From Chloroflexota bacterium (GTDB taxonomy: Bacteria > Chloroflexota > Anaerolineae > Aggregatilineales > UBA3940): DNA of 64,000 nucleotides. The stretch is taken from NCBI GenBank assembly GCA_010092885.1, contig JAADYX010000381.1:1-64000 (forward strand), written 5' to 3'. The position numbers and the translations under genes are program-made. Positions within the stretch are counted from its first letter, which is position 1, and each line of letters opens with the position of its first letter. Positions 1 through 64,000 of the stretch are shown here, piece after piece. A model generated the notes under the pieces. The model worked only from the letters and a program-made list of their open reading frames with translations, had not been told where the DNA came from and did not search any database.

Positions 1-1062
<1,062 letters not shown>

Positions 1063-1073
1063 GTCGCTGCCCC

Positions 1074-1601
1074 TTAATGCTCAGCCTGAGCGGGCACAGC
1101 GTCCTCGTAGCGAGTGGGGCATTTGAGCAGAAGTTCATCGGCATAGAACACGCCGTCTTCGCCAAGTTGGCCCGTTATGATAGCCTGTGCCTCATGTTGA
1201 AGCAGATCCGGCATCGGCTGATCGTAGAGGGTGATGGTCACCCGGTTGGCGTTTGGTGAGGTAGCTGCCTCATGCAGCACAGCCGCAAGGCCGCCCTCGC
1301 TTTCGATCTCAAGGCCGGACTGCGGCACATGCGCGATCTCGAAGGTGAGCTCGCTGCCATCAAAAAAGATGGTGTCACCGATGACCACACCGGAAACACG
1401 TGCATTCTGTCCGGTCAGCTTGTCCTGCTCAGCCAGCAGTTCATCCACTGTGATGAAGTATTCCTGCTGGGAGGCAATGCTGGTGACGATCAGATAGGGC
1501 ATCGCGGCGAGCAGCAGAACTCCGCCAACAATGAACTTGGTACGCCCGGCAGACCGGGGCTGTGGCTTAACATTTGTGTTGTCCAGGATGGCTTCGCTCA
1601 T
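1074..1601 (-). CDS. ccmE: Cytochrome c maturation protein CcmE, CXXXY variant
   Basis: N-terminal TM, OB-like domain, C-terminal GVFYADELLLKCPTRYED; adjacent to ccmF. Start chosen at internal Met (MSEAILDN). Confidence 0.85.
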   Translation of the reverse strand: MSEAILDNTNVKPQPRSAGRTKFIVGGVLLLAAMPYLIVTSIASQQEYFITVDELLAEQDKLTGQNARVSGVVIGDTIFFDGSELTFEIAHVPQSGLEIESEGGLAAVLHEAATSPNANRVTITLYDQPMPDLLQHEAQAIITGQLGEDGVFYADELLLKCPTRYEDAVPAQAEH

Positions 1602-1719
1602 GGGGCCTATCCTCTCCATGTCATCACTATAGGAACAGTTGATGCTATTCTAACCGTATAGGTCCGAATAGTGGGATGATGACTGTCACATGCTACCTAT
1701 GAGGTATTTCCCAGAAACT

Positions 1720-1746
1720 AAAAAGCCCCGCGGATCAGGCGGGGCT
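1720..1746 (-). terminator. Intrinsic terminator downstream of ABC transporter gene
   Basis: AGCCCCGCctgatccGCGGGGCT followed by T-run on minus strand. Confidence 0.75.
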
Positions 1747-1765
1747 GGATGAATCAGAGGACTCT

Positions 1766-3589
1766 TTAGCGTGCGGCGTCTTCTTCGAAGAGTGTACGTG
1801 CGTTCTCGATGTAGCTGAGGGATTGGTGCCGGAAGTACGTATTGTAGAGATCGGCGTAGTGGCCGTCCATCTCCATCAGCTGGTCGTGATTGCCCTCTTC
1901 AATGATGCGGCCGTTTTCCAACACGATGATGCGGTCAGCGCTGCGCACAGTCGAGAGACGATGCGCAATGAGGATCGAAGTGGACTGGGCCAGGATCATG
2001 TCCAACGCTTCCTGGATCTGCATCTCGGTGAAAGGATCAACACTGGCGGTAGCCTCGTCAAGGATGAAAATGGCAGGCTTCTGGACGAGAACGCGCAGCA
2101 GGGCAACCAGCTGCCGCTGACCCATACTCAGACGTGAACCGCGCTCACCCACATCGCCGTGTAGACCATCGGGAATGGTCTCCAACCATTCGCCTTCACC
2201 GATGCTGTTGGCGATCTCGGCGATTTCCTCTTCCGTGGCGTCTGGTTTGCCATAGCGGATGTTCTCCAGAATGGTGCCGCTGAACAGGAAGGGTGTTTGC
2301 GGCACAATACCTAGCCGGTTGCGATACGACTCCAGGTCAAGCTGGCGAATGTCAACGCCATCAATGAGCAGGCTGCCCGCCTTGAACTCGTAAAAGCGGG
2401 AAATCATCTTGGCGATGGTGCTCTTGCCAGCCCCGGTATGTCCGACGAAGGCAACGCTTTCACCAGGCTTGATGTGCAGGTTGAAGTTATCCAGAACAGG
2501 CTGGTCTTTTTCATACTCAAAAATGATCTTTTCCAGCAGGATCTCACCCTTCATGCCGTTGACGTGCTGGTTGTCCTGTTGCTGGAGCACGTTTTCAGCG
2601 TCAATAAGCGCCAGAACGCGCTCCAACGCGCTGAGGGCCTGTTGGAACTGGTTGATAAAGGCCGACAGCTGAATGAAGGGGAACCAGAAACGATCAACCG
2701 ACTGGATGTACAGGAACCACAAGGCGGCGGATATGCTGCCGCTCACCACTGTTACCGCACCGAAGTACACCACTGAAGCGATGCCAAAACCAGCCAGCGC
2801 ATTGAGAATGGGAAAGACAAGCGCGAGCACAAACCCGCGCCGCAGGTTGATTTGATAGGACTGCTCGTTGATCTTGACGAACTCGTCGTAGATGAAGCCT
2901 TCCTGCCGGAAGTTCTTCGCCACACTGATGCCGGAGACGCTCTCCTGGATGTTGTCATTGACCATGCCCATGGCACGGGCACCCTGCCGGGTCGCGTTAC
3001 GTGCGAACTTGCGCAGGACTGCCACGGCAAGAAGGATGACCGGGATGAAGCCCAACAGTACCAGGGTCATCACCACATCCTGGGTAAACAGCACCACCAG
3101 AAGCACAATCGTCTGCACCATCTGCGCAAGAATATCGGAGCCCAGCGTAAGCACCTGGCCGAATTCTTCCGTGTCGCTGGTGATACGGCTGATCACCTTG
3201 CCGGACTTGTTGCGGTCGTAGAAGGCCATATCGCGTTCCACGGCGGCGCGCATGGCGTCTTTGCGCATCTCGGCAATGGTGTCACCGACGAGGCGTCCCA
3301 TCAGGCGGCGGCGGACCCAGTTGGCAAAGTACTGGAGCACAACGGTGATGGCGAGTGCGCCAACAATCAACCAAACGATGGGTACATCGGTGGTCCGGTC
3401 GAGGTTGTCGACGCCGATAGCGATCAGAATCGGAATGCCGGCCTGGGCCAACGCGGCAAACAACCCCATGAGCGTGATAACTGCAATCCGCCTCTTTTGC
3501 TCACCGAAGTAGTCGCCCAGCCGTTTGAACAGGTACCAGTCTGAATACTGGCGATCGTAGGAGTCGGCGTCCAATCCTGCAAAGAACAT
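1766..3589 (-). CDS. ABC transporter, TMD-NBD half-transporter (multidrug/lipid exporter type)
   Basis: Walker A GHTGAGKST, signature LSMGQRQ, Walker B FILDEATASVD. Confidence 0.93.
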   Translation of the reverse strand: MFFAGLDADSYDRQYSDWYLFKRLGDYFGEQKRRIAVITLMGLFAALAQAGIPILIAIGVDNLDRTTDVPIVWLIVGALAITVVLQYFANWVRRRLMGRLVGDTIAEMRKDAMRAAVERDMAFYDRNKSGKVISRITSDTEEFGQVLTLGSDILAQMVQTIVLLVVLFTQDVVMTLVLLGFIPVILLAVAVLRKFARNATRQGARAMGMVNDNIQESVSGISVAKNFRQEGFIYDEFVKINEQSYQINLRRGFVLALVFPILNALAGFGIASVVYFGAVTVVSGSISAALWFLYIQSVDRFWFPFIQLSAFINQFQQALSALERVLALIDAENVLQQQDNQHVNGMKGEILLEKIIFEYEKDQPVLDNFNLHIKPGESVAFVGHTGAGKSTIAKMISRFYEFKAGSLLIDGVDIRQLDLESYRNRLGIVPQTPFLFSGTILENIRYGKPDATEEEIAEIANSIGEGEWLETIPDGLHGDVGERGSRLSMGQRQLVALLRVLVQKPAIFILDEATASVDPFTEMQIQEALDMILAQSTSILIAHRLSTVRSADRIIVLENGRIIEEGNHDQLMEMDGHYADLYNTYFRHQSLSYIENARTLFEEDAAR

Positions 3590-3590
3590 G

Positions 3591-5411
3591 CTACTTACCC
3601 TCCGTCATCTGCCGGTCCAGGTACGATTTCACACGATCCTTATCATAGAAGGAGGTCTGTTCCTCATAGCGGTCGAAGATGCGGCGGTAAGTGTCCGACT
3701 CACCCAGCAGATCCTCATGTTTGCCCTGAGCCACGACCTGACCTTTGCGCAGCACAATAATGTGATCGGCCCAACGGATCTGTGATAAGCGGTGCGTGAT
3801 CAGGATGGTCGTGCGGTCTTTGGCTGCGGACCAGATCGCTTTCTGGATTTTGTCTTCCGTGGCGCTGTCGATGGCGCTGGTGGAGTCATCAAGGATGAGC
3901 ACGGGCGGATCGGTCAGGAAGGCACGCGCAATGGCTAGGCGCTGGCGCTGCCCGCCTGACAGGGTGACACCTCGCTGCCCGATCACAGTATCGTAACCCT
4001 CTGGGAAGCCCATGATGAAATCGTGAGCCTGCGCCTTCTTGGCGGCATCCATGATCTGCTCACGGGTTGCATCGTGCCTGCCAAAGGAGATGTTCTCTGC
4101 GATGCTGCGGCTGAAGAGAAAGATCTCCTGCTCGATGATACTGATCTGGGAACGCAGCGATTCGAGGTTCCAGTCACGCACATCAGTGCCGTCAACAAGC
4201 ACGCGCCCCTTGTCCACATCATGGGTGCGGTTGATGAGCGTGGTCACGGTCGTTTTCCCTGCGCCTGTCTGCCCCACCAGGGCGACCGTCTGGCCCGGTT
4301 CAATGCTGAAGGAAACCCCTTGGAGTACCTTATCACTTGCCGAGTTGTAGCTGAAGCTCACGTCCTCAAAAGTGATATGCCCCTTCAGAGTGGCCGATTT
4401 GCCTTCCATGTTTTGATCGAGGTCGGTGATCTCATTGATGATATTCAGAATGCGTTCGCCGCCTGCATATCCGGATGCCAGCCGGGACAGTGAGAAGATC
4501 GACGTGAATACAGGGAATGTAAACAGCGCCAGCTGGCCGGCATAGTTCACAATATCACCTTGGTTGATGCCGCCGTTCTGGTAAAGCACAACTGCATGCA
4601 GAAAGCCGCCAACAAACAGCATACCATACAGGAAGATGGCAAAGTAACGGGCTTCGACATCCGCCTGCTCGATAAAGTTTGAGCGGACCCGGTCAACCAG
4701 GCTGTTGAAGTTCTCGCTTTCGCTTTTTTCTTGCGCCATGCCCTTGACAACCTCAATGCCGTCAAGGCTCTCTGCCAGGCGGGCATTCATCTGCCCGAAG
4801 CTCGCCCGCACACGTTGGGCCACCTCGTGAATGCGGCGTACATAGTTCACCTGGACAAACACATAGGCGACGATAAACAGCAGGGGGGCTGTTACGAGGG
4901 CTGGATGAATAAACGGTGACAGCACCGTTGGCAGAATGAGAAACATCGTCGAACCGATAATCAGGTTAAGACCCGGATTGAACAGGAAGTTCAGCTCACG
5001 CACATCGTTGGTGACCCGAGCCATGATCTCACCAACAGGTGTTAGATTGTGAAACGTCATACTTTTGCCAAGCAGACTGGCATAGAGTTCGTCGCGCACA
5101 TCGCGTTCAATACGTTGGGCGAAGATCTCAGCAGAGTAGTTTCGCATTAACTGGAGCACACCGCGCAGCAGCTGGCTGCCGATAATGGCCAGTGCCATCA
5201 AACCCACACGCTGGAGGTCCTGGTTGTCCCGGATGGCGTTGTAGGCTTCCCCGATGAAGAACGGTACCGCCGATGCTAGAGCAGCGTTGCTCGTTGCCCC
5301 GATGATCATCGCAATGCCGACGGCTGGATGCCGTTTTACATGGGAGACGATGAACTGCAGAGTAGAGCTGCGATCCGTATTGTAAGTCCGTGCTTCAAAT
5401 TCCGATGCCAT
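3591..5411 (-). CDS. ABC transporter, TMD-NBD half-transporter, partner of preceding gene
   Basis: Walker A GQTGAGKTT, signature LSGGQRQ, Walker B LILDDSTSAID; 1-nt spacing to partner gene. Confidence 0.93.
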   Translation of the reverse strand: MASEFEARTYNTDRSSTLQFIVSHVKRHPAVGIAMIIGATSNAALASAVPFFIGEAYNAIRDNQDLQRVGLMALAIIGSQLLRGVLQLMRNYSAEIFAQRIERDVRDELYASLLGKSMTFHNLTPVGEIMARVTNDVRELNFLFNPGLNLIIGSTMFLILPTVLSPFIHPALVTAPLLFIVAYVFVQVNYVRRIHEVAQRVRASFGQMNARLAESLDGIEVVKGMAQEKSESENFNSLVDRVRSNFIEQADVEARYFAIFLYGMLFVGGFLHAVVLYQNGGINQGDIVNYAGQLALFTFPVFTSIFSLSRLASGYAGGERILNIINEITDLDQNMEGKSATLKGHITFEDVSFSYNSASDKVLQGVSFSIEPGQTVALVGQTGAGKTTVTTLINRTHDVDKGRVLVDGTDVRDWNLESLRSQISIIEQEIFLFSRSIAENISFGRHDATREQIMDAAKKAQAHDFIMGFPEGYDTVIGQRGVTLSGGQRQRLAIARAFLTDPPVLILDDSTSAIDSATEDKIQKAIWSAAKDRTTILITHRLSQIRWADHIIVLRKGQVVAQGKHEDLLGESDTYRRIFDRYEEQTSFYDKDRVKSYLDRQMTEGK

Positions 5412-5504
5412 ACCAGCTCCTAGTGTAACAGCGTGTATAGAGCATAGTCCGATTATCCGCCGGCGTCAATAGATAATTGTCTAAGATATGGCTCAGCAAA
5501 GCAA

Positions 5505-5541
5505 ATAAAAAACTGGTGGGAGCATATGCTCCACACCAGTT
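5505..5541 (-). terminator. Intrinsic terminator of FAS1 gene
   Basis: AACTGGTGtGGAGCATATGCTCCCACCAGTT followed by TTTTATTT on minus strand. Confidence 0.8.
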
Positions 5542-5561
5542 GAGTTATTCAGTTGACAGCA

Positions 5562-7325
5562 CTAGGGCTGGTTCGGGTTCTGCGGAACGAGCACGTTGTC
5601 GGTCAGCAGGTGAACAACACCGTTGATCGTTTCGATATCGGTGGTGCCGATGGTCACGAAGCGGCCACGTGCATCCTCAATCTGGGTACCGCTGTCCAGC
5701 TGAATGGTGAAGTCCTCACCCTCAAGCGTGGGCACAACCAGGTCGTCGGACAGATCTGAAGAGAGAACGGTGCCGTCAACGACGTGGTACAGCAGGACAT
5801 TGTCCAGCTGCGGGGCGTTCAGCAGCTGCTGCTGGGTGATACCGAACTCGGCCAGCAGGTTAGCGAAAGCCGTATCCGTCGGAGCAAACACAGTGAAGTC
5901 GGCGAGGTTATCGTTGAGAACGGTATCCAGGCCAGCGGTGACAACAGCGGTCACCAGGATGCTCAGATCCGGGGTGGCGGCTGCCACATCAACGATTGTC
6001 GGCGGCAGCAGAACGGTGTCAACCACGTGGATGACGCCATTGGAGGCAACGATGTCGGTCAGGACGATGGTTGCCTGGCCGCTAACGTTGCCCGAGGTGA
6101 ACGGAATAACAATATCAGGACCAGAGGTCGTCACCTGGAAGGTGCGGCCCAGGTCCGTGGTGATGTCGGTGTTAAGCGGCACGTCACGCAGCAGAACTTC
6201 GCTGCCCAGCACGTGGTAGCGCAAGATACGGGCGAGAACGTCTTCATCAACGTTTGCCACGAGGTCAGCGGCGTCGGAGAAGCCCAGAGCAGTTGCCAGA
6301 TCCTCAAAGGCCTGGTCGTCCGGAGCAAACACCGTATAGCTGCCAGGGTCACCGAAGATCGGGGTCAGACCCGTCTCATTGAGAGCAGCCACAAGGTTGT
6401 CGAAGCCATTGGCAACGGCAATCTCAGCGATGGTCAGGGAGGTGTCAGCGTTTACACCGAGGCCCAGGCCGTCGAACGCGAGGAGGCCGCCACCCAGGTT
6501 TTGCTGACCGATGCCGACCTCAACCTCGTCAAAGGCAGCTGTGGCGGTCAGTGCACAGGTGTCCTGTGAGAAGTTGAATGTGCCACGTGTACCGAACTGG
6601 CACAGTTCCGTATCGACAGGTGAACCGGCATCGAACGTAGTGATCTGTGCGGCAATGACGCCACCAGAGGGGATGTTCTGACCAGCGATGTAGTAGTCAA
6701 AGGTCACCACATCACCGGAGACACCAGCGAGACCCGTCACGTTCTGAATCGCACCGCGGGGGCCAGAGCCACCATTGATGAGCAGCACGTCGGTGCCTTC
6801 CTGAGCGACCCCAAGACCCGCATCGAAGACGCTGGCACCACCGATGAGGTTCCACTCACCGCTGATGGTGTCTTCAAAGCTGGCGTTCACAGCCAGGTTG
6901 TCGCGGATGTACACGTCAAGGCTGGCGGTCAGGCCATCGTAGTTGCCATCACTGCTGGAAGCCGTGAGGTCAACCGGGTTTGCCTGCTGGCCTTCTACCA
7001 GGCCATCGTTCGGGGCGAACACCACAACTTCCTGGGGCTGATCCCAGTCGCTCATGGTGAAGGTCAGCTGCGTCGGGCTAACACCCAGCTGGCCTGCGCT
7101 CAGTGTGAAGTCGATGGTCACGTCATCGCTGGGCATTTCATCCAGCACGACGCTGAACGTATCTGCGTTGCCAGCTTCGTAGATCAGAGTATTGGTATCG
7201 GTCTCTGTGATGGTGATGCCAGCAGCGTCGATGGTCTGCGCGAAGGCATATGGAGCAGCAGCCAGTGCAGCTGCAACAACCGCAACAGCGGTAAGAACAG
7301 TACGCAGATTAAACTTGAAGCTCAT
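5562..7325 (-). CDS. Secreted protein with Calx-beta-like N-terminal region and two FAS1 (fasciclin) domains
   Basis: Signal peptide; two FAS1 cores (ALNETGLTPIFGDPGSYTVFAPDDQAFEDL and VTAGLDTVLNDNLADFTVFAPTDTAFANLLAEFG), each with a VxHVVD/VxHLLT-type end. Confidence 0.9.
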   Translation of the reverse strand: MSFKFNLRTVLTAVAVVAAALAAAPYAFAQTIDAAGITITETDTNTLIYEAGNADTFSVVLDEMPSDDVTIDFTLSAGQLGVSPTQLTFTMSDWDQPQEVVVFAPNDGLVEGQQANPVDLTASSSDGNYDGLTASLDVYIRDNLAVNASFEDTISGEWNLIGGASVFDAGLGVAQEGTDVLLINGGSGPRGAIQNVTGLAGVSGDVVTFDYYIAGQNIPSGGVIAAQITTFDAGSPVDTELCQFGTRGTFNFSQDTCALTATAAFDEVEVGIGQQNLGGGLLAFDGLGLGVNADTSLTIAEIAVANGFDNLVAALNETGLTPIFGDPGSYTVFAPDDQAFEDLATALGFSDAADLVANVDEDVLARILRYHVLGSEVLLRDVPLNTDITTDLGRTFQVTTSGPDIVIPFTSGNVSGQATIVLTDIVASNGVIHVVDTVLLPPTIVDVAAATPDLSILVTAVVTAGLDTVLNDNLADFTVFAPTDTAFANLLAEFGITQQQLLNAPQLDNVLLYHVVDGTVLSSDLSDDLVVPTLEGEDFTIQLDSGTQIEDARGRFVTIGTTDIETINGVVHLLTDNVLVPQNPNQP

Positions 7326-7540
7326 TGTAGGTTTGTCTCCCTTGGTTGTTGGTAGGAATCAGATGTGATCAAGTAGATGGACAAAGGACACGTGTCAATG
7401 GATACGATGCTCTCGACTGGAGCGTCTCCTTTCCGCATCAGCTCAAGGCTTTTGCGTTCGGGTAACTTACGTCCATGTGTAAGCGTAGCGAGTGCGGAGG
7501 GGAGATTTACATCAGAACAACCTAAGAAGAACATAAGAAT

Positions 7541-7566
7541 GTGGGGAAGGCAGCTGCCTTCCCCAC
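7541..7566 (-). terminator. Perfect 26-bp palindrome, probable terminator of the methyltransferase gene
   Basis: GTGGGGAAGGCAG|CTGCCTTCCCCAC, followed on the minus strand by ATTCTTATGTTCTTCTT. Confidence 0.6.
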
Positions 7567-7597
7567 TGACCAATTTGTCAGTCTCACATATAGGTGT

Positions 7598-9466
7598 TTA
7601 TTGCGCGGGTTGTTTGACAGCTTCGATCACATCGGCGGCCAGATCAAAACGCCCAAACTGCGGTGAGAGATACAAACCGGCTGCTACCTCGGCGAACTGA
7701 ACGGCCAGCTCCTGCGCAATCCGTACTCCTTCACGGCGAGGATCGTCAGCGTGTTTCATACGGTCAAGTATCGATTCGGGGATAAGGATGCCGGGCACTT
7801 CATTATGCAGGAACAACGCATTGCGTAGGCTGTACAGTGGCAGGAGGCCGACCAACACAGGACGGTCCAACGGCCCGTGCTGCTCTGCGTAACGCTCCAT
7901 GAAACGCTTGTATGCATTCACGTCATAGATGGGCTGTGTGAGGAAGTAGTCCGCGCCGTTGACTACCTTCTTGCGCAGAACTCTTACCTCACGATCCGGG
8001 TCAGGAGCATTGGGGCTTAGCGCGCCGCTTACAAGGAAATTCGTGGGCTGGCCGATGCTGTTGCCCGCCTGATCGATGCCAGCATTAAGATTCTCCTTCA
8101 CCAGCTTGATCAAACCAGATGGCACGATGTCATAATTGTCGTGGGCGTCGGGATAGTCCCCGATGCGAGTTGGATCGCCCATCACAACAAACAGGTTGCG
8201 GACACCGAGCGCATGAGCAGCCAGCAGGTCGCCTTGAACACGCAGCAGATTGCGTCCGCGCGTGGGGAAATGCAGAACGGTCTCGATGCTTAATTGGTTC
8301 TGCAGCAGAGAGCATAGGGCCCAAGGGCTCATACGCATGCGGGCCATGGGGCTGTCCAGCACATCGATTACATCAGCGCCGACCTCGGCCAACATGGCGA
8401 CGGCCTGCAGTTCCTTCTCGGTGGCCACCCCTTTTGGTGGGGACATTTCAACAGCAACGACCAGCTCACCGGCGGCCAGTTTTCCAGCCAAACGACTGGG
8501 GGCAAACAACTCATCGCCTGAAGTCTCCTCGTCGTCGCTTTGGAGGGTGACAGAGACCGGCTCGCGGATCGGAGGGGCCGGTTCATTCAGTACAGAGCGC
8601 ATGGCAGCGATATGTTCTGGCGTAGTGCCGCAGCAGCCGCCAACAGCGGCCACACCGATCTCCCGCATGGATTGCGTAAACGAGGCGAAATAGCCGGGTG
8701 AGGCGATATACAGGGCTCGCCCACCAACGTTCTCTGGGAAGCCCGCGTTGGGAACAGCCGTCAGAGGGATACCCGGATTCACCTGGCGCATTCGGGCAAT
8801 GATACGCCTGACCTGTGCCGGACCATTGGAACAATTTACACCAATGGCATCGGCGCCATCCAAACGGTTTACGACCTGGCTGGGTGTCTCACCCATCAAC
8901 GTGCGGTCATCACGTGTGAAGGTCATCTGTGCGACAACAAAGAGATCCGGGTTGACATCACGGGCGGCACGAATAGCCTCAGCCAGTTCGACTGTGTTGG
9001 AGAATGTCTCCAGAATGAGGAGATCCACTCCAGCCTCGTTCAAGGCGGCGATCTGCTCGTGGAATGCGTCGTAGGCACTTTCTGTCGTGACTCTGCCGAT
9101 GGGAGCCAGCCTGACACCTAACGGGCCGACAGCACCCGCGATGTACACATCCCCTCGGCCAGCCTCCTCCACGGCACGGCGCGCAAGGTTTACACCTGTC
9201 CAGTTGATGCGCGCCACCGAATCGGCCAGGCCGTGTTCCTCCAACTTGAACCGGTTGGCTCCAAACGTATTGGTTTCGATGACTTCAGCTCCCGCCTCCA
9301 GATAATCGCGGTGGATGGAGACCACCAGTTCAGGATCGCTGATGTTGGTGGCATCAAGGCAGACATCCATTGGCACACCCTTCTGGTTGAGCAGTGTACC
9401 AAAAGCACCGTCAAACAGGACGGTGCCCGCTGCAAGCCGTTCGCGGAAAGACTGCTTTTCTATCAT
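7598..9466 (-). CDS. Bifunctional homocysteine S-methyltransferase / methylenetetrahydrofolate reductase (YitJ-like)
   Basis: LFDGAFGTLL, zinc-site VGGCCGTTPEHI, then an MTHFR domain. Start moved to internal Met (MIEKQSF). Confidence 0.9.
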   Translation of the reverse strand: MIEKQSFRERLAAGTVLFDGAFGTLLNQKGVPMDVCLDATNISDPELVVSIHRDYLEAGAEVIETNTFGANRFKLEEHGLADSVARINWTGVNLARRAVEEAGRGDVYIAGAVGPLGVRLAPIGRVTTESAYDAFHEQIAALNEAGVDLLILETFSNTVELAEAIRAARDVNPDLFVVAQMTFTRDDRTLMGETPSQVVNRLDGADAIGVNCSNGPAQVRRIIARMRQVNPGIPLTAVPNAGFPENVGGRALYIASPGYFASFTQSMREIGVAAVGGCCGTTPEHIAAMRSVLNEPAPPIREPVSVTLQSDDEETSGDELFAPSRLAGKLAAGELVVAVEMSPPKGVATEKELQAVAMLAEVGADVIDVLDSPMARMRMSPWALCSLLQNQLSIETVLHFPTRGRNLLRVQGDLLAAHALGVRNLFVVMGDPTRIGDYPDAHDNYDIVPSGLIKLVKENLNAGIDQAGNSIGQPTNFLVSGALSPNAPDPDREVRVLRKKVVNGADYFLTQPIYDVNAYKRFMERYAEQHGPLDRPVLVGLLPLYSLRNALFLHNEVPGILIPESILDRMKHADDPRREGVRIAQELAVQFAEVAAGLYLSPQFGRFDLAADVIEAVKQPAQ

Positions 9467-9552
9467 GGCTCTTTCTCCCCTACAATGATGTTGCAGAATG
9501 TACATGCTCGGTTGACAATAGGCAAGCATCCACCGACAATGAGGAACAGATC

Positions 9553-10479
9553 ATGCCTCGCAAAAAAACAACCCCACTGACTACGTTTGCCCTGATCGGT
9601 GCGGGGATCGTTGTGGGTTGGCTGGCTGTGCGTCAGGCACGCTTGGCCGCTGCTAAGGGTGAATTTGCAGGCAAGGTTGTACTGATTACTGGCGGTTCAC
9701 GCGGGATCGGCCAGGCTCTGGCTGAAGCGTTCGCAGCACAGGGTGCCTCATTAGTGCTGGCTGCTCGCAGTGCAGAGCAGCTGGAACACGTGGCGGCCAC
9801 CTGCCGGGTTTTGCATCCGCAGGTTGAAACGCTGTGTGTACCTACCGATGTCGGCGACCCGACGCAGCTTGAAAACCTGATTGACCAAACCATCGCACGC
9901 TTTGGGCGCATTGACATTCTGGTGAACAATGCGGGGATCTCACAGGGTGGACGCTTTGAGGAGGATGAAGAGCTTGGTAGGTTCCAGCGCCAAATGGAGA
10001 TCAATTTGATGGCTGCTGTCCGGCTGACCCAACTCGCACTGCCCCATATGCTCGCACGCAATACCGGTTGGATCGTGAACATCTCATCTATTATGGGGCG
10101 CTTCGGGTTTCCGTTTGTGCTTGGCTATGTGACAAGCAAGCACGCCTTGAACGGTTTCAGTGAGGGCTTGCGCCGGGAGCTGTATCATACGGATGTCCGC
10201 GTATTGTCTGTGATTGCGGGTTTTGTGGAGACTGACATGATTGCCGGAGATACGTCTCGCCTCGTACGCAGTTCGCCCTTGAGCCTCGTGACGCCCGAGC
10301 AGGTTGCACGGCAGACTCTCAACGCTGTTGCATTAGGACAGGCTCAGATATTCACCGGATGGTTCGAATCACTCATGAGCGGTCTGAATGTGTGGGTTCC
10401 CCGGTTGATGGACCATGTTTTCTTTAAGCTTGCTCCACCAGAGATGGTTGGTACAGCTTCTTCGCACTACACAGAATGA
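9553..10479 (+). CDS. SDR-family NAD(P)-dependent oxidoreductase, N-terminal membrane anchor
   Basis: TGGSRGIG, NNAG, YVTSKHAL motifs; hydrophobic N-terminus. Confidence 0.9.
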   Translation: MPRKKTTPLTTFALIGAGIVVGWLAVRQARLAAAKGEFAGKVVLITGGSRGIGQALAEAFAAQGASLVLAARSAEQLEHVAATCRVLHPQVETLCVPTDVGDPTQLENLIDQTIARFGRIDILVNNAGISQGGRFEEDEELGRFQRQMEINLMAAVRLTQLALPHMLARNTGWIVNISSIMGRFGFPFVLGYVTSKHALNGFSEGLRRELYHTDVRVLSVIAGFVETDMIAGDTSRLVRSSPLSLVTPEQVARQTLNAVALGQAQIFTGWFESLMSGLNVWVPRLMDHVFFKLAPPEMVGTASSHYTE

Positions 10480-10494
10480 CCAGAGGAGAGCTTT

Positions 10495-12027
10495 ATGAGC
10501 TGCACAGCCCGAATCAAAGGCATTCCCCAGATGCCGACAGTCAATGCCCGAGGTGGACCGGCTCTGTCCTACCCGATTGTGTATCAGGCGACGGTCGGGA
10601 CAGCCAACCTACCTGTACTCGATGTGCAGGTTGATGAACAGGGGCTTGCGTTGGATGGCAAGGTCTACCGGTGGCTTAAGGTTGTGTTCCCCAACAATAC
10701 GGAAGGCTGGGTGCGTGACGACCTGATCGAGATAGCCGGAGACTGCTCCGCGTTGGGTTACAAGAACACATCCGATGCACTTGTGCTGGCATTCAGTCTC
10801 TCGCATGAAGCCCCCTCTGTAACGCTGGGCAGGCAGGGGCCTGATCAGGGAGCCGATGAGCAGGAAGTACGCGGCATCGGTGGCGATGTCTGCCTCGTCA
10901 CCCTGACGGGGGATCCGAACCTCCCGCTGGTCAACGCGCGCAGCGGGCCTGGCCCGAACCACGGCGTGATCTTCCAGATGGAGCGCGGCACGAGTCGGAT
11001 CTATGTGATCGATGTGGCCGATGACGAAAGCGGCGCAGATCACCGGTGGTTCAATCTGGCGTTTCCAAACGGTCAGACCGGGTGGATGCGCGATGATGTG
11101 ATTGCCATCCAAGGGGACTGCACACCCGTGGGCTACGAGCATCTGGATGAACCCGTGTTGGCCAGCCGCGCGCCCCGGCTTTCATCCGAACCGGTGGCGG
11201 TTGAACCAGTTGCCGGAACAGCACCTGACTCGGGATGCGAAGGCACGGTGATATCGACGATCCCAGCGAAGGTCCGCAGTGGGCCAAATGTGACCTATAA
11301 TATTGTGACGACCGTTGAACCCAATACCGTCCTTCCCATAGATGACTCACGCGCACAGGATGACGGCGGGGACTTCATCTGGCTGCTGGTCACCACGCAG
11401 GAAGGTCAGACAGGTTGGATCCGCAGCGACCTGATGCGATATCAGGGGGACTGTGCTGATTTCGGCGTGGTGGCAGCTTCCGACGATCTCTATCCTTCGC
11501 CGATGCGACGTTACTTCTTCACACAAGGGTACGGCGGGATCAACGGTCACCGTGGTTGGGATCTGGCGTTAGAGGATGAAGCCATCCTCTCCGGGCCGAT
11601 GGGCGGGCGTGTGGTCCGTGCTCACCCGTGTTCACGGTGTACACCGGATAAACCCGCCTGGCGGCATCATGGCATCCCCTATGGGGACCAAAACGCTCTG
11701 CGTGATCCCGGTTGGGGATGGGGCTATGGCAACCATGTGATCGTCCGGTACCTGCATGACCGGCTGCCACCGAGCACACGGCAGAAGCTCGCTGAGCTAG
11801 GTTTGGCAGGCCATCATCTGTACGTGGTGTATGCCCACCTGAAGGAGATGTATCCATCCGTTGGCGATGAACTGACCGCCGAGACAGAGCTTGGTACATG
11901 TGGTGATACGGGTTGGTCTTCCGGTCCGCATCTGCATCTCGAAGTTCGGGCGGGCCCCAATCCGGACAGCATGGGCTCCTGGCTGAGTTTGGCCCTGCTC
12001 GACCCGGCTGTCCTGTTTAACCGCTAG
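10495..12027 (+). CDS. SH3b-repeat protein with C-terminal M23 metallopeptidase domain
   Basis: Three SH3b-like repeats (VNARSGP, KVRSGPN, GWxRDDxI); M23 motifs GHRGWDLAL, YAHL and HLHLEVR. Confidence 0.85.
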   Translation: MSCTARIKGIPQMPTVNARGGPALSYPIVYQATVGTANLPVLDVQVDEQGLALDGKVYRWLKVVFPNNTEGWVRDDLIEIAGDCSALGYKNTSDALVLAFSLSHEAPSVTLGRQGPDQGADEQEVRGIGGDVCLVTLTGDPNLPLVNARSGPGPNHGVIFQMERGTSRIYVIDVADDESGADHRWFNLAFPNGQTGWMRDDVIAIQGDCTPVGYEHLDEPVLASRAPRLSSEPVAVEPVAGTAPDSGCEGTVISTIPAKVRSGPNVTYNIVTTVEPNTVLPIDDSRAQDDGGDFIWLLVTTQEGQTGWIRSDLMRYQGDCADFGVVAASDDLYPSPMRRYFFTQGYGGINGHRGWDLALEDEAILSGPMGGRVVRAHPCSRCTPDKPAWRHHGIPYGDQNALRDPGWGWGYGNHVIVRYLHDRLPPSTRQKLAELGLAGHHLYVVYAHLKEMYPSVGDELTAETELGTCGDTGWSSGPHLHLEVRAGPNPDSMGSWLSLALLDPAVLFNR

Positions 12028-12098
12028 GTTGTCTGATGGCTACCAAGCATGCTATAGTGCGGACGAATATTCTGCCTTCACCCCGGAGGTTTGGCGTA

Positions 12099-12938
12099 AT
12101 GAAGAGACTTATCCATCTGCTGCTGGTCATGATTACAGCGGTGCTTGTAGTAACGGGCTGCCAGGTATCTGGGTCAGCCCCTGCCCCGGAATCCACATTC
12201 CCACCAGTTGATGTAACAGACGGCGGCGAGGCTGCGGAAGTCCCGCCGGAACCAGACGAAACCGAAGAAGACATCCCGGTGCCAACCGAAGCTGACACAC
12301 CTGATGTCTTTGGCACCCAAACTGCTGAGGCTCCCGTAGAGGAAGACGGTGGAGTCGAAGAGGGTGCGACCGACGAGGGTGATACGATCCTGCCCGGGGA
12401 TGATGAAGGCACCGCAGACACCGGTGAGGGCGAAGGTCAGGATGATGGGCTGCTGCCTACCCCAACAACGGAAGAAGGTGGACTTCCGGGCGAAGGTGAA
12501 GAAGACCAAACTGCTGAACCCACGCCCACGACGGAGATCCCCACACCACTCCCGGCTGACGCTACCGAACCACCGGCCTCATCGCCCGATGAGTGCACGT
12601 ATGTGGTACAGGCTGGTGACAATCTCTTCCGGATTGCGCAGCGGTTCGGCCTGACGACTGAGCAGTTGGCCGCCGCTAATGGCATCACCAACCCAGAGCT
12701 GATCGAAGTCGGGCAGGTGCTCAATCTGCCAATCGCGGGCTGCCCTGGCGGTGGCGATGGGGCACCGACACCCCCTGGCGGTGATGTGGCCGAGGTCTAT
12801 ATCGTGCAGCCCGGCGACAATCTTTTCCGAATCGCTTTGAGCTTTGGTTTGACGGTTGAAGAGCTGGCCGCCTTTAACAATATCACAGACCCGTCGCAGA
12901 TCTTCGTGGGCCAGGAGATTCTGATTCCGGCGCAATAG
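12099..12938 (+). CDS. Lipoprotein with acidic/TP linker and two LysM domains
   Basis: Lipobox VVTGC; two YVVQAGDNLFRIAQRFGLT / YIVQPGDNLFRIALSFGLT LysM repeats. Confidence 0.9.
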   Translation: MKRLIHLLLVMITAVLVVTGCQVSGSAPAPESTFPPVDVTDGGEAAEVPPEPDETEEDIPVPTEADTPDVFGTQTAEAPVEEDGGVEEGATDEGDTILPGDDEGTADTGEGEGQDDGLLPTPTTEEGGLPGEGEEDQTAEPTPTTEIPTPLPADATEPPASSPDECTYVVQAGDNLFRIAQRFGLTTEQLAAANGITNPELIEVGQVLNLPIAGCPGGGDGAPTPPGGDVAEVYIVQPGDNLFRIALSFGLTVEELAAFNNITDPSQIFVGQEILIPAQ

Positions 12939-12960
12939 GATCGCGTTGTTTGAGCAGCGG

Positions 12961-12995
12961 AACAAACAAGGGGCGCATTGCGCCCCTGTTGTTTA
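12961..12995 (+). terminator. Intrinsic (bidirectional-looking) terminator
   Basis: AACAAACAAGGGGCGCAttGCGCCCCTGTTGTTT. Confidence 0.7.
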
Positions 12996-13011
12996 GGCCG
13001 GAGGCACACCG

Positions 13012-13557
13012 ATGAATAATGACAGCCTGCGTGAACAGATTCTCAGCAGTGAGCAGATCTTCAAAGGGCGCATAGTCGACCTGCGCATCCTGGATATTAA
13101 ACTGGCGGATGGCACTGTTACCCGGCGTGAGATGGTTTATCATCCCGGAGCCGTTGCCGTCGTTCCAATTGATCAAGATGGTAGGGTGGTGCTTGTTCAC
13201 CAATATCGTCATGGGGCAAGTGGTGTTCTGCTGGAGCTGCCAGCAGGAGGCCTCTACCCGGGTGAGGATCCGATTGAGGCAGCCAAGCGTGAGCTGCAAG
13301 AAGAGATCGGGTATGTGCCACGCCAACTGACCCACCTGGGCAGCTACCATGTAGCGGCAGCCTATACGACCGAGGCAATCACAATCTACCTTGGGCGGGA
13401 TCTTATCCCGTCACGTCTCAAGGCAGACTACGACGAGCGTCTCATCGTGGAGCGGATCGCATTTAACGAGGCCTTGCGTATGGCTGAGACCAATGAGATC
13501 AGGGATGCCAAGACCATTATTGGTCTGATGTGGGCCGTACGTTATCTTGAGAGTTGA
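13012..13557 (+). CDS. NUDIX hydrolase (ADP-ribose pyrophosphatase-like)
   Basis: Nudix box GGLYPGEDPIEAAKRELQEEIGY. Confidence 0.92.
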   Translation: MNNDSLREQILSSEQIFKGRIVDLRILDIKLADGTVTRREMVYHPGAVAVVPIDQDGRVVLVHQYRHGASGVLLELPAGGLYPGEDPIEAAKRELQEEIGYVPRQLTHLGSYHVAAAYTTEAITIYLGRDLIPSRLKADYDERLIVERIAFNEALRMAETNEIRDAKTIIGLMWAVRYLES

Positions 13558-13560
13558 GCG

Positions 13561-13899
13561 GTGGACGAGCAGCGTATTGCCCTGGAAAACGCATTTATCC
13601 TTGAAAATCGGCTGAACATTGCACGTTTCGGCCCGGAACAGTTTGCGCAGCAGGGTGAAAAGGGTGTGGTGCTTGTTCAACCGGTGCAAGGCGAAACAGC
13701 GGAAGTGCGGTACCTTACGATCAGTGCCTTGCAAAATGCCGGTCTGGTGGGGAAGGATGGTCCGCCCATTCAGCAGTCGGTGACGCAAGCGTTAGAGCAG
13801 TACGATCCCTACCAGCAGATCGTGCTGGTGTTCTTGTATGCTGGTGATGGAACGGTATATTTGCTGGATATCGAAGAGCTGGAGCAGGAAGACTCTTAA
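13561..13899 (+). CDS. Conserved-looking hypothetical protein (GTG start), operonic with NUDIX and UPF0104 genes
   Basis: ORF fills the gap between two confident genes and abuts the next start. Confidence 0.65.
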   Translation: MDEQRIALENAFILENRLNIARFGPEQFAQQGEKGVVLVQPVQGETAEVRYLTISALQNAGLVGKDGPPIQQSVTQALEQYDPYQQIVLVFLYAGDGTVYLLDIEELEQEDS

Positions 13900-14972
13900 T
13901 GAAGAAGTGGCAGCAGTGGTTGTTATTTGCTGTGGGTATCGCGGTCAGTGCGATCTTTTTAGCCCTGGCCTTACGCGGCCTCAACCTGCGCGAAGTATGG
14001 ATCGACATGAGGCAGGCACGTTACGGTTGGCTGATCCCTGGTGTGGCCGTGTACTTCATTGCGGTCTGGGGAAGAACGTGGCGATGGCACTATCTGCTGC
14101 GACCGGTGAAGCGCATCAGCCTTAAGGCGATGTTCCCGGTAGTGGTAATCGGCTATATGGGCAACAATGTCTACCCTCTACGCGCGGGTGAAGTGATCCG
14201 GGCCTACGTGCTCAAGCGCAATGAGGATGTCAGCATCAGTGCTTCGTTGGCTACGATCATTGTGGAGCGCATCTTTGACGGGCTGGTCATGTTGATCTTC
14301 GTGTTTGCAGCCCTGCCCTTTGCCCCCATTCCGGCGCCATTTGACCAGATCGTGCTCTATATGACGGGGCTTTTCTTTGGCGCGCTGCTGGTCTTCTTCT
14401 TATTGGCTCTCAGGCCAGCGTTTACCCGCAAATTGTATACAGGCATCTTCAACCGGCTCATCCCCGTTGAGGCCCTGCGCGATAAGACAATTGACCTGGC
14501 TGATCGCTTTATGGACGGCCTGGCCTCGCTGCGCAGTCCGGGAGATATGCTGATGATCCTCGTGACGTCAGTATTTATCTGGCTGACGGAGACAGGCAAA
14601 TATTGGTTCGTAATGCATGCCTTTGATTTCCAGGTGAGCTTTTTCGTCCTGATGTTGATGACGGCTGTTGTCAATCTCGCGACTACACTGCCGAGCTCCC
14701 CTGGTTATGTGGGCACATTCCATGAGCCAGGCATCGAGATATTGAAGGTCTTTGGGGTGCCTGCCAACACCGCAGCAGCCTATACCGTGGTACTGCACGC
14801 GGCGCTGTGGCTGCCGATCACCTTGCTGGGCGGCTTCTACATGATCAGGCAGGGGGTACGCTGGCGGGATTTTGCCGAGGCATCACGCAGTGTTGAACAG
14901 CTAAATGAGGCGGACCACGATAGTCAGGTACCGCAGTCCGCCCCGGCGGGTTCGTCTATGGGGACGCGATGA
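13899..14972 (+). CDS. Lysylphosphatidylglycerol synthase TM region / UPF0104 family membrane protein
   Basis: NNVYPLRAGEVIRAYVL...SASLATIIVERIFDG and PSSPGYVGTFHEPGI motifs. Confidence 0.88.
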   Translation: MKKWQQWLLFAVGIAVSAIFLALALRGLNLREVWIDMRQARYGWLIPGVAVYFIAVWGRTWRWHYLLRPVKRISLKAMFPVVVIGYMGNNVYPLRAGEVIRAYVLKRNEDVSISASLATIIVERIFDGLVMLIFVFAALPFAPIPAPFDQIVLYMTGLFFGALLVFFLLALRPAFTRKLYTGIFNRLIPVEALRDKTIDLADRFMDGLASLRSPGDMLMILVTSVFIWLTETGKYWFVMHAFDFQVSFFVLMLMTAVVNLATTLPSSPGYVGTFHEPGIEILKVFGVPANTAAAYTVVLHAALWLPITLLGGFYMIRQGVRWRDFAEASRSVEQLNEADHDSQVPQSAPAGSSMGTR

Positions 14973-15648
14973 CCAATGAGCCCACCGTGTCGTCGAGCAC
15001 GCGCAGGTTGGGGGTAAAGCTTTCCGGTGGTTGCCCCTCTGTCTGAGTACCCGATTCAGGATGCGAGACCGGGAATATGCCCAGTATGTACGAGGTTCCA
15101 TCCGTGGTCAGACCCTGAAAGACGTATACCAGCCCCATATCGGCCAACGGTCCATCATCAATTTGTGTGACATAGCGAATGCCTTCCCCTACCGGGAAGG
15201 TAATTTGCTGCTGTTGGGCAGCAAAAGTACTTGTGCCACCCGGATCAGGAATGGACAGTGATGCGGCGTCGGCTGAACCATCCAGCACGGCCCGCAGCGG
15301 AGCAAAAACGCCCGGTGATATCGCTTCAAAGTCGGCCACTGGATAGATGGTCAGCCGTGGGATACCAATCGGGTACCCATTGAATTCGAACTCCAATGTT
15401 GACGGCAGAGTCTCCGTCGCCGGAAGGGGCCTGTAGTCTACTGACCGGACAAATCCCGGTTCAACGTAGAAACGCACATCCTCAAACGCCGTGTTAGGCG
15501 CTGGCGCTGGCTGCTCTTCGACTGTCTCCGGCTGCTGTTCAACGATTTCCGCTGTTGGGCGCAAAGGGCTGAAGTTCACTTCTGGGGTGGGGTCAGTGCC
15601 GCAGGCGGCCAACCACACAACGATAACTGCTGCTACCCACTGCCGCAT
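14956..15648 (-). CDS. Hypothetical lipoprotein
   Basis: Signal peptide with lipobox LAAC; convergent with the preceding gene. Confidence 0.75.
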   Translation of the reverse strand: MRQWVAAVIVVWLAACGTDPTPEVNFSPLRPTAEIVEQQPETVEEQPAPAPNTAFEDVRFYVEPGFVRSVDYRPLPATETLPSTLEFEFNGYPIGIPRLTIYPVADFEAISPGVFAPLRAVLDGSADAASLSIPDPGGTSTFAAQQQQITFPVGEGIRYVTQIDDGPLADMGLVYVFQGLTTDGTSYILGIFPVSHPESGTQTEGQPPESFTPNLRVLDDTVGSLVIASP

Positions 15649-15656
15649 GGCCTCTC

Positions 15657-16838
15657 CTAACTGATAACATCCAGTTCTTTACCGACCTTTTCAAACGCGG
15701 CCAATCCAACCTCCAAATCAGAAGGTGAGTGAGCGGCTGTGTTCATCACACGGATGCGTGCCTTGCCACGCGGCACCGTAGGATAGGCGATGGCCATGGC
15801 AAAGACACCTTCCTCAAACAAGCGTTTGCTGAAAGTTTGTGCGAGCTCTGCTTCGCCGAGCATGACAGGCACAATGGGTGTGACTGTGTGACCTGTATCA
15901 AAACCGAGTTTGTTCATCTCGGTTTTGAACCACTCAGCATTGGACCACAGGCGGTCGACCTGTTCAGTGCTTTCTTCGAGCAGATCGATGGCAGCGATAC
16001 AGGCCGCAACGTCAGGTATTGTCATGGCGGAGGAAAACAGGAATGGGCGGGCGCGCTGCTTCATCCAATCGATGATCTCTTGGCGGCCAGCGATAACGCC
16101 GCCAACAACGCCAAATGCCTTGGACATGGTGCCGATCTCGACATCAACTTTGCCGTGCAGCCCAAAATGGTCCACAATGCCACGTCCACCTGTGCCGAGT
16201 ACACCTTCGCCGTGTGCATCGTCAACCATCAGGATACAACCATGTTCATGGGCGATTTCATACAAGTCAGGCAGAGGTGCGATATCGCCATCCATGCTGA
16301 ACACGCCGTCGGTAACGATTAAGCATCGGCCTGTGATCTCGGTCTCAGCTAATTTGGCGCGCAGGTCGTCGGGATCCGCATGATTGAAGCGAACCACTTG
16401 AGCACGGGAGAGACGGCATCCATCAATGATGCTGGCATGGTTCAACTCATCAGAGAAGATGACATCTTGCTTGCCGACAAGCGCCGGAATAGCAGCCAGA
16501 TTGGCGGTGAACCCGCTCTGAGTTGTCACAGCGGCTTCCACCCCTTTGAACCGCGCCAGGCGGTCTTCCAGCGTGTTGTGGAGGCTCATAGTACCGGCAA
16601 TGGTTCGTACTGCACCTGGCCCAATACCGTATTCATCTATCGCCTGTTTGGCAGCTTCCTTGAGCCGAGGGTGGTTGGCCAGGCCAAGGTAGTTGTTCGC
16701 GCAGAAATTGAGCACCCTGCGGCCATCGATTTCAACCCAGCCTTCCATCGGGCTCTCAATGGTGCGGATTGTGTTGAATAGACCTTGCTCTTTCAGTGAG
16801 GTGATCTCTTCGTTCAGGTAGGCGGTTGGGGTCGCCAT
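15657..16838 (-). CDS. kbl: Glycine C-acetyltransferase (2-amino-3-ketobutyrate CoA ligase)
   Basis: [41 protein letters not shown] (PLP lysine region). Start moved to MATPTAYL. Confidence 0.88.
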
Positions 16839-16944
16839 TTGAACTCCTTGAGGTATTATTTTGTCGCTTGATAGGTGCATTGTACACTGCTGTGTGGAAA
16901 GTCGCATCGTATCGTTGAACACACAAATGATGGATTTTGGGACC

Positions 16945-18540
16945 ATGGAAAATAAACAGCCAAGCGATCCAGCATCTGCCCCCGCACAGCCACATCGCCG
17001 CCGACTTGTATTAGAAGTGTTTCTCGTCTTCTTGGCTTTCCTTGCGATCTATCTGATAACAGCAAGTGATGCCGCATGGCACACTGATGGCCTTGTGCGG
17101 ATGTATGTGGCTCGCAACCTTCTAGAATACGGCGACCCCATTTTGCGAGAAGCTGAGCAAGGTGAGGTCTCAGCAACGGTGTGGGCTGTCACTGGGCACG
17201 ATGGTCGATTCTATAGCTTCTATGGGCTGGGGCACTCTTTGTTCATTATGCCTGGCTATGCGCTTGCTAATTGGATTGAGCAAAGTATAGGAGGAATCCC
17301 GTACATTTGGGATGAGCACCGCTTTTTCTTAGGGATGCTAGCACCTGTTTTGTCAGCGTTGGTGGCGTCGTCGGTTTTCGCGACCACATCGTTGCTGGGG
17401 TACCGTCGCTCAAGCGCCCTATTAACGGCAGGCGTTGTGGGCCTGGCTACAATAATCTGGCCCAATGCGCGTGATTTGCAAGATAATCTACTGGAAACCA
17501 GTCTCATCATGGTGTCAATTGCTTTGCTGGTTGCCCATCATCGCTTCCCCGAGCTTAAATGGCCCCCTCTTGTGGCTGGTGCCTCGTTTGGCCTGGCATT
17601 TGTGACACGCTCATCGGCAGCATTGGCCTTCCCAGGTTTGATGCTCATCTTGATTATGCCCACCCTTCTTGAAGAGAGGGCGTTGAGCCAGAAACTTCTG
17701 ACCGCAGCCGTGCTGTTTGGTCTCGGGGCTTTGCTGACGGCATGGATCTGGCCCGTGTACAACCAAGTGCGCTTTGGCGATCCGATGGAAACTGGCTATT
17801 CACAAATGTTCTTGCGCGACGCTCCAGCACCCGGCCAGCCCCTTCTGCCCGGGTTGGCGACATGGCTGTTTAGTCCATGGCATGGGCTGCTTATTTACAC
17901 GCCGCTGCTTCTCCTACTGCCGTTCCTTGCCAGACACTTCGCAGAGAATCGGGTTGGGCTGTGGGTATTGGTCGGCGGCATACTGACACTCATTTCTGTG
18001 ACATTGTTCTATTCAACGTTCAGGGGCCTTGGGAAATGGACATACGGCCCAGGCTACTTGATGATGGGCATTCCCTGGGTATTGGTGACTCTTGTCGTGT
18101 TCTTTGAGAACTTCAAAAACATGATGTTGAGTGTGCGCGTGTTGGGAACCATTCTGCTAGGACTCAATGTGATTGCAACCTTGCCAGGTGTCTTTCTACC
18201 GATCGGCTACGCTGCACTGTACATTGGTCAACAGATTTCCCTCCAAGGTGGCGACGATCTCTCGTGGATACCCATGATATATTCGCCAATTGTCACGATG
18301 GGAGAACAAAGTATTCAAGCTATCGGTAATGTGCTCAGCGGGCGCGCAGCAACTTTCGACGTGATCCCTAATTCGGCGACATGGCTGGAGAGTTTCGTGG
18401 GCCTAAATGCACCAGACTGGTGGTGGGTGATGATCTTCTACCGTGGCTTCCGGCCGATAATCCTGATTCCGATGGGGCTGCTTGCCAGCGTCGCTGTGAC
18501 CCTTTTCTTTTTGCTGCGTCTCCCCGAACCTGAGTCTTAG
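16945..18540 (+). CDS. Polytopic membrane protein (GT-C/PMT-like), paralog A
   Basis: Many TM segments; [32 protein letters not shown] shared with the gene at 18909. Confidence 0.8.
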
Positions 18541-18866
18541 CGGTCATCGCCGCTGCCATGAAGCTGCCCACGTGCGCCGCGTGAGGCAAGTTTCTTGAGA
18601 TTGCTTGAAGCAATATCGTCCAGATTAAGGCCCAGTTCGTCGGCCAGCATAGCAACGTACCACAGCACATCCCCCAATTCCTTTTTGATAGCTGCAACTG
18701 CTGCGGGCGAAAACTCGCCATTCTGGTCGCGGATGACTTTTTTGACCTTTTCACATACTTCGCCGGCTTCCCCAGCCAGGCCAAGCGTTGGATAAATCGG
18801 ATTGCTGCCCCGCTCGGGGTAGCGGGCGGTATCTGCAGCGCGTTTCTGATAGGTATTCAGATCCAT
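18537..18866 (-). CDS. MazG-like nucleotide pyrophosphohydrolase
   Basis: GLAGEAGEVCEKVKK...KKELGDVLWYVAMLADELGL. Confidence 0.88.
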   Translation of the reverse strand: MDLNTYQKRAADTARYPERGSNPIYPTLGLAGEAGEVCEKVKKVIRDQNGEFSPAAVAAIKKELGDVLWYVAMLADELGLNLDDIASSNLKKLASRGARGQLHGSGDDR

Positions 18867-18908
18867 GGTATGCTTACTCCGTTTTGTTACGTCATTGAGG
18901 GAAAGCTA

Positions 18909-20492
18909 ATGCGTAATCCTGGACAGCGAATCGGCCTGGAAGTCCTGCTCATCTTTACGATGTTCCTCTCTGTCTATTTGATTACAGCGAGCGATGCAGG
19001 TTGGCACAATGATGGCCTTGTCCGCATGTATGTTGCTCGCAACCTGCTGGAACATGGTGATCCTATTCTACGTGAGGCAGAACAGGATCAGGTTGACCAG
19101 CTGTGGGCAGTTACCGGTCGTGAGGGACGTTTGTATAGCTTCTACGGTATTGGCCATTCACTTCTCATCATTCCAACGCAGATCGCAACTGATCTGACGA
19201 GAGATATCTTTGGCAGTCGTCCAAATCAGTACGTTCCGGAAATGGACCGCTTTTGGTTGGGCATGATCGCCCCTGTGATGTCTGCTATGGTGGGTGCCGC
19301 CGTATACAGCGTGATCCGCCAGATGGATTTCTCACGGTCAACAGCTTTGTGTACCGCAGCAGTCATTGGCTTGGGTACGTTAATCTGGCCGCATGCGCGT
19401 GACCTACACGACAATCTGGTGGAAACAGCTTTTGTGATGGTTTCACTGGCACTCATCGTTACATACAATCGCACGGAGCAAGTCCCTTTTCTGGTTGGAG
19501 CAGGGGCTCTCTTCGGATTTGCCTTCATCACGAGAACGAGCGCCGTGTTTGCTTTTCCTGGCTTGATGCTTGTCCTGCTGATGCCGCCTTTGCTTGACAG
19601 GGGTTTCGAACCCAGACTCCTTCTGCGGATTGTTTGGTTTGGCCTGGGTTCATTGATCTTCGCATGGATATACCCAGCTTACAACTTCTGGCGGTTTGGT
19701 AGTCCATTTGAGACAGGCTACACAGAGATGTTTGCACGCGATTCTCCTGCTCCTGGGCAGCCCCTCCTGCCGGGGTTGGCAACCTGGTTGATCAGCCCGT
19801 GGCATGGATTGCTAGTATTCACACCGCTGGTCTTACTGATTCCGGTGCTCGCGAAGCGCTTCATGGCGCACCGGATGGGCAAATGGGTGCTTCTTGGAGG
19901 CGGTTTCGCCCTCGCTTCAGTGACACTTTTCTACTCGACGTATCGGGGTCTGGGTAAGTGGGCTTACGGCCCTGGCTATCTTATGATCGGCATTCCATTC
20001 TTTCTGCTTGGCATCGCACCCCTCTTTGAGTATTGGCGGGTGCTGCCCAGCTGGCAGCGACTGAGTGGAGTTCTTCTCACTTCGCTCAATATCCTTGTTT
20101 CATTGCCCGGAGTCTTTCTGCCCGTTGCCTATGCGGCGTTGCTGATAGGTAAGTTGGTTCCTGTCAAAGGGGGTGACGACCTCTCCTGGATACCCGCATC
20201 ACATTCGCCAATTGTGCTGATGGGGAGGCAGAGTCTGCGTGCGCTTGGCAATGTGTTCAGCGGACGTGCAGCTGCTCTAGAGACCATCCCTGATCCATCA
20301 ACATGGCTCGACACCTATGTAGGGCTCAATGCACCAGATTGGTGGTGGCTGTTGGCCTACTATCGTGGCTTTGAACCTGCACTTATCATTCCCGTGATCC
20401 TGCTGGGAGTGGCGGGGGCGGCACTATACGGCTGGCATCAGCTTGGGGGGCAGGTTATGCTTGGTGTCAGAGACATGGAGCCGATTGATTGA
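18909..20492 (+). CDS. Polytopic membrane protein (GT-C/PMT-like), paralog B
   Basis: Colinear with the gene at 16945 ([54 protein letters not shown]). SD GAGGGAAA upstream of the ATG. Confidence 0.8.
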   Translation: MRNPGQRIGLEVLLIFTMFLSVYLITASDAGWHNDGLVRMYVARNLLEHGDPILREAEQDQVDQLWAVTGREGRLYSFYGIGHSLLIIPTQIATDLTRDIFGSRPNQYVPEMDRFWLGMIAPVMSAMVGAAVYSVIRQMDFSRSTALCTAAVIGLGTLIWPHARDLHDNLVETAFVMVSLALIVTYNRTEQVPFLVGAGALFGFAFITRTSAVFAFPGLMLVLLMPPLLDRGFEPRLLLRIVWFGLGSLIFAWIYPAYNFWRFGSPFETGYTEMFARDSPAPGQPLLPGLATWLISPWHGLLVFTPLVLLIPVLAKRFMAHRMGKWVLLGGGFALASVTLFYSTYRGLGKWAYGPGYLMIGIPFFLLGIAPLFEYWRVLPSWQRLSGVLLTSLNILVSLPGVFLPVAYAALLIGKLVPVKGGDDLSWIPASHSPIVLMGRQSLRALGNVFSGRAAALETIPDPSTWLDTYVGLNAPDWWWLLAYYRGFEPALIIPVILLGVAGAALYGWHQLGGQVMLGVRDMEPID

Positions 20493-20494
20493 CT

Positions 20495-21031
20495 ATGCCA
20501 ACAAAACGACTTGTGTTGTTCGTCACGGTAGTAGGCGTTGTTCTTCTGATTGATCAGGTGGCTAAATGGCTGGTCATGCAGAACCTGGAGCTGGGACAGT
20601 CCTGGCAGGCGCTGCCGTTTCTACAACCCTTGTTTCGAGTGACATACAGCTATAACACCGGAGCCGCTTTTGGGATGTTTCCCATGGCTTCATCGGTGTT
20701 TCTGGTGCTGGCCTTTATCGCGTCGGTAGTTTTCGCTGTGATGTACTTCAACTTTGGCAGCGAAGTCACCTGGCTTTCACTGGTCGGAGTTCCGATGATA
20801 GTCGGCGGTGCCTTGGGTAATGCCATTGACCGCCTGCGATTTGATTATGTAGTTGACTTCTTCCATGTGCAGGTAGCCAACTTTGCCAACATCTCCAATT
20901 TCGCCGATCATGCGATAACGCTAGGGGTCATTCTGTTGTTCATCGATCAGGTGCGGATCGAGCGAGAAGAACAGGCTCAAAAGCAGGAGGTAACAACGGC
21001 ACCGGTTGAAGAGCATGAAGGGATATCGTAA
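20495..21031 (+). CDS. lspA: Signal peptidase II (lipoprotein signal peptidase)
   Basis: YNTGAAFGMF, GGALGNAIDRLRFDYVVDFFHV, NFADHAITLGV motifs. Confidence 0.92.
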   Translation: MPTKRLVLFVTVVGVVLLIDQVAKWLVMQNLELGQSWQALPFLQPLFRVTYSYNTGAAFGMFPMASSVFLVLAFIASVVFAVMYFNFGSEVTWLSLVGVPMIVGGALGNAIDRLRFDYVVDFFHVQVANFANISNFADHAITLGVILLFIDQVRIEREEQAQKQEVTTAPVEEHEGIS

Positions 21032-22071
21032 TGCGGCGTTTGCTTGCTGTTGGTGCCATTCTCTTAGCTGGCTGCATCTCGGTTGAGAATTACGAAGAAC
21101 CTCTTGTTGTCGCTGAGCAGGTTGAGTCGCCAACACCGCCCGGGATCCCAACGGATGTAATCGTCTCCGCTACACCGTCATTGGCCCCGACAGTTACACT
21201 GACTCCGACTCAGTCGATGACTCCGAGACCCTCGGCAACGCAGTCGCTAACACCTTCAGCGACCTTCACTCCGCGACCATCGAACACTCCACGCCCCGCA
21301 ACCAACACACCGCGTGCGACCACGCCTGCCCCTTCTGCTACGGTGACGGCTGTGCCTACGACCGTTGTGCCCACTACAGCGGTTCCGACAGTTGTCGTGA
21401 CACCACCCGACAGCGAAGATGGCAATCTGTTTGTCAATCCGGGCATGGAGGGCGATACACGCTGGGTGGGGTTCGTCGAGATCAACGTGGTGGAGAGCTG
21501 GTGGCCATTCTATTGTGACGATCCCTACGTGAGCGGCGGATGCGAAGCCCCTCAGCCCTGTGAAGATGGCACGGCCAGCGGCTGCAATCCTGACGGCCTG
21601 ATGATGGGTCGACCCGAATTCAAGGCATCTACCGAAGAGACCCGTTATCGGGGCGGCGAAAGCGCCCAACAGTGGTTCTGCTTCTACAAGGTGTGTACAG
21701 CAGGGATCTACCAAACCATTGCAACTACACCTGGCGAAACCTGTACGATCACCGCATGGGTGCGAACGTGGAGCACGAATGAGATCGGGTATATCGACAC
21801 GCCCTCTGATACCAGCACGGCAGATGCCCGCGCAAACTCACGCTGGGTGATCAAGGTCGATCCGACAGGCGGCACATATGCGTTTGCCGGTGATCTGTTG
21901 GAGAGCACGGAGTTCCTCTATGAGGACGGCCATTTCGATGCGTGGGCACAGATCAGTTATTCGTTCACGGCGCAAGGGCAAAGTGCCACTGTGTTCTTCG
22001 AGAACCGGCGTTTGTGGCCAATCCGGCACAACGACTCATTTGTGGACGATGTATTTGCGAGCTGCAACTAG
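21031..22071 (+). CDS. Lipoprotein with Thr/Pro-rich linker and C-terminal beta-rich domain
   Basis: LLAGC lipobox, TP-rich spacer, NLFVNPGMEGDTRWVGFVEINVVESWWPFYCDDP. Confidence 0.8.
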   Translation: MRRLLAVGAILLAGCISVENYEEPLVVAEQVESPTPPGIPTDVIVSATPSLAPTVTLTPTQSMTPRPSATQSLTPSATFTPRPSNTPRPATNTPRATTPAPSATVTAVPTTVVPTTAVPTVVVTPPDSEDGNLFVNPGMEGDTRWVGFVEINVVESWWPFYCDDPYVSGGCEAPQPCEDGTASGCNPDGLMMGRPEFKASTEETRYRGGESAQQWFCFYKVCTAGIYQTIATTPGETCTITAWVRTWSTNEIGYIDTPSDTSTADARANSRWVIKVDPTGGTYAFAGDLLESTEFLYEDGHFDAWAQISYSFTAQGQSATVFFENRRLWPIRHNDSFVDDVFASCN

Positions 22072-22073
22072 GA

Positions 22074-22103
22074 AGCAAAAAGGCGGCAGTAGTGCCGCCT
22101 TGT
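22074..22103 (+). terminator. Hairpin between lipoprotein gene and antisense tRNA
   Basis: AAAAAGGCGGCAgtagTGCCGCCTTGT. Confidence 0.5.
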
Positions 22104-22105
22104 GA

Positions 22106-22178
<73 letters not shown>

Positions 22179-22232
22179 GGGCGCTCATATGGAGCAATGC
22201 AAAGTCTAACGAGTTGAGGATGAGTTGTCAAG

Positions 22233-23741
22233 GTGCGCCAACTGATCATCTGCCTGACAGCCTTAACCCTGATAGGATGTCAGGCGGCTCTTTCCAGCCC
22301 TGTTTTGCCTTCTTCCACGCGGACTCCGTCGCTGGCTACTCCCACGCGAACACCTATTCCCACTGCGCAAGCATCACCAACAAGCGCCCCCACCCCTACG
22401 CTTCTTCCGGAAGACAGCCTGACTTTTGGAGCCGATTTGCCCATTGTGGAACTTGATGTCGAACTTTTCTACAGTGAGCGGTGGATGCGCGCCGTCCAGA
22501 GGGTGCAACTCACCAATACCACTGATAGTGCATGGACAGAGGTGGTTTTTAATGTGCCGTTGAATGCAGTGGAAGATGCATTCTATCTTGATGCGGTCAC
22601 TGTCACTCTCGGCGAGATAGTACAGGAAGAAACCTGGGAGATGGCAGCTGGCAACGGGATCGTTCGGGTGCCGCTGCCACAGCCCGCTACTCCTGGTGAG
22701 GAGCTCTCCGTGGTGATGAACTTCCGCGTGGTGATCCCACCTGTTTCACAGGCATCCTGGCCGCCAATCGGCACCACCGGATGGACGGCCACCTTGATTC
22801 AAGCTGGGGAGTTCTATCCCGCACTGGTACCGTACATTGATGGTGAATGGGTGACATGGGACTATCACCCTGTGGGCGACCCGACATTCTACCCTGCTAC
22901 GGATTTTCGGTTGACGGTCACCACAGACGACCCTGGTGTGACGGTAGTTTCTGGTGGTTTTCAGGGGCGCGCTGACAACATCTGGTCCTTCGCGGTTGAA
23001 GGCGCACGGGGCATCGCGTTTTTCGCAAGCCCGGACTATGTGATGGCCAAAGGCGAGGCGGTCGGAGTCCCGGTCTACAGCTACTATCTACCAGACCACG
23101 CACAGGCTGGAGAGGACGCGGTGGAGGTTGCGGAGCGCTCACTGGAGCTTTTCACGGAACTGTATGGCCCTTACCCTTACGCAGACCTTGTGGTGGTGGA
23201 AAACGGATTCTTCGGGGGCATGGAGTACTCTGCGCTGGCCTCCATTACGGACTATGCCTATCATGTCTATCAGGGCGATCCGCGTTCTGTGCTGCACACC
23301 CTCATCGCGCATGAGGTAGCGCATCAATGGTGGTATGGAGCAGTTGGCAACCATCAGGCGGTAGAAGCCTGGCTTGACGAGTCACTCGGCTTTTACAGTG
23401 AACTGCTGTACTACGAGGCGTACTATCCGGATATGGTCACCTGGTGGTGGGAGGCCCGCGTTTTCCGCTACGAGAGGTATGGCCCGGTGGATGCGACGAT
23501 CTACAGTTACTCCGTGAGCAGCGATTTCATCCTCTCCATGTATGGACAGGCGGCTCTGTTCGTCGACACGCTGCGCGAGACGATGGGGGATGAGGCTTTC
23601 TTCGCCTTCCTTCAGGACTATTACCGTACACACTACGGGGGCATTGTGACCGGAAGGGACTTCTTCGAGGCGGTACGGCGACACACCAGCGAGGATCTTA
23701 ATCCGCTGTTGGAGGCCTATTTCGCTGAGACTGCCTATTAA
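22233..23741 (+). CDS. M1-family (gluzincin) metallopeptidase, secreted
   Basis: HEVAHQWWYGAVGNHQAVEAWLDESLGFYSELLYYE; GGMEYSAL. Confidence 0.9.
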   Translation: MRQLIICLTALTLIGCQAALSSPVLPSSTRTPSLATPTRTPIPTAQASPTSAPTPTLLPEDSLTFGADLPIVELDVELFYSERWMRAVQRVQLTNTTDSAWTEVVFNVPLNAVEDAFYLDAVTVTLGEIVQEETWEMAAGNGIVRVPLPQPATPGEELSVVMNFRVVIPPVSQASWPPIGTTGWTATLIQAGEFYPALVPYIDGEWVTWDYHPVGDPTFYPATDFRLTVTTDDPGVTVVSGGFQGRADNIWSFAVEGARGIAFFASPDYVMAKGEAVGVPVYSYYLPDHAQAGEDAVEVAERSLELFTELYGPYPYADLVVVENGFFGGMEYSALASITDYAYHVYQGDPRSVLHTLIAHEVAHQWWYGAVGNHQAVEAWLDESLGFYSELLYYEAYYPDMVTWWWEARVFRYERYGPVDATIYSYSVSSDFILSMYGQAALFVDTLRETMGDEAFFAFLQDYYRTHYGGIVTGRDFFEAVRRHTSEDLNPLLEAYFAETAY

Positions 23742-24127
23742 CGTTGGACGAAGGTCACCCGGGTCAGATTGCGGGTGCAGGCAGGGAAGTGCTCAACAAC
23801 GACGGTGTCACTGAGATCATCCTCAGTACGGGAAAGACGTAGAAAGTACGTGGTTTCTTCACTGGCGGCGGTGAAGACTGCCTCACCGTTACTATCGGTT
23901 GTCTGGGTTGTCTCGACTCCATCCGTGCCGACAGTGCGCAAGGTGGCGGTGATGCCTTCAACCGGGTTTCCAGCAGTGTCGTTCACGTGGATAGCAATGG
24001 CCTGTGCCTCACAGCCCTCTGGGTGGGGCTCATGCTCAACCGCCTCCAGCGTGAAGATGCTCACCGGAGCGGATTGACAAGCCACAAAAAGGAGCACTGC
24101 TGCGGCCAAAGGGGCTAAAGCCCTCAT
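23738..24127 (-). CDS. Small lipoprotein, Ig/carboxypeptidase-regulatory-like domain
   Basis: Lipobox LFVAC; AIHVNDTAGNPVEGITATLRTVGTDG...GEAVF. Confidence 0.75.
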   Translation of the reverse strand: MRALAPLAAAVLLFVACQSAPVSIFTLEAVEHEPHPEGCEAQAIAIHVNDTAGNPVEGITATLRTVGTDGVETTQTTDSNGEAVFTAASEETTYFLRLSRTEDDLSDTVVVEHFPACTRNLTRVTFVQR

Positions 24128-24567
24128 GCTTCGGGAACGAAGATCACGGTCATCAGATTGAGCGCACAGTCCGGTATCGACTCGGCAACAGTGATATCGC
24201 TGACAGGCTCGCGGCTTACCGGGTCGAGGACCTGCACACGATACACACGCTGGACCAATGCATCGGAAACGACGATGGTGAACAATCCATCGTCCTGTGT
24301 TTGGGTCGTTTCGTCGAAATCGCCATCTTCTGTTGTGATGTGTACCGGGATACCGGATGCTCGCGCCCCATCCGGAAGGAGGACGGCACCTTGTACCACG
24401 ATCCGGTCACACCCTTGTGAGGCTGCACTGTATTCGACCGCGTTGCCTTCCAGCATGAAGGTCAACCCGGGCGGCAGTGTAGCCTGGGCCGTTGTTGTAT
24501 GCTGGCAGCCGGTTGCCACACCAGCCAAAGCCAGGATCTTCAATACTGCGCGGCGAGAAACATTCAT
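24124..24567 (-). CDS. Small Tat-type lipoprotein, Ig/carboxypeptidase-regulatory-like domain
   Basis: SRRAVLKILALAGVATGC (RR signal plus lipobox); 4-nt overlap with its neighbour. Confidence 0.75.
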   Translation of the reverse strand: MNVSRRAVLKILALAGVATGCQHTTTAQATLPPGLTFMLEGNAVEYSAASQGCDRIVVQGAVLLPDGARASGIPVHITTEDGDFDETTQTQDDGLFTIVVSDALVQRVYRVQVLDPVSREPVSDITVAESIPDCALNLMTVIFVPEA

Positions 24568-24590
24568 ACAACGAGTATACCCAACTATGG

Positions 24591-24887
24591 CTAGGTGGCA
24601 ATCCAGGCCGAACCGCCGTTAATAAGCAGTGTTGGATTCTCGTAGCGCTCGCCGTCTTCCGCTTCAAGAACGATTCCCATTGTCGCTAACTGGCCGTATA
24701 CGTCGTCCCAGGTTCCGTCATCGCCGGCATGATAGGCATCAAAGGCACGCGTAAACCACGGTGCGAAGTTACCCCAGTGGTCGCCTTCATGAAAATTAGC
24801 CTCGATCCAATCGCCAGAGTTACCAACTGGATCAACGGTACCAACCCATGAACTGCCGACATAGACATACCAGGTTTTGCCCAGCAT
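24591..24887 (-). CDS. Hypothetical small protein
   Basis: Good SD (AAAAGGGGGG) before MLGKTWYVYV; intergenic context. Confidence 0.6.
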   Translation of the reverse strand: MLGKTWYVYVGSSWVGTVDPVGNSGDWIEANFHEGDHWGNFAPWFTRAFDAYHAGDDGTWDDVYGQLATMGIVLEAEDGERYENPTLLINGGSAWIAT

Positions 24888-25025
24888 GATCAACCCCCCT
24901 TTTGTTACCTGCTGCCAGTCCATTTTATCTTAACCGATTTCAAACGTCTAGCGGAGCCGATGTTGGTGCGAGCGATCTATTCTGGTTATGCTCAGATTGA
25001 ACCCACACCACGAAAGGACTTCCGG

Positions 25026-25907
25026 ATGTCCGTCACAGTTGGCCTCTACAGTCCGGGGGACATGGGCAGTACGGTTGGGCGGGTGCTGAGCGAACACGGT
25101 CTGCGTGTCGTGGGCTGCGTGCAGGGGCGCAGTGAACGAACCCGGCATCTGGCGGAGAACGCAGAAATCGAGCTGCTTTCTTCTTATGCGGACTTGGTGG
25201 CTGAAAGCGACCTTATCCTCTCTATATTGGTACCCGCTGAGGCCGTAAAGGCAGCCGAGTTTTTGGCTCACCATTTCACAGGTGCTCGCGTAACCTATGC
25301 CGACTGTAACGCGATCTCTCCAGAGACCACACGTCACATCGGACGGATCATCACAGACGCGGGTGCGGACTACATTGATGCATCAATTATCGGGCCGCCC
25401 CCGCACAAGCCAGGGGTGACACGTTTCTACGCATCCGGTGAACACGCTGCCCGGTTGGCTGCACTCAACGAATATGGTCTTGATGTCCGGATTGTGAGCG
25501 ACGAGATTGGGCAGGCATCCGCTGTCAAGATGTGCTATGCAGCCCTGACCAAAGGCACCGGCGCCCTGATGGCCCAACTGCTGATCGGTGCAGAGGCCCT
25601 GGGTATCCGCGAGACACTCATGGCGGAGTTCAAAATCAGCCAGGCGGACCGGGTTGAGCGTATCGAACGGGCGACACGTTACGTACCTGCTAAAGCCCGC
25701 CGCTATGCCGGTGAGATGGACGAGATCGCCAGGACATTTGCTTCGGTAGGCCTGACGCCCAAAATCCACGAGGGCGCGGCTGCCATGTACCGTTTCATCG
25801 GAGAAACTCCCCTGGCGGATCGCAATCCGGAAGACCCCGAACCCCCTCCGGATATTGAAGAAACCCTCCGCGTTTTGCTCGCTCATTTGAAGCACACGGC
25901 AGAGTAG
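25026..25907 (+). CDS. NAD(P)-dependent 6-phosphogluconate dehydrogenase-like protein (NAD-binding + DUF1932-like)
   Basis: VGLYSPGDMGSTVGRVL Rossmann start; IIGPPPHKPGVTRFYASG; SAVKMCYAALTKGTGAL. Confidence 0.82.
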   Translation: MSVTVGLYSPGDMGSTVGRVLSEHGLRVVGCVQGRSERTRHLAENAEIELLSSYADLVAESDLILSILVPAEAVKAAEFLAHHFTGARVTYADCNAISPETTRHIGRIITDAGADYIDASIIGPPPHKPGVTRFYASGEHAARLAALNEYGLDVRIVSDEIGQASAVKMCYAALTKGTGALMAQLLIGAEALGIRETLMAEFKISQADRVERIERATRYVPAKARRYAGEMDEIARTFASVGLTPKIHEGAAAMYRFIGETPLADRNPEDPEPPPDIEETLRVLLAHLKHTAE

Positions 25908-25919
25908 GCAGGTGAATCC

Positions 25920-26648
25920 GTGGACTCGTGGCTTTTAGTCTCTGACGTTGACGACACGCTGCTGGGCGATGACGAAGCGCTCAGGCATCTGGCCAACAGA
26001 CTGGCTGGTGCTGAGCATATCACCACTGTTTGGAACTCAAGCCGTCCCTGTGCCAGTCTGCGTGCCTCGCTGGCAGAGAACGAAGCGCTCCCCACGCCAG
26101 ATTACCTGGTGGGTGCCCTGGGCACAGAAATTGAAATCCGGGATACAGGTGAGCGGCATACGGCCTATGATGAATTCCTCGACAAAACATGGGACCGTGC
26201 GCGGGTGGCGGAAGTCATGGATGGATTGGGGTTCACGCCGCATCCACCCGAATACCTGACTCGCTTCAAGCTGAGCTATGACATCCCAGGGGAGCAGGCT
26301 TACCTGAAGGCGAAGGAAGCCCTTGCCGAAGCCGGCCTAAAGACGCATATCATCTTCTCAGGAGGGCACAACCTGGATATCATCCCGGAAGAGGCTGGCA
26401 AGGGCCGTGTTGTGGCCTACCTGCATGACTGGTTGGGCATCCCGGCGGAGAGAGTGATTGTCGCGGGAGACTCCGGCAATGATGTGGATATGTTCATCGC
26501 CCCCTACCGGGGAATCGTCGTAGGCAATGCATCGGATGCGCTCAAGCAGATGACAGAGGATCACATTTATCATGCACGCGCACACCAAGCAGAAGGTGTG
26601 CTGGAAGGTCTTATCTACTGGAAGGTTCTACGGGAGAAAACCGAATGA
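25920..26648 (+). CDS. HAD-family sucrose-phosphate / mannosylfructose-phosphate phosphatase-like
   Basis: SDVDDTLLGDDEAL, SSRPCASL, GDSGNDVDMF motifs; 4-nt overlap with the partner GT. Confidence 0.85.
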   Translation: MDSWLLVSDVDDTLLGDDEALRHLANRLAGAEHITTVWNSSRPCASLRASLAENEALPTPDYLVGALGTEIEIRDTGERHTAYDEFLDKTWDRARVAEVMDGLGFTPHPPEYLTRFKLSYDIPGEQAYLKAKEALAEAGLKTHIIFSGGHNLDIIPEEAGKGRVVAYLHDWLGIPAERVIVAGDSGNDVDMFIAPYRGIVVGNASDALKQMTEDHIYHARAHQAEGVLEGLIYWKVLREKTE

Positions 26649-27943
26649 ATTCACCCAACCAAACACCACGTTCTATACTGATGCTCTCGCTGCACGGCTA
26701 TGTTAGCGCTGAACCTGAACTGGGAAAGCCAGACACAGGCGGTCAGGTTGTCTATGTACTTGAACTCGCCAAACGGTTCAGCCGGTTAGGCTACCAGGTC
26801 GATCTGGTAACACGTCAGTTCGAAGATCAGCCTGAGTATGATGAAGTCAATGAGGGTTTCCGCGTCTGGCGGATTCCCTTCGGCGGCCAAGATTTCATTC
26901 GCAAAGAAGATATGCACGATCACCTCAGTGATTTCGTGACCAATGCGCTGTCGAGTATCCGCAATCGTGGGCGGCAGTACGGCTTTGTCTATTCGCATTA
27001 TTGGGATGCCGGTTGGGGTGGTCAGAAAATCGCTGAAGAGTTGGGCATTCCCCACATTCACACCCCGCACTCACTCGGATGGTGGAAGAAACACAATATG
27101 GGCGAGGAGATGTCCGAAGAGGATATGGAGCGCGAATATCGCTTTGAGGAGCGCATCCGCACCGAGTTCCTCATCTACCGGACCTGTGACCATATCATCG
27201 CTACGACGCAGCACCAAACGGAAATCATCCAGGAACACTATGATGTGCTCGACAGGCACACTACAGTGGTACCGCCCGGCATGGATGAAAATCGGTTTTC
27301 GCCTGTCCGGCAGGAGGAAGTGGATGACCTGCGCAGCCGGTACGAGCTGGGCGAATTCGATGTGCTTGCACTCGGGCGAATGGCCGAGAACAAGGGCTAC
27401 GATCTCCTGATCAAGGCGCTGCCGACGCTGTTTGAGCTCAAGCCTGAAGCACGGCTGATTGCAGGCATCGGCGGGGAAGACAATGAGCAGGACTCCGGCG
27501 GTGTCAGTTCGCTTAAGGAACTGGCTGCTGAGCTTGATGTCAACGACAAGATCGTCTGGAAAGGCTATATTCCCGACGATGATCTGGCCAACTACTACCG
27601 CGCGGCGAGTGTGTTCTCACTCTCATCCCGCTATGAACCGTTCGGTATGGTGGCTATCGAGGCAATGGCCTGCGGCACCCCGGCGATCATCACCGTGCAT
27701 GGTGGCCTGGCTGACCTCATCGACTACGGCACACAAGCGTTGTTTGCTGATCCCTACCGTCCCATTGAATTCGGTACCATGCTGGCCACCCCAATGCTGT
27801 ATCCAAAGCTGGCCGACGAACTTGCCATCGAAGGCTCACGTTTTGCCCGCCGCACCTTCGGTTGGACAGGCATTGCCAAGCGCATCTTGGGGATCTTCGA
27901 TCGCGTGCGGGCAGCCAAATATGACCAGGAAGCACGAATGTGA
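26645..27943 (+). CDS. GT4-family sucrose-phosphate synthase / mannosylfructose-phosphate synthase-like
   Basis: LSLHGYVSAEPELGKPDTGGQVVYVLELAKRFSRLGYQVDLVTRQFEDQPEYDEV, HTPHSLGWWKK, SSRYEPFGMVAIEAMACGTPAI. Confidence 0.88.
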   Translation: MNSPNQTPRSILMLSLHGYVSAEPELGKPDTGGQVVYVLELAKRFSRLGYQVDLVTRQFEDQPEYDEVNEGFRVWRIPFGGQDFIRKEDMHDHLSDFVTNALSSIRNRGRQYGFVYSHYWDAGWGGQKIAEELGIPHIHTPHSLGWWKKHNMGEEMSEEDMEREYRFEERIRTEFLIYRTCDHIIATTQHQTEIIQEHYDVLDRHTTVVPPGMDENRFSPVRQEEVDDLRSRYELGEFDVLALGRMAENKGYDLLIKALPTLFELKPEARLIAGIGGEDNEQDSGGVSSLKELAAELDVNDKIVWKGYIPDDDLANYYRAASVFSLSSRYEPFGMVAIEAMACGTPAIITVHGGLADLIDYGTQALFADPYRPIEFGTMLATPMLYPKLADELAIEGSRFARRTFGWTGIAKRILGIFDRVRAAKYDQEARM

Positions 27944-28818
27944 GGAACTCCGTGATCGAAATCGGTTCGATCGCCATCGATCTGATCAATGAGTCGCAAA
28001 TCATGGCGGATGCAGGGGGGCCGTTTGGGCTCGTTCCATCGCTGCTGTGGTCGCGCCACTATGACCAAGATGACCAGTACCGGGTACCAATGCATCACAT
28101 CAATCTGTTGGTGCGTACCGGGGGCCGGACCATCATTGTGGATACTGGCAACGGCACGCGAATTCCAGAGAACCGGGCTGCTGCAATGATGCTCCAGCAT
28201 CCGGAGGGAGGGTTGGTGCAGGCATTGGCCAACCGCGGTGTCAAGCCTGAGGATGTGGATCTGGTGATCAATACGCATCTGCACTCTGACCACTGCTCCA
28301 CCAACACCCAACCGGACGGCAGCGGTGGATTCATGCCGACCTTCCCCAATGCGGAGTATGTCGTTCAGTACAGGGAATACGCGGATGCCATGTTCCCTAA
28401 CGAACGCACACGCGGCACGTACTTCAAAGAGAACTACCATCCCCTCGTGGAAAGCGGCCACATGCGCCTGCTGAAGGGTGATGAGGTCATTGTGCCGGGG
28501 ATCCGCGGTGTGGTCACGCCGGGGCATACACCCGGCCACCAATCGATCCTGTTCGAGTCGGAAGGGCAGGTTGGTTTGTTTGTTGCGGATATGGCAAGCT
28601 TTGCCATTCACTTTGCCAAGCTTGCCTGGATGACCGCTTACGACGTCGAGCCGTTGGTCACGCTTGAGACCAAGCGAAAATGGCAGCGTTGGGCATTGGA
28701 GCACGACGCACTGCTGATCTTCCAGCATGACCCGAAGACCTATGCCGGGCGGCTTGCCGAGGATGAGCGTGGCAAGCTGCGCGTTGAACCCGTTCTCACG
28801 CCGGAGAGCGCAGGCTGA
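27940..28818 (+). CDS. MBL-fold metallohydrolase
   Basis: HLHSDHCS and TPGHTPGHQ motifs. Confidence 0.9.
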   Translation: MRNSVIEIGSIAIDLINESQIMADAGGPFGLVPSLLWSRHYDQDDQYRVPMHHINLLVRTGGRTIIVDTGNGTRIPENRAAAMMLQHPEGGLVQALANRGVKPEDVDLVINTHLHSDHCSTNTQPDGSGGFMPTFPNAEYVVQYREYADAMFPNERTRGTYFKENYHPLVESGHMRLLKGDEVIVPGIRGVVTPGHTPGHQSILFESEGQVGLFVADMASFAIHFAKLAWMTAYDVEPLVTLETKRKWQRWALEHDALLIFQHDPKTYAGRLAEDERGKLRVEPVLTPESAG

Positions 28819-29585
28819 TGCATATTCTGGTCACCAACGATGATGGCATCCGGGCACCGGGTATCAAGGCGTTGTATGGTGCTATGCGCACCCTGCCGGA
28901 TGCTCGTGTCACTGTGATGGCCCCCGATCGCAACCAGAGCGCCATCGGGCATCGCAAAACCCTACGTGAACCGCTGCGCGTGGACGAAGTGACTCTCTCC
29001 GATGGGACCCAGGCCTTTGCCTGCTCTGGTTCGCCCTCTGATTCAATTGCGCTCGCGTTGATGGGATTTGTTGAGGATCCGGTCGACATTGTGGTGAGCG
29101 GGATCAACCAAGGGCCAAATATGGCTCAGGATATCACCTACAGTGGTACGGTTACAGCAGCAATGGAAGCCGCACTCTACCAGATACCGGCCATCGCATT
29201 CTCCCTTGACTCGCAAACCGAGCCCGCCTTTGAGGCCGCCGCAGCCTTTGCCCGGCACATTGTACCGTTGACTGCTGAACGAGGTCTGCCGGATCTGACC
29301 CTGCTCAACGTCAATATCCCGCATACGACTGCCATTAAAGGGGTGAGAGTCACCTGGCAAGGCAGGCGGCAGTATCACGACGAACTGGTCAGGCGTGTCG
29401 ACCCGGGTGGACGCCCCTACTACTGGATCGGCGGAAAGGCACCCACCGGTGACCGGGAAGAGGTCGGTTCCGATATTTGGGCGGTCGCGCAGGACTATAT
29501 CTCTGTGACACCGATCCGGCTTGACATGACTCACCGGCAGATGATCGACGACTTGGAAAATTGGTTGGACGACTTTAGCTTGTGA
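28818..29585 (+). CDS. surE: 5'-nucleotidase SurE
   Basis: MHILVTNDDGIRAPGIKALY; VSGINQGPNMAQDITYSGTVTAAMEA. Confidence 0.95.
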   Translation: MHILVTNDDGIRAPGIKALYGAMRTLPDARVTVMAPDRNQSAIGHRKTLREPLRVDEVTLSDGTQAFACSGSPSDSIALALMGFVEDPVDIVVSGINQGPNMAQDITYSGTVTAAMEAALYQIPAIAFSLDSQTEPAFEAAAAFARHIVPLTAERGLPDLTLLNVNIPHTTAIKGVRVTWQGRRQYHDELVRRVDPGGRPYYWIGGKAPTGDREEVGSDIWAVAQDYISVTPIRLDMTHRQMIDDLENWLDDFSL

Positions 29586-30642
29586 GCACCGCGTAGACCA
29601 CATAAGCGACATAGGCGAGGATCAACACGGAGCCTTCCGCCCGTTTGAAGACGCGCCCTGTGAACAGAAAGGCATACAGCAGCAGCACAGTGCCGCTCAG
29701 CAAAAACACAGATACCAGCAGGTCATCGGTGCCCACGCTGACGGTCGGTTCAATGAAAGAGATAGTAACCAGCCAGGGCAGCCCCAAGCCGATCAGGATA
29801 TCAAAGATGTTGGAGCCTACCGCATTAGCAACAGCCATTCCGCCGCGTCCGTCGCGCGCCACACTCATCGATGCGATCATATCAGGGGCGGAGGTGCCAG
29901 CGGCCAGAATGGTCAGTGATACGATCACCGGAGGTATGTTGATCGCCTCAGCCAGGATAACGGCGGCCTCCACCAGGATGTAACTGATGCCCGCAATCAG
30001 GGCGATGGAAATAACAAGTGCCCAAACGAAGTTCTTTTCAGGGTCGCGGGCGACGATACCAATAACACGGCTTATGATCTGGTTGATAGATTTGAGAATG
30101 GAGTTTGAGCCCTCCTCTTCAACCTGAGGGGGATGGGGTATCTCGGTCTCGTCATAGGGGTTGTTGTTACCCCAACGCCACAAGATGAACAGGTAGACTA
30201 CATACGTTGCCAGCAGGAGCAGTGCTTCCCACAACAGAATAGTCCCATCCCAGAAGACAACTAGCAGCAGCCCCACGCTGACCAGGTAGAAAAAGATATC
30301 CCTCCGGACAGAATTGGCCTGTACGGTCAGCTGCCCCGCCACCAGGGCTGAAGCGCCCGTGATCACCAGGATATTGAAAATAGCAGAGCCCACAATGGTC
30401 CCAATGCCAACATCACTGTGCCTGCCTCCCAGAATGACTGCCACCATCGCGATGCAGAGCTCAGGGGCTGACGAACCGATCGCCATGAGCGAGGCTCCGG
30501 CCACATCAGATGGCATCCTTAAACGGCTGGCGACCACGTCCAGGCTGACGATGAAAAACTTATCTGTCACCACCGCCAGGATGTATGTCGCCGCGACAAT
30601 GACGAGAAGGCTAACTACAGCAACCATGTTGGCACTCTCCAA
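29575..30642 (-). CDS. Calcium/sodium antiporter (YrbG-like)
   Basis: MAIGSSAPELCIAMVAV...VGSAIFNILVI and AAGTSAPDMIASMSVARDG...VGSNIFDILIGLGLPW. Confidence 0.9.
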   Translation of the reverse strand: MESANMVAVVSLLVIVAATYILAVVTDKFFIVSLDVVASRLRMPSDVAGASLMAIGSSAPELCIAMVAVILGGRHSDVGIGTIVGSAIFNILVITGASALVAGQLTVQANSVRRDIFFYLVSVGLLLVVFWDGTILLWEALLLLATYVVYLFILWRWGNNNPYDETEIPHPPQVEEEGSNSILKSINQIISRVIGIVARDPEKNFVWALVISIALIAGISYILVEAAVILAEAINIPPVIVSLTILAAGTSAPDMIASMSVARDGRGGMAVANAVGSNIFDILIGLGLPWLVTISFIEPTVSVGTDDLLVSVFLLSGTVLLLYAFLFTGRVFKRAEGSVLILAYVAYVVYAVLTS

Positions 30643-30697
30643 GTTGAGCTTGTTGAAACCGGTAGGAAGCGTATCAGAAAGTTGGTATTCCAGCGAC

Positions 30698-30725
30698 TTG
30701 ACAACCGGCTTAGATCGCCTATACT
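30698..30725 (+). promoter_or_regulatory. Sigma70-type promoter for HTH/minCDE region
   Basis: TTGACA-16 nt-TATACT, immediately upstream of ATG 30732. Confidence 0.7.
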
Positions 30726-30731
30726 ACAAGT

Positions 30732-30992
30732 ATGAAACAGTTGCATTATGCAACAAATTCACCTCAGCGAATGGATAAGCCTGTGAGCCAGAACGGACTC
30801 GAAAGCTTTGTCACAGTTGCAGATGCAGCTAAACGCCTGAACATTCATCCCGAATCGGTGCGCCGTCTGATCCGCAGTGGCAAGCTGCCAGCGCGCAAAT
30901 TCGCCAACACATGGTTGATCGAACGAACAACGTTGGATCAATTCGCCAGCAACTACGATCCACGACCCGGTAAGAAAGCACGTCTCTTGTGA
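30732..30992 (+). CDS. Excisionase-family HTH DNA-binding protein
   Basis: VADAAKRLNIHPESVRRLIRSGKLPARKFANTWLIERTTLDQF. Alternative start ATG 30771. Confidence 0.8.
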   Translation: MKQLHYATNSPQRMDKPVSQNGLESFVTVADAAKRLNIHPESVRRLIRSGKLPARKFANTWLIERTTLDQFASNYDPRPGKKARLL

Positions 30993-31046
30993 CAGATACA
31001 CACTTGTAATACAATTCGGACAATCCACATTGCAGGGAGAACAAGC

Positions 31047-31730
31047 GTGACACAGGTCTTGATTAAGGGACTGCGAGAAGGCCTGCTGGTAACGGTCAAC
31101 GGATCGGATACCTGGCAGGAAATTGAGGCCGCGCTTGTGGCGCACATCGAAAAACAGGGCGATTTTTTCCGTGGCGCACAGATCGCCCTCCAGGTAGGAG
31201 ACCACATCTTGGATAGAGAAGACATCCGTAAACTCCAGGAAAAGCTGGCCAAACATGATGTGCGGCTCTCAGCCCTGCTGGGGACATCACCCGACACCAT
31301 CCGCGCCGCCCGGCGCATGGAACTCGATACCGATATGCCTGAGACCGGTGAGCAGCCTCTCACCGAAGACGGCGAACTGCCCCCCATTGACAACAACGAA
31401 TATGGCAGCAGCGGCGTTCTGGTGAAGGGCACGCTGCGCTCCGGTAAGGTGATCAGGCATATGGGCCATGTGGTGGTCATCGGGGATGTGAACCCCGGAT
31501 CGCAGATCATCGCGGGCGGTGATGTACTGGTCTGGGGTAAACTCCGAGGGACTGTACATGCAGGCGCACAGGGTGATACAGAGGCAATGGTCTGTGCACT
31601 GGACATGCGCCCGACTCAGCTGCGCATCGCGAACTTTGTGGCAATCGGCCAGAATGACCGCAATGCCAGACCAAGCCCTGAGATCGCCTTCGTACGTGAC
31701 GACCAGATCGTTGCTGAAGAGTGGGGCTAA
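31047..31730 (+). CDS. minC: Septum site-determining protein MinC
   Basis: VLVKGTLRSGKVIRHMGHVVVIGDVNPGSQIIAGGDVLVWGKLRGTVHAGAQGD. Confidence 0.93.
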   Translation: MTQVLIKGLREGLLVTVNGSDTWQEIEAALVAHIEKQGDFFRGAQIALQVGDHILDREDIRKLQEKLAKHDVRLSALLGTSPDTIRAARRMELDTDMPETGEQPLTEDGELPPIDNNEYGSSGVLVKGTLRSGKVIRHMGHVVVIGDVNPGSQIIAGGDVLVWGKLRGTVHAGAQGDTEAMVCALDMRPTQLRIANFVAIGQNDRNARPSPEIAFVRDDQIVAEEWG

Positions 31731-31745
31731 CCAAGGGAGACAGAC

Positions 31746-32597
31746 ATGACCGCTAAAGTTATCACCGTCACATCGGGTAAAGGTGGCGTTGGCAAAACGA
31801 CGACAACAGCCAACCTGGGCGTCGCATTGGCGTCACTCGGCAAGAAAGTTGCATGTGTGGATGCTGACATCGGCCTGCGCAATCTGGACGTTGTCATGGG
31901 GCTTGAGAACCGCATTGTCTACGATCTGGTTGACGTGGTGGAAGGCCGGGCCAAGCTGCGCCAGGCGATGATCAAAGACAAGCGGCTGAAAGAGGATCTC
32001 TACCTCATACCGGCTGCCCAGACCCGCGACAAGACAGCGGTGAGCCCCAGTGATATGGTGCGGCTGGTTGACGAACTCAAACCGCTCGTTGACTATGTCA
32101 TCGTCGATTCCCCAGCAGGAATTGAGCGCGGTTTTCGCAATGCGCTGGCCCCGGCTGATATCGTCATTGTAGTCACCAATCCGGAGGTTTCCTCTGTGCG
32201 TGATGCCGACCGCATCGTCGGTTTGATCGAGACTGAGAACAAGGGACCGGGCCAGCTGATTGTAAACCGCGTGAAGCGGGATATGGTCAAGCGAGGCGAT
32301 ATGCTTACACCGGAAGATATCATCGATTTCCTCGCTATCAAGCTGATCGGTTTGGTTCCGGAGGACGAACGCATCCTGATCTCCAGCAACCAGGGTACAC
32401 CTGCCGCTATGAACCCGGGAGAGTCAAAGGCCGGTCAGGCGTTTATTAATATCGCCAAGCGGTTGACGGGTGAAGAAGTGCCTTTCATGGAGATGGAAGA
32501 AGAAGAGGGCTTCATGCAGAAGGTGCTCAAATCGCTGGGATTTGGTGGCGGCAATGGCAAGTCCAAGAGCGAGAAGCCCGCACGCGCGGCCAAATAG
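31746..32597 (+). CDS. minD: Septum site-determining protein MinD
   Basis: TSGKGGVGKTTTTANLG, DADIGLRNLDVVMGLENR; C-terminal amphipathic stretch EEGFMQKVLKSLGFG. Confidence 0.96.
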   Translation: MTAKVITVTSGKGGVGKTTTTANLGVALASLGKKVACVDADIGLRNLDVVMGLENRIVYDLVDVVEGRAKLRQAMIKDKRLKEDLYLIPAAQTRDKTAVSPSDMVRLVDELKPLVDYVIVDSPAGIERGFRNALAPADIVIVVTNPEVSSVRDADRIVGLIETENKGPGQLIVNRVKRDMVKRGDMLTPEDIIDFLAIKLIGLVPEDERILISSNQGTPAAMNPGESKAGQAFINIAKRLTGEEVPFMEMEEEEGFMQKVLKSLGFGGGNGKSKSEKPARAAK

Positions 32598-32610
32598 GGG
32601 GACAAAACGT

Positions 32611-32898
32611 ATGGCAAACTGGCTGGAACGCCTGTTCGGCGGACGCAAACAAGCAAGTGGCTCTGTGGCCAAAGAGCGGCTGCAGCTGCTGCTGGTCCAT
32701 GATCGCAGCGACCTCACACCACAGCAGGTCGCAGCGATGAAAGATGAAATCCTGGAAGTGATCGCCCGCTATGTGGAGTTCGATGCGGAAAATGTATCCA
32801 TTGACTTGACCAGCCATGATCGCGAGAGTGTGCTCATGGCCGAGATCCCGATTGTGCCGGCGGCACGCCAGAATCAGACAGCACCCTCTGACGCGTAG
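32611..32898 (+). CDS. minE: Cell division topological specificity factor MinE
   Basis: WLERLFGGRKQASGSVAKERLQLLLVHDRSDLTPQQVAAMKDEILEVIARYV. Start corrected from the longer ORF at 32470. Confidence 0.93.
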   Translation: MANWLERLFGGRKQASGSVAKERLQLLLVHDRSDLTPQQVAAMKDEILEVIARYVEFDAENVSIDLTSHDRESVLMAEIPIVPAARQNQTAPSDA

Positions 32899-32901
32899 GG
32901 G

Positions 32902-33675
32902 TCAAGTCAGGATCACATCACCCGCCCGTGATTGGACCGCGATGCTGATCTGAGCGGGTGCCGATTCGAATTCTGGCGTAACGTATTCGCTGATGCCATA
33001 GGGCTGAAGCCGGTCATTCTCTACCTTCACGGTTACAAGGCCTGTCCGGGGTACCTTTATGTGAACCCCTACCTCTGGCGGGATGCGTATCTCAACCTCA
33101 CCAATACCGGTGTATAACGCCATATCAACCACGCCGCGCCGCGGGCAGGCAACCGTCATGCGACCGGCACCTGTGCTGGCAACGATCCGGTCAAGGCGTA
33201 GATCGGTCAGGTTCAGGACCATATCGCCGGTTGAACTGTGCACGTCAACCGTCCACAGTACGTTGCCCGCCAGCCCGGTCTGCCATTGAGCGATGCTCGG
33301 CGGAATCACCCGCTGCTTGAGCCTGAGCGAGGCGACCCCATCCTTCGACTCGAAAAACGGCCTGCCGGATGAACGCAGCATCGCGATACGGTCGTTGGGG
33401 CAGTCACCGACGGCCATGCTGCTCCAGCCAGACCGCGCTTGGAAGTGCCCGCGCACGACCTGACCGCGTGCCGTAAACAGCCGAGGGGAGCGGCCCAACA
33501 CGAGATCGCCATGGATGAGGACGCTCAGCGCAATGGCGACAATGCCCCCACCGATCACCGGGCCGGGCAGCAACCCCGTACCTGTTGCCGCAAAAATCAG
33601 CCCGGCGATGATAGCAAGCAAACCCGGCCAAAACAGAACGAGTGCAACACGGCGGCTAAAGGTGCTCATAAGCAT
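32902..33675 (-). CDS. Membrane protein with LiaF/toast-rack-like beta-rich C-terminus
   Basis: Two N-terminal TM segments, then a repetitive beta region (VASTGAGRMTVACPRRGVVDMALYTGIGEVEIRIP). Confidence 0.65.
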   Translation of the reverse strand: MLMSTFSRRVALVLFWPGLLAIIAGLIFAATGTGLLPGPVIGGGIVAIALSVLIHGDLVLGRSPRLFTARGQVVRGHFQARSGWSSMAVGDCPNDRIAMLRSSGRPFFESKDGVASLRLKQRVIPPSIAQWQTGLAGNVLWTVDVHSSTGDMVLNLTDLRLDRIVASTGAGRMTVACPRRGVVDMALYTGIGEVEIRIPPEVGVHIKVPRTGLVTVKVENDRLQPYGISEYVTPEFESAPAQISIAVQSRAGDVILT

Positions 33676-33690
33676 GATCTCCGGTAGGGA

Positions 33691-33716
33691 ACGGGGGCGG
33701 TGTTCGCCGCCCCCGT
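33691..33716 (-). repeat. Strong GC hairpin between DUF4340 gene and next gene
   Basis: ACGGGGGCGG-tgttcg-CCGCCCCCGT; no T-tract on the minus side. Confidence 0.6.
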
Positions 33717-33726
33717 AGTGATGGAC

Positions 33727-34407
33727 TTACCCGCCGGGGTCCACAGTGGCGTCCGGGTCCGGGGCGGGTTGTACGTAGGGCGGCTGTGCGGTCCAATCGA
33801 TGATAGTGCTGATTGTGAGCGCGTCCACGATATAGATCGCAGGATCGTCTGGCACCTGTACGTAGTAACCTGCCCCGGTCGGAGTCCGGCTGCCGACTTG
33901 CAGCGTGTAGGTCGGGCCGAAATCCGTGACGAATTCAATCGTGTGGAGTGGGTCATCGAGCCCATAGTCGCCCACGGCTCCCTCGATATCAGTTAGCCGG
34001 CGGGTCGGGGTGAGGCTGGGTAGACCGGCCACGGCTCCCTGTATGGCATCCGTATCCGCACCAAGGCCGGTATCAGTATCCTCCGGCGCTTCGGCGACGC
34101 GCCAACGCAGCGTAAGCGGATTGGCGGGTGTATCTTCCTCTGTGTCCATTCCCTCCTCGATAGCACTCACTTGTTCAACGGTGACGCTTTCGCCCTGGCG
34201 GTTGTCGGTTACAGTCAGGGCTGTGACCACAGCCAACGTCTGTGAGGCTTCAGGATAGAGCGGGTCCAACACCTCGATAGTTGGTGTGGGCTCGGCATCC
34301 GTGGTGTCCTCACGGTTGCCGAGCGCCTGTGCGCCAAGGAACAAGGCCAGCGCGATGACAAGAACAATCCCGATGGCTATTAGCCGCTGTTGGGTTTGGC
34401 GCTGCAT
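33727..34407 (-). CDS. DUF4340-like membrane-anchored protein of GldAFG-type ABC system
   Basis: N-terminal TM; LRWRVAEAPEDTDT...YGLDDPLHTIEFVTDFGPTYTLQVGSRTPTGAGYYVQVPDDPAIYIVD; operonic. Confidence 0.82.
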   Translation of the reverse strand: MQRQTQQRLIAIGIVLVIALALFLGAQALGNREDTTDAEPTPTIEVLDPLYPEASQTLAVVTALTVTDNRQGESVTVEQVSAIEEGMDTEEDTPANPLTLRWRVAEAPEDTDTGLGADTDAIQGAVAGLPSLTPTRRLTDIEGAVGDYGLDDPLHTIEFVTDFGPTYTLQVGSRTPTGAGYYVQVPDDPAIYIVDALTISTIIDWTAQPPYVQPAPDPDATVDPGG

Positions 34408-34422
34408 GGCTGCCTCCTCCCC

Positions 34423-36933
34423 TTAGCGACGGCGGCGGCGGGCAAACCACACACCCGCACCCACGAGAAGCATCACACCGGGCAGCAGACAGGTCATCGC
34501 GATGCTGAGTACGTTCACACCAATCGGAGGCAGTGGCTCTTCGATGGTGTTCTGCCCGAAGTCATCGGTCGGGATATCAAGCGCATTTTCGCCCTCTGTC
34601 AACCAGTTGGCAGCGTTGATAACCAGCTCCGCGTTGTTGAAGTTGGCACGGTTCTGCAGAAATGTGTTTGAAGCGAAGTCCGCATCGCCGAATATCACAG
34701 CGCGGTAGTTCTCCTCGATGTTTTCTACGCTGACAGCCACTGTCACCGGCCCGGGGATATCCTCGCCAGGGTTGAATTCCACCCCACCCCCGCTGACCGT
34801 CGGGTCGCTGGTTTCACCCCAGGAAAGCGGTTGGCCGGTATTCCCGGTGCCCGCCGTTTCGATCAGACTGACCTGAACGACATTCTCTGATGGTGCGTCA
34901 AGCAGCATGCTCTGAGCGGTGAACATCACAGGCCGTGTGCCGCCATCATCAAGTGTTTCCACAATGGGCGAGTTGCCGAAGTTGTTGAGAACTGGTGTGG
35001 CGACATCCCCCACCAGACCTTCAGAAGTCACATCAATGACCAGGTCGTTGTTCAGCTGAACGCCCATCTCTTCGATCAGGTACTCACGCAGCACATCAAC
35101 CGATGTATGTGGGGCTTCGATTAACCCGATCTGCTCTTCGGCTTCGAGGCTCCACAAGCGGATGTTGCCATCAGCACTCACACTGACCAGCGTATCATCG
35201 TCCGGACCGAGGGAGGCATCCCACACTGTGTTTTCGTGGCGCTCGAATGAGACATCCTCGCCAACCCGGATGGTGGCGTCAAACAGCGCATAGATGGCCT
35301 GCCCCTCTTCAGTCACTGCGATGCTGGTGATGCCTGTTTCCTCAAAGAGCGTGGTTGTTGTCGCTTCGCCACTTGAAACATCGTACGTGCCCTGCGTGCC
35401 ATCTACTGCTACGGTGAGTATCTCTGAGCCGTCGGGTGTGTAGGCTAGCGAAAAGGCAACATCGCCGTGCACACGGGCGTTGTCAATCTGTTCGCCAGAG
35501 GCCGCATCCCACAGGTAGAGCAGCCCCTCGACGGAGCCAGTAGCGGATTGGCGCCCAGCCACGACAGCGATGCTTTCGCTGTCGGGTGAGAAGGCAACAT
35601 CAAACATCTGAGCGGGCACGGCGATCGGCGAGAAGCTGGCTTCCTCGTAGGTGTCGGTGTTCCACACACGGATGATCTGGTCACCGGCGGCACTGGCCAA
35701 CAGCGCCCCATCGGGTGAATAGTCGATGCCACCCACATCAGATTGGTGGCCTTCCAGCACAGTCAGTTCTTCACCTTCGGTATCCCAGATACGTACTGTG
35801 CCGTCAAGGCTAAGCGTGGCGATATCACCGGTCGAAGACACACTGACATCGACTACGGCACCGCCATGGCCGCGCAGAATGGCGATTTCATCACGTGACC
35901 CCGCATCCCAGACACGCGCTGTGCCGTCCGAACCGGCAGTTACGAAGAAGTCGCCGCTGGGAGCAAAGTCGACACCGAGCACACCGGAGCCCAGCGCACC
36001 ACCACTCACCAGGCCAGCCTCGGCGAAGACCATCAGAGCCCCCCCACCGGTCAGATAGGCGTCGAGAATCTCTATTTCACGCGGGGCAAACTGCGCTTCC
36101 GGGCCTGCGATGATCAGCATATCGGCATCGTCGGGGATCGCACCATCCTCAAGCTGAAGCAGGTTCAGCGTTTCGACCTCAAAGCCAAAACGCCCGAGCT
36201 CGTTGACGATCTCCGAGTAGGCCTCGCCTTCAAATCCGCTGATATCACGCTCGCCATGGCCAGTGACCGCGTACGCTTTGCGCTCCTCACCGATCAGGAC
36301 TTGGAGGAGGGCATTGCTTATCGAGCGTTCGCTGGCGCCCGTGGCTTCCGCGGTGCGGTCGCCTTGGGTGAGCACGATCACGTTTGTGCCGGTTACTCCG
36401 AACTGTTGAGCGAGCAGCGGCTCACGATCAGGATCAACAAAACGGAAAGTGAAATTGCCTTCGGCTTCGCGTTCATAGGCGCGCAGCCACAGATCGGCCT
36501 CTTCACGTGCGGCAGGCGATTCGCCATAAAAGGCAATGGCCTCAACAGGCTCCTCTAACCGGTCAAGGAGTTCTTGGGAAGACTCCGAGAGCCGGTACCG
36601 GCTTCCTTCAGTAGCGTCAACCGGGGCGAAGTTCGCCTGGCTGATGAGCACGTTCAGGCCGATCACCGCGGCGATCGCCACGGCACTCAGCAGGATAGAG
36701 GTGAGTGTGTACTGTCCGGCGCGCCCCGTTACCGATTCAACCAGAGCCTCAGGATCGAGGGCGATAAAGCCGGCCAGCGCAAGCACCACGACGCCAAGCG
36801 CTACGTAGCTGGTTGTGGTGAACCGGTTGCCAGGGGTCACGATAAACGCGATGGCAAAGACGATCAGCGCGACTACGCCCAAACCGAGCAGAATATAGCG
36901 CGCTGTGTTGCGGTCGATGCGGATGTCATTCAT
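34423..36933 (-). CDS. GldG-like ABC transporter auxiliary protein with an internal seven-blade WD40 propeller
   Basis: GldG-type flanks (YRLSESSQELLDRLEEPVEAIAFYGES...; HTSVDVLREYLIEEMGVQLNNDLVIDV...) with WD40 repeats GSDGTARVWDA / LDGTVRIWDT / DQIIRVWNT / GLLYLWDA etc. between them. Confidence 0.88.
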   Translation of the reverse strand: MNDIRIDRNTARYILLGLGVVALIVFAIAFIVTPGNRFTTTSYVALGVVVLALAGFIALDPEALVESVTGRAGQYTLTSILLSAVAIAAVIGLNVLISQANFAPVDATEGSRYRLSESSQELLDRLEEPVEAIAFYGESPAAREEADLWLRAYEREAEGNFTFRFVDPDREPLLAQQFGVTGTNVIVLTQGDRTAEATGASERSISNALLQVLIGEERKAYAVTGHGERDISGFEGEAYSEIVNELGRFGFEVETLNLLQLEDGAIPDDADMLIIAGPEAQFAPREIEILDAYLTGGGALMVFAEAGLVSGGALGSGVLGVDFAPSGDFFVTAGSDGTARVWDAGSRDEIAILRGHGGAVVDVSVSSTGDIATLSLDGTVRIWDTEGEELTVLEGHQSDVGGIDYSPDGALLASAAGDQIIRVWNTDTYEEASFSPIAVPAQMFDVAFSPDSESIAVVAGRQSATGSVEGLLYLWDAASGEQIDNARVHGDVAFSLAYTPDGSEILTVAVDGTQGTYDVSSGEATTTTLFEETGITSIAVTEEGQAIYALFDATIRVGEDVSFERHENTVWDASLGPDDDTLVSVSADGNIRLWSLEAEEQIGLIEAPHTSVDVLREYLIEEMGVQLNNDLVIDVTSEGLVGDVATPVLNNFGNSPIVETLDDGGTRPVMFTAQSMLLDAPSENVVQVSLIETAGTGNTGQPLSWGETSDPTVSGGGVEFNPGEDIPGPVTVAVSVENIEENYRAVIFGDADFASNTFLQNRANFNNAELVINAANWLTEGENALDIPTDDFGQNTIEEPLPPIGVNVLSIAMTCLLPGVMLLVGAGVWFARRRRR

Positions 36934-37685
36934 CCGACGTATCTCCTTGAGCCAAGGATCTGAGAAGCAAGCAGCAGTGCAATGATGATCATGCCGATGA
37001 AGTACGCGATATCCACCGGGTCAATGATCGAGTTAACGATCAGGGCATCGCCATGGTCACGCAGTGACAGCGATGCGATGAAATCTGAGACATTCGGGTT
37101 GGCGACCAGCCCCGCGAAGAGATCGACAATCCACAGCACAAGGCAGGAACCAATTCCGACGAACAGTGCCACCAGCTGGTACTGCGTCAGGGACGAGGCC
37201 AGAATGCCAATCGCCATCATGGTGCCTGTGCTCAACAGGAGGCCGAGATAGCCCGCCGCAATGGCCCCGATATCTGGTGAGCCGCGCAATGCGAGCACCA
37301 CGGGGTAAAGCAGTGTGATCGCAATAAAGACAGCCACTGCCCCGAACGCGCCGAGCCATTTGCCGACGATGATCTCACCATCGCGAATGGGCGATGTAAA
37401 CAGGAGTTCGTGTGTGCCCTCGCGCAGTTCGTCGGCAACCAGCCGCATGGAAATCGCCGGCGCGAAGAACACCATCAGGAAGACCATGGTGTTAATCAGA
37501 GGGGCCATGTCAAGTGGGGCCACACCCTGGTTCCACTGCTGACCGAAGTAGAAGGAGAAAAAGGCCCCATTGATCAGCAGCCAGATGGCCCCGATGAAGT
37601 AAATCAACGGCGAACCAAACAGAAGCGAGAACTCCTGCTTGGCGATGATCCAGATCGTTCTGAGAGAGCGGCCTACGCTTTGCAT
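36930..37685 (-). CDS. ABC transporter permease (GldF-like, ABC-2 type)
   Basis: IAKQEFSLLFGSPLIYFIGAIWLLINGAFFSFYF; LVADELREGTHELLFTSPIRDGEIIVGKWLG. Confidence 0.9.
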   Translation of the reverse strand: MQSVGRSLRTIWIIAKQEFSLLFGSPLIYFIGAIWLLINGAFFSFYFGQQWNQGVAPLDMAPLINTMVFLMVFFAPAISMRLVADELREGTHELLFTSPIRDGEIIVGKWLGAFGAVAVFIAITLLYPVVLALRGSPDIGAIAAGYLGLLLSTGTMMAIGILASSLTQYQLVALFVGIGSCLVLWIVDLFAGLVANPNVSDFIASLSLRDHGDALIVNSIIDPVDIAYFIGMIIIALLLASQILGSRRYVG

Positions 37686-37689
37686 TTGG

Positions 37690-38622
37690 TCACCTCGTTT
37701 CAGCATCTTCGCCGGTCAGCCGGAGGAAGACATCCTCAAGCGACGTGCCAAGCGGTTTGAGTTCAAGTAGATCCCATTCGTTGCCGACAACCGTGGTGGC
37801 CACGATGGGACGTACATCGAGATCTTGGGGATGGGCAACTTCTATCCCATCGTCCTTGACGACAGCGGTCAGCACGCCTTCAATCTGGGTGATCAGATCG
37901 GCAGCGGTTTGCAGGTCGGCGTTGCCCAACCGCAGAAAGAAGCGGCGTTCGCCTTCCAGGCGGGTGGCGAGTGCATCCGGTGTGTCTTCGGCGACGATCT
38001 GCCCTTTATGGATCATCAGGACACGGTCAGCGACTTTTTCCAGCTCAGCCAGATCGTGGCTGCTGAGGAAAACTGTGCGGTCTTCACCGATCTCGTCAAT
38101 GATGGCGCGCATCTCGGCGCGTTGGTCGGGGTCCAGGCCGATCATCGGCTCGTCAAGGATGAGCACTTCCGGATCGTGCACGATGGCTTGTGCAAGACCC
38201 ACACGCTGGCGCATACCCTTGGATATGCTGGTGATCATGCTGTTTTCCCGCTCCAGCATATTGACCTTTTCCAGCGCGATTTCGACCCGCCGCTCGCGAT
38301 CAGCCCCGGATAGACCACGCAGGCTGGCGAAGTATTCCACGTACTGCCAGACGGTCATTTCCCGGTAGAGGGGAACCGTCTCTGGCAGGTAGCCGAGCTT
38401 CTGCCGCATGTCGATCGGTTGTTCGAGCACATCATAGCCAGCGACGGTGACGGATCCTTCGTTGGGCGGCATATAGCCTGTCAGGATGCGGATGGTGGTC
38501 GTTTTGCCCGCGCCGTTGCGCCCGACAAAGCCGACAACTTCTCCCACATCAGCAAAGAAGGAGATCCGGTCGATGGCTTTGTAGTTGCCGTAGTACTTGG
38601 TTAAGCCTTCAACCTGTATCAT
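37690..38622 (-). CDS. ABC transporter ATP-binding protein (GldA-like)
   Basis: GRNGAGKTTTIRILTGYMPPNEG, SKGMRQRVGLAQA, VLILDEPMIGLDP. Confidence 0.94.
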   Translation of the reverse strand: MIQVEGLTKYYGNYKAIDRISFFADVGEVVGFVGRNGAGKTTTIRILTGYMPPNEGSVTVAGYDVLEQPIDMRQKLGYLPETVPLYREMTVWQYVEYFASLRGLSGADRERRVEIALEKVNMLERENSMITSISKGMRQRVGLAQAIVHDPEVLILDEPMIGLDPDQRAEMRAIIDEIGEDRTVFLSSHDLAELEKVADRVLMIHKGQIVAEDTPDALATRLEGERRFFLRLGNADLQTAADLITQIEGVLTAVVKDDGIEVAHPQDLDVRPIVATTVVGNEWDLLELKPLGTSLEDVFLRLTGEDAETR

Positions 38623-38819
38623 GGTTTGTTCTCCCGAACCTGAGATGGAGCTGGGTGACTCCGCTTGAAGAAGAAAACCCCGTGCTATCCAACAGCGCAG
38701 AGTTTACCGTGACTGCTCCAAAGAGTCCGCCGGATATGATACAACACAGCGGGAATCATTGTCAACACAGCCGGAGTGCGGGTAGCATCAGAGTACATAA
38801 ATGGTGGCAGGAGGGTGCC

Positions 38820-39572
38820 ATGCGACAGTGGATGACGAGTGCGATCATCGTGATGATGCTGGTAGGGTGTGGAACGCAGACTCCGGTGGCAGAGGTGCCT
38901 CCTGCCGGAACGCCGCCAACCGCTATCCCTTCACCAACGTGGATACCTACACCAACGTTTACACCCATCGCGACGTTTACGGCCACCGTTTCACCCACCC
39001 CAACGGCGACCGGCACAGCAACAGAGACTCCCCTGCCGCCGACTGTCACCAACACGCCAGGGCCGACCTCAACACCCGGACCCAGCCCAACCCTTACCCT
39101 GCCGCCGCCCAAGCGAACCGTGCTGTTTGAAAAAGACACACCGACCCCAAAGCCGCCTACACCAGCACCGAGTGCACCGCTGCTCGATCCCGACCGCAGC
39201 GGTGACCAAGACGCACTGACCGATGCGGAACAGGCTGCCGATCAGGCGGGTGTGCAGACCTATTCCGGCATGCGCTGTCGTGTCAATACAACGACGTACG
39301 AATGCGGCTGTGTCCCGGACGCAGTGACGGCGTCATTCACCTTTTACGGGCCTAATGACCTGCGGATCGTGCTGACCTCCCCGGCTGGAGATACCTCTGT
39401 TTTTCTCCTCGACCGGTTGGGGATCAACGCGTGGGAAGGCACCAGCACAGGCGCAGAAGGCACTCAATTGGAGTTGATAGTGGTATTCCGTCCGCGAGGT
39501 TTTGACCAACAAACACAGGTCACCTTTCCTGTTGGGGAACAGGCGACCTGTGTCAATCAGTGGATGCGGTGA
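38820..39572 (+). CDS. Lipoprotein with TP-rich linker
   Basis: MRQWMTSAIIVMMLVGC lipobox; TPTFTPIATFTATVSPTPTATGT linker. Confidence 0.75.
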   Translation: MRQWMTSAIIVMMLVGCGTQTPVAEVPPAGTPPTAIPSPTWIPTPTFTPIATFTATVSPTPTATGTATETPLPPTVTNTPGPTSTPGPSPTLTLPPPKRTVLFEKDTPTPKPPTPAPSAPLLDPDRSGDQDALTDAEQAADQAGVQTYSGMRCRVNTTTYECGCVPDAVTASFTFYGPNDLRIVLTSPAGDTSVFLLDRLGINAWEGTSTGAEGTQLELIVVFRPRGFDQQTQVTFPVGEQATCVNQWMR

Positions 39573-39579
39573 CATATGC

Positions 39580-39602
39580 CCCACCCCTCAAGGTGGGGGC
39601 TT
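39580..39602. terminator. Hairpin between convergent genes
   Basis: GCCCCACCcctcaaGGTGGGGGC followed by TTCT. Confidence 0.5.
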
Positions 39603-39608
39603 CTACCG

Positions 39609-40682
39609 TCAGGGGACTGCATCTTCCGGCTCGCGCACGAAGAAGGGAAAATCGTAGATCGAAGCAGGCAGTGCCTCATCCAATGTATAGGAAAAGACAT
39701 CTGACCATTGTGGTGTGGCACTGTCAATCAGATCATAGGCGTATTCGGTGATGCCTGTGCCAGCGTCAACATAGGTCGAGAATTCAGCGGGCTCGATCAC
39801 GATGTAGTGCGGACTGCCCATCCAGATGACTTCACCCCAGCCAAATGCACCATACACGAAGAGCTCGTTATTAGGGTTAGAGTCCCAGTGATAGGCGACT
39901 TTGCGCTCAACATAGACCTCCGAACTCACAGGATCGTACTCGCGGATCGCGATGCGGTACGCGCCATTGGTGGAGTCAAATTCGTAAGGCTGCCATGTGA
40001 GGGTGAAGTCCCCATCGTAGTTGAATTTGTTATACAGACCCAGCATCAGATAGTAGCCCGGGACAACGCCGAGATCCCAGTACGCCGGGTCGTTCTCCAG
40101 AGCGAACGGTGTCTGGAACTGCACGGTGGTCGGTTCCTTTTCCGGTGGGATATTGACCGGCATGTTGACTGTATCAACGATGTGGATCGTACCGTTGGAC
40201 AGTTCGATATCGGCATCAAGGACGATGGCTCCATGTACGAACAGTTCACCATACAGGTCCTGCAGATAGATGTCCTGGTTATTCAGTTCACTTTCAATGG
40301 TGGTTAGGCCGTTGAGGTCAGATGCATCATACTCGCCAACCACAATGTGAAACCGGGTGAAGTACTCCAATGTGGCATAGCCGTTGGCCGCATCGTCAAA
40401 TATGTCGAAGTCCTCGCCAAACGCCGCGTTGAGTGTATCCCAGGCGTTGTTGTCCGGGACGAAGACCGTAAACGGACCACTTGTGTCACTGTCCAGATTG
40501 TATGTGTCATCGAGATCGGTCAGGCCGAGAGCCAGTTCCATCCTGGAGAGGGTAGGATCGTCGGAAATATAGTCCATGATAGTCTGGCTGGTTTGCGCCT
40601 GCACAACGGCTGCGTCTACCGCAGCAGCCAACAAAGCGGCCACAGCCAGCACCAAACTCACAGCGAGGTGTTTAAATGTCAT
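39609..40682 (-). CDS. Secreted FAS1 (fasciclin) domain protein
   Basis: Signal peptide; SGPFTVFVPDNNAWDTLNAAFGEDF...NGTIHIVDTVNMP. Confidence 0.88.
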   Translation of the reverse strand: MTFKHLAVSLVLAVAALLAAAVDAAVVQAQTSQTIMDYISDDPTLSRMELALGLTDLDDTYNLDSDTSGPFTVFVPDNNAWDTLNAAFGEDFDIFDDAANGYATLEYFTRFHIVVGEYDASDLNGLTTIESELNNQDIYLQDLYGELFVHGAIVLDADIELSNGTIHIVDTVNMPVNIPPEKEPTTVQFQTPFALENDPAYWDLGVVPGYYLMLGLYNKFNYDGDFTLTWQPYEFDSTNGAYRIAIREYDPVSSEVYVERKVAYHWDSNPNNELFVYGAFGWGEVIWMGSPHYIVIEPAEFSTYVDAGTGITEYAYDLIDSATPQWSDVFSYTLDEALPASIYDFPFFVREPEDAVP

Positions 40683-40859
40683 AGATCACCTCCGGATGAT
40701 CGCAGATTCATGGCTATTGTACAGGCAGCAGACTGTAGGCGTCAATGGCACTTACTTACCGGCCCGCATGTGCTTTGTGGCACTTGTCCGCACCGAATGC
40801 TACGATCCATCAGATATATGATCCCGTACATGATAAAGTGACTTATCCATCAGGTGCCC

Positions 40860-42368
40860 ATGCAGATCAAACGCGATCCTCCCGGTTCGGGGAGGCTTAC
40901 TTTCCGCAGACGACGTAAACGCTTCCCCATCCTGCCTGTGCTGCTCTATGTCGGCGTGTTGGCGGCAGCGGGTGTTGTCTGGCTGCAGCGCGACTCACTG
41001 CAGCCGCAGGTGGTGGCTGCGTTTGGACCAACGCCAACACCCACACCTTCTATCGTTGAATTGACCACACAGGGCGAGATCGCCTTCTATGAGGGACGTT
41101 TGGCTGTGGCGGAAACGTACTACCGGCAGGCTGTCGAGGTTGACCCCAACAACGTTGATGCGTTGTTTTGGCTTTCCCATGTGCTCACGTTGGAATACAT
41201 CCAGAGCCGTGACATTGAAAAACTTGAGGAAGCGCTCGCCGTAGCGGAGCAGGCGATCACAGTTGATCCGGAGGATCCACAAGGCTATGCAGCGCGCTCA
41301 AGGGCATTGAACTGGCTGGGTGACTACAGCGCATCGGCGAATGCAGCGAGCAAGGCGCTTGAAATCGATCCGAACTATGCCCTGGGCAGGGCCTATCTGG
41401 CTGAGGCCTATGTGGATTTAGGCCGGCTGCGCCAGGCTCTGACTGAGGCCGAGCGCGCCGTGGAGCTTGACCCATACAGTGTGGAGGCACGACGCAACTA
41501 CGCCTGGGTGTTGGCCCACTACGGCAGCTACAACAACGCGATCATCCAATACGAGCAGGCGCTGCGCATCCAGCCAAACCGCCCCGATTTGATGTATGAA
41601 CTCGCGTTGAACTACCGTTGGTCTGGCGACTATGACTCGGCCATCGCGACGTTTGAGGAGATCCTACTCCTCAGCCCGGACAATCCGGTGACCTTCTATG
41701 TTGAGATCGGCAAGACCTATTTTGAGCAGCGTGAAGACGGGGCCGCTCAGGAGTTCCTCGGTGCGGCGGTGCAGTTGGTCTGCAATGAGCAGCCCGAAGG
41801 TGAAACGGGTTCCACAGAAGATCAGGAGTGTCCGCGTAACCCGGGTGTCTGGGAGCTTTCTGACAGCCAGTATGATCAGTGGCGCAGCAGCCCAGACAAT
41901 CTACCAGATAACGTCTTCATGCCCGCCTGGACCCTCCTGGGGCAGGTGTATTACACACGGCGAAACTTCGAAGACGCGGTTGATATCTTTGAAGAGGCCA
42001 TTGCCTATGGTGAAGAAAATGACGTCGAGGTGCCGATCGAGACCTACTATCTGACCGCGCTGGCCTACTACTACCTCAATGAGTGTGACCGCGGTGTGCC
42101 GTTAGCGGAGTATGCATTCAACCGGCTTCAGGACGACATTGCCTCCAGCAATGAACCGCCCGATGCCAGCACGCTGACCGTACAGAACAACATTCTGAGC
42201 GTGTTCGTATTGTGCCGTGACTTCGCGGGCGACCCCTATACCTCAACCGCTTCTGGCTTTACCAATGGCTTCCCGGAAGGCTTCACCGAACCGGATGTGG
42301 TGATCCGCCGCAGCGATGGCTCTGTGGTTGAAGAGAACGAAGAAGAGATGATGGATGATGAGGAGTAG
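40860..42368 (+). CDS. Membrane-anchored TPR protein (1)
   Basis: TM followed by TPR repeats (AETYYRQAVEVDPNNVDALFWLSHVL; ASNAASKALEIDPNYALGRAYLAEAYVDLGR). Confidence 0.85.
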   Translation: MQIKRDPPGSGRLTFRRRRKRFPILPVLLYVGVLAAAGVVWLQRDSLQPQVVAAFGPTPTPTPSIVELTTQGEIAFYEGRLAVAETYYRQAVEVDPNNVDALFWLSHVLTLEYIQSRDIEKLEEALAVAEQAITVDPEDPQGYAARSRALNWLGDYSASANAASKALEIDPNYALGRAYLAEAYVDLGRLRQALTEAERAVELDPYSVEARRNYAWVLAHYGSYNNAIIQYEQALRIQPNRPDLMYELALNYRWSGDYDSAIATFEEILLLSPDNPVTFYVEIGKTYFEQREDGAAQEFLGAAVQLVCNEQPEGETGSTEDQECPRNPGVWELSDSQYDQWRSSPDNLPDNVFMPAWTLLGQVYYTRRNFEDAVDIFEEAIAYGEENDVEVPIETYYLTALAYYYLNECDRGVPLAEYAFNRLQDDIASSNEPPDASTLTVQNNILSVFVLCRDFAGDPYTSTASGFTNGFPEGFTEPDVVIRRSDGSVVEENEEEMMDDEE

Positions 42369-42376
42369 GTCGGGCT

Positions 42377-43693
42377 GTGGGCATTCCGCTGAAGACCGGC
42401 CGCAAACGCCGGAGTTACGCTGACTACAAACCGCCGAAGCGCAAACGCCCGCGCGATCCGTTTCTGATCCTACTCATAATCGCCCTCATCGCGGGTGGGT
42501 TGTGGGTGTCTGCAAACAGGGATACGATGCGTGCGGAAATCACCTCGTTGGTCGATGAGGACTCCAACCCGATAAGCCAGTTAATCGGCACGCAGCAGGT
42601 ACAAGACACTGCTGGATCTCCAGGCGGCTCTACGCCGACAGCAGCCCCGGATGAGACCGATCTGGTCAATCAGGCGCAGGAAGCACTTGGGACCGGAGAC
42701 ATCACGCGCGCTGTTGAACTCTACGAGCAGGCTGCCGACCTCAATCCGAACGAGCCCTCCTATCCCTACCAGATGGCGCGCTTGCTGTTGTATCAGTCTG
42801 CACTGCAGTATGGTGACGAACGCGATGCCACACTGGAAGCGGCTTTCCAGGCGGCAAATCGTGCTATCCGTTCCGATCCACAGAGCCCGCATGGCTATGC
42901 AATTGCGGGCAAAGTGCTTGACTGGCAGGGGCAGCCGGAGGACGGACAGAATGAGGTGCTGCGCGCGCTGGAGTTCGATGACAGCTTTGCGCCGGCATAC
43001 TCGTTCCTGGCGGAGATCCAGATCGACCTGCAGCGCTACGAAGAAGCAGATGCGTCGATTCAGACCGCCCTATCCCTTGATCCGCAGAACCCGGATGTTC
43101 TGCGCGATTATGCCTATGTGCTGGAAAGCCAGACACTCTATGCTGACGCTGTGGATCAATACCAGCAGGCAATTGCCGTAAGCCCAGAGATCGCATTCTT
43201 GCGCCTGGCATTGGCGCGAAACTACCGTGTGCTGACGGATTGCCAGGCTGCCTTGGACGAGCTCTTTGCCGCAGAGCCGTTTGCGCAGGGAAGTCCCGTG
43301 CTTCAGTTTGAGATCGGGGTGACATACGAGTCCTGCGTGGGCGATCTGGCTACCGCTGTGCAAAGCTATGAGCAGGCTCTTGAAATTGATGAGGACTTCG
43401 CGCTTGCCTGGGAGCGCATCGGCACCATCAGCTACTATCAAAATGACTACGTGCGCACTACACAGGCGCTCGGCAGAGCATATGAGCTGGGGCGGGACAG
43501 TCTCGCCATTAATTTCCAGTTGGGGTATGCACTCGCCCAGCAGCAGCAGTGTGCTGAGGCACAAACTTACCTGACCAGTGCCCAAGAGCTGGTGACAGAG
43601 GAACAAGAAGCCATTCAGGATGTGATCAATGAGGCGGTTGAACTCTGTTCGCTGCCACCTTCCACACTTGAACCTGAAACCGAGGCTCCATGA
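42377..43693 (+). CDS. Membrane-anchored TPR protein (2)
   Basis: TM plus TPR repeats (AVELYEQAADLNPNEPSYPYQMARLL; AVDQYQQAIAVSPEIAFLRLALARNY). Confidence 0.85.
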   Translation: MGIPLKTGRKRRSYADYKPPKRKRPRDPFLILLIIALIAGGLWVSANRDTMRAEITSLVDEDSNPISQLIGTQQVQDTAGSPGGSTPTAAPDETDLVNQAQEALGTGDITRAVELYEQAADLNPNEPSYPYQMARLLLYQSALQYGDERDATLEAAFQAANRAIRSDPQSPHGYAIAGKVLDWQGQPEDGQNEVLRALEFDDSFAPAYSFLAEIQIDLQRYEEADASIQTALSLDPQNPDVLRDYAYVLESQTLYADAVDQYQQAIAVSPEIAFLRLALARNYRVLTDCQAALDELFAAEPFAQGSPVLQFEIGVTYESCVGDLATAVQSYEQALEIDEDFALAWERIGTISYYQNDYVRTTQALGRAYELGRDSLAINFQLGYALAQQQQCAEAQTYLTSAQELVTEEQEAIQDVINEAVELCSLPPSTLEPETEAP

Positions 43694-44376
43694 CAACGGT
43701 ACTCTTGGTTGACGACGAACAGAACATCATCGAATTGGCGCGCATGTATCTCGAGCAGGAAGGCTACTCCATTCTGGAGGCCGGTGACGGGGTAACTGCC
43801 CTGGATATGATTCTCGGGGATGAGCCGGATCTGGTTGTGCTCGATCTGATGCTGCCTGAGCTGGATGGGTGGGAAGTCTGCAAGCAGACACGTGCCAAGT
43901 CCGATGTGCCCATTCTGATGCTGACGGCCCGCGATGATGATATCGACAAGATCGTGGGGCTGGAACTGGGTGCAGACGACTACATGACCAAACCCTTCAA
44001 CCCGCGGGAATTGGTCGCACGCATTAAGGCTATCCTGCGCCGGGTGGGTGGTAATGCTCGCGCAGATGAGACCCGTGAGACGCTGACCGTGGGCGATATT
44101 GAGTTGGATCCGGGCGGACGAGAGGCTGTCGCCAACAATACCACGCTTGACCTGAGAGCCAAAGAGTTCGATCTGCTGCATGTCCTGATGGAAAACGAGG
44201 GACTTGCTTTAAGTCGGGAGAAACTTCTGAGCCTCGCGTGGGGTTTCGATTTTTACGGGCAGACACGCACGGTTGATGTCCATGTGGCGCATCTGCGTAA
44301 GAAACTGGCTGATGCCAACAGCAGCGTGGAAATCGAGACGGTGTGGGGTGTCGGGTACAAACTCAATGCATCTTAG
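43690..44376 (+). CDS. OmpR-family response regulator (canonical receiver)
   Basis: VLLVDDEQN, VVLDLMLPELDGWEV, LTARDDDIDKIVGLELGADDYMTKPF, winged helix. Confidence 0.95.
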   Translation: MTTVLLVDDEQNIIELARMYLEQEGYSILEAGDGVTALDMILGDEPDLVVLDLMLPELDGWEVCKQTRAKSDVPILMLTARDDDIDKIVGLELGADDYMTKPFNPRELVARIKAILRRVGGNARADETRETLTVGDIELDPGGREAVANNTTLDLRAKEFDLLHVLMENEGLALSREKLLSLAWGFDFYGQTRTVDVHVAHLRKKLADANSSVEIETVWGVGYKLNAS

Positions 44377-44378
44377 GC

Positions 44379-44407
44379 TTGACAAATCCAATGTCACGCC
44401 GTATCCT
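44379..44407 (+). promoter_or_regulatory. Sigma70-type promoter of aroH leader
   Basis: TTGACA-17 nt-TATCCT. Confidence 0.75.
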
Positions 44408-44454
44408 GATGAAGTAGTAAGCAGCGTGCAAAGCGCCGAGAAGGGAACCCAGGC

Positions 44455-44535
44455 GTGAGAAGCCAAGGACCAAACGTCCTGTTTTCAAGCTATTATTATG
44501 GCCCGCTTGCGTGGAGGATTTCTCCGTCCGCCTGA
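44455..44535 (+). CDS. Putative attenuator leader peptide V/M-RSQGPNVLFSSYYYGPLAWRISPSA (26 aa)
   Basis: GTG start preceded by AGAAGGGA; codons TTT, TAT-TAT-TAT and TGG; stop TGA 44533-44535; between promoter and terminator upstream of aroH. Confidence 0.7.
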   Translation: MRSQGPNVLFSSYYYGPLAWRISPSA

Positions 44536-44568
44536 TGGCGGCTGCCTGCTGACAGCTAAGTGTGCAAT

Positions 44569-44605
44569 GGCGCGGAGTTAAACTCCGCGCCTTTTTTGTT
44601 TTGTT
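44569..44605 (+). terminator. Intrinsic terminator/attenuator upstream of aroH
   Basis: GGCGCGGAGT-TAA-ACTCCGCGCC followed by TTTTTTGTTTTGTT. Confidence 0.9.
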
Positions 44606-44623
44606 CTGTGGAAAGAGGTGACA

Positions 44624-44998
44624 ATGCGCGGTGTGAGGGGAGCAACCACAGCACCCACCAATACCAGACAAGCCATGCTGGACGCGACACGGGAACTGCT
44701 CGTGCGCCTTGTAGAGGAGAACGACATCCGCACGGAAGATATCGTCAGCATCTTTTTTACTGCGACAACGGATCTCAATGCTGTCCATCCGGCCCTTGCC
44801 GCCCGTCAGTTGATGGGCTGGACCTACCTGCCGCTGTTGTGTGCACAGGAGATCGCGGTGCCGAACAGCCTACCACGTACGATCCGAGTTTTAATCCACT
44901 GGAACACACCAAAAACGCACGACGAGATCAGACACGTGTACATCAACGGCGCAGAAGTACTGCGCCCCGATTTCGCAGGAAAGGAAGAACCGACATGA
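44624..44998 (+). CDS. aroH: Chorismate mutase, AroH class
   Basis: [26 protein letters not shown]...[20 protein letters not shown]...RVLIHW. Confidence 0.92.
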
Positions 44999-46008
44999 TC
45001 ATCGTGATGGAGCAGGGTGCCGCCGAGTCGGATCGCCAAGGGGTCATTGAGTGGGTCGAGGAACATGGCTTCCGGGTCCACATCTCAGAGGGTGAGGAGC
45101 GTACAATCATCGGTGTGATCGGCAACGACCGCCCCGTTGATCGCGATCAGGTTGCGCGACTGCCGGGTGTCGAACGTGTTGTGCCCGTGCTGGCCCCGTA
45201 TAAGCTGGCCAGTCTGGATATGCACCCCCAGCCGACAACGATTCCGCTCAATGGGAGGCAGGTAGGCGGCAGCCGGGTACTGGTCATTGCCGGGCCGTGC
45301 TCGGTGGAAAGCCGCGAACAGATCCTTGAAACCGCGCATGCGGTCAAGGAGGCCGGAGCAACCGCACTGCGAGGGGGCGCCTACAAACCCAGAACGTCGC
45401 CTTACAGCTTTCAGGGCCTTGGGGAAGAGGGTCTGGAGCTCCTGGCAGAAGCGCGCGAGGCGACCGGACTTCCAATCGTGACCGAGGTGATGGCTCCGGA
45501 GTTGGTCGAGCTGGTCGGGCAGTATGCTGACGTGTATCAGGTTGGGGCGCGCAACATGCAGAACTTCGCTCTGTTAAAGGCGGTGGGCAAAACAGACAAA
45601 CCTGTGCTGCTCAAGCGTGGGGCTTCCAATACGATGGAAGAATTGCTGATGGCCGCCGAGTACATACTGAGCAAAGGCAACCTGAATGTGATGTTGTGCG
45701 AGCGGGGCATCCGGACATTTGAACCGTACACACGCAATACATTTGATGTGAATGCCATCCCAGCATTGAAGATGCGCACCCATCTGCCAATCATCGCGGA
45801 TCCGAGCCATTCGACCGGACACTGGGAGCTGGTTGGTCCGGCGGCCCTGGCTGCGGTCGCTGCCGGTGCCGATGGTTTGATCATTGAGGTGCATCCACGC
45901 CCTGAGGAAGCACTGAGCGATGGACTGCAATCACTCAAACCGGATCGCTTCTCCGATCTGATGGGCCGGATGCGTGCGGTGGCTGAGGCCGTAGGGCGCA
46001 GCCTGTGA
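44995..46008 (+). CDS. aroF: 3-deoxy-7-phosphoheptulonate synthase with N-terminal ferredoxin-like regulatory domain
   Basis: [52 protein letters not shown]. Confidence 0.95.
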
Positions 46009-47297
46009 GCACCCTCACTGTCTCGCGAACGCCGGCCCTGCGGGGGCGAATATCTGTGCCTGGCGACAAGTCAATCAGCCACCGGGCGCTGATCCTGGGG
46101 ATGCTGGCCGCGGGTGAAAACCGCGTGCGCGGCTGGCTCCCCGCAGGTGATACACTCGCCACGCTGGGGGCGGTGCGAGCTTTGGGAATCGATGTCCTGC
46201 GCGAGAATGAGACCAGCCTGCGCTTTCAGGGAGGGGGGCTGCGTGAACCTGCGGCCCCGCTCGACTGCGTGAATGCCGGAACGTGTATGCGGCTGCTGGC
46301 AGGTGCTCTCGTCGGGCAGACGTTCCCGTCTGTATTGGATGGATCGCCGCAGCTGCGCCGCCGCCCGATGGCACGCATCACAGGGCCGCTGCGTGCTATG
46401 GGGGCCTCAATCTCCGACACGGATGGGCGTGCACCCCTGCATATTGAACCGGCACCGCTGCACGGTCATGAGCACACACTCAGTGTTGCCAGCGCTCAGG
46501 TGAAGAGCGCGATCCTGCTGGCAGGTCTACATGCTGAGGGTGCGACGGTTGTTCATGAACCTGGACCCAGCCGCAACCATACGGAAGTGATGTTGCAAGC
46601 CATCGGGGCTGACTTAAAGGTCGATAAGCACACCGTGCACCTTGCTGCGGCACAGCCAAGGCTGGAACCGCTCGAGCTGGATGTACCGGGGGATATCTCC
46701 TCGGCGGCATTTGTGCTGGTCGCGGCGGCCTGTCTGCCCGGTTCGGATGTAGTGATCGAGCATGTCGGTTTGAACCCGACACGTACAGGCATCCTGGAGG
46801 TGCTGGCACGAATGGGATCCGACGTGGCGAGCACGGAGCGGGAAGAGTCAGGTGGTGAGCCTCTGGGCACGCTGCGCATCCGCGGTGGCGATCTGCGCGG
46901 TGTCAGTCTTGGTGGCGATCTGATAGTGCGGGCCATTGATGAACTGCCGGTCATCGCAGTGGCTGCAGCACAGGCAGCCGGGGAAACGCGAATCACCGTT
47001 GCTGCCGAACTGCGCGTCAAAGAGGTGGACCGGATCGCGGTGGTGGCACAGGAGCTGCGAAAATTGGGAGTGCAGGTCAGCGAGCAGCCAGATGGCATGG
47101 TCGTTGAAGGTGGCCATCCGCTCAAAGGGACAGCGGTAGACAGCCACGGCGATCATCGTATCGGTATGATGTTGGCCGTGGCTGGGCTGTTTGCTGAGGG
47201 CGAGACCCATATCCAGAATGCGGGCTGCATTGCGGATTCGTTCCCCGGGTTCGCCGCGACGTTGGCCGCACTTGGGGCGGAGGTGCGCACCGCATGA
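46005..47297 (+). CDS. aroA: 3-phosphoshikimate 1-carboxyvinyltransferase (EPSP synthase)
   Basis: [56 protein letters not shown]. Confidence 0.95.
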
Positions 47298-48094
47298 CCA
47301 CACGTGCGGGGCTGCTCGGCTGGCCGGTTGAACACAGCATCTCACCGGTGATGCACAACGCGGCCTTCAGGGCGCTTGGGCTTAACTGGTCCTACGATCT
47401 GCTGCCGGTTGAACCGAGTCGCCTGCAGGCTGAAATCATGACCCTGCTAGAGGATGGCTATGTGGGCTTCAATGTCACGATCCCGCATAAGCAGCAGGTG
47501 CTTAACCTGCCCGGTGTGGAGCCTGAGCCGGCTGTGCAAACCCTCGGTGCAGCGAATACCCTTGTCCGGCAAGGCGATCGGCTGCGTGCCCACAACACTG
47601 ATTGGACTGGCTTCCGCGACGATCTGGAGGCGCATGACGTGCACCCCGCTGGTTGGGACTGCCTCGTGCTCGGTACGGGTGGATCCGCAGCGGCGGTGGC
47701 CTATGCGCTCCGACGGATGGCTGCGGCTTCGGTAACGTTTGTCAGCCGTAGCCCGGAAGGCAGGGCAGACACCATCGGCTACGCGGACCTGGACGATCAT
47801 CAGGCTGTGCGCCTGGTTGTCAACTGCACCCCGCTTGGTATGCATCCGCGTGTGGAAGGTTCCCCCTGGCCACAAAAACTCCCTCTGCCAGATTGTGCAG
47901 TCATCTATGACCTTGTCTACAATCCCGTTAGAACACAGTTAGTGGCACAGGCTGAAGCGGCTGGCCTGCGTGCCCTGTCCGGGCTAGGGATGCTGGTTCG
48001 GCAGGGTGCTGCGGCATTTGCACTGCGGACCGGTCAACAACCGCCACTGCCTGTGATGCTAAACGCTGCACAAACTGCACTGGGGGGGTCATGA
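47294..48094 (+). CDS. aroE: Shikimate dehydrogenase
   Basis: GLLGWPVEHSISPVMHNAAFRALGLN, GFNVTIPHKQQV, NTDWTGF, NCTPLGMHP. Confidence 0.95.
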   Translation: MTTRAGLLGWPVEHSISPVMHNAAFRALGLNWSYDLLPVEPSRLQAEIMTLLEDGYVGFNVTIPHKQQVLNLPGVEPEPAVQTLGAANTLVRQGDRLRAHNTDWTGFRDDLEAHDVHPAGWDCLVLGTGGSAAAVAYALRRMAAASVTFVSRSPEGRADTIGYADLDDHQAVRLVVNCTPLGMHPRVEGSPWPQKLPLPDCAVIYDLVYNPVRTQLVAQAEAAGLRALSGLGMLVRQGAAAFALRTGQQPPLPVMLNAAQTALGGS

Positions 48095-48765
48095 TATCTT
48101 TCTTTCGCACACGGATTCCGGGCATGCTGCAGAAACGCGTTTTTCCTGATTTTCATTCGCGTTTGCAGTGGGTAACGGACCGGACAGACTCATACAAAAT
48201 CATCATTGGAGCAGGCGGACACGCCCAAAGAGGGTGGGTTCGCTCAGAGATCGACGAACTGAATCTACTTGAGGAAGCGGACTGGGCAAAGTACTTTGAA
48301 CCGGGCCAGATCGATGCTATGGTGGCCGAGCATGTGTGGGAACACCTGACGCGAGAGCAGGGCCTTGAAGCCGCACGGCGCTGCTGTCAGTATCTCAAGC
48401 CGGGGGGGCACCTGCGGATCGCCGTGCCAGATGGTTTGCATCCGGAGGCCGCTTACATCGAATGGGTGAAGATCGACGGGGTCGGGCCTATGGCCGACGA
48501 TCACAAGGTGCTTTACACGTACCGGACACTCTCCGACCTGGTGAAGGAAGCGGGCCTAGTGCCCCGTTTGCTCGAATACTGGGATGAGGATGGAGTGTTC
48601 CACCAAAACCCTTGGGATCCGGACGATGGCTACATCAGCCGGACACCCCGCTTTGACTATCGCAGGCGGCATGGCATCGAACAGTATACCTCGCTGCTGA
48701 TCGATGCCGTCAAGCCGCTGTCAGGAAAGGATATAAGCAATGGAGCAGCAAGCAGCAATCGCTGA
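48091..48765 (+). CDS. SAM-dependent methyltransferase-like protein
   Basis: AEHVWEHLTREQGLEAARRCCQYLKPGGHLRIAVPDG; operonic. Confidence 0.8.
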   Translation: MISFFRTRIPGMLQKRVFPDFHSRLQWVTDRTDSYKIIIGAGGHAQRGWVRSEIDELNLLEEADWAKYFEPGQIDAMVAEHVWEHLTREQGLEAARRCCQYLKPGGHLRIAVPDGLHPEAAYIEWVKIDGVGPMADDHKVLYTYRTLSDLVKEAGLVPRLLEYWDEDGVFHQNPWDPDDGYISRTPRFDYRRRHGIEQYTSLLIDAVKPLSGKDISNGAASSNR

Positions 48766-50038
48766 GAATTTGGTTGAGGAACTGCGCTGGCGTGGGTTGA
48801 TCAACGATGCAACCGAAGGCGCACTTGACGTGTTGGCCGAGCAGGCCGTTACAGCCTACATCGGGTTTGATCCCACGGCAGACAGTTTGCACGTTGGGTC
48901 GCTGGTTCCGATCATGACGCTGGTACATCTTCAACGCCATGGGCATACTCCCATTGCGCTGGTTGGGGGCGGCACCGGCATGATCGGCGACCCGAGTGGC
49001 AAGTCTAAAGAGCGCAGTCTCCTCGATGAGGAGACGCTTGCGCACAACCTGCGGAGTATTCGCGCACAGCTGGAGCGTTTTCTCGTCTTTGACGGCGTGA
49101 CCAATCCGGCCGTTATGCTCAATAACGGCGATTGGCTGGGCGAGCTCAACCTGATCGCCTTTCTGAGAGATGTGGGCAAGCATTTCACCGTCAACTACAT
49201 GATGGCCAAGGACTCAGTCAAGAGCCGGTTGAGCAGTGAAGAAGGCATCAGCTACACGGAATTCACATATATGCTCCTGCAAGCGTATGACTTCCTCGCG
49301 ATGTACCGCTCACACGGCTGCACCTTCCAATTCGGCGGGAGCGACCAGTGGGGCAACATCACCGCAGGCACGCAGTTGATCCGGCGGATGGACAGCGGCG
49401 AGGCTTACGGTGTCACCCTACCCTTGGTGACCACAGCCAGCGGAGTGAAATTCGGCAAGACGGAGGCGGGCACCGTCTGGCTGGATGCCGAGCGCACATC
49501 ACCGTTCCGGTTCTACCAGTTTTGGATCAATACCGCCGACGACGATGTGCTTGACTACTTGAAGTTCTTCACGCTGCTGAACTCCGAGGAGATCGATGAG
49601 CTTGCAGCCAGTCTCAGTGAGGAGCCGTGGAAGCGTGATGCACAGACTCGCCTGGCTGAAGAGGTCACACGGTTGGTACATGGTGATGATGCCCTCCAGC
49701 GCGCCCAACAGGCCACCGAAGTCCTGTTCGGTGGGGCGTCATTTGCGGATATGGACGCTGACGAACTCCTCGATATTTTCGCGGAGGTGCCTTCCAGTGA
49801 GGTGACCCCTGAGCAGTTGGAGGATGGGTACAGCATCGTTGATGCTTTCGTTGATGCGGACCTGGAAACATCCAAGAAGCGGACACGCCAACTGATCGAA
49901 AATGGCGGTGTGTATGTCAACAACGAACCCGTCGAGACCACTGATGCTGCGCTCCATCTGGCTGATGCTATTGATGGCCGCATCATTGTGCTGCGCAAGG
50001 GTAAGAAGAAGTACCATCTCATTCGGGTGATCGAATAA
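48740..50038 (+). CDS. tyrS: Tyrosine--tRNA ligase
   Basis: YIGFDPTADSLHVGSLVPIM, GDPSGKSKER, QFGGSDQWGNITAG, KFGKTEAG; C-terminal S4-like domain. Confidence 0.96.
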   Translation: MEQQAAIAENLVEELRWRGLINDATEGALDVLAEQAVTAYIGFDPTADSLHVGSLVPIMTLVHLQRHGHTPIALVGGGTGMIGDPSGKSKERSLLDEETLAHNLRSIRAQLERFLVFDGVTNPAVMLNNGDWLGELNLIAFLRDVGKHFTVNYMMAKDSVKSRLSSEEGISYTEFTYMLLQAYDFLAMYRSHGCTFQFGGSDQWGNITAGTQLIRRMDSGEAYGVTLPLVTTASGVKFGKTEAGTVWLDAERTSPFRFYQFWINTADDDVLDYLKFFTLLNSEEIDELAASLSEEPWKRDAQTRLAEEVTRLVHGDDALQRAQQATEVLFGGASFADMDADELLDIFAEVPSSEVTPEQLEDGYSIVDAFVDADLETSKKRTRQLIENGGVYVNNEPVETTDAALHLADAIDGRIIVLRKGKKKYHLIRVIE

Positions 50039-50073
50039 GATTTGCGACCTGCCTGCCGACAAACTAATATCGA

Positions 50074-50111
50074 CACAGCATTTCGGGGATCTACGTCCCC
50101 GAAATGCTGTG
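50074..50111. repeat. 16-bp perfect stem hairpin between tyrS and GT operon
   Basis: CACAGCATTTCGGGGA-tctacg-TCCCCGAAATGCTGTG. Confidence 0.85.
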
Positions 50112-50139
50112 TGGGACTGTATCGTATGATAAGGGCACT

Positions 50140-51309
50140 ATGATCGCCAACCAGGATTTTGTCATCCTCTCCACCCAAGATTGGGATGCCCTGCCAACCC
50201 GCAAGCATCGCTTTGCACGCCGTTGGGCACAGCAGGGCAACCGGGTGCTGTATATTGAGCAGCAGATGCACTGGGCAGGCTGGCTGGCGGATATCGGGAA
50301 TCAGTTCAGCCGGGCATGGTCCTTTCTGGAAAGCCCGCAAGAAGTAGAGCCGAATCTCTGGGTTTACACCCTGCCGCTGGTGCTTCCGTTCTTCCAAATG
50401 GTGGCCGCGATCAATACGGTCAACAACGCTTTCCTGCTGCCGGTCATCAAAAGGCAGACCGCCCGTCTTGGCTTTCACCATCCAATCCTGTGGGCGTACA
50501 CACCCCATTCAGCGGATTTCATCGGCCGGTTGGGCGAACGCCTCGCCGTCTATGAGTGCGTGGATGACTTCACCGCCTCGAAGGGACTCGTACATCCGGC
50601 GACAATCGGGCGGTTGGAGGAGCGCCTCATCAGACGGGTGGATCTACTCATCACGACGGCACCGGCGCTGCACGATCACAAATCGGACCATGCAAAACGG
50701 GCGGTGCTTGTCCCCAATGGTGTGGATGCCGACCACTTCGCACAGGCTGCTGACGACTTGCAGCCTGTACCGGCAGCCATGCGGGATCTGCCGCGGCCCG
50801 TGATAGGCTTTCTCGGGTCGTTAAACTACTGGATTGATACGGGTCTTTTGGGGCGCATCGCACGGGAGCATCCCGATTGGACAGTGGCACACGTCGGCCC
50901 GGTGGATATGCTGGCGGATATGTCGCCACTGCAAGGGCTGCCCAACGTCGCGCTGATCGGTCGGGTGCCCTATGCTCAGGTGCCCGATTATGTACGTGCA
51001 TTTGATGTCTGTGTAAACCCATACCATCTGGATGGAGTAGCTGAGCATTGCAGCCCATTGAAACTCTACGAGTACATTGCAACGGGCAAACCCGTTGTCT
51101 CCGTAGATATGCCCGAGGCCCGGCAGTTTGATGGGTTGATCGCTATCAGCCAGGATGCCGAGGATTTCGTGCGGTTGGTAGGCGAGGCTGCTGTACAGCA
51201 CGTCAACGGTACGCAAGCCCGCATTGAGGAAGCGCGCAAACATGACTGGGCACGCCGTTTTGAAGCCGTTGAGGCCGCACTGGCTGAGGTGCTGAGGGCG
51301 ACAGCATGA
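50140..51309 (+). CDS. Glycosyltransferase (GT1/GT4 type)
   Basis: GT-B organisation; VIGFLGSLNYWIDTGLLGRIA...HCSPLKLYEYIATGKPVVS. Confidence 0.88.
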   Translation: MIANQDFVILSTQDWDALPTRKHRFARRWAQQGNRVLYIEQQMHWAGWLADIGNQFSRAWSFLESPQEVEPNLWVYTLPLVLPFFQMVAAINTVNNAFLLPVIKRQTARLGFHHPILWAYTPHSADFIGRLGERLAVYECVDDFTASKGLVHPATIGRLEERLIRRVDLLITTAPALHDHKSDHAKRAVLVPNGVDADHFAQAADDLQPVPAAMRDLPRPVIGFLGSLNYWIDTGLLGRIAREHPDWTVAHVGPVDMLADMSPLQGLPNVALIGRVPYAQVPDYVRAFDVCVNPYHLDGVAEHCSPLKLYEYIATGKPVVSVDMPEARQFDGLIAISQDAEDFVRLVGEAAVQHVNGTQARIEEARKHDWARRFEAVEAALAEVLRATA

Positions 51310-52010
51310 GCGGTGTGTTGATCATCGTGCCTGCTTACAACGAGGAAGAAAGCCTCCCTCGGGTGATAAGCGCAGTCCGTCAGTCGGTACCCCACGCTGA
51401 GATCGCTGTTATCAATGATGGCTCCACCGACGCCACCGCGCGGGTGGCTGCCGAGTGTAGTGTGGTTGTGCTCAACCAACCCTACAATCTGGGGATTGGT
51501 TCCACCATGCAGACAGGCTATATGTACGCCATGCAGCAGGGTTTTTCAGTAGCGGTGCAAGTCGATGGGGATGGCCAACATAATGCCGAGGAAATCCCCG
51601 TGCTGCTGGAAGCCCTGACCGAACCCGATGTGGACGTGGTTATCGGCTCGCGGTTTATGCATGAGGATGGATACCGTCCGCCTGCGATGCGCCGCCTGGG
51701 TATCGTGATCCTTTCCGGCATTCTCTCACTGGCAACCGGGCAGCGCATCACGGATCCGACGTCTGGCTTCCGGGCAGTCAACAAGCGTACGATCGCGTTC
51801 TACGCACAGGATTATCCCTTTGACTATCCAGAACCGGAGGCGATCATATTGCTGCACCGGGCAGGGCTGCGCATCCGCGAGGTACCTGTTCGCATGAGCG
51901 AACGGCTGGGTGGGCAGTCGTCGATCACACCGATGCGCTCCGCCTATTATATGATCAAAGTCGTTCTGGCCATCCTGATCAATTTACTCCGGCATCGGCC
52001 TGAGGTGTAA
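51306..52010 (+). CDS. Glycosyltransferase family 2
   Basis: VLIIVPAYNEEESLPRVI, INDGSTDAT, VQVDGDGQHNAEEIP. Confidence 0.93.
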   Translation: MSGVLIIVPAYNEEESLPRVISAVRQSVPHAEIAVINDGSTDATARVAAECSVVVLNQPYNLGIGSTMQTGYMYAMQQGFSVAVQVDGDGQHNAEEIPVLLEALTEPDVDVVIGSRFMHEDGYRPPAMRRLGIVILSGILSLATGQRITDPTSGFRAVNKRTIAFYAQDYPFDYPEPEAIILLHRAGLRIREVPVRMSERLGGQSSITPMRSAYYMIKVVLAILINLLRHRPEV

Positions 52011-52014
52011 GTAT

Positions 52015-52386
52015 ATGCTCATTCCCTTTGACGCGCGTATCCATCTGCTTTCTATCGCTGGACCCCTGGTGATGATCCTGGTCGTCCTTGAGATGGTCCG
52101 CCGCCGCCGTCTGCGAGAGGACTATTCGCTGCTGTGGCTGGGCGCATTCGGCGTGATCATCGTGTTGGCCATTCTGCGTGATGCACTCCTGGAACGCATC
52201 GCGGCGATCATGGGCATCTATGAGGCTGCAAACGCCATGTTTGTTATCGGGTTTGCATTGCTCGTTCTTGTCCTTTTCCAGTTCTCAATCGTGATCACCC
52301 GGTTGGCTCGTGAGAACAAACAGGCTGCCCAGCATATCGCGCTGCTGACCCAACGCATCGCTGAGCTTGAGCGCAAGCTGGACTAG
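52015..52386 (+). CDS. DUF2304-like small membrane protein
   Basis: Three TM segments, RRRRLREDYSLLWLGAFGVIIVLAILRDALLERIAAIMGIYEAANAMFVIGFALL; follows GT2. Confidence 0.82.
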   Translation: MLIPFDARIHLLSIAGPLVMILVVLEMVRRRRLREDYSLLWLGAFGVIIVLAILRDALLERIAAIMGIYEAANAMFVIGFALLVLVLFQFSIVITRLARENKQAAQHIALLTQRIAELERKLD

Positions 52387-52388
52387 CT

Positions 52389-53480
52389 GTGCATTGTGTC
52401 CACATCAGCAAGGTGACCGGTGTCGCGGGCTCGGAGCGGCATCTGCTCAGTCTGCTGCCCGGTCTGGCTGAGCGCGGTCTGCGGATCACGATGCTCGTGC
52501 TTGAAGAACCGGCCCGACCAGCGGACGATTTCGTAGATGCTCTTATTGAACAGGGCGTCACAGTACAACGGGTGCCCATCCGGTCGCATCTTGATGCGCG
52601 CCTACCGGGTGAGTTGCGGCGCCGCTTGAAACGCCTCCAGCCCGATGTCGTTCACACGCACCTGGTGCATGCTGATTTCTATGGTCTGCCTGCCGCCCAT
52701 CAAGCCGGGGCGGCATTGTGTATTTCATCGCGCCATAATGACAATGCGTTTCGGCGCAATCTACTGTTCCGGGCAGCGAACCGGCGCGTGATGCGGCATA
52801 CCGATCGTGTGATCGCGATCAGCAGGGCACTGGCACGTTTTGTCGCTGACGTGGAGGGCATTGACCCTGAGAAGGTTGTTGCCATTCCTTATGGGATGCA
52901 GCCACCGATCTACCCTGCCAACATCCGGACACAGGCGCGGAAAGCGCTGCACCTTTCACCGGGGGCGGTTGTGATCGGGTTTGTGGGCCGTCTGATCAGG
53001 CAGAAAGGCGTGGACGTGCTGCTGCAGGCGGTAGGTCATCTGCCGGATGTCCAAGTCGTCATTATAGGCGATGGGCCGCTGCGCGCCGAACTGGAAGGGA
53101 CAGCGGGTGAGCACGTCCGGTTTGTAGGGTGGCGTCACGATGCGCGTGAACTGATGGCTGCTTTCGATGTGCTGGCGGTGCCCTCCCGTTGGGAGGGATT
53201 CGGGTTGGTAACTTTGGAAGCGATGAGCCACGCACTGCCGGTGGTAGCTGCCCGCGTGAGCGCTCTACCTGAGATCGTGGTGGATGGTGAGACCGGCCTA
53301 TTGGTGCCAGCTGAGGACGCTGCGTCTCTGGCTGCCGCGCTTAACACGCTTGTCACAGATCTGGATCTGGCGCGCCAGATGGGCCAAAAGGGCTATCAGC
53401 GTCTCTGTCATCACTTCTCTGAGCAAGCCATGATACAATCGACCTACGACGTGTATACGAATAAGGACGGAGTTGTATGA
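52389..53480 (+). CDS. Glycosyltransferase family 4 (GTG start)
   Basis: VIGFVGRLIRQKGVDVLLQA, PSRWEGFGLVTLEAMSHALPVVA. Confidence 0.93.
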   Translation: MHCVHISKVTGVAGSERHLLSLLPGLAERGLRITMLVLEEPARPADDFVDALIEQGVTVQRVPIRSHLDARLPGELRRRLKRLQPDVVHTHLVHADFYGLPAAHQAGAALCISSRHNDNAFRRNLLFRAANRRVMRHTDRVIAISRALARFVADVEGIDPEKVVAIPYGMQPPIYPANIRTQARKALHLSPGAVVIGFVGRLIRQKGVDVLLQAVGHLPDVQVVIIGDGPLRAELEGTAGEHVRFVGWRHDARELMAAFDVLAVPSRWEGFGLVTLEAMSHALPVVAARVSALPEIVVDGETGLLVPAEDAASLAAALNTLVTDLDLARQMGQKGYQRLCHHFSEQAMIQSTYDVYTNKDGVV

Positions 53481-55399
53481 GTGGAATCTGCGGCATGCTG
53501 GCCCTAAAGGGCGCAGTGCCCGATGAACACGCATTGATCAGAATGGTCGACAGCCTTCACCACAGCGAGGGCGAACGCGCAGGGCACCGCATCATCGGCC
53601 AATGCGGTCTCGGGCTGCAAACACATATCACCACGCATGAGAATCCGCTCTTTGTCAGCCATGCCGCGCCTGATATACCGGTACGCGGCAGCCCACAGCA
53701 AGCCGTAGAAGCCTGGATTGTCAAGGATGGATTGGCTTTCAATCATGCAGATATCCGGGCCGCGCTGACCGCCATGCGCCATCGCTTCAAAACCGGGGAA
53801 GATACAGAAACACTCCTGCGCTCCTATATTCAGTTTGGCCCAGAGAACTTCATCAAACCCTACCGGGGGCAGTTCACTCTCGCCATCTGGGATGAAACCC
53901 ACCACCGGCTGACGCTGCTGCGCGACCGGTTGGGTCAGAAGCCGATCTACTATGCTATCACCGATGAATGGGTTGTATTCAGCTCAAAGATCAAGTCCGT
54001 ATTGGAACACCCTGCGGTGGGCAAAAGGCCCAATCTGGCAGCAATTCCCTATCAGCTCGCTGTAGGCTTCCCACCGCCAGGCCAGACGATGTTCGAAGGC
54101 GTGAACATCCTGCCGCCAGGGCACATGCTGACTGTGCAGCTGTACACCGAACAGGACGCCTTCCCTGATATCGAGCCCTACTGGCAGCCTCCGTTGACAG
54201 AAACGGGTGACGATCCCCGCAGTGAAGAGGATATCGCTTACGAACTGCTGGCCCATCTGCGGTGGGCCACAGGGCTGAACCGCTTTGGGGCACGTGAAAT
54301 CGGGATATTTCTACAGGGTGGCCTGAGCTCCTCGGCACTGTTGGCGCTGCTCTTGCAGCAGACTTCCGACCAGGTCACCACGTTTTCGGTTAACCTGCCA
54401 GGCGGCTTTGCCCATGATGAGATGTCGGTGATCCGCAAGCTGCGCGCCCGCTATGTGACACGTCACATAGATATTGACATTGATCCAAACGTACCTGCTT
54501 TGATCGACCGTCTGCTGTGGCTGAATGATGAGCCGTTTGGTGATGCAGGCGTGGTCATGGCTCATGCAGCCTATGAGGCAATGAGCGAGCATGTCCCCGT
54601 TGTGCTGATGGGCAATGGTGGCGATGAGCTGTTTGCAGGTTACGAGGACTTCCGTATTGCTCAGATTGCACGGCAGTATGATCGTCTGCCGGATATCGCT
54701 CAGCGGGCAATCGGTGGCGCAGTGGAACGTCTGCCCACGTCATCGTCACGACAGGGCGTGGCCTGGCGGATCTCCCAGGTGGCACAGACCGCGAACCTTT
54801 CACTGGCTGAGCGCTATCTGGAGTGGATCCGGTATGTGCCGGATGAGTGGTTCAACCAGATATTGGGCACAAGTGCGGCGACAGCTGTGCGGCGACAGTA
54901 CAGCACCCATTTTGATCTGGAAGGCGCCGATGGGTTTATCGCCCCGCTGTTGGATGTCAATATCCGGGTGCACCTGCCTTACGATCAGCTGGTCCGGCTT
55001 GACCATGTGGCCGGGGCTGCCGGGTTGAACGTCCGCCTGCCGTTCATGGACCATCATCTGGTACAATTTGCCGCCGGTATCCCTGCCTCCTTAAAGCTCA
55101 AACGCGGCATCTCACGGTACATCCTACGGCAGGCACTTGCCGAAGTCCTTCCCCGCCGTGTGTTGGACAGCCGTGGCGAGACCGGCCTGCCCGCCCCGGT
55201 TGACGACTGGTTCCGGGGAGACGTAGGCAGCATTGCTCAGAAAGCGCTGCTCAATGAGAAGGCGGCAATCGCAGGCCTGTTTGACACTGACCCGGTGCAC
55301 GTTATGCTTGAACAGCATCGCAGTGGCGCGGCGGATCTGGGACGGGCATTGTGGCCCATCCTGATCCTGGAGCTCTGGATGCAGCGGTCCTTCGTCTGA
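53477..55399 (+). CDS. Asparagine synthetase (glutamine-hydrolysing)-like protein with altered N-terminus
   Basis: LRDRLGQKPIYYA, FLQGGLSSSALLALLL, NGGDELFAGYEDF; N-terminus MSGICGM. Confidence 0.9.
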   Translation: MSGICGMLALKGAVPDEHALIRMVDSLHHSEGERAGHRIIGQCGLGLQTHITTHENPLFVSHAAPDIPVRGSPQQAVEAWIVKDGLAFNHADIRAALTAMRHRFKTGEDTETLLRSYIQFGPENFIKPYRGQFTLAIWDETHHRLTLLRDRLGQKPIYYAITDEWVVFSSKIKSVLEHPAVGKRPNLAAIPYQLAVGFPPPGQTMFEGVNILPPGHMLTVQLYTEQDAFPDIEPYWQPPLTETGDDPRSEEDIAYELLAHLRWATGLNRFGAREIGIFLQGGLSSSALLALLLQQTSDQVTTFSVNLPGGFAHDEMSVIRKLRARYVTRHIDIDIDPNVPALIDRLLWLNDEPFGDAGVVMAHAAYEAMSEHVPVVLMGNGGDELFAGYEDFRIAQIARQYDRLPDIAQRAIGGAVERLPTSSSRQGVAWRISQVAQTANLSLAERYLEWIRYVPDEWFNQILGTSAATAVRRQYSTHFDLEGADGFIAPLLDVNIRVHLPYDQLVRLDHVAGAAGLNVRLPFMDHHLVQFAAGIPASLKLKRGISRYILRQALAEVLPRRVLDSRGETGLPAPVDDWFRGDVGSIAQKALLNEKAAIAGLFDTDPVHVMLEQHRSGAADLGRALWPILILELWMQRSFV

Positions 55400-55416
55400 A
55401 AGGGGAATTCACTCTT

Positions 55417-56367
55417 ATGGAACGTGTGCTGGTCACCGGTGGGGCAGGCTTCATCGGATCCAATCTGGTTGATGCATTGTTGGCTCAGGGCTACGGCGTC
55501 CGCGTGCTGGACAATTTCTCAACAGGGCGCCGCGAAAATCTAGCCGCTGTGCTGTCTGATATTGAGCTGATCGAGGGCGACCTAACTGCTTTAAAGGATG
55601 TCCGCAACGCGGTTGATGGTGTAGATGCCATACTGCATCAGGGTGCAGTTCCTTCCGTGCCGAAGTCGGTCCAAGATCCACTCACCTCCAACAATGCAAA
55701 CGTGACCGGAACACTCCATGTGCTGGTTGCTGCACACGATGCGGGCGTCCGGCGGGTAGTGTACGCGTCGTCCTCATCCGTGTACGGTGACCAGGCTCCG
55801 GATGCAGCCAAAGTCGAGGCGATGACCCCGCAGCCTATCTCCCCGTATGGGGTGGCCAAGCTGGCCGCTGAGCATTATATGGGGGTTTTTCACCACGTCT
55901 ACGGCCTGGAAACGGTGTCACTGCGATACTTCAACGTGTTCGGGCCGCGGCAAAACCCCAGCAGTGCCTATGCTGCTGTTATACCGAAGTTCATCACCAT
56001 GCTGCTGAACGGTCAGCCGCCGACGATCTATGGTGACGGAGAGCAAACCCGCGACTTCACCTTCATCGGCAATGTGGTGGCCGGCAACCTGCATGCCTTG
56101 ACCGCCCCGGCCCCCGACGTGGCAGGCGAAGTCTTCAACCTGGCCATGGGTGGGCAGACTTCGCTTAATGAGCTGGTGGCCTATCTCCAACGGATCACGG
56201 GGCAGGCTGTCGAACCGGTCTACACAGACCCTCGCCCGGGGGATATCAAGCACTCGCGGGCGGCGGTGGACAAATTCCGGCAGGCCGGATTTGAACCGTC
56301 TATTTCACTGGAAGAGGGACTGCGTCAGACGGTAGCGTGGTACCGGCAGCATGCCGTTGTAGACTGA
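55417..56367 (+). CDS. NAD-dependent epimerase/dehydratase (UDP-glucose 4-epimerase-like)
   Basis: VLVTGGAGFIGSNLVDALL, SSSSVYGDQ, SPYGVAKLAAEHY, RYFNVFGPRQNPSSAYAAVIPKF. Confidence 0.93.
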   Translation: MERVLVTGGAGFIGSNLVDALLAQGYGVRVLDNFSTGRRENLAAVLSDIELIEGDLTALKDVRNAVDGVDAILHQGAVPSVPKSVQDPLTSNNANVTGTLHVLVAAHDAGVRRVVYASSSSVYGDQAPDAAKVEAMTPQPISPYGVAKLAAEHYMGVFHHVYGLETVSLRYFNVFGPRQNPSSAYAAVIPKFITMLLNGQPPTIYGDGEQTRDFTFIGNVVAGNLHALTAPAPDVAGEVFNLAMGGQTSLNELVAYLQRITGQAVEPVYTDPRPGDIKHSRAAVDKFRQAGFEPSISLEEGLRQTVAWYRQHAVVD

Positions 56368-57524
56368 TGACCCCTTACCGGATCATGCGCATTATCGCCC
56401 GCCTGAACGTAGGGGGGCCCGCCATCCATGTGTCGCTGCTTTCCAAGGGGCTGAATGATTCCCAGTTTGAAACCATGCTGGTCTCAGGAAAGCTGGGCCC
56501 GCATGAGGGCGATATGAGCGATCTCACCCATGGATTAAATGTGCAGACTATCCCCGCCATGCAGCGCTCGATCCATCCGCTGCGCGATGCGCAGGCCGTG
56601 CTGGCGCTGATACGCCTGATGCGATCCTACCGGCCGCATATCGTCCATACTCACACAGCGAAAGCTGGTTTCGTAGGGCGGTTAGCCGCCCGCCTGACGG
56701 GTGTTCCCGCTGTGGTACACACGTTTCACGGCCATGTATTCCATGGCTATTTCGGCCCGCTTAAGACCGCTCTATTTCTCCGGCTGGAGCGCCTGAGCGC
56801 AAAAGCTTCTGATGTGATCCTGACAATCAGTGACCGACTGCGAGACGAACTTATCGGCTACCGGATCGCTGCTGCGGACCGGATCCGCGTGGTACCGTTA
56901 GGCCTCGACCTGACCAGCCTGACAGATGTAGAGGGCCTGTGCGGCAGGCTGCACGCTGAACTGGGCTGCCCGTCGGAGTATCCGCTGGTGGGAATCGTTG
57001 GGCGGCTGGTACCGATTAAGAATCACAATCTTTTCCTAGAGGCTGCCCGCCTGATGGCAGACCATCATGCGACGGTGCGGTTTGTGATTGTGGGCGACGG
57101 TGAGGAACGCAGCGCCATAGAGGCCCGTATTAAAGCACTTGACCTCACTGATCGTGTCTACCTCACCGGGTGGCGGCGTGATCTGCCCGTCATCTATGCG
57201 GGGCTGAGCGCGCTTGCGCTAACCTCGCGCAATGAGGGTACGCCTGTATCGATCATCGAGGCGATGGCGGCAGGAGTTCCTGTTGTGGCGACCAATGTGG
57301 GCGGTGTCCCTGATCTGCTGGCGAATGGCTCGCTCGGCCGCATGGTAGCGGATGGTGATGCTGAAGCGTTGGCTGAGAACATCCTCAATGTGCTTGAGGA
57401 AGCGCCACAAACACAGATCGATCAAGCTCGTGCGCATGTGCTGGCTCACTATGACTCCGCCCGTCTGCTCGACGATCTGCGCGTGCTGTATACAGAGGTG
57501 CTGGCCGCAAAAGGCTATGACTGA
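56367..57524 (+). CDS. Glycosyltransferase family 4
   Basis: RIIARLNVGGPAIHVSLLSKGL, HTHTAKAGFVGRLAARL, LTSRNEGTPVSIIEAMAAGVPVVATNVGG. Confidence 0.93.
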   Translation: MTPYRIMRIIARLNVGGPAIHVSLLSKGLNDSQFETMLVSGKLGPHEGDMSDLTHGLNVQTIPAMQRSIHPLRDAQAVLALIRLMRSYRPHIVHTHTAKAGFVGRLAARLTGVPAVVHTFHGHVFHGYFGPLKTALFLRLERLSAKASDVILTISDRLRDELIGYRIAAADRIRVVPLGLDLTSLTDVEGLCGRLHAELGCPSEYPLVGIVGRLVPIKNHNLFLEAARLMADHHATVRFVIVGDGEERSAIEARIKALDLTDRVYLTGWRRDLPVIYAGLSALALTSRNEGTPVSIIEAMAAGVPVVATNVGGVPDLLANGSLGRMVADGDAEALAENILNVLEEAPQTQIDQARAHVLAHYDSARLLDDLRVLYTEVLAAKGYD

Positions 57525-58551
57525 GTTCATCCCGTTTATCCTGATATCCGGCGTAGCCTCATTCGTGGCCACACCGTTGATGCGCCAGATCGCTGAGCGT
57601 ATTGGGTTCGTCGCCAATCCGTCAGCCGACCGGGTGCATCGCAAGCCGACCCCCATGCTGGGTGGACTGGCTATCTATATTGGGCTGGCAGTTGGCATAG
57701 CGCTCGGCAGCACGGAACAGCCGCTGAGTGAGGTGTTGGCTGTTTTTGGGGGGATGACACTGGTTATGTTGGTCGGCCTGATCGATGATCGCTATGGTAC
57801 GCCCCAACTGCTGAGAGTATTGGTGGAGATTGCTGCAGCGCTGATGCTCATCTGGGCAGGTATCCAGATCCAACTGTTTGACAATGAGCTTATAGACATC
57901 CTGTTGACCCTTATGTGGGTGGTAGGCATCTGCAACGCCATCAACTTCATGGACAACATGGACGGCCTGGCGGCCGGTTTGGCGGCTGCGGCTGCTTTTT
58001 TCTTCTTCATTCTTGGCGTGATCGAAGGATTGGGCCTGGTCACGATGCTCAGTGCGGCCATGCTGGGCGCTACGGTGGGCTTTCTATATTACAACTTCAA
58101 CCCGGCGACGCTGTTCATGGGAGATACGGGCAGCCTGCTGATTGGGTTTGTGCTGGCTGTGCTGGGGATCAAGCTGCGGTTTACCGGGGTGCCTAACAGC
58201 ATCACCTGGATCATCCCGATTATCATTCTGGGTGTGCCCATCTTTGATACAACCCTGGTCGTCATCTCCCGGCTAAGGCGCGGTGTGCCGGTTTCTCAGG
58301 GGGGTAAGGACCATACCTCACACCGATTGGTAAGTATCGAAGGCATGCTGCCTTCACGGTCCGTGATGACCCTCTATCTGATCACGGTAGCGCTCGGTCT
58401 GATGGCATTGATGCTGCGCGATGCCACGCAGATCCAGGCCTGGACTATATTGGGCATCCTGATTGTGCTGTTTTTGCTGGGCTTGGGATGGCTGGAACTG
58501 CGCTTCGCGCCAGAGCGGCTGGCGGAGAAAGTCAGCCCACCGGGGGACTGA
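57517..58551 (+). CDS. Undecaprenyl-phosphate GlcNAc/hexosamine-1-phosphate transferase (MraY/WecA family)
   Basis: VHRKPTPMLGGLAIYIG, GLIDDRYGTPQ, NAINFMDNMDGLAAGLAA, FMGDTGSLLIGF. Confidence 0.94.
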   Translation: MTEFIPFILISGVASFVATPLMRQIAERIGFVANPSADRVHRKPTPMLGGLAIYIGLAVGIALGSTEQPLSEVLAVFGGMTLVMLVGLIDDRYGTPQLLRVLVEIAAALMLIWAGIQIQLFDNELIDILLTLMWVVGICNAINFMDNMDGLAAGLAAAAAFFFFILGVIEGLGLVTMLSAAMLGATVGFLYYNFNPATLFMGDTGSLLIGFVLAVLGIKLRFTGVPNSITWIIPIIILGVPIFDTTLVVISRLRRGVPVSQGGKDHTSHRLVSIEGMLPSRSVMTLYLITVALGLMALMLRDATQIQAWTILGILIVLFLLGLGWLELRFAPERLAEKVSPPGD

Positions 58552-58588
58552 GGGCACGGCGGTCACCGCGCCCTCGTGACTGTCAGAG

Positions 58589-59296
58589 TCAGCCGATTTC
58601 AAGATCGGCGAACGAATAGCCAATGCCACGTTCGGTCAGGATCACACGGGGGACCGTGGGATCATCTTCCAACTTTTGGCGGAGCCGGTGGATATGCACC
58701 CGCAGCACGTTGCGGTCGTTAACAGTAGGATCGGAACGCCATACACGTTCAATGAGGGTATCAGCGTCCACAACATCACCCTTGTGCTTGATCAATACAT
58801 GCAGCAGCGCGTTCTCAATGGGAGTCAACTTATGCCGTTTGCCCTGTACAGCGATCTCCCGCTGGACCGGGTCAATGACCAGCCAGTCGTAGATATGCAG
58901 CTTGGGCCCGGAAGCATAGCTGAAGTTGTTGATACGGCTGAGGATGCGGCGAATGCGCATGGCAACTTCTTCAACATCGATCTGGCCACGCAGGAAGTCA
59001 TCGGCGTATTGGAGCGCTTCCACTGCGCGCGGCGAGTCCGGATTGTTGTCAATAGCAATGATGGGCAGCCCGGCGATATCGTAGAGGAGTTCACACAGTT
59101 CGAGACCATCCATGTCGGGCAGTTCGAGCGCAACAATCAGCAGGTGGGGGAGGCCCTGTTCGTCCGTGTACTCACGGGCCGCTACTCCACCTTCCAGGTG
59201 AACGACCTCAAAGCCAGTTTCGTCGAGCTCGGCTCTGAGTTCATCTACATCGAAGGGTGAACCGACGACGATGATCTTCTTGAGATTCTCGGTCAT
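58589..59296 (-). CDS. OmpR-family winged-helix regulator with degenerate (pseudo-)receiver domain
   Basis: C-terminal HKLTPIENALLHVLIKHKGDVVDADTLIERVW...RVHIHRLRQKLEDDP; receiver lacks DD/D/T/K. Confidence 0.88.
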   Translation of the reverse strand: MTENLKKIIVVGSPFDVDELRAELDETGFEVVHLEGGVAAREYTDEQGLPHLLIVALELPDMDGLELCELLYDIAGLPIIAIDNNPDSPRAVEALQYADDFLRGQIDVEEVAMRIRRILSRINNFSYASGPKLHIYDWLVIDPVQREIAVQGKRHKLTPIENALLHVLIKHKGDVVDADTLIERVWRSDPTVNDRNVLRVHIHRLRQKLEDDPTVPRVILTERGIGYSFADLEIG

Positions 59297-59413
59297 CTTA
59301 CAAGTTCCTTTTGCATGTGTATAAAGCGTATACTCCCTAATATATTTATACATGGTAGACATGCTAAAATCAAATAGTACCCTAGTAACATCAATGCCAC
59401 ATGGAGCACAACA

Positions 59414-60838
59414 ATGACTACCGAAAATGAAGAAGCCACCCCTGAACCCATCGAAACGACGCACAGTCTCACACTCGGCAGCCGAACCCTGAACTACACG
59501 GCTACAGTCGGTATGCTTCCCGTTGAGCACGACGAGGCCGAGGCGGAGATCTTCTTCACCGCCTATACGCGAACCGACATCAACGAACTCAATCGGGCCC
59601 GCCCCCTTATCTTCGCGTTTAACGGTGGGCCCGGTTCTTCATCAATCTGGCTGCATCTGGGCGCGTTGGGACCCAAGAGGGTTCGTATGCAAAATGAAGG
59701 ATGGATGCCTGCCCCACCCTACCACCTGGTACCCAACATGAGCACCTGGCTGGAGTTCGCCGATCTGGTGTTCATCGATCCGGTTGGCACCGGGTACAGT
59801 CGTGCTGCCGATCCGGAGAAGAACGAAACCTTCTGGAACCTGGAAGGCGATCTGGCCTCTGTGGGCGAATTCATCCGCCTGTACCTCACCCGTTACGAAC
59901 GCTGGTCCTCGCCTCTGTTCCTGGCTGGTGAAAGCTACGGTACCACTCGGGCGGCGGGTCTGAGCGCACATCTCATTGACCGGGGCATTGGGCTGAACGG
60001 CATCATCCTCATTTCCACGATTCTCAACTTCCAGACGGTGCGCTGGGCCCCGGGCAATGATCTGCCATATGTGCTGTATCTACCAGGTTACACGGCAGCG
60101 GCCTGGTATCATGGTCGCCTACCTGAGGATCTGGATACCCGTCCACTGCGCGATGTATTGACCGAGGTTGAAGCCTGGGCGCAGAGCGAATATCTGGTTG
60201 CGTTAATGCAGGGGGATCGGATTACCTTGGCGGAACGGGAGCTCGTCGTGCAGCAGCTGGCACGTTACACGGGTCTGACTCCGATGTATGTCGACCAATC
60301 GGACCTGCGGATACCACTCAACTTGTTCAGGAAGGAACTGCTGCGTGATGTGGCGTTAGCTGTGGGGCGGCTGGACTCGCGGTTCACGGCCACTGAACCC
60401 ATGCCTGTGACTGACTCGCCGAAGTTTGACCCCTCGCTGATGGCGATCACCCCACCGTACACGTCCATGTTGAATGCCTATATGCGTCAAGAACTGGGCT
60501 ACCAGACAGATCGTAAGTACGAGGTGCTGAGCTTTGATGTCAATCAGGCCTGGGCGTGGGAACGTGGTGTGTATCCGGATACGAGTGAAGCGCTGCGTGA
60601 TGCCATGATGAAGAACCGGTATATGAAGGTGTTTATCGGATCCGGCCTTTATGATCTGGCTACTCCGTACTTCGCTGCGGAATACACACTCGCCCATATG
60701 CGATTGGGCCCTGAGCTGCGTGACAACATCCAAACGGCCGAGTATCCGGCAGGGCACATGTTCTACATTGAAACGGAGTCCTTACGGCAGCTTCGCACAG
60801 ACATCGAGGCATTTGTCGCTTTTGCGGTGGCGCTCTAA
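59414..60838 (+). CDS. S10 family serine carboxypeptidase-like peptidase
   Basis: FNGGPGSSSIWLHLGALGPKRV, DPVGTGYSRA, LAGESYGTTRAAGL, VFIGSGLYDLATPYFAAEY, YPAGHMFY. Confidence 0.93.
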   Translation: MTTENEEATPEPIETTHSLTLGSRTLNYTATVGMLPVEHDEAEAEIFFTAYTRTDINELNRARPLIFAFNGGPGSSSIWLHLGALGPKRVRMQNEGWMPAPPYHLVPNMSTWLEFADLVFIDPVGTGYSRAADPEKNETFWNLEGDLASVGEFIRLYLTRYERWSSPLFLAGESYGTTRAAGLSAHLIDRGIGLNGIILISTILNFQTVRWAPGNDLPYVLYLPGYTAAAWYHGRLPEDLDTRPLRDVLTEVEAWAQSEYLVALMQGDRITLAERELVVQQLARYTGLTPMYVDQSDLRIPLNLFRKELLRDVALAVGRLDSRFTATEPMPVTDSPKFDPSLMAITPPYTSMLNAYMRQELGYQTDRKYEVLSFDVNQAWAWERGVYPDTSEALRDAMMKNRYMKVFIGSGLYDLATPYFAAEYTLAHMRLGPELRDNIQTAEYPAGHMFYIETESLRQLRTDIEAFVAFAVAL

Positions 60839-61545
60839 CGGTCGTTGACTACTTCATAGGTGGCCCGATCAATGAGCCGGTCACCGATGTAGAACTCAAT
60901 CTCATAGACACCTGCGGGCCAGCCTTCTTGCGCCCCAAAAAAGAAGTAAGCAAATCCCTCTTCACCCTGGTCCCATGTGGAACTCTCGTTCAGCACGATT
61001 GACCCGTTTCGGATCAACACTTGGGACCAGGCGATGCCATCCGCCATATTGTCATACTCGAACCAGTAATAGATGCGTGGTATGCCAACCGGAAACGTTT
61101 CACTGGTATTGACGGGTGTCAGCGCTGCGGAGATATCACTGGAAATGGCGGTGATCGTCAGATCGGCCTCTGTCGCTGGCGTTACGGTTAGTTCCGCAGT
61201 GACAGCAGCCGGACTCGCACTGGGCGTTGGCGACGGTTGGGTGGGCGTGATGGTGGGCGGGGCACTGCTCAGCGGTGTTTCTGTGGCAAATACCGCCTGG
61301 GTCGGTTGCAGCGCGTTTGGCGTCGGGCTGGCCGCAAAACGAAGTGTCGGCAGGCTCTCGATCTGTAGGCTGATGATCAACAGGACGGCTGCACCAAAAG
61401 CAACCAGTATGGAGCGCCAGCCGCGCTGGCGTGCGTCCTTACGAATACTGAAGTAAGGGATGCTGCGCATCCGCCGGAATTGGCTGACTGCATAGACAAC
61501 AGCGCCAATGATGATGAAAGCGAGTACAAGCCGGATGGCGAGCAT
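60835..61545 (-). CDS. Membrane protein with TP-rich linker and extracytoplasmic beta domain
   Basis: Two TM segments, TPTQPSPTPSASP linker. Start moved to MLAIRLVL. Confidence 0.7.
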   Translation of the reverse strand: MLAIRLVLAFIIIGAVVYAVSQFRRMRSIPYFSIRKDARQRGWRSILVAFGAAVLLIISLQIESLPTLRFAASPTPNALQPTQAVFATETPLSSAPPTITPTQPSPTPSASPAAVTAELTVTPATEADLTITAISSDISAALTPVNTSETFPVGIPRIYYWFEYDNMADGIAWSQVLIRNGSIVLNESSTWDQGEEGFAYFFFGAQEGWPAGVYEIEFYIGDRLIDRATYEVVNDR

Positions 61546-61671
61546 GTGGACTTCCCTGAGTAACGGTCGGGCCGCAGCAAGTATAACACGAGTTTGTAGA
61601 CCCATTGCGACTTTCGTATACTTGAATGGTACATTGTGAGCAGCAACAGTCGCACTGGGGAACACACACAC

Positions 61672-64000
61672 ATGGCTCAAATCCTGGTAGTCGACGATGA
61701 ACCAGAGAGCGTCGACTTGCTTGCGTCCTGGCTCGCTGCGCGTGACTTCGATGTCCTGACAGCCTACAGCGGTCAGGAAGCGCTCGAACTCGCTGCGACT
61801 CATCAACCTGATCTGATCATCTTGGATGTCATCATGCCGGTCATCGATGGCATCGAAACGTGCCGGCGTCTCAGGCGTGACCCACGCACACACGAACTGC
61901 CTGTGCTGCTCATCACGGCTCATGATCCGGTTGAGGGTCGAGTAGCAGGCCTTTCGGCAGGGGCTAATGATTTCATCACGAAACCGGTCAACCTCCAGGA
62001 TCTCGCCCGCCGTATCGACAGCCTTCTGGCCGGGCCACAGGCCAGTGCGGCACAGGGGCAGCGCCTGTTAGCTGATGTAGTCGAAGCGGCCATCCCTACT
62101 ATGCCATGCAACCTGGCCTGGCTGTTGGAAGTCGACTCAAATGAACAGGTGCTGCGCAGTCGGGCGGCTGCCAGCTCACGCGGGGATTGGGCCACAGAGC
62201 AGTTTCTGCAAAATCTGGAGGAAAACGGTGAAATCCGCTTTTCGCTGGAGCACACCGAGCATCCTCTGATTAACATTGTGCTGAATGGCCATGCAGAGTT
62301 CAATGTAGCACTGTCCGATCTGCGATCGCATGATCATCGCCTCTACCGAGCGCTCACCAACCTCGATCTCTATTATGTGACTCTGCTGCCGCTTCAAGTG
62401 GGTGGCATACCGTTGGGCATTCTGTTGATCGGCACCCGTGAGCCGTGTGACGTGGAAACCACCCGCGGACGCCAGCTGCTCACAGCGCTGACCAGTCAGG
62501 CCACCTCCGTTGTGAACAATGTGCGCCTGACAAGGCTGCTGGCCGAACGCGAATCAGTATCACAGCGTGAGGAGTTGTTCCGTCAAACTCTGCTTGACGT
62601 GATGAGCGATGGTCTGTTGGTCCATGATAAGCAGGGGCGCATCCGCTTTGTGAACAAACGGCTGACCGTGATCACCGGATACAATGAGCAGCAGCTCAAT
62701 ACCATGATGCTGGAGGACCTTTTCCCCACAGGGGAAAAGAACCGGGTGCGCCGCCTGGCCAGCGATGCGGGTGATATCCGGCGTACGGTGGCTTTTGAGT
62801 TCCGACTGCGGCGGGCTGATGGTAGTATCCGTGAGGTTGTGCTGACGCGGTCGGGTTCGGCAGTGTCCCAGGCAAACGGCGGAGAGTATCTGCTGGTAGT
62901 AACCGACACCAGCGAGCGGAAAGCACGTGAGGCGACACTTGTCCGGCAGACGCACCATATCAACGCGCTGAGTCGGGCCACACAGATGGTCAGCTCATCC
63001 TTCTCGCTCGACCAGATCATCCTCACGATTCTAGAAGAAGCACGGCGTGTGATGCGTGCCTCAAATTCGCTCATTCTCCTACGCGATGAAGAGCGTGCAC
63101 GCATCAGTGTGCGCGCCGTGGTTGGGCCCAAACGGCGCATGCTCAACAGCATCTCGCTGAGCTGGGATGAGGCGCAGGGCGTGATCGGGCGTGTCTTCCA
63201 GGAAGGACAGCCCCTGGTGCTCGGCAATGAAGGCGGCATGGTGGAAACCGATGCGCTGGCGGGAACAATGACGCGCTCGGTTGCTGCGGCCCCGCTGATT
63301 ATGCATGAGGAGGTATCCGGGGTGCTGCTGGTTCTTGATGAGGAACCGGACAACTTCGATGATCGTGATCTGGAACTGCTGCAAAGTCTGGCGCATTCGG
63401 CGGCTGTGGCTATTGAGAACGACAGCCTCTACGATGAGGCACAACGCCGTGTCCGTGAGCTCACACTGCTGCTTGAGGCGAGCGAGGCGGCTTCATCGGC
63501 ATTTGCCATTGAAGAGGTCATGGAAAAAGTGACCCACCAGCTTCTCGAGGCTCTAAACGTCAACTACTGTATGATAGCCGGGTGGGAGCACGATGAGGCC
63601 AGGTTGGTGCGGCTGGTTGAGACCGGGCAGCACAGCGAAGCAGCTATTCGACTGCGTCATCATAACGATGAGATTGCCTTGGCCGCTGCACGCAGTACCT
63701 CACCGTATGTGCTCTCGTTGGAGGATACGACCCGTGGATCCGAGGTAGCGGCGCTGTTGACGGATCTTGGCATCCACACGCAGGTGAGCCTGCCCGTCAT
63801 CGTTGACCGGCGGGTTGTTGGCGTAGCCGAACTCTACGATGTTGCCAAGGCCCGCAGTTTCTCCGACGACTCGCTTGAGCGCGCTCGGGAAGCCATACGC
63901 GCATGGCGCGAACGACTGCCTGAACCTGACCGGTGGCACAGCCCGCCTTTTGTTAACGATCTGGCCTCTCGTCTGAGTGATGCCAGTGGCGTCGAGTGGT
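61672..64000 (+). CDS. Receiver-GAF-PAS-GAF multisensor signalling protein, truncated by window edge (probable kinase/phosphatase/cyclase output beyond window)
   Basis: ILVVDDEPESVDLLASWL...IILDVIMPVIDGIETC...ITKPVNLQDLARR; PAS SDGLLVHDKQGRIRFVNKRLTVITGY; GAF repeats; open to 64000. Confidence 0.88.
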   Translation, partial: MAQILVVDDEPESVDLLASWLAARDFDVLTAYSGQEALELAATHQPDLIILDVIMPVIDGIETCRRLRRDPRTHELPVLLITAHDPVEGRVAGLSAGANDFITKPVNLQDLARRIDSLLAGPQASAAQGQRLLADVVEAAIPTMPCNLAWLLEVDSNEQVLRSRAAASSRGDWATEQFLQNLEENGEIRFSLEHTEHPLINIVLNGHAEFNVALSDLRSHDHRLYRALTNLDLYYVTLLPLQVGGIPLGILLIGTREPCDVETTRGRQLLTALTSQATSVVNNVRLTRLLAERESVSQREELFRQTLLDVMSDGLLVHDKQGRIRFVNKRLTVITGYNEQQLNTMMLEDLFPTGEKNRVRRLASDAGDIRRTVAFEFRLRRADGSIREVVLTRSGSAVSQANGGEYLLVVTDTSERKAREATLVRQTHHINALSRATQMVSSSFSLDQIILTILEEARRVMRASNSLILLRDEERARISVRAVVGPKRRMLNSISLSWDEAQGVIGRVFQEGQPLVLGNEGGMVETDALAGTMTRSVAAAPLIMHEEVSGVLLVLDEEPDNFDDRDLELLQSLAHSAAVAIENDSLYDEAQRRVRELTLLLEASEAASSAFAIEEVMEKVTHQLLEALNVNYCMIAGWEHDEARLVRLVETGQHSEAAIRLRHHNDEIALAAARSTSPYVLSLEDTTRGSEVAALLTDLGIHTQVSLPVIVDRRVVGVAELYDVAKARSFSDDSLERAREAIRAWRERLPEPDRWHSPPFVNDLASRLSDASGVEW

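Follow-up and report, generated by a model that had tools for sequence, protein, structure and literature searches.

The locus described here raises the question of whether the core domain of a single GldG-like protein can accommodate an entire WD40 propeller and, if so, how that arrangement arose and what the propeller might do. Many bacteria have ABC systems of the GldAFG-like type, whose role outside the gliding Bacteroidota is unsettled. The gene lies in a stretch of 64,000 nucleotides from a Chloroflexota bacterium (contig JAADYX010000381.1, hereafter "the window").

The gene is an intact open reading frame on the minus strand (34423-36933; ORF, Pfam and AlphaFold2), and it encodes one GldG/ABC_transp_aux protein of 836 residues with a WD40 propeller nested in the core domain. 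All features of this protein are thus read from the minus strand. Three N-terminal transmembrane helices (residues 8-32, 40-59 and 71-99; 36637-36912), recognized from the AlphaFold2 helices and the sequence, are followed by a DUF7088 domain (residues 110-194; 36352-36606; Pfam and profile), which is glutaredoxin-like by profile, is devoid of cysteines, and scores 45.2 bits against a Pfam cut-off of 27.8. The first part of the ABC_transp_aux (PF09822) or GIFT-like domain (residues 219-306; 36016-36279; Pfam and profile) contains a TGHGE motif and reaches 59.6 bits (cut-off 34.7). A glycine-rich linker of lower local confidence (residues 307-317; 35983-36015; alignment and AlphaFold2) leads into the seven-blade propeller (residues 318-605; 35119-35982; Pfam, AlphaFold2 and Foldseek). 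The second part of the ABC_transp_aux domain (residues 614-760; 34654-35094; alignment, profile and AlphaFold2) comes next, and a C-terminal transmembrane helix (residues 803-835; 34429-34527; AlphaFold2 and sequence) ends in an arginine-rich tail. With PF09822 and DUF7088 both above their Pfam cut-offs, the protein is GldG-like in its core.

The propeller itself is matched by the Pfam WD40 model with an E-value of 5e-35 (118.9 bits; cut-off 27), and numerous other propeller models match within residues 316-613. Homolog-based profiles, whose residue numbers are given after subtraction of a 29-residue upstream frame extension, place the N-terminal GldG part up to residue 306, the propeller at 316-610, and the C-terminal GldG part from 612; the last profile was built from members of the window's family. 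Pfam, these profiles and AlphaFold2 therefore agree on what the initial annotation had proposed, i.e. one GldG protein with a complete nested propeller. The limits that it gave for the insertion (nucleotides 35119-36015) correspond exactly to residues 307-605, and the blade ends that it had read (VWDA, IWDT, VWNT, LWDA, TYDV, one degenerate, and LWSL) are all present.

A structure prediction bears on whether these repeats close. The AlphaFold2 model of the 836-residue protein, calculated from an alignment of 52 natural sequences, has a mean pLDDT of 89.4 and a pTM of 0.77. Residues 318-605 form 28 strands in seven groups of four, with local pLDDT mostly between 90 and 98; blade 3 has a short d strand. 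Both GldG halves are also modelled confidently (mostly above 90). A Foldseek search of the Protein Data Bank with the model returned solved seven-blade propellers, the best being 7bie_A with a TM-score of 0.91 over the target; another is PkwA (5yzv), at 0.86-0.88. The WD40 repeats are thus predicted to close into a complete seven-blade propeller, as had been anticipated from the sequence. The linkers are modelled at a pLDDT of about 77-79, and the orientation of the propeller relative to the core is uncertain. Judged by the strand order, both ends should exit on the propeller face that carries the d-a and b-c loops, which would then point to the core.

Alignment with insertion-free relatives locates the insertion to a single loop. 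In canonical proteins, a loop of ~5-10 residues connects a strand ending in GGxLLxLxDP to the helix of an LxxxGxxxxxDxIxD segment. Judged against 43-44 canonical relatives, this loop is exactly where the propeller lies in the window protein and its family. The GldG fold restarts directly after the propeller, and the two halves align as one domain with the insertion-free proteins, in keeping with the earlier view that they form a single domain. The ABC_transp_aux and DUF7088 models match all 52 sequences; WD40 matches only eight, all of which belong to the window's family.

Within that family, the gene was found in eight of the nine genomes searched, and the propeller is at the same site in all eight. 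One family genome has a contig that ends inside the propeller, and another has one that ends just after it. The seven carriers besides the source genome are MAGs from several sequencing projects, deposited as "Anaerolineae bacterium" or "Chloroflexi bacterium"; their proteins are 40-50% identical to the window protein and share its architecture, a recurrence far beyond chance. The notion that a WD40 gene was joined in silico to a GldG gene might be entertained because the source genome is fragmented (431 contigs). However, the same junctions recur in eight genomes from several projects, and these independent assemblies refute such an artefact, to which we assign a negligible probability.

Outside the family, no propeller insertion occurs among the matches listed from overlapping samples of the order (154 genomes), class (396) and phylum (400); because ~150 matches were listed for each of the order and class searches and long frames were fetched in part, rare further cases could be missed. 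None was found in ~70 named relatives from other phyla. The remaining listed matches from the order, class and phylum are frames of canonical size, or longer ones without the insertion. Long frames of ~670-1010 residues in other families of the order, class and phylum had been considered as candidate insertions, and profiles of both GldG parts and of the propeller were run on 20 of them. None of the 20 contains a propeller; where both GldG parts were found, they are at most ~20 residues apart, and the extra length lies upstream. Frames of ~970-1014 residues (in five genomes and others) align with the query in its DUF7088 part only, which suggests that other Anaerolineae families have a larger protein of different architecture. 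Frames of ~1090 residues from Latescibacterota and Gemmatimonadota, also candidates, are actually tandem repeats; nine such proteins, from these two phyla and one unclassified bacterium, have two GldG units per chain. The architecture is accordingly confined to one family among the matches listed and is not widespread across GldG proteins in these searches.

A tree of the GldG cores, built with the propeller left out, places all carriers in one clade (support 100/100) that is sister (95/81) to propeller-free GldGs of the same order. One acquisition is therefore likely, and its simplest reading is a single gain in the ancestor of the window's family.

The gene cluster conforms to the GldAFG pattern. 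The GldF-like ABC-2 permease (36930-37706, minus strand; Pfam and NCBIfam) has a stop that overlaps the GldG start, and the GldA-like ATPase (37690-38622, minus strand; Pfam and NCBIfam) has a stop that overlaps the GldF start. Next in the cluster are a DUF4340 protein with an N-terminal hydrophobic segment (33727-34407, minus strand; Pfam) and a family-syntenic membrane protein with a weakly LiaF-like C-terminus that falls below the cut-off (32902-33675, minus strand). The GldA-like, GldF-like and DUF4340 neighbours named in the initial annotation are thus present, and the order GldA-GldF-GldG-DUF4340-LiaF-like is kept in the family wherever contigs are long enough. A DUF4340 domain has been reported to be essential in Verrucomicrobium spinosum. 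The cluster stands tail to tail with minC-minD-minE (31047-32898), an adjacency likewise kept family-wide where contigs are long enough. Near it, a Fasciclin-domain protein is encoded on the minus strand at 39609-40682, and a 504-residue TPR protein upstream at 40854-42368; three loci (L045, L046 and L047) have two tandem homologs of this TPR protein, divergent beside gldA.

The propeller-bearing GldG is the sole ABC_transp_aux gene found in the source genome; thus, it replaces an ordinary GldG. The curated models lend no support to a link with gliding: GldG scores 52.4 bits against TIGR03521, under the NCBIfam cut-off of 389.85, and so is not the gliding GldG equivalog, and the GldA-like and GldF-like proteins likewise fall below the curated cut-offs of their gliding equivalogs. 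A GldK model matches the source genome only below its cut-off, and a search for SprA gave zero matches there and zero in control genomes as well. In a defence-system library, GldA has matches of the ATPase type only, and GldG and GldF have none.

Where, then, would the propeller reside? The topology (four helices at 8-32, 40-59, 71-99 and 803-835, with five arginines at the end of the fourth) and a cysteine-free ectodomain (zero cysteines in each of eight rows of the alignment) suggest that the core and the propeller are extracytoplasmic. Other WD40 proteins of the source genome have some cysteines, which makes for a weak comparison. The extracytoplasmic docking platform that had been envisaged earlier is thus plausible: its location is backed by topology and the lack of cysteines, but docking itself is inferred.

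We consider it fairly probable that this is a GldAFG-type ABC system whose nested extracytoplasmic propeller, gained once, docks a partner. GldG would be a subunit of a GldA-GldF-GldG(-DUF4340) type ABC-2 system, held in the membrane by three helices at its N-terminus and one at its C-terminus with the core outside, and the ATPase and permease would operate as they do elsewhere in systems of this type. The seven-blade propeller would have taken the place of a loop in the extracytoplasmic GIFT-like domain once, in the ancestor of one Anaerolineae family. Hanging from the GldG core, the propeller would most likely be a binding module, and we infer that it may dock onto the transporter an envelope protein or the exported substrate. 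A bolder version, which we regard as doubtful, is that the propeller is a receptor by which the ABC complex responds to or acts on a specific surface partner; the system would then have been re-purposed, in this family, into a machine that is anchored at the surface and docks or transmits force.

Conservation helps to weigh the alternatives. Among six family members, mean pairwise identity is 0.47 in the propeller, 0.47 in DUF7088, and 0.49 and 0.43 in the two core parts; within the propeller, conservation is lowest in blades 6 and 7. Because the propeller is conserved like the core (47% against 43-49%), it is probably functional, and these sequences point to constraint similar to that on the core. 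A tolerated, nearly neutral insertion would suit a site in a surface loop, yet the seven intact blades and the core-like identity in every family member with a complete gene make it a very improbable explanation. The propeller might instead be a spacer or self-association module that sets the complex's spacing or its oligomeric state and binds no other protein. Its invariant residues are structural, and a complete propeller of steady length is present in all carriers, as this would predict, but the whole of it is conserved like the core, beyond what a mere spacer would need; we judge this unlikely.

The invariants are mainly positions needed by any WD40 fold, and so no clear ligand site is evident. 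This result bears on a further possibility, namely that the propeller is a sensor for an extracellular ligand, through which it controls the ABC module, with a signal or mechanical force being transmitted rather than a substrate exported. Nesting within the core domain could let the core feel a binding event, and the propeller likely lies outside the membrane. Against this stand the want of a conserved pocket beyond the WD40 structural residues and a conserved cluster free of linked signalling genes, two-component or other, and the sensor, too, seems to us improbable. For the docking reading that we prefer, the propeller can be produced alone as bait for a partner, which may also reveal contacts with the core domain.

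Compared with the GldG/ABC_transp_aux family at large (PF09822, DUF7088; TIGR03521), the window protein shares the transmembrane layout, the DUF7088 and ABC_transp_aux core, the TGHGE motif, and the clustering with a GldA-like ATPase and a GldF-like permease; it differs in the propeller of ~300 residues that fills the loop behind the GGxLxxxxDP strand. The solved relatives of its ABC_transp_aux part by profile are GIFT domains of IFT52 (5fms, 5fmr and 8bd7), a eukaryotic ciliary protein, unlike the bacterial one described here. To our knowledge, the IFT52 GIFT domain has no propeller inside it. The acronym is expanded as GldG, intraflagellar transport (PMC10191852). A WD40 domain is known in the periplasm from PorE of the type 9 secretion system, a gliding-related machine (PMC9127263), but PorE is a string of TPR, WD40, CRD and OmpA domains; it is not a GldG, and its propeller is not nested. 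We found no paper describing a GldG with a nested propeller: literature searches for GldG with WD40 gave unrelated papers only, those for ABC_transp_aux with WD40 gave none, and public domain databases may list the combination.

Solved WD40 propellers, in the 7bie WRAP designs and the WD40 domain of PkwA (5yzv), resemble the GldG propeller in their seven four-stranded blades, in the GH and WD motifs, and in TM-scores of 0.86-0.91 over the solved domains. The GldG propeller differs from them in being nested in the loop of another domain, in having no cysteines, and probably in lying outside the cytoplasm. Further, strand order indicates that its blades are seemingly complete in sequence order, so that the ends swap no strand. 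The locus thus shows clearly, and in a way that can be dated, how one domain can take up an entire propeller in one of its loops: both components are known, and the nesting of the propeller in GldG is the new part.
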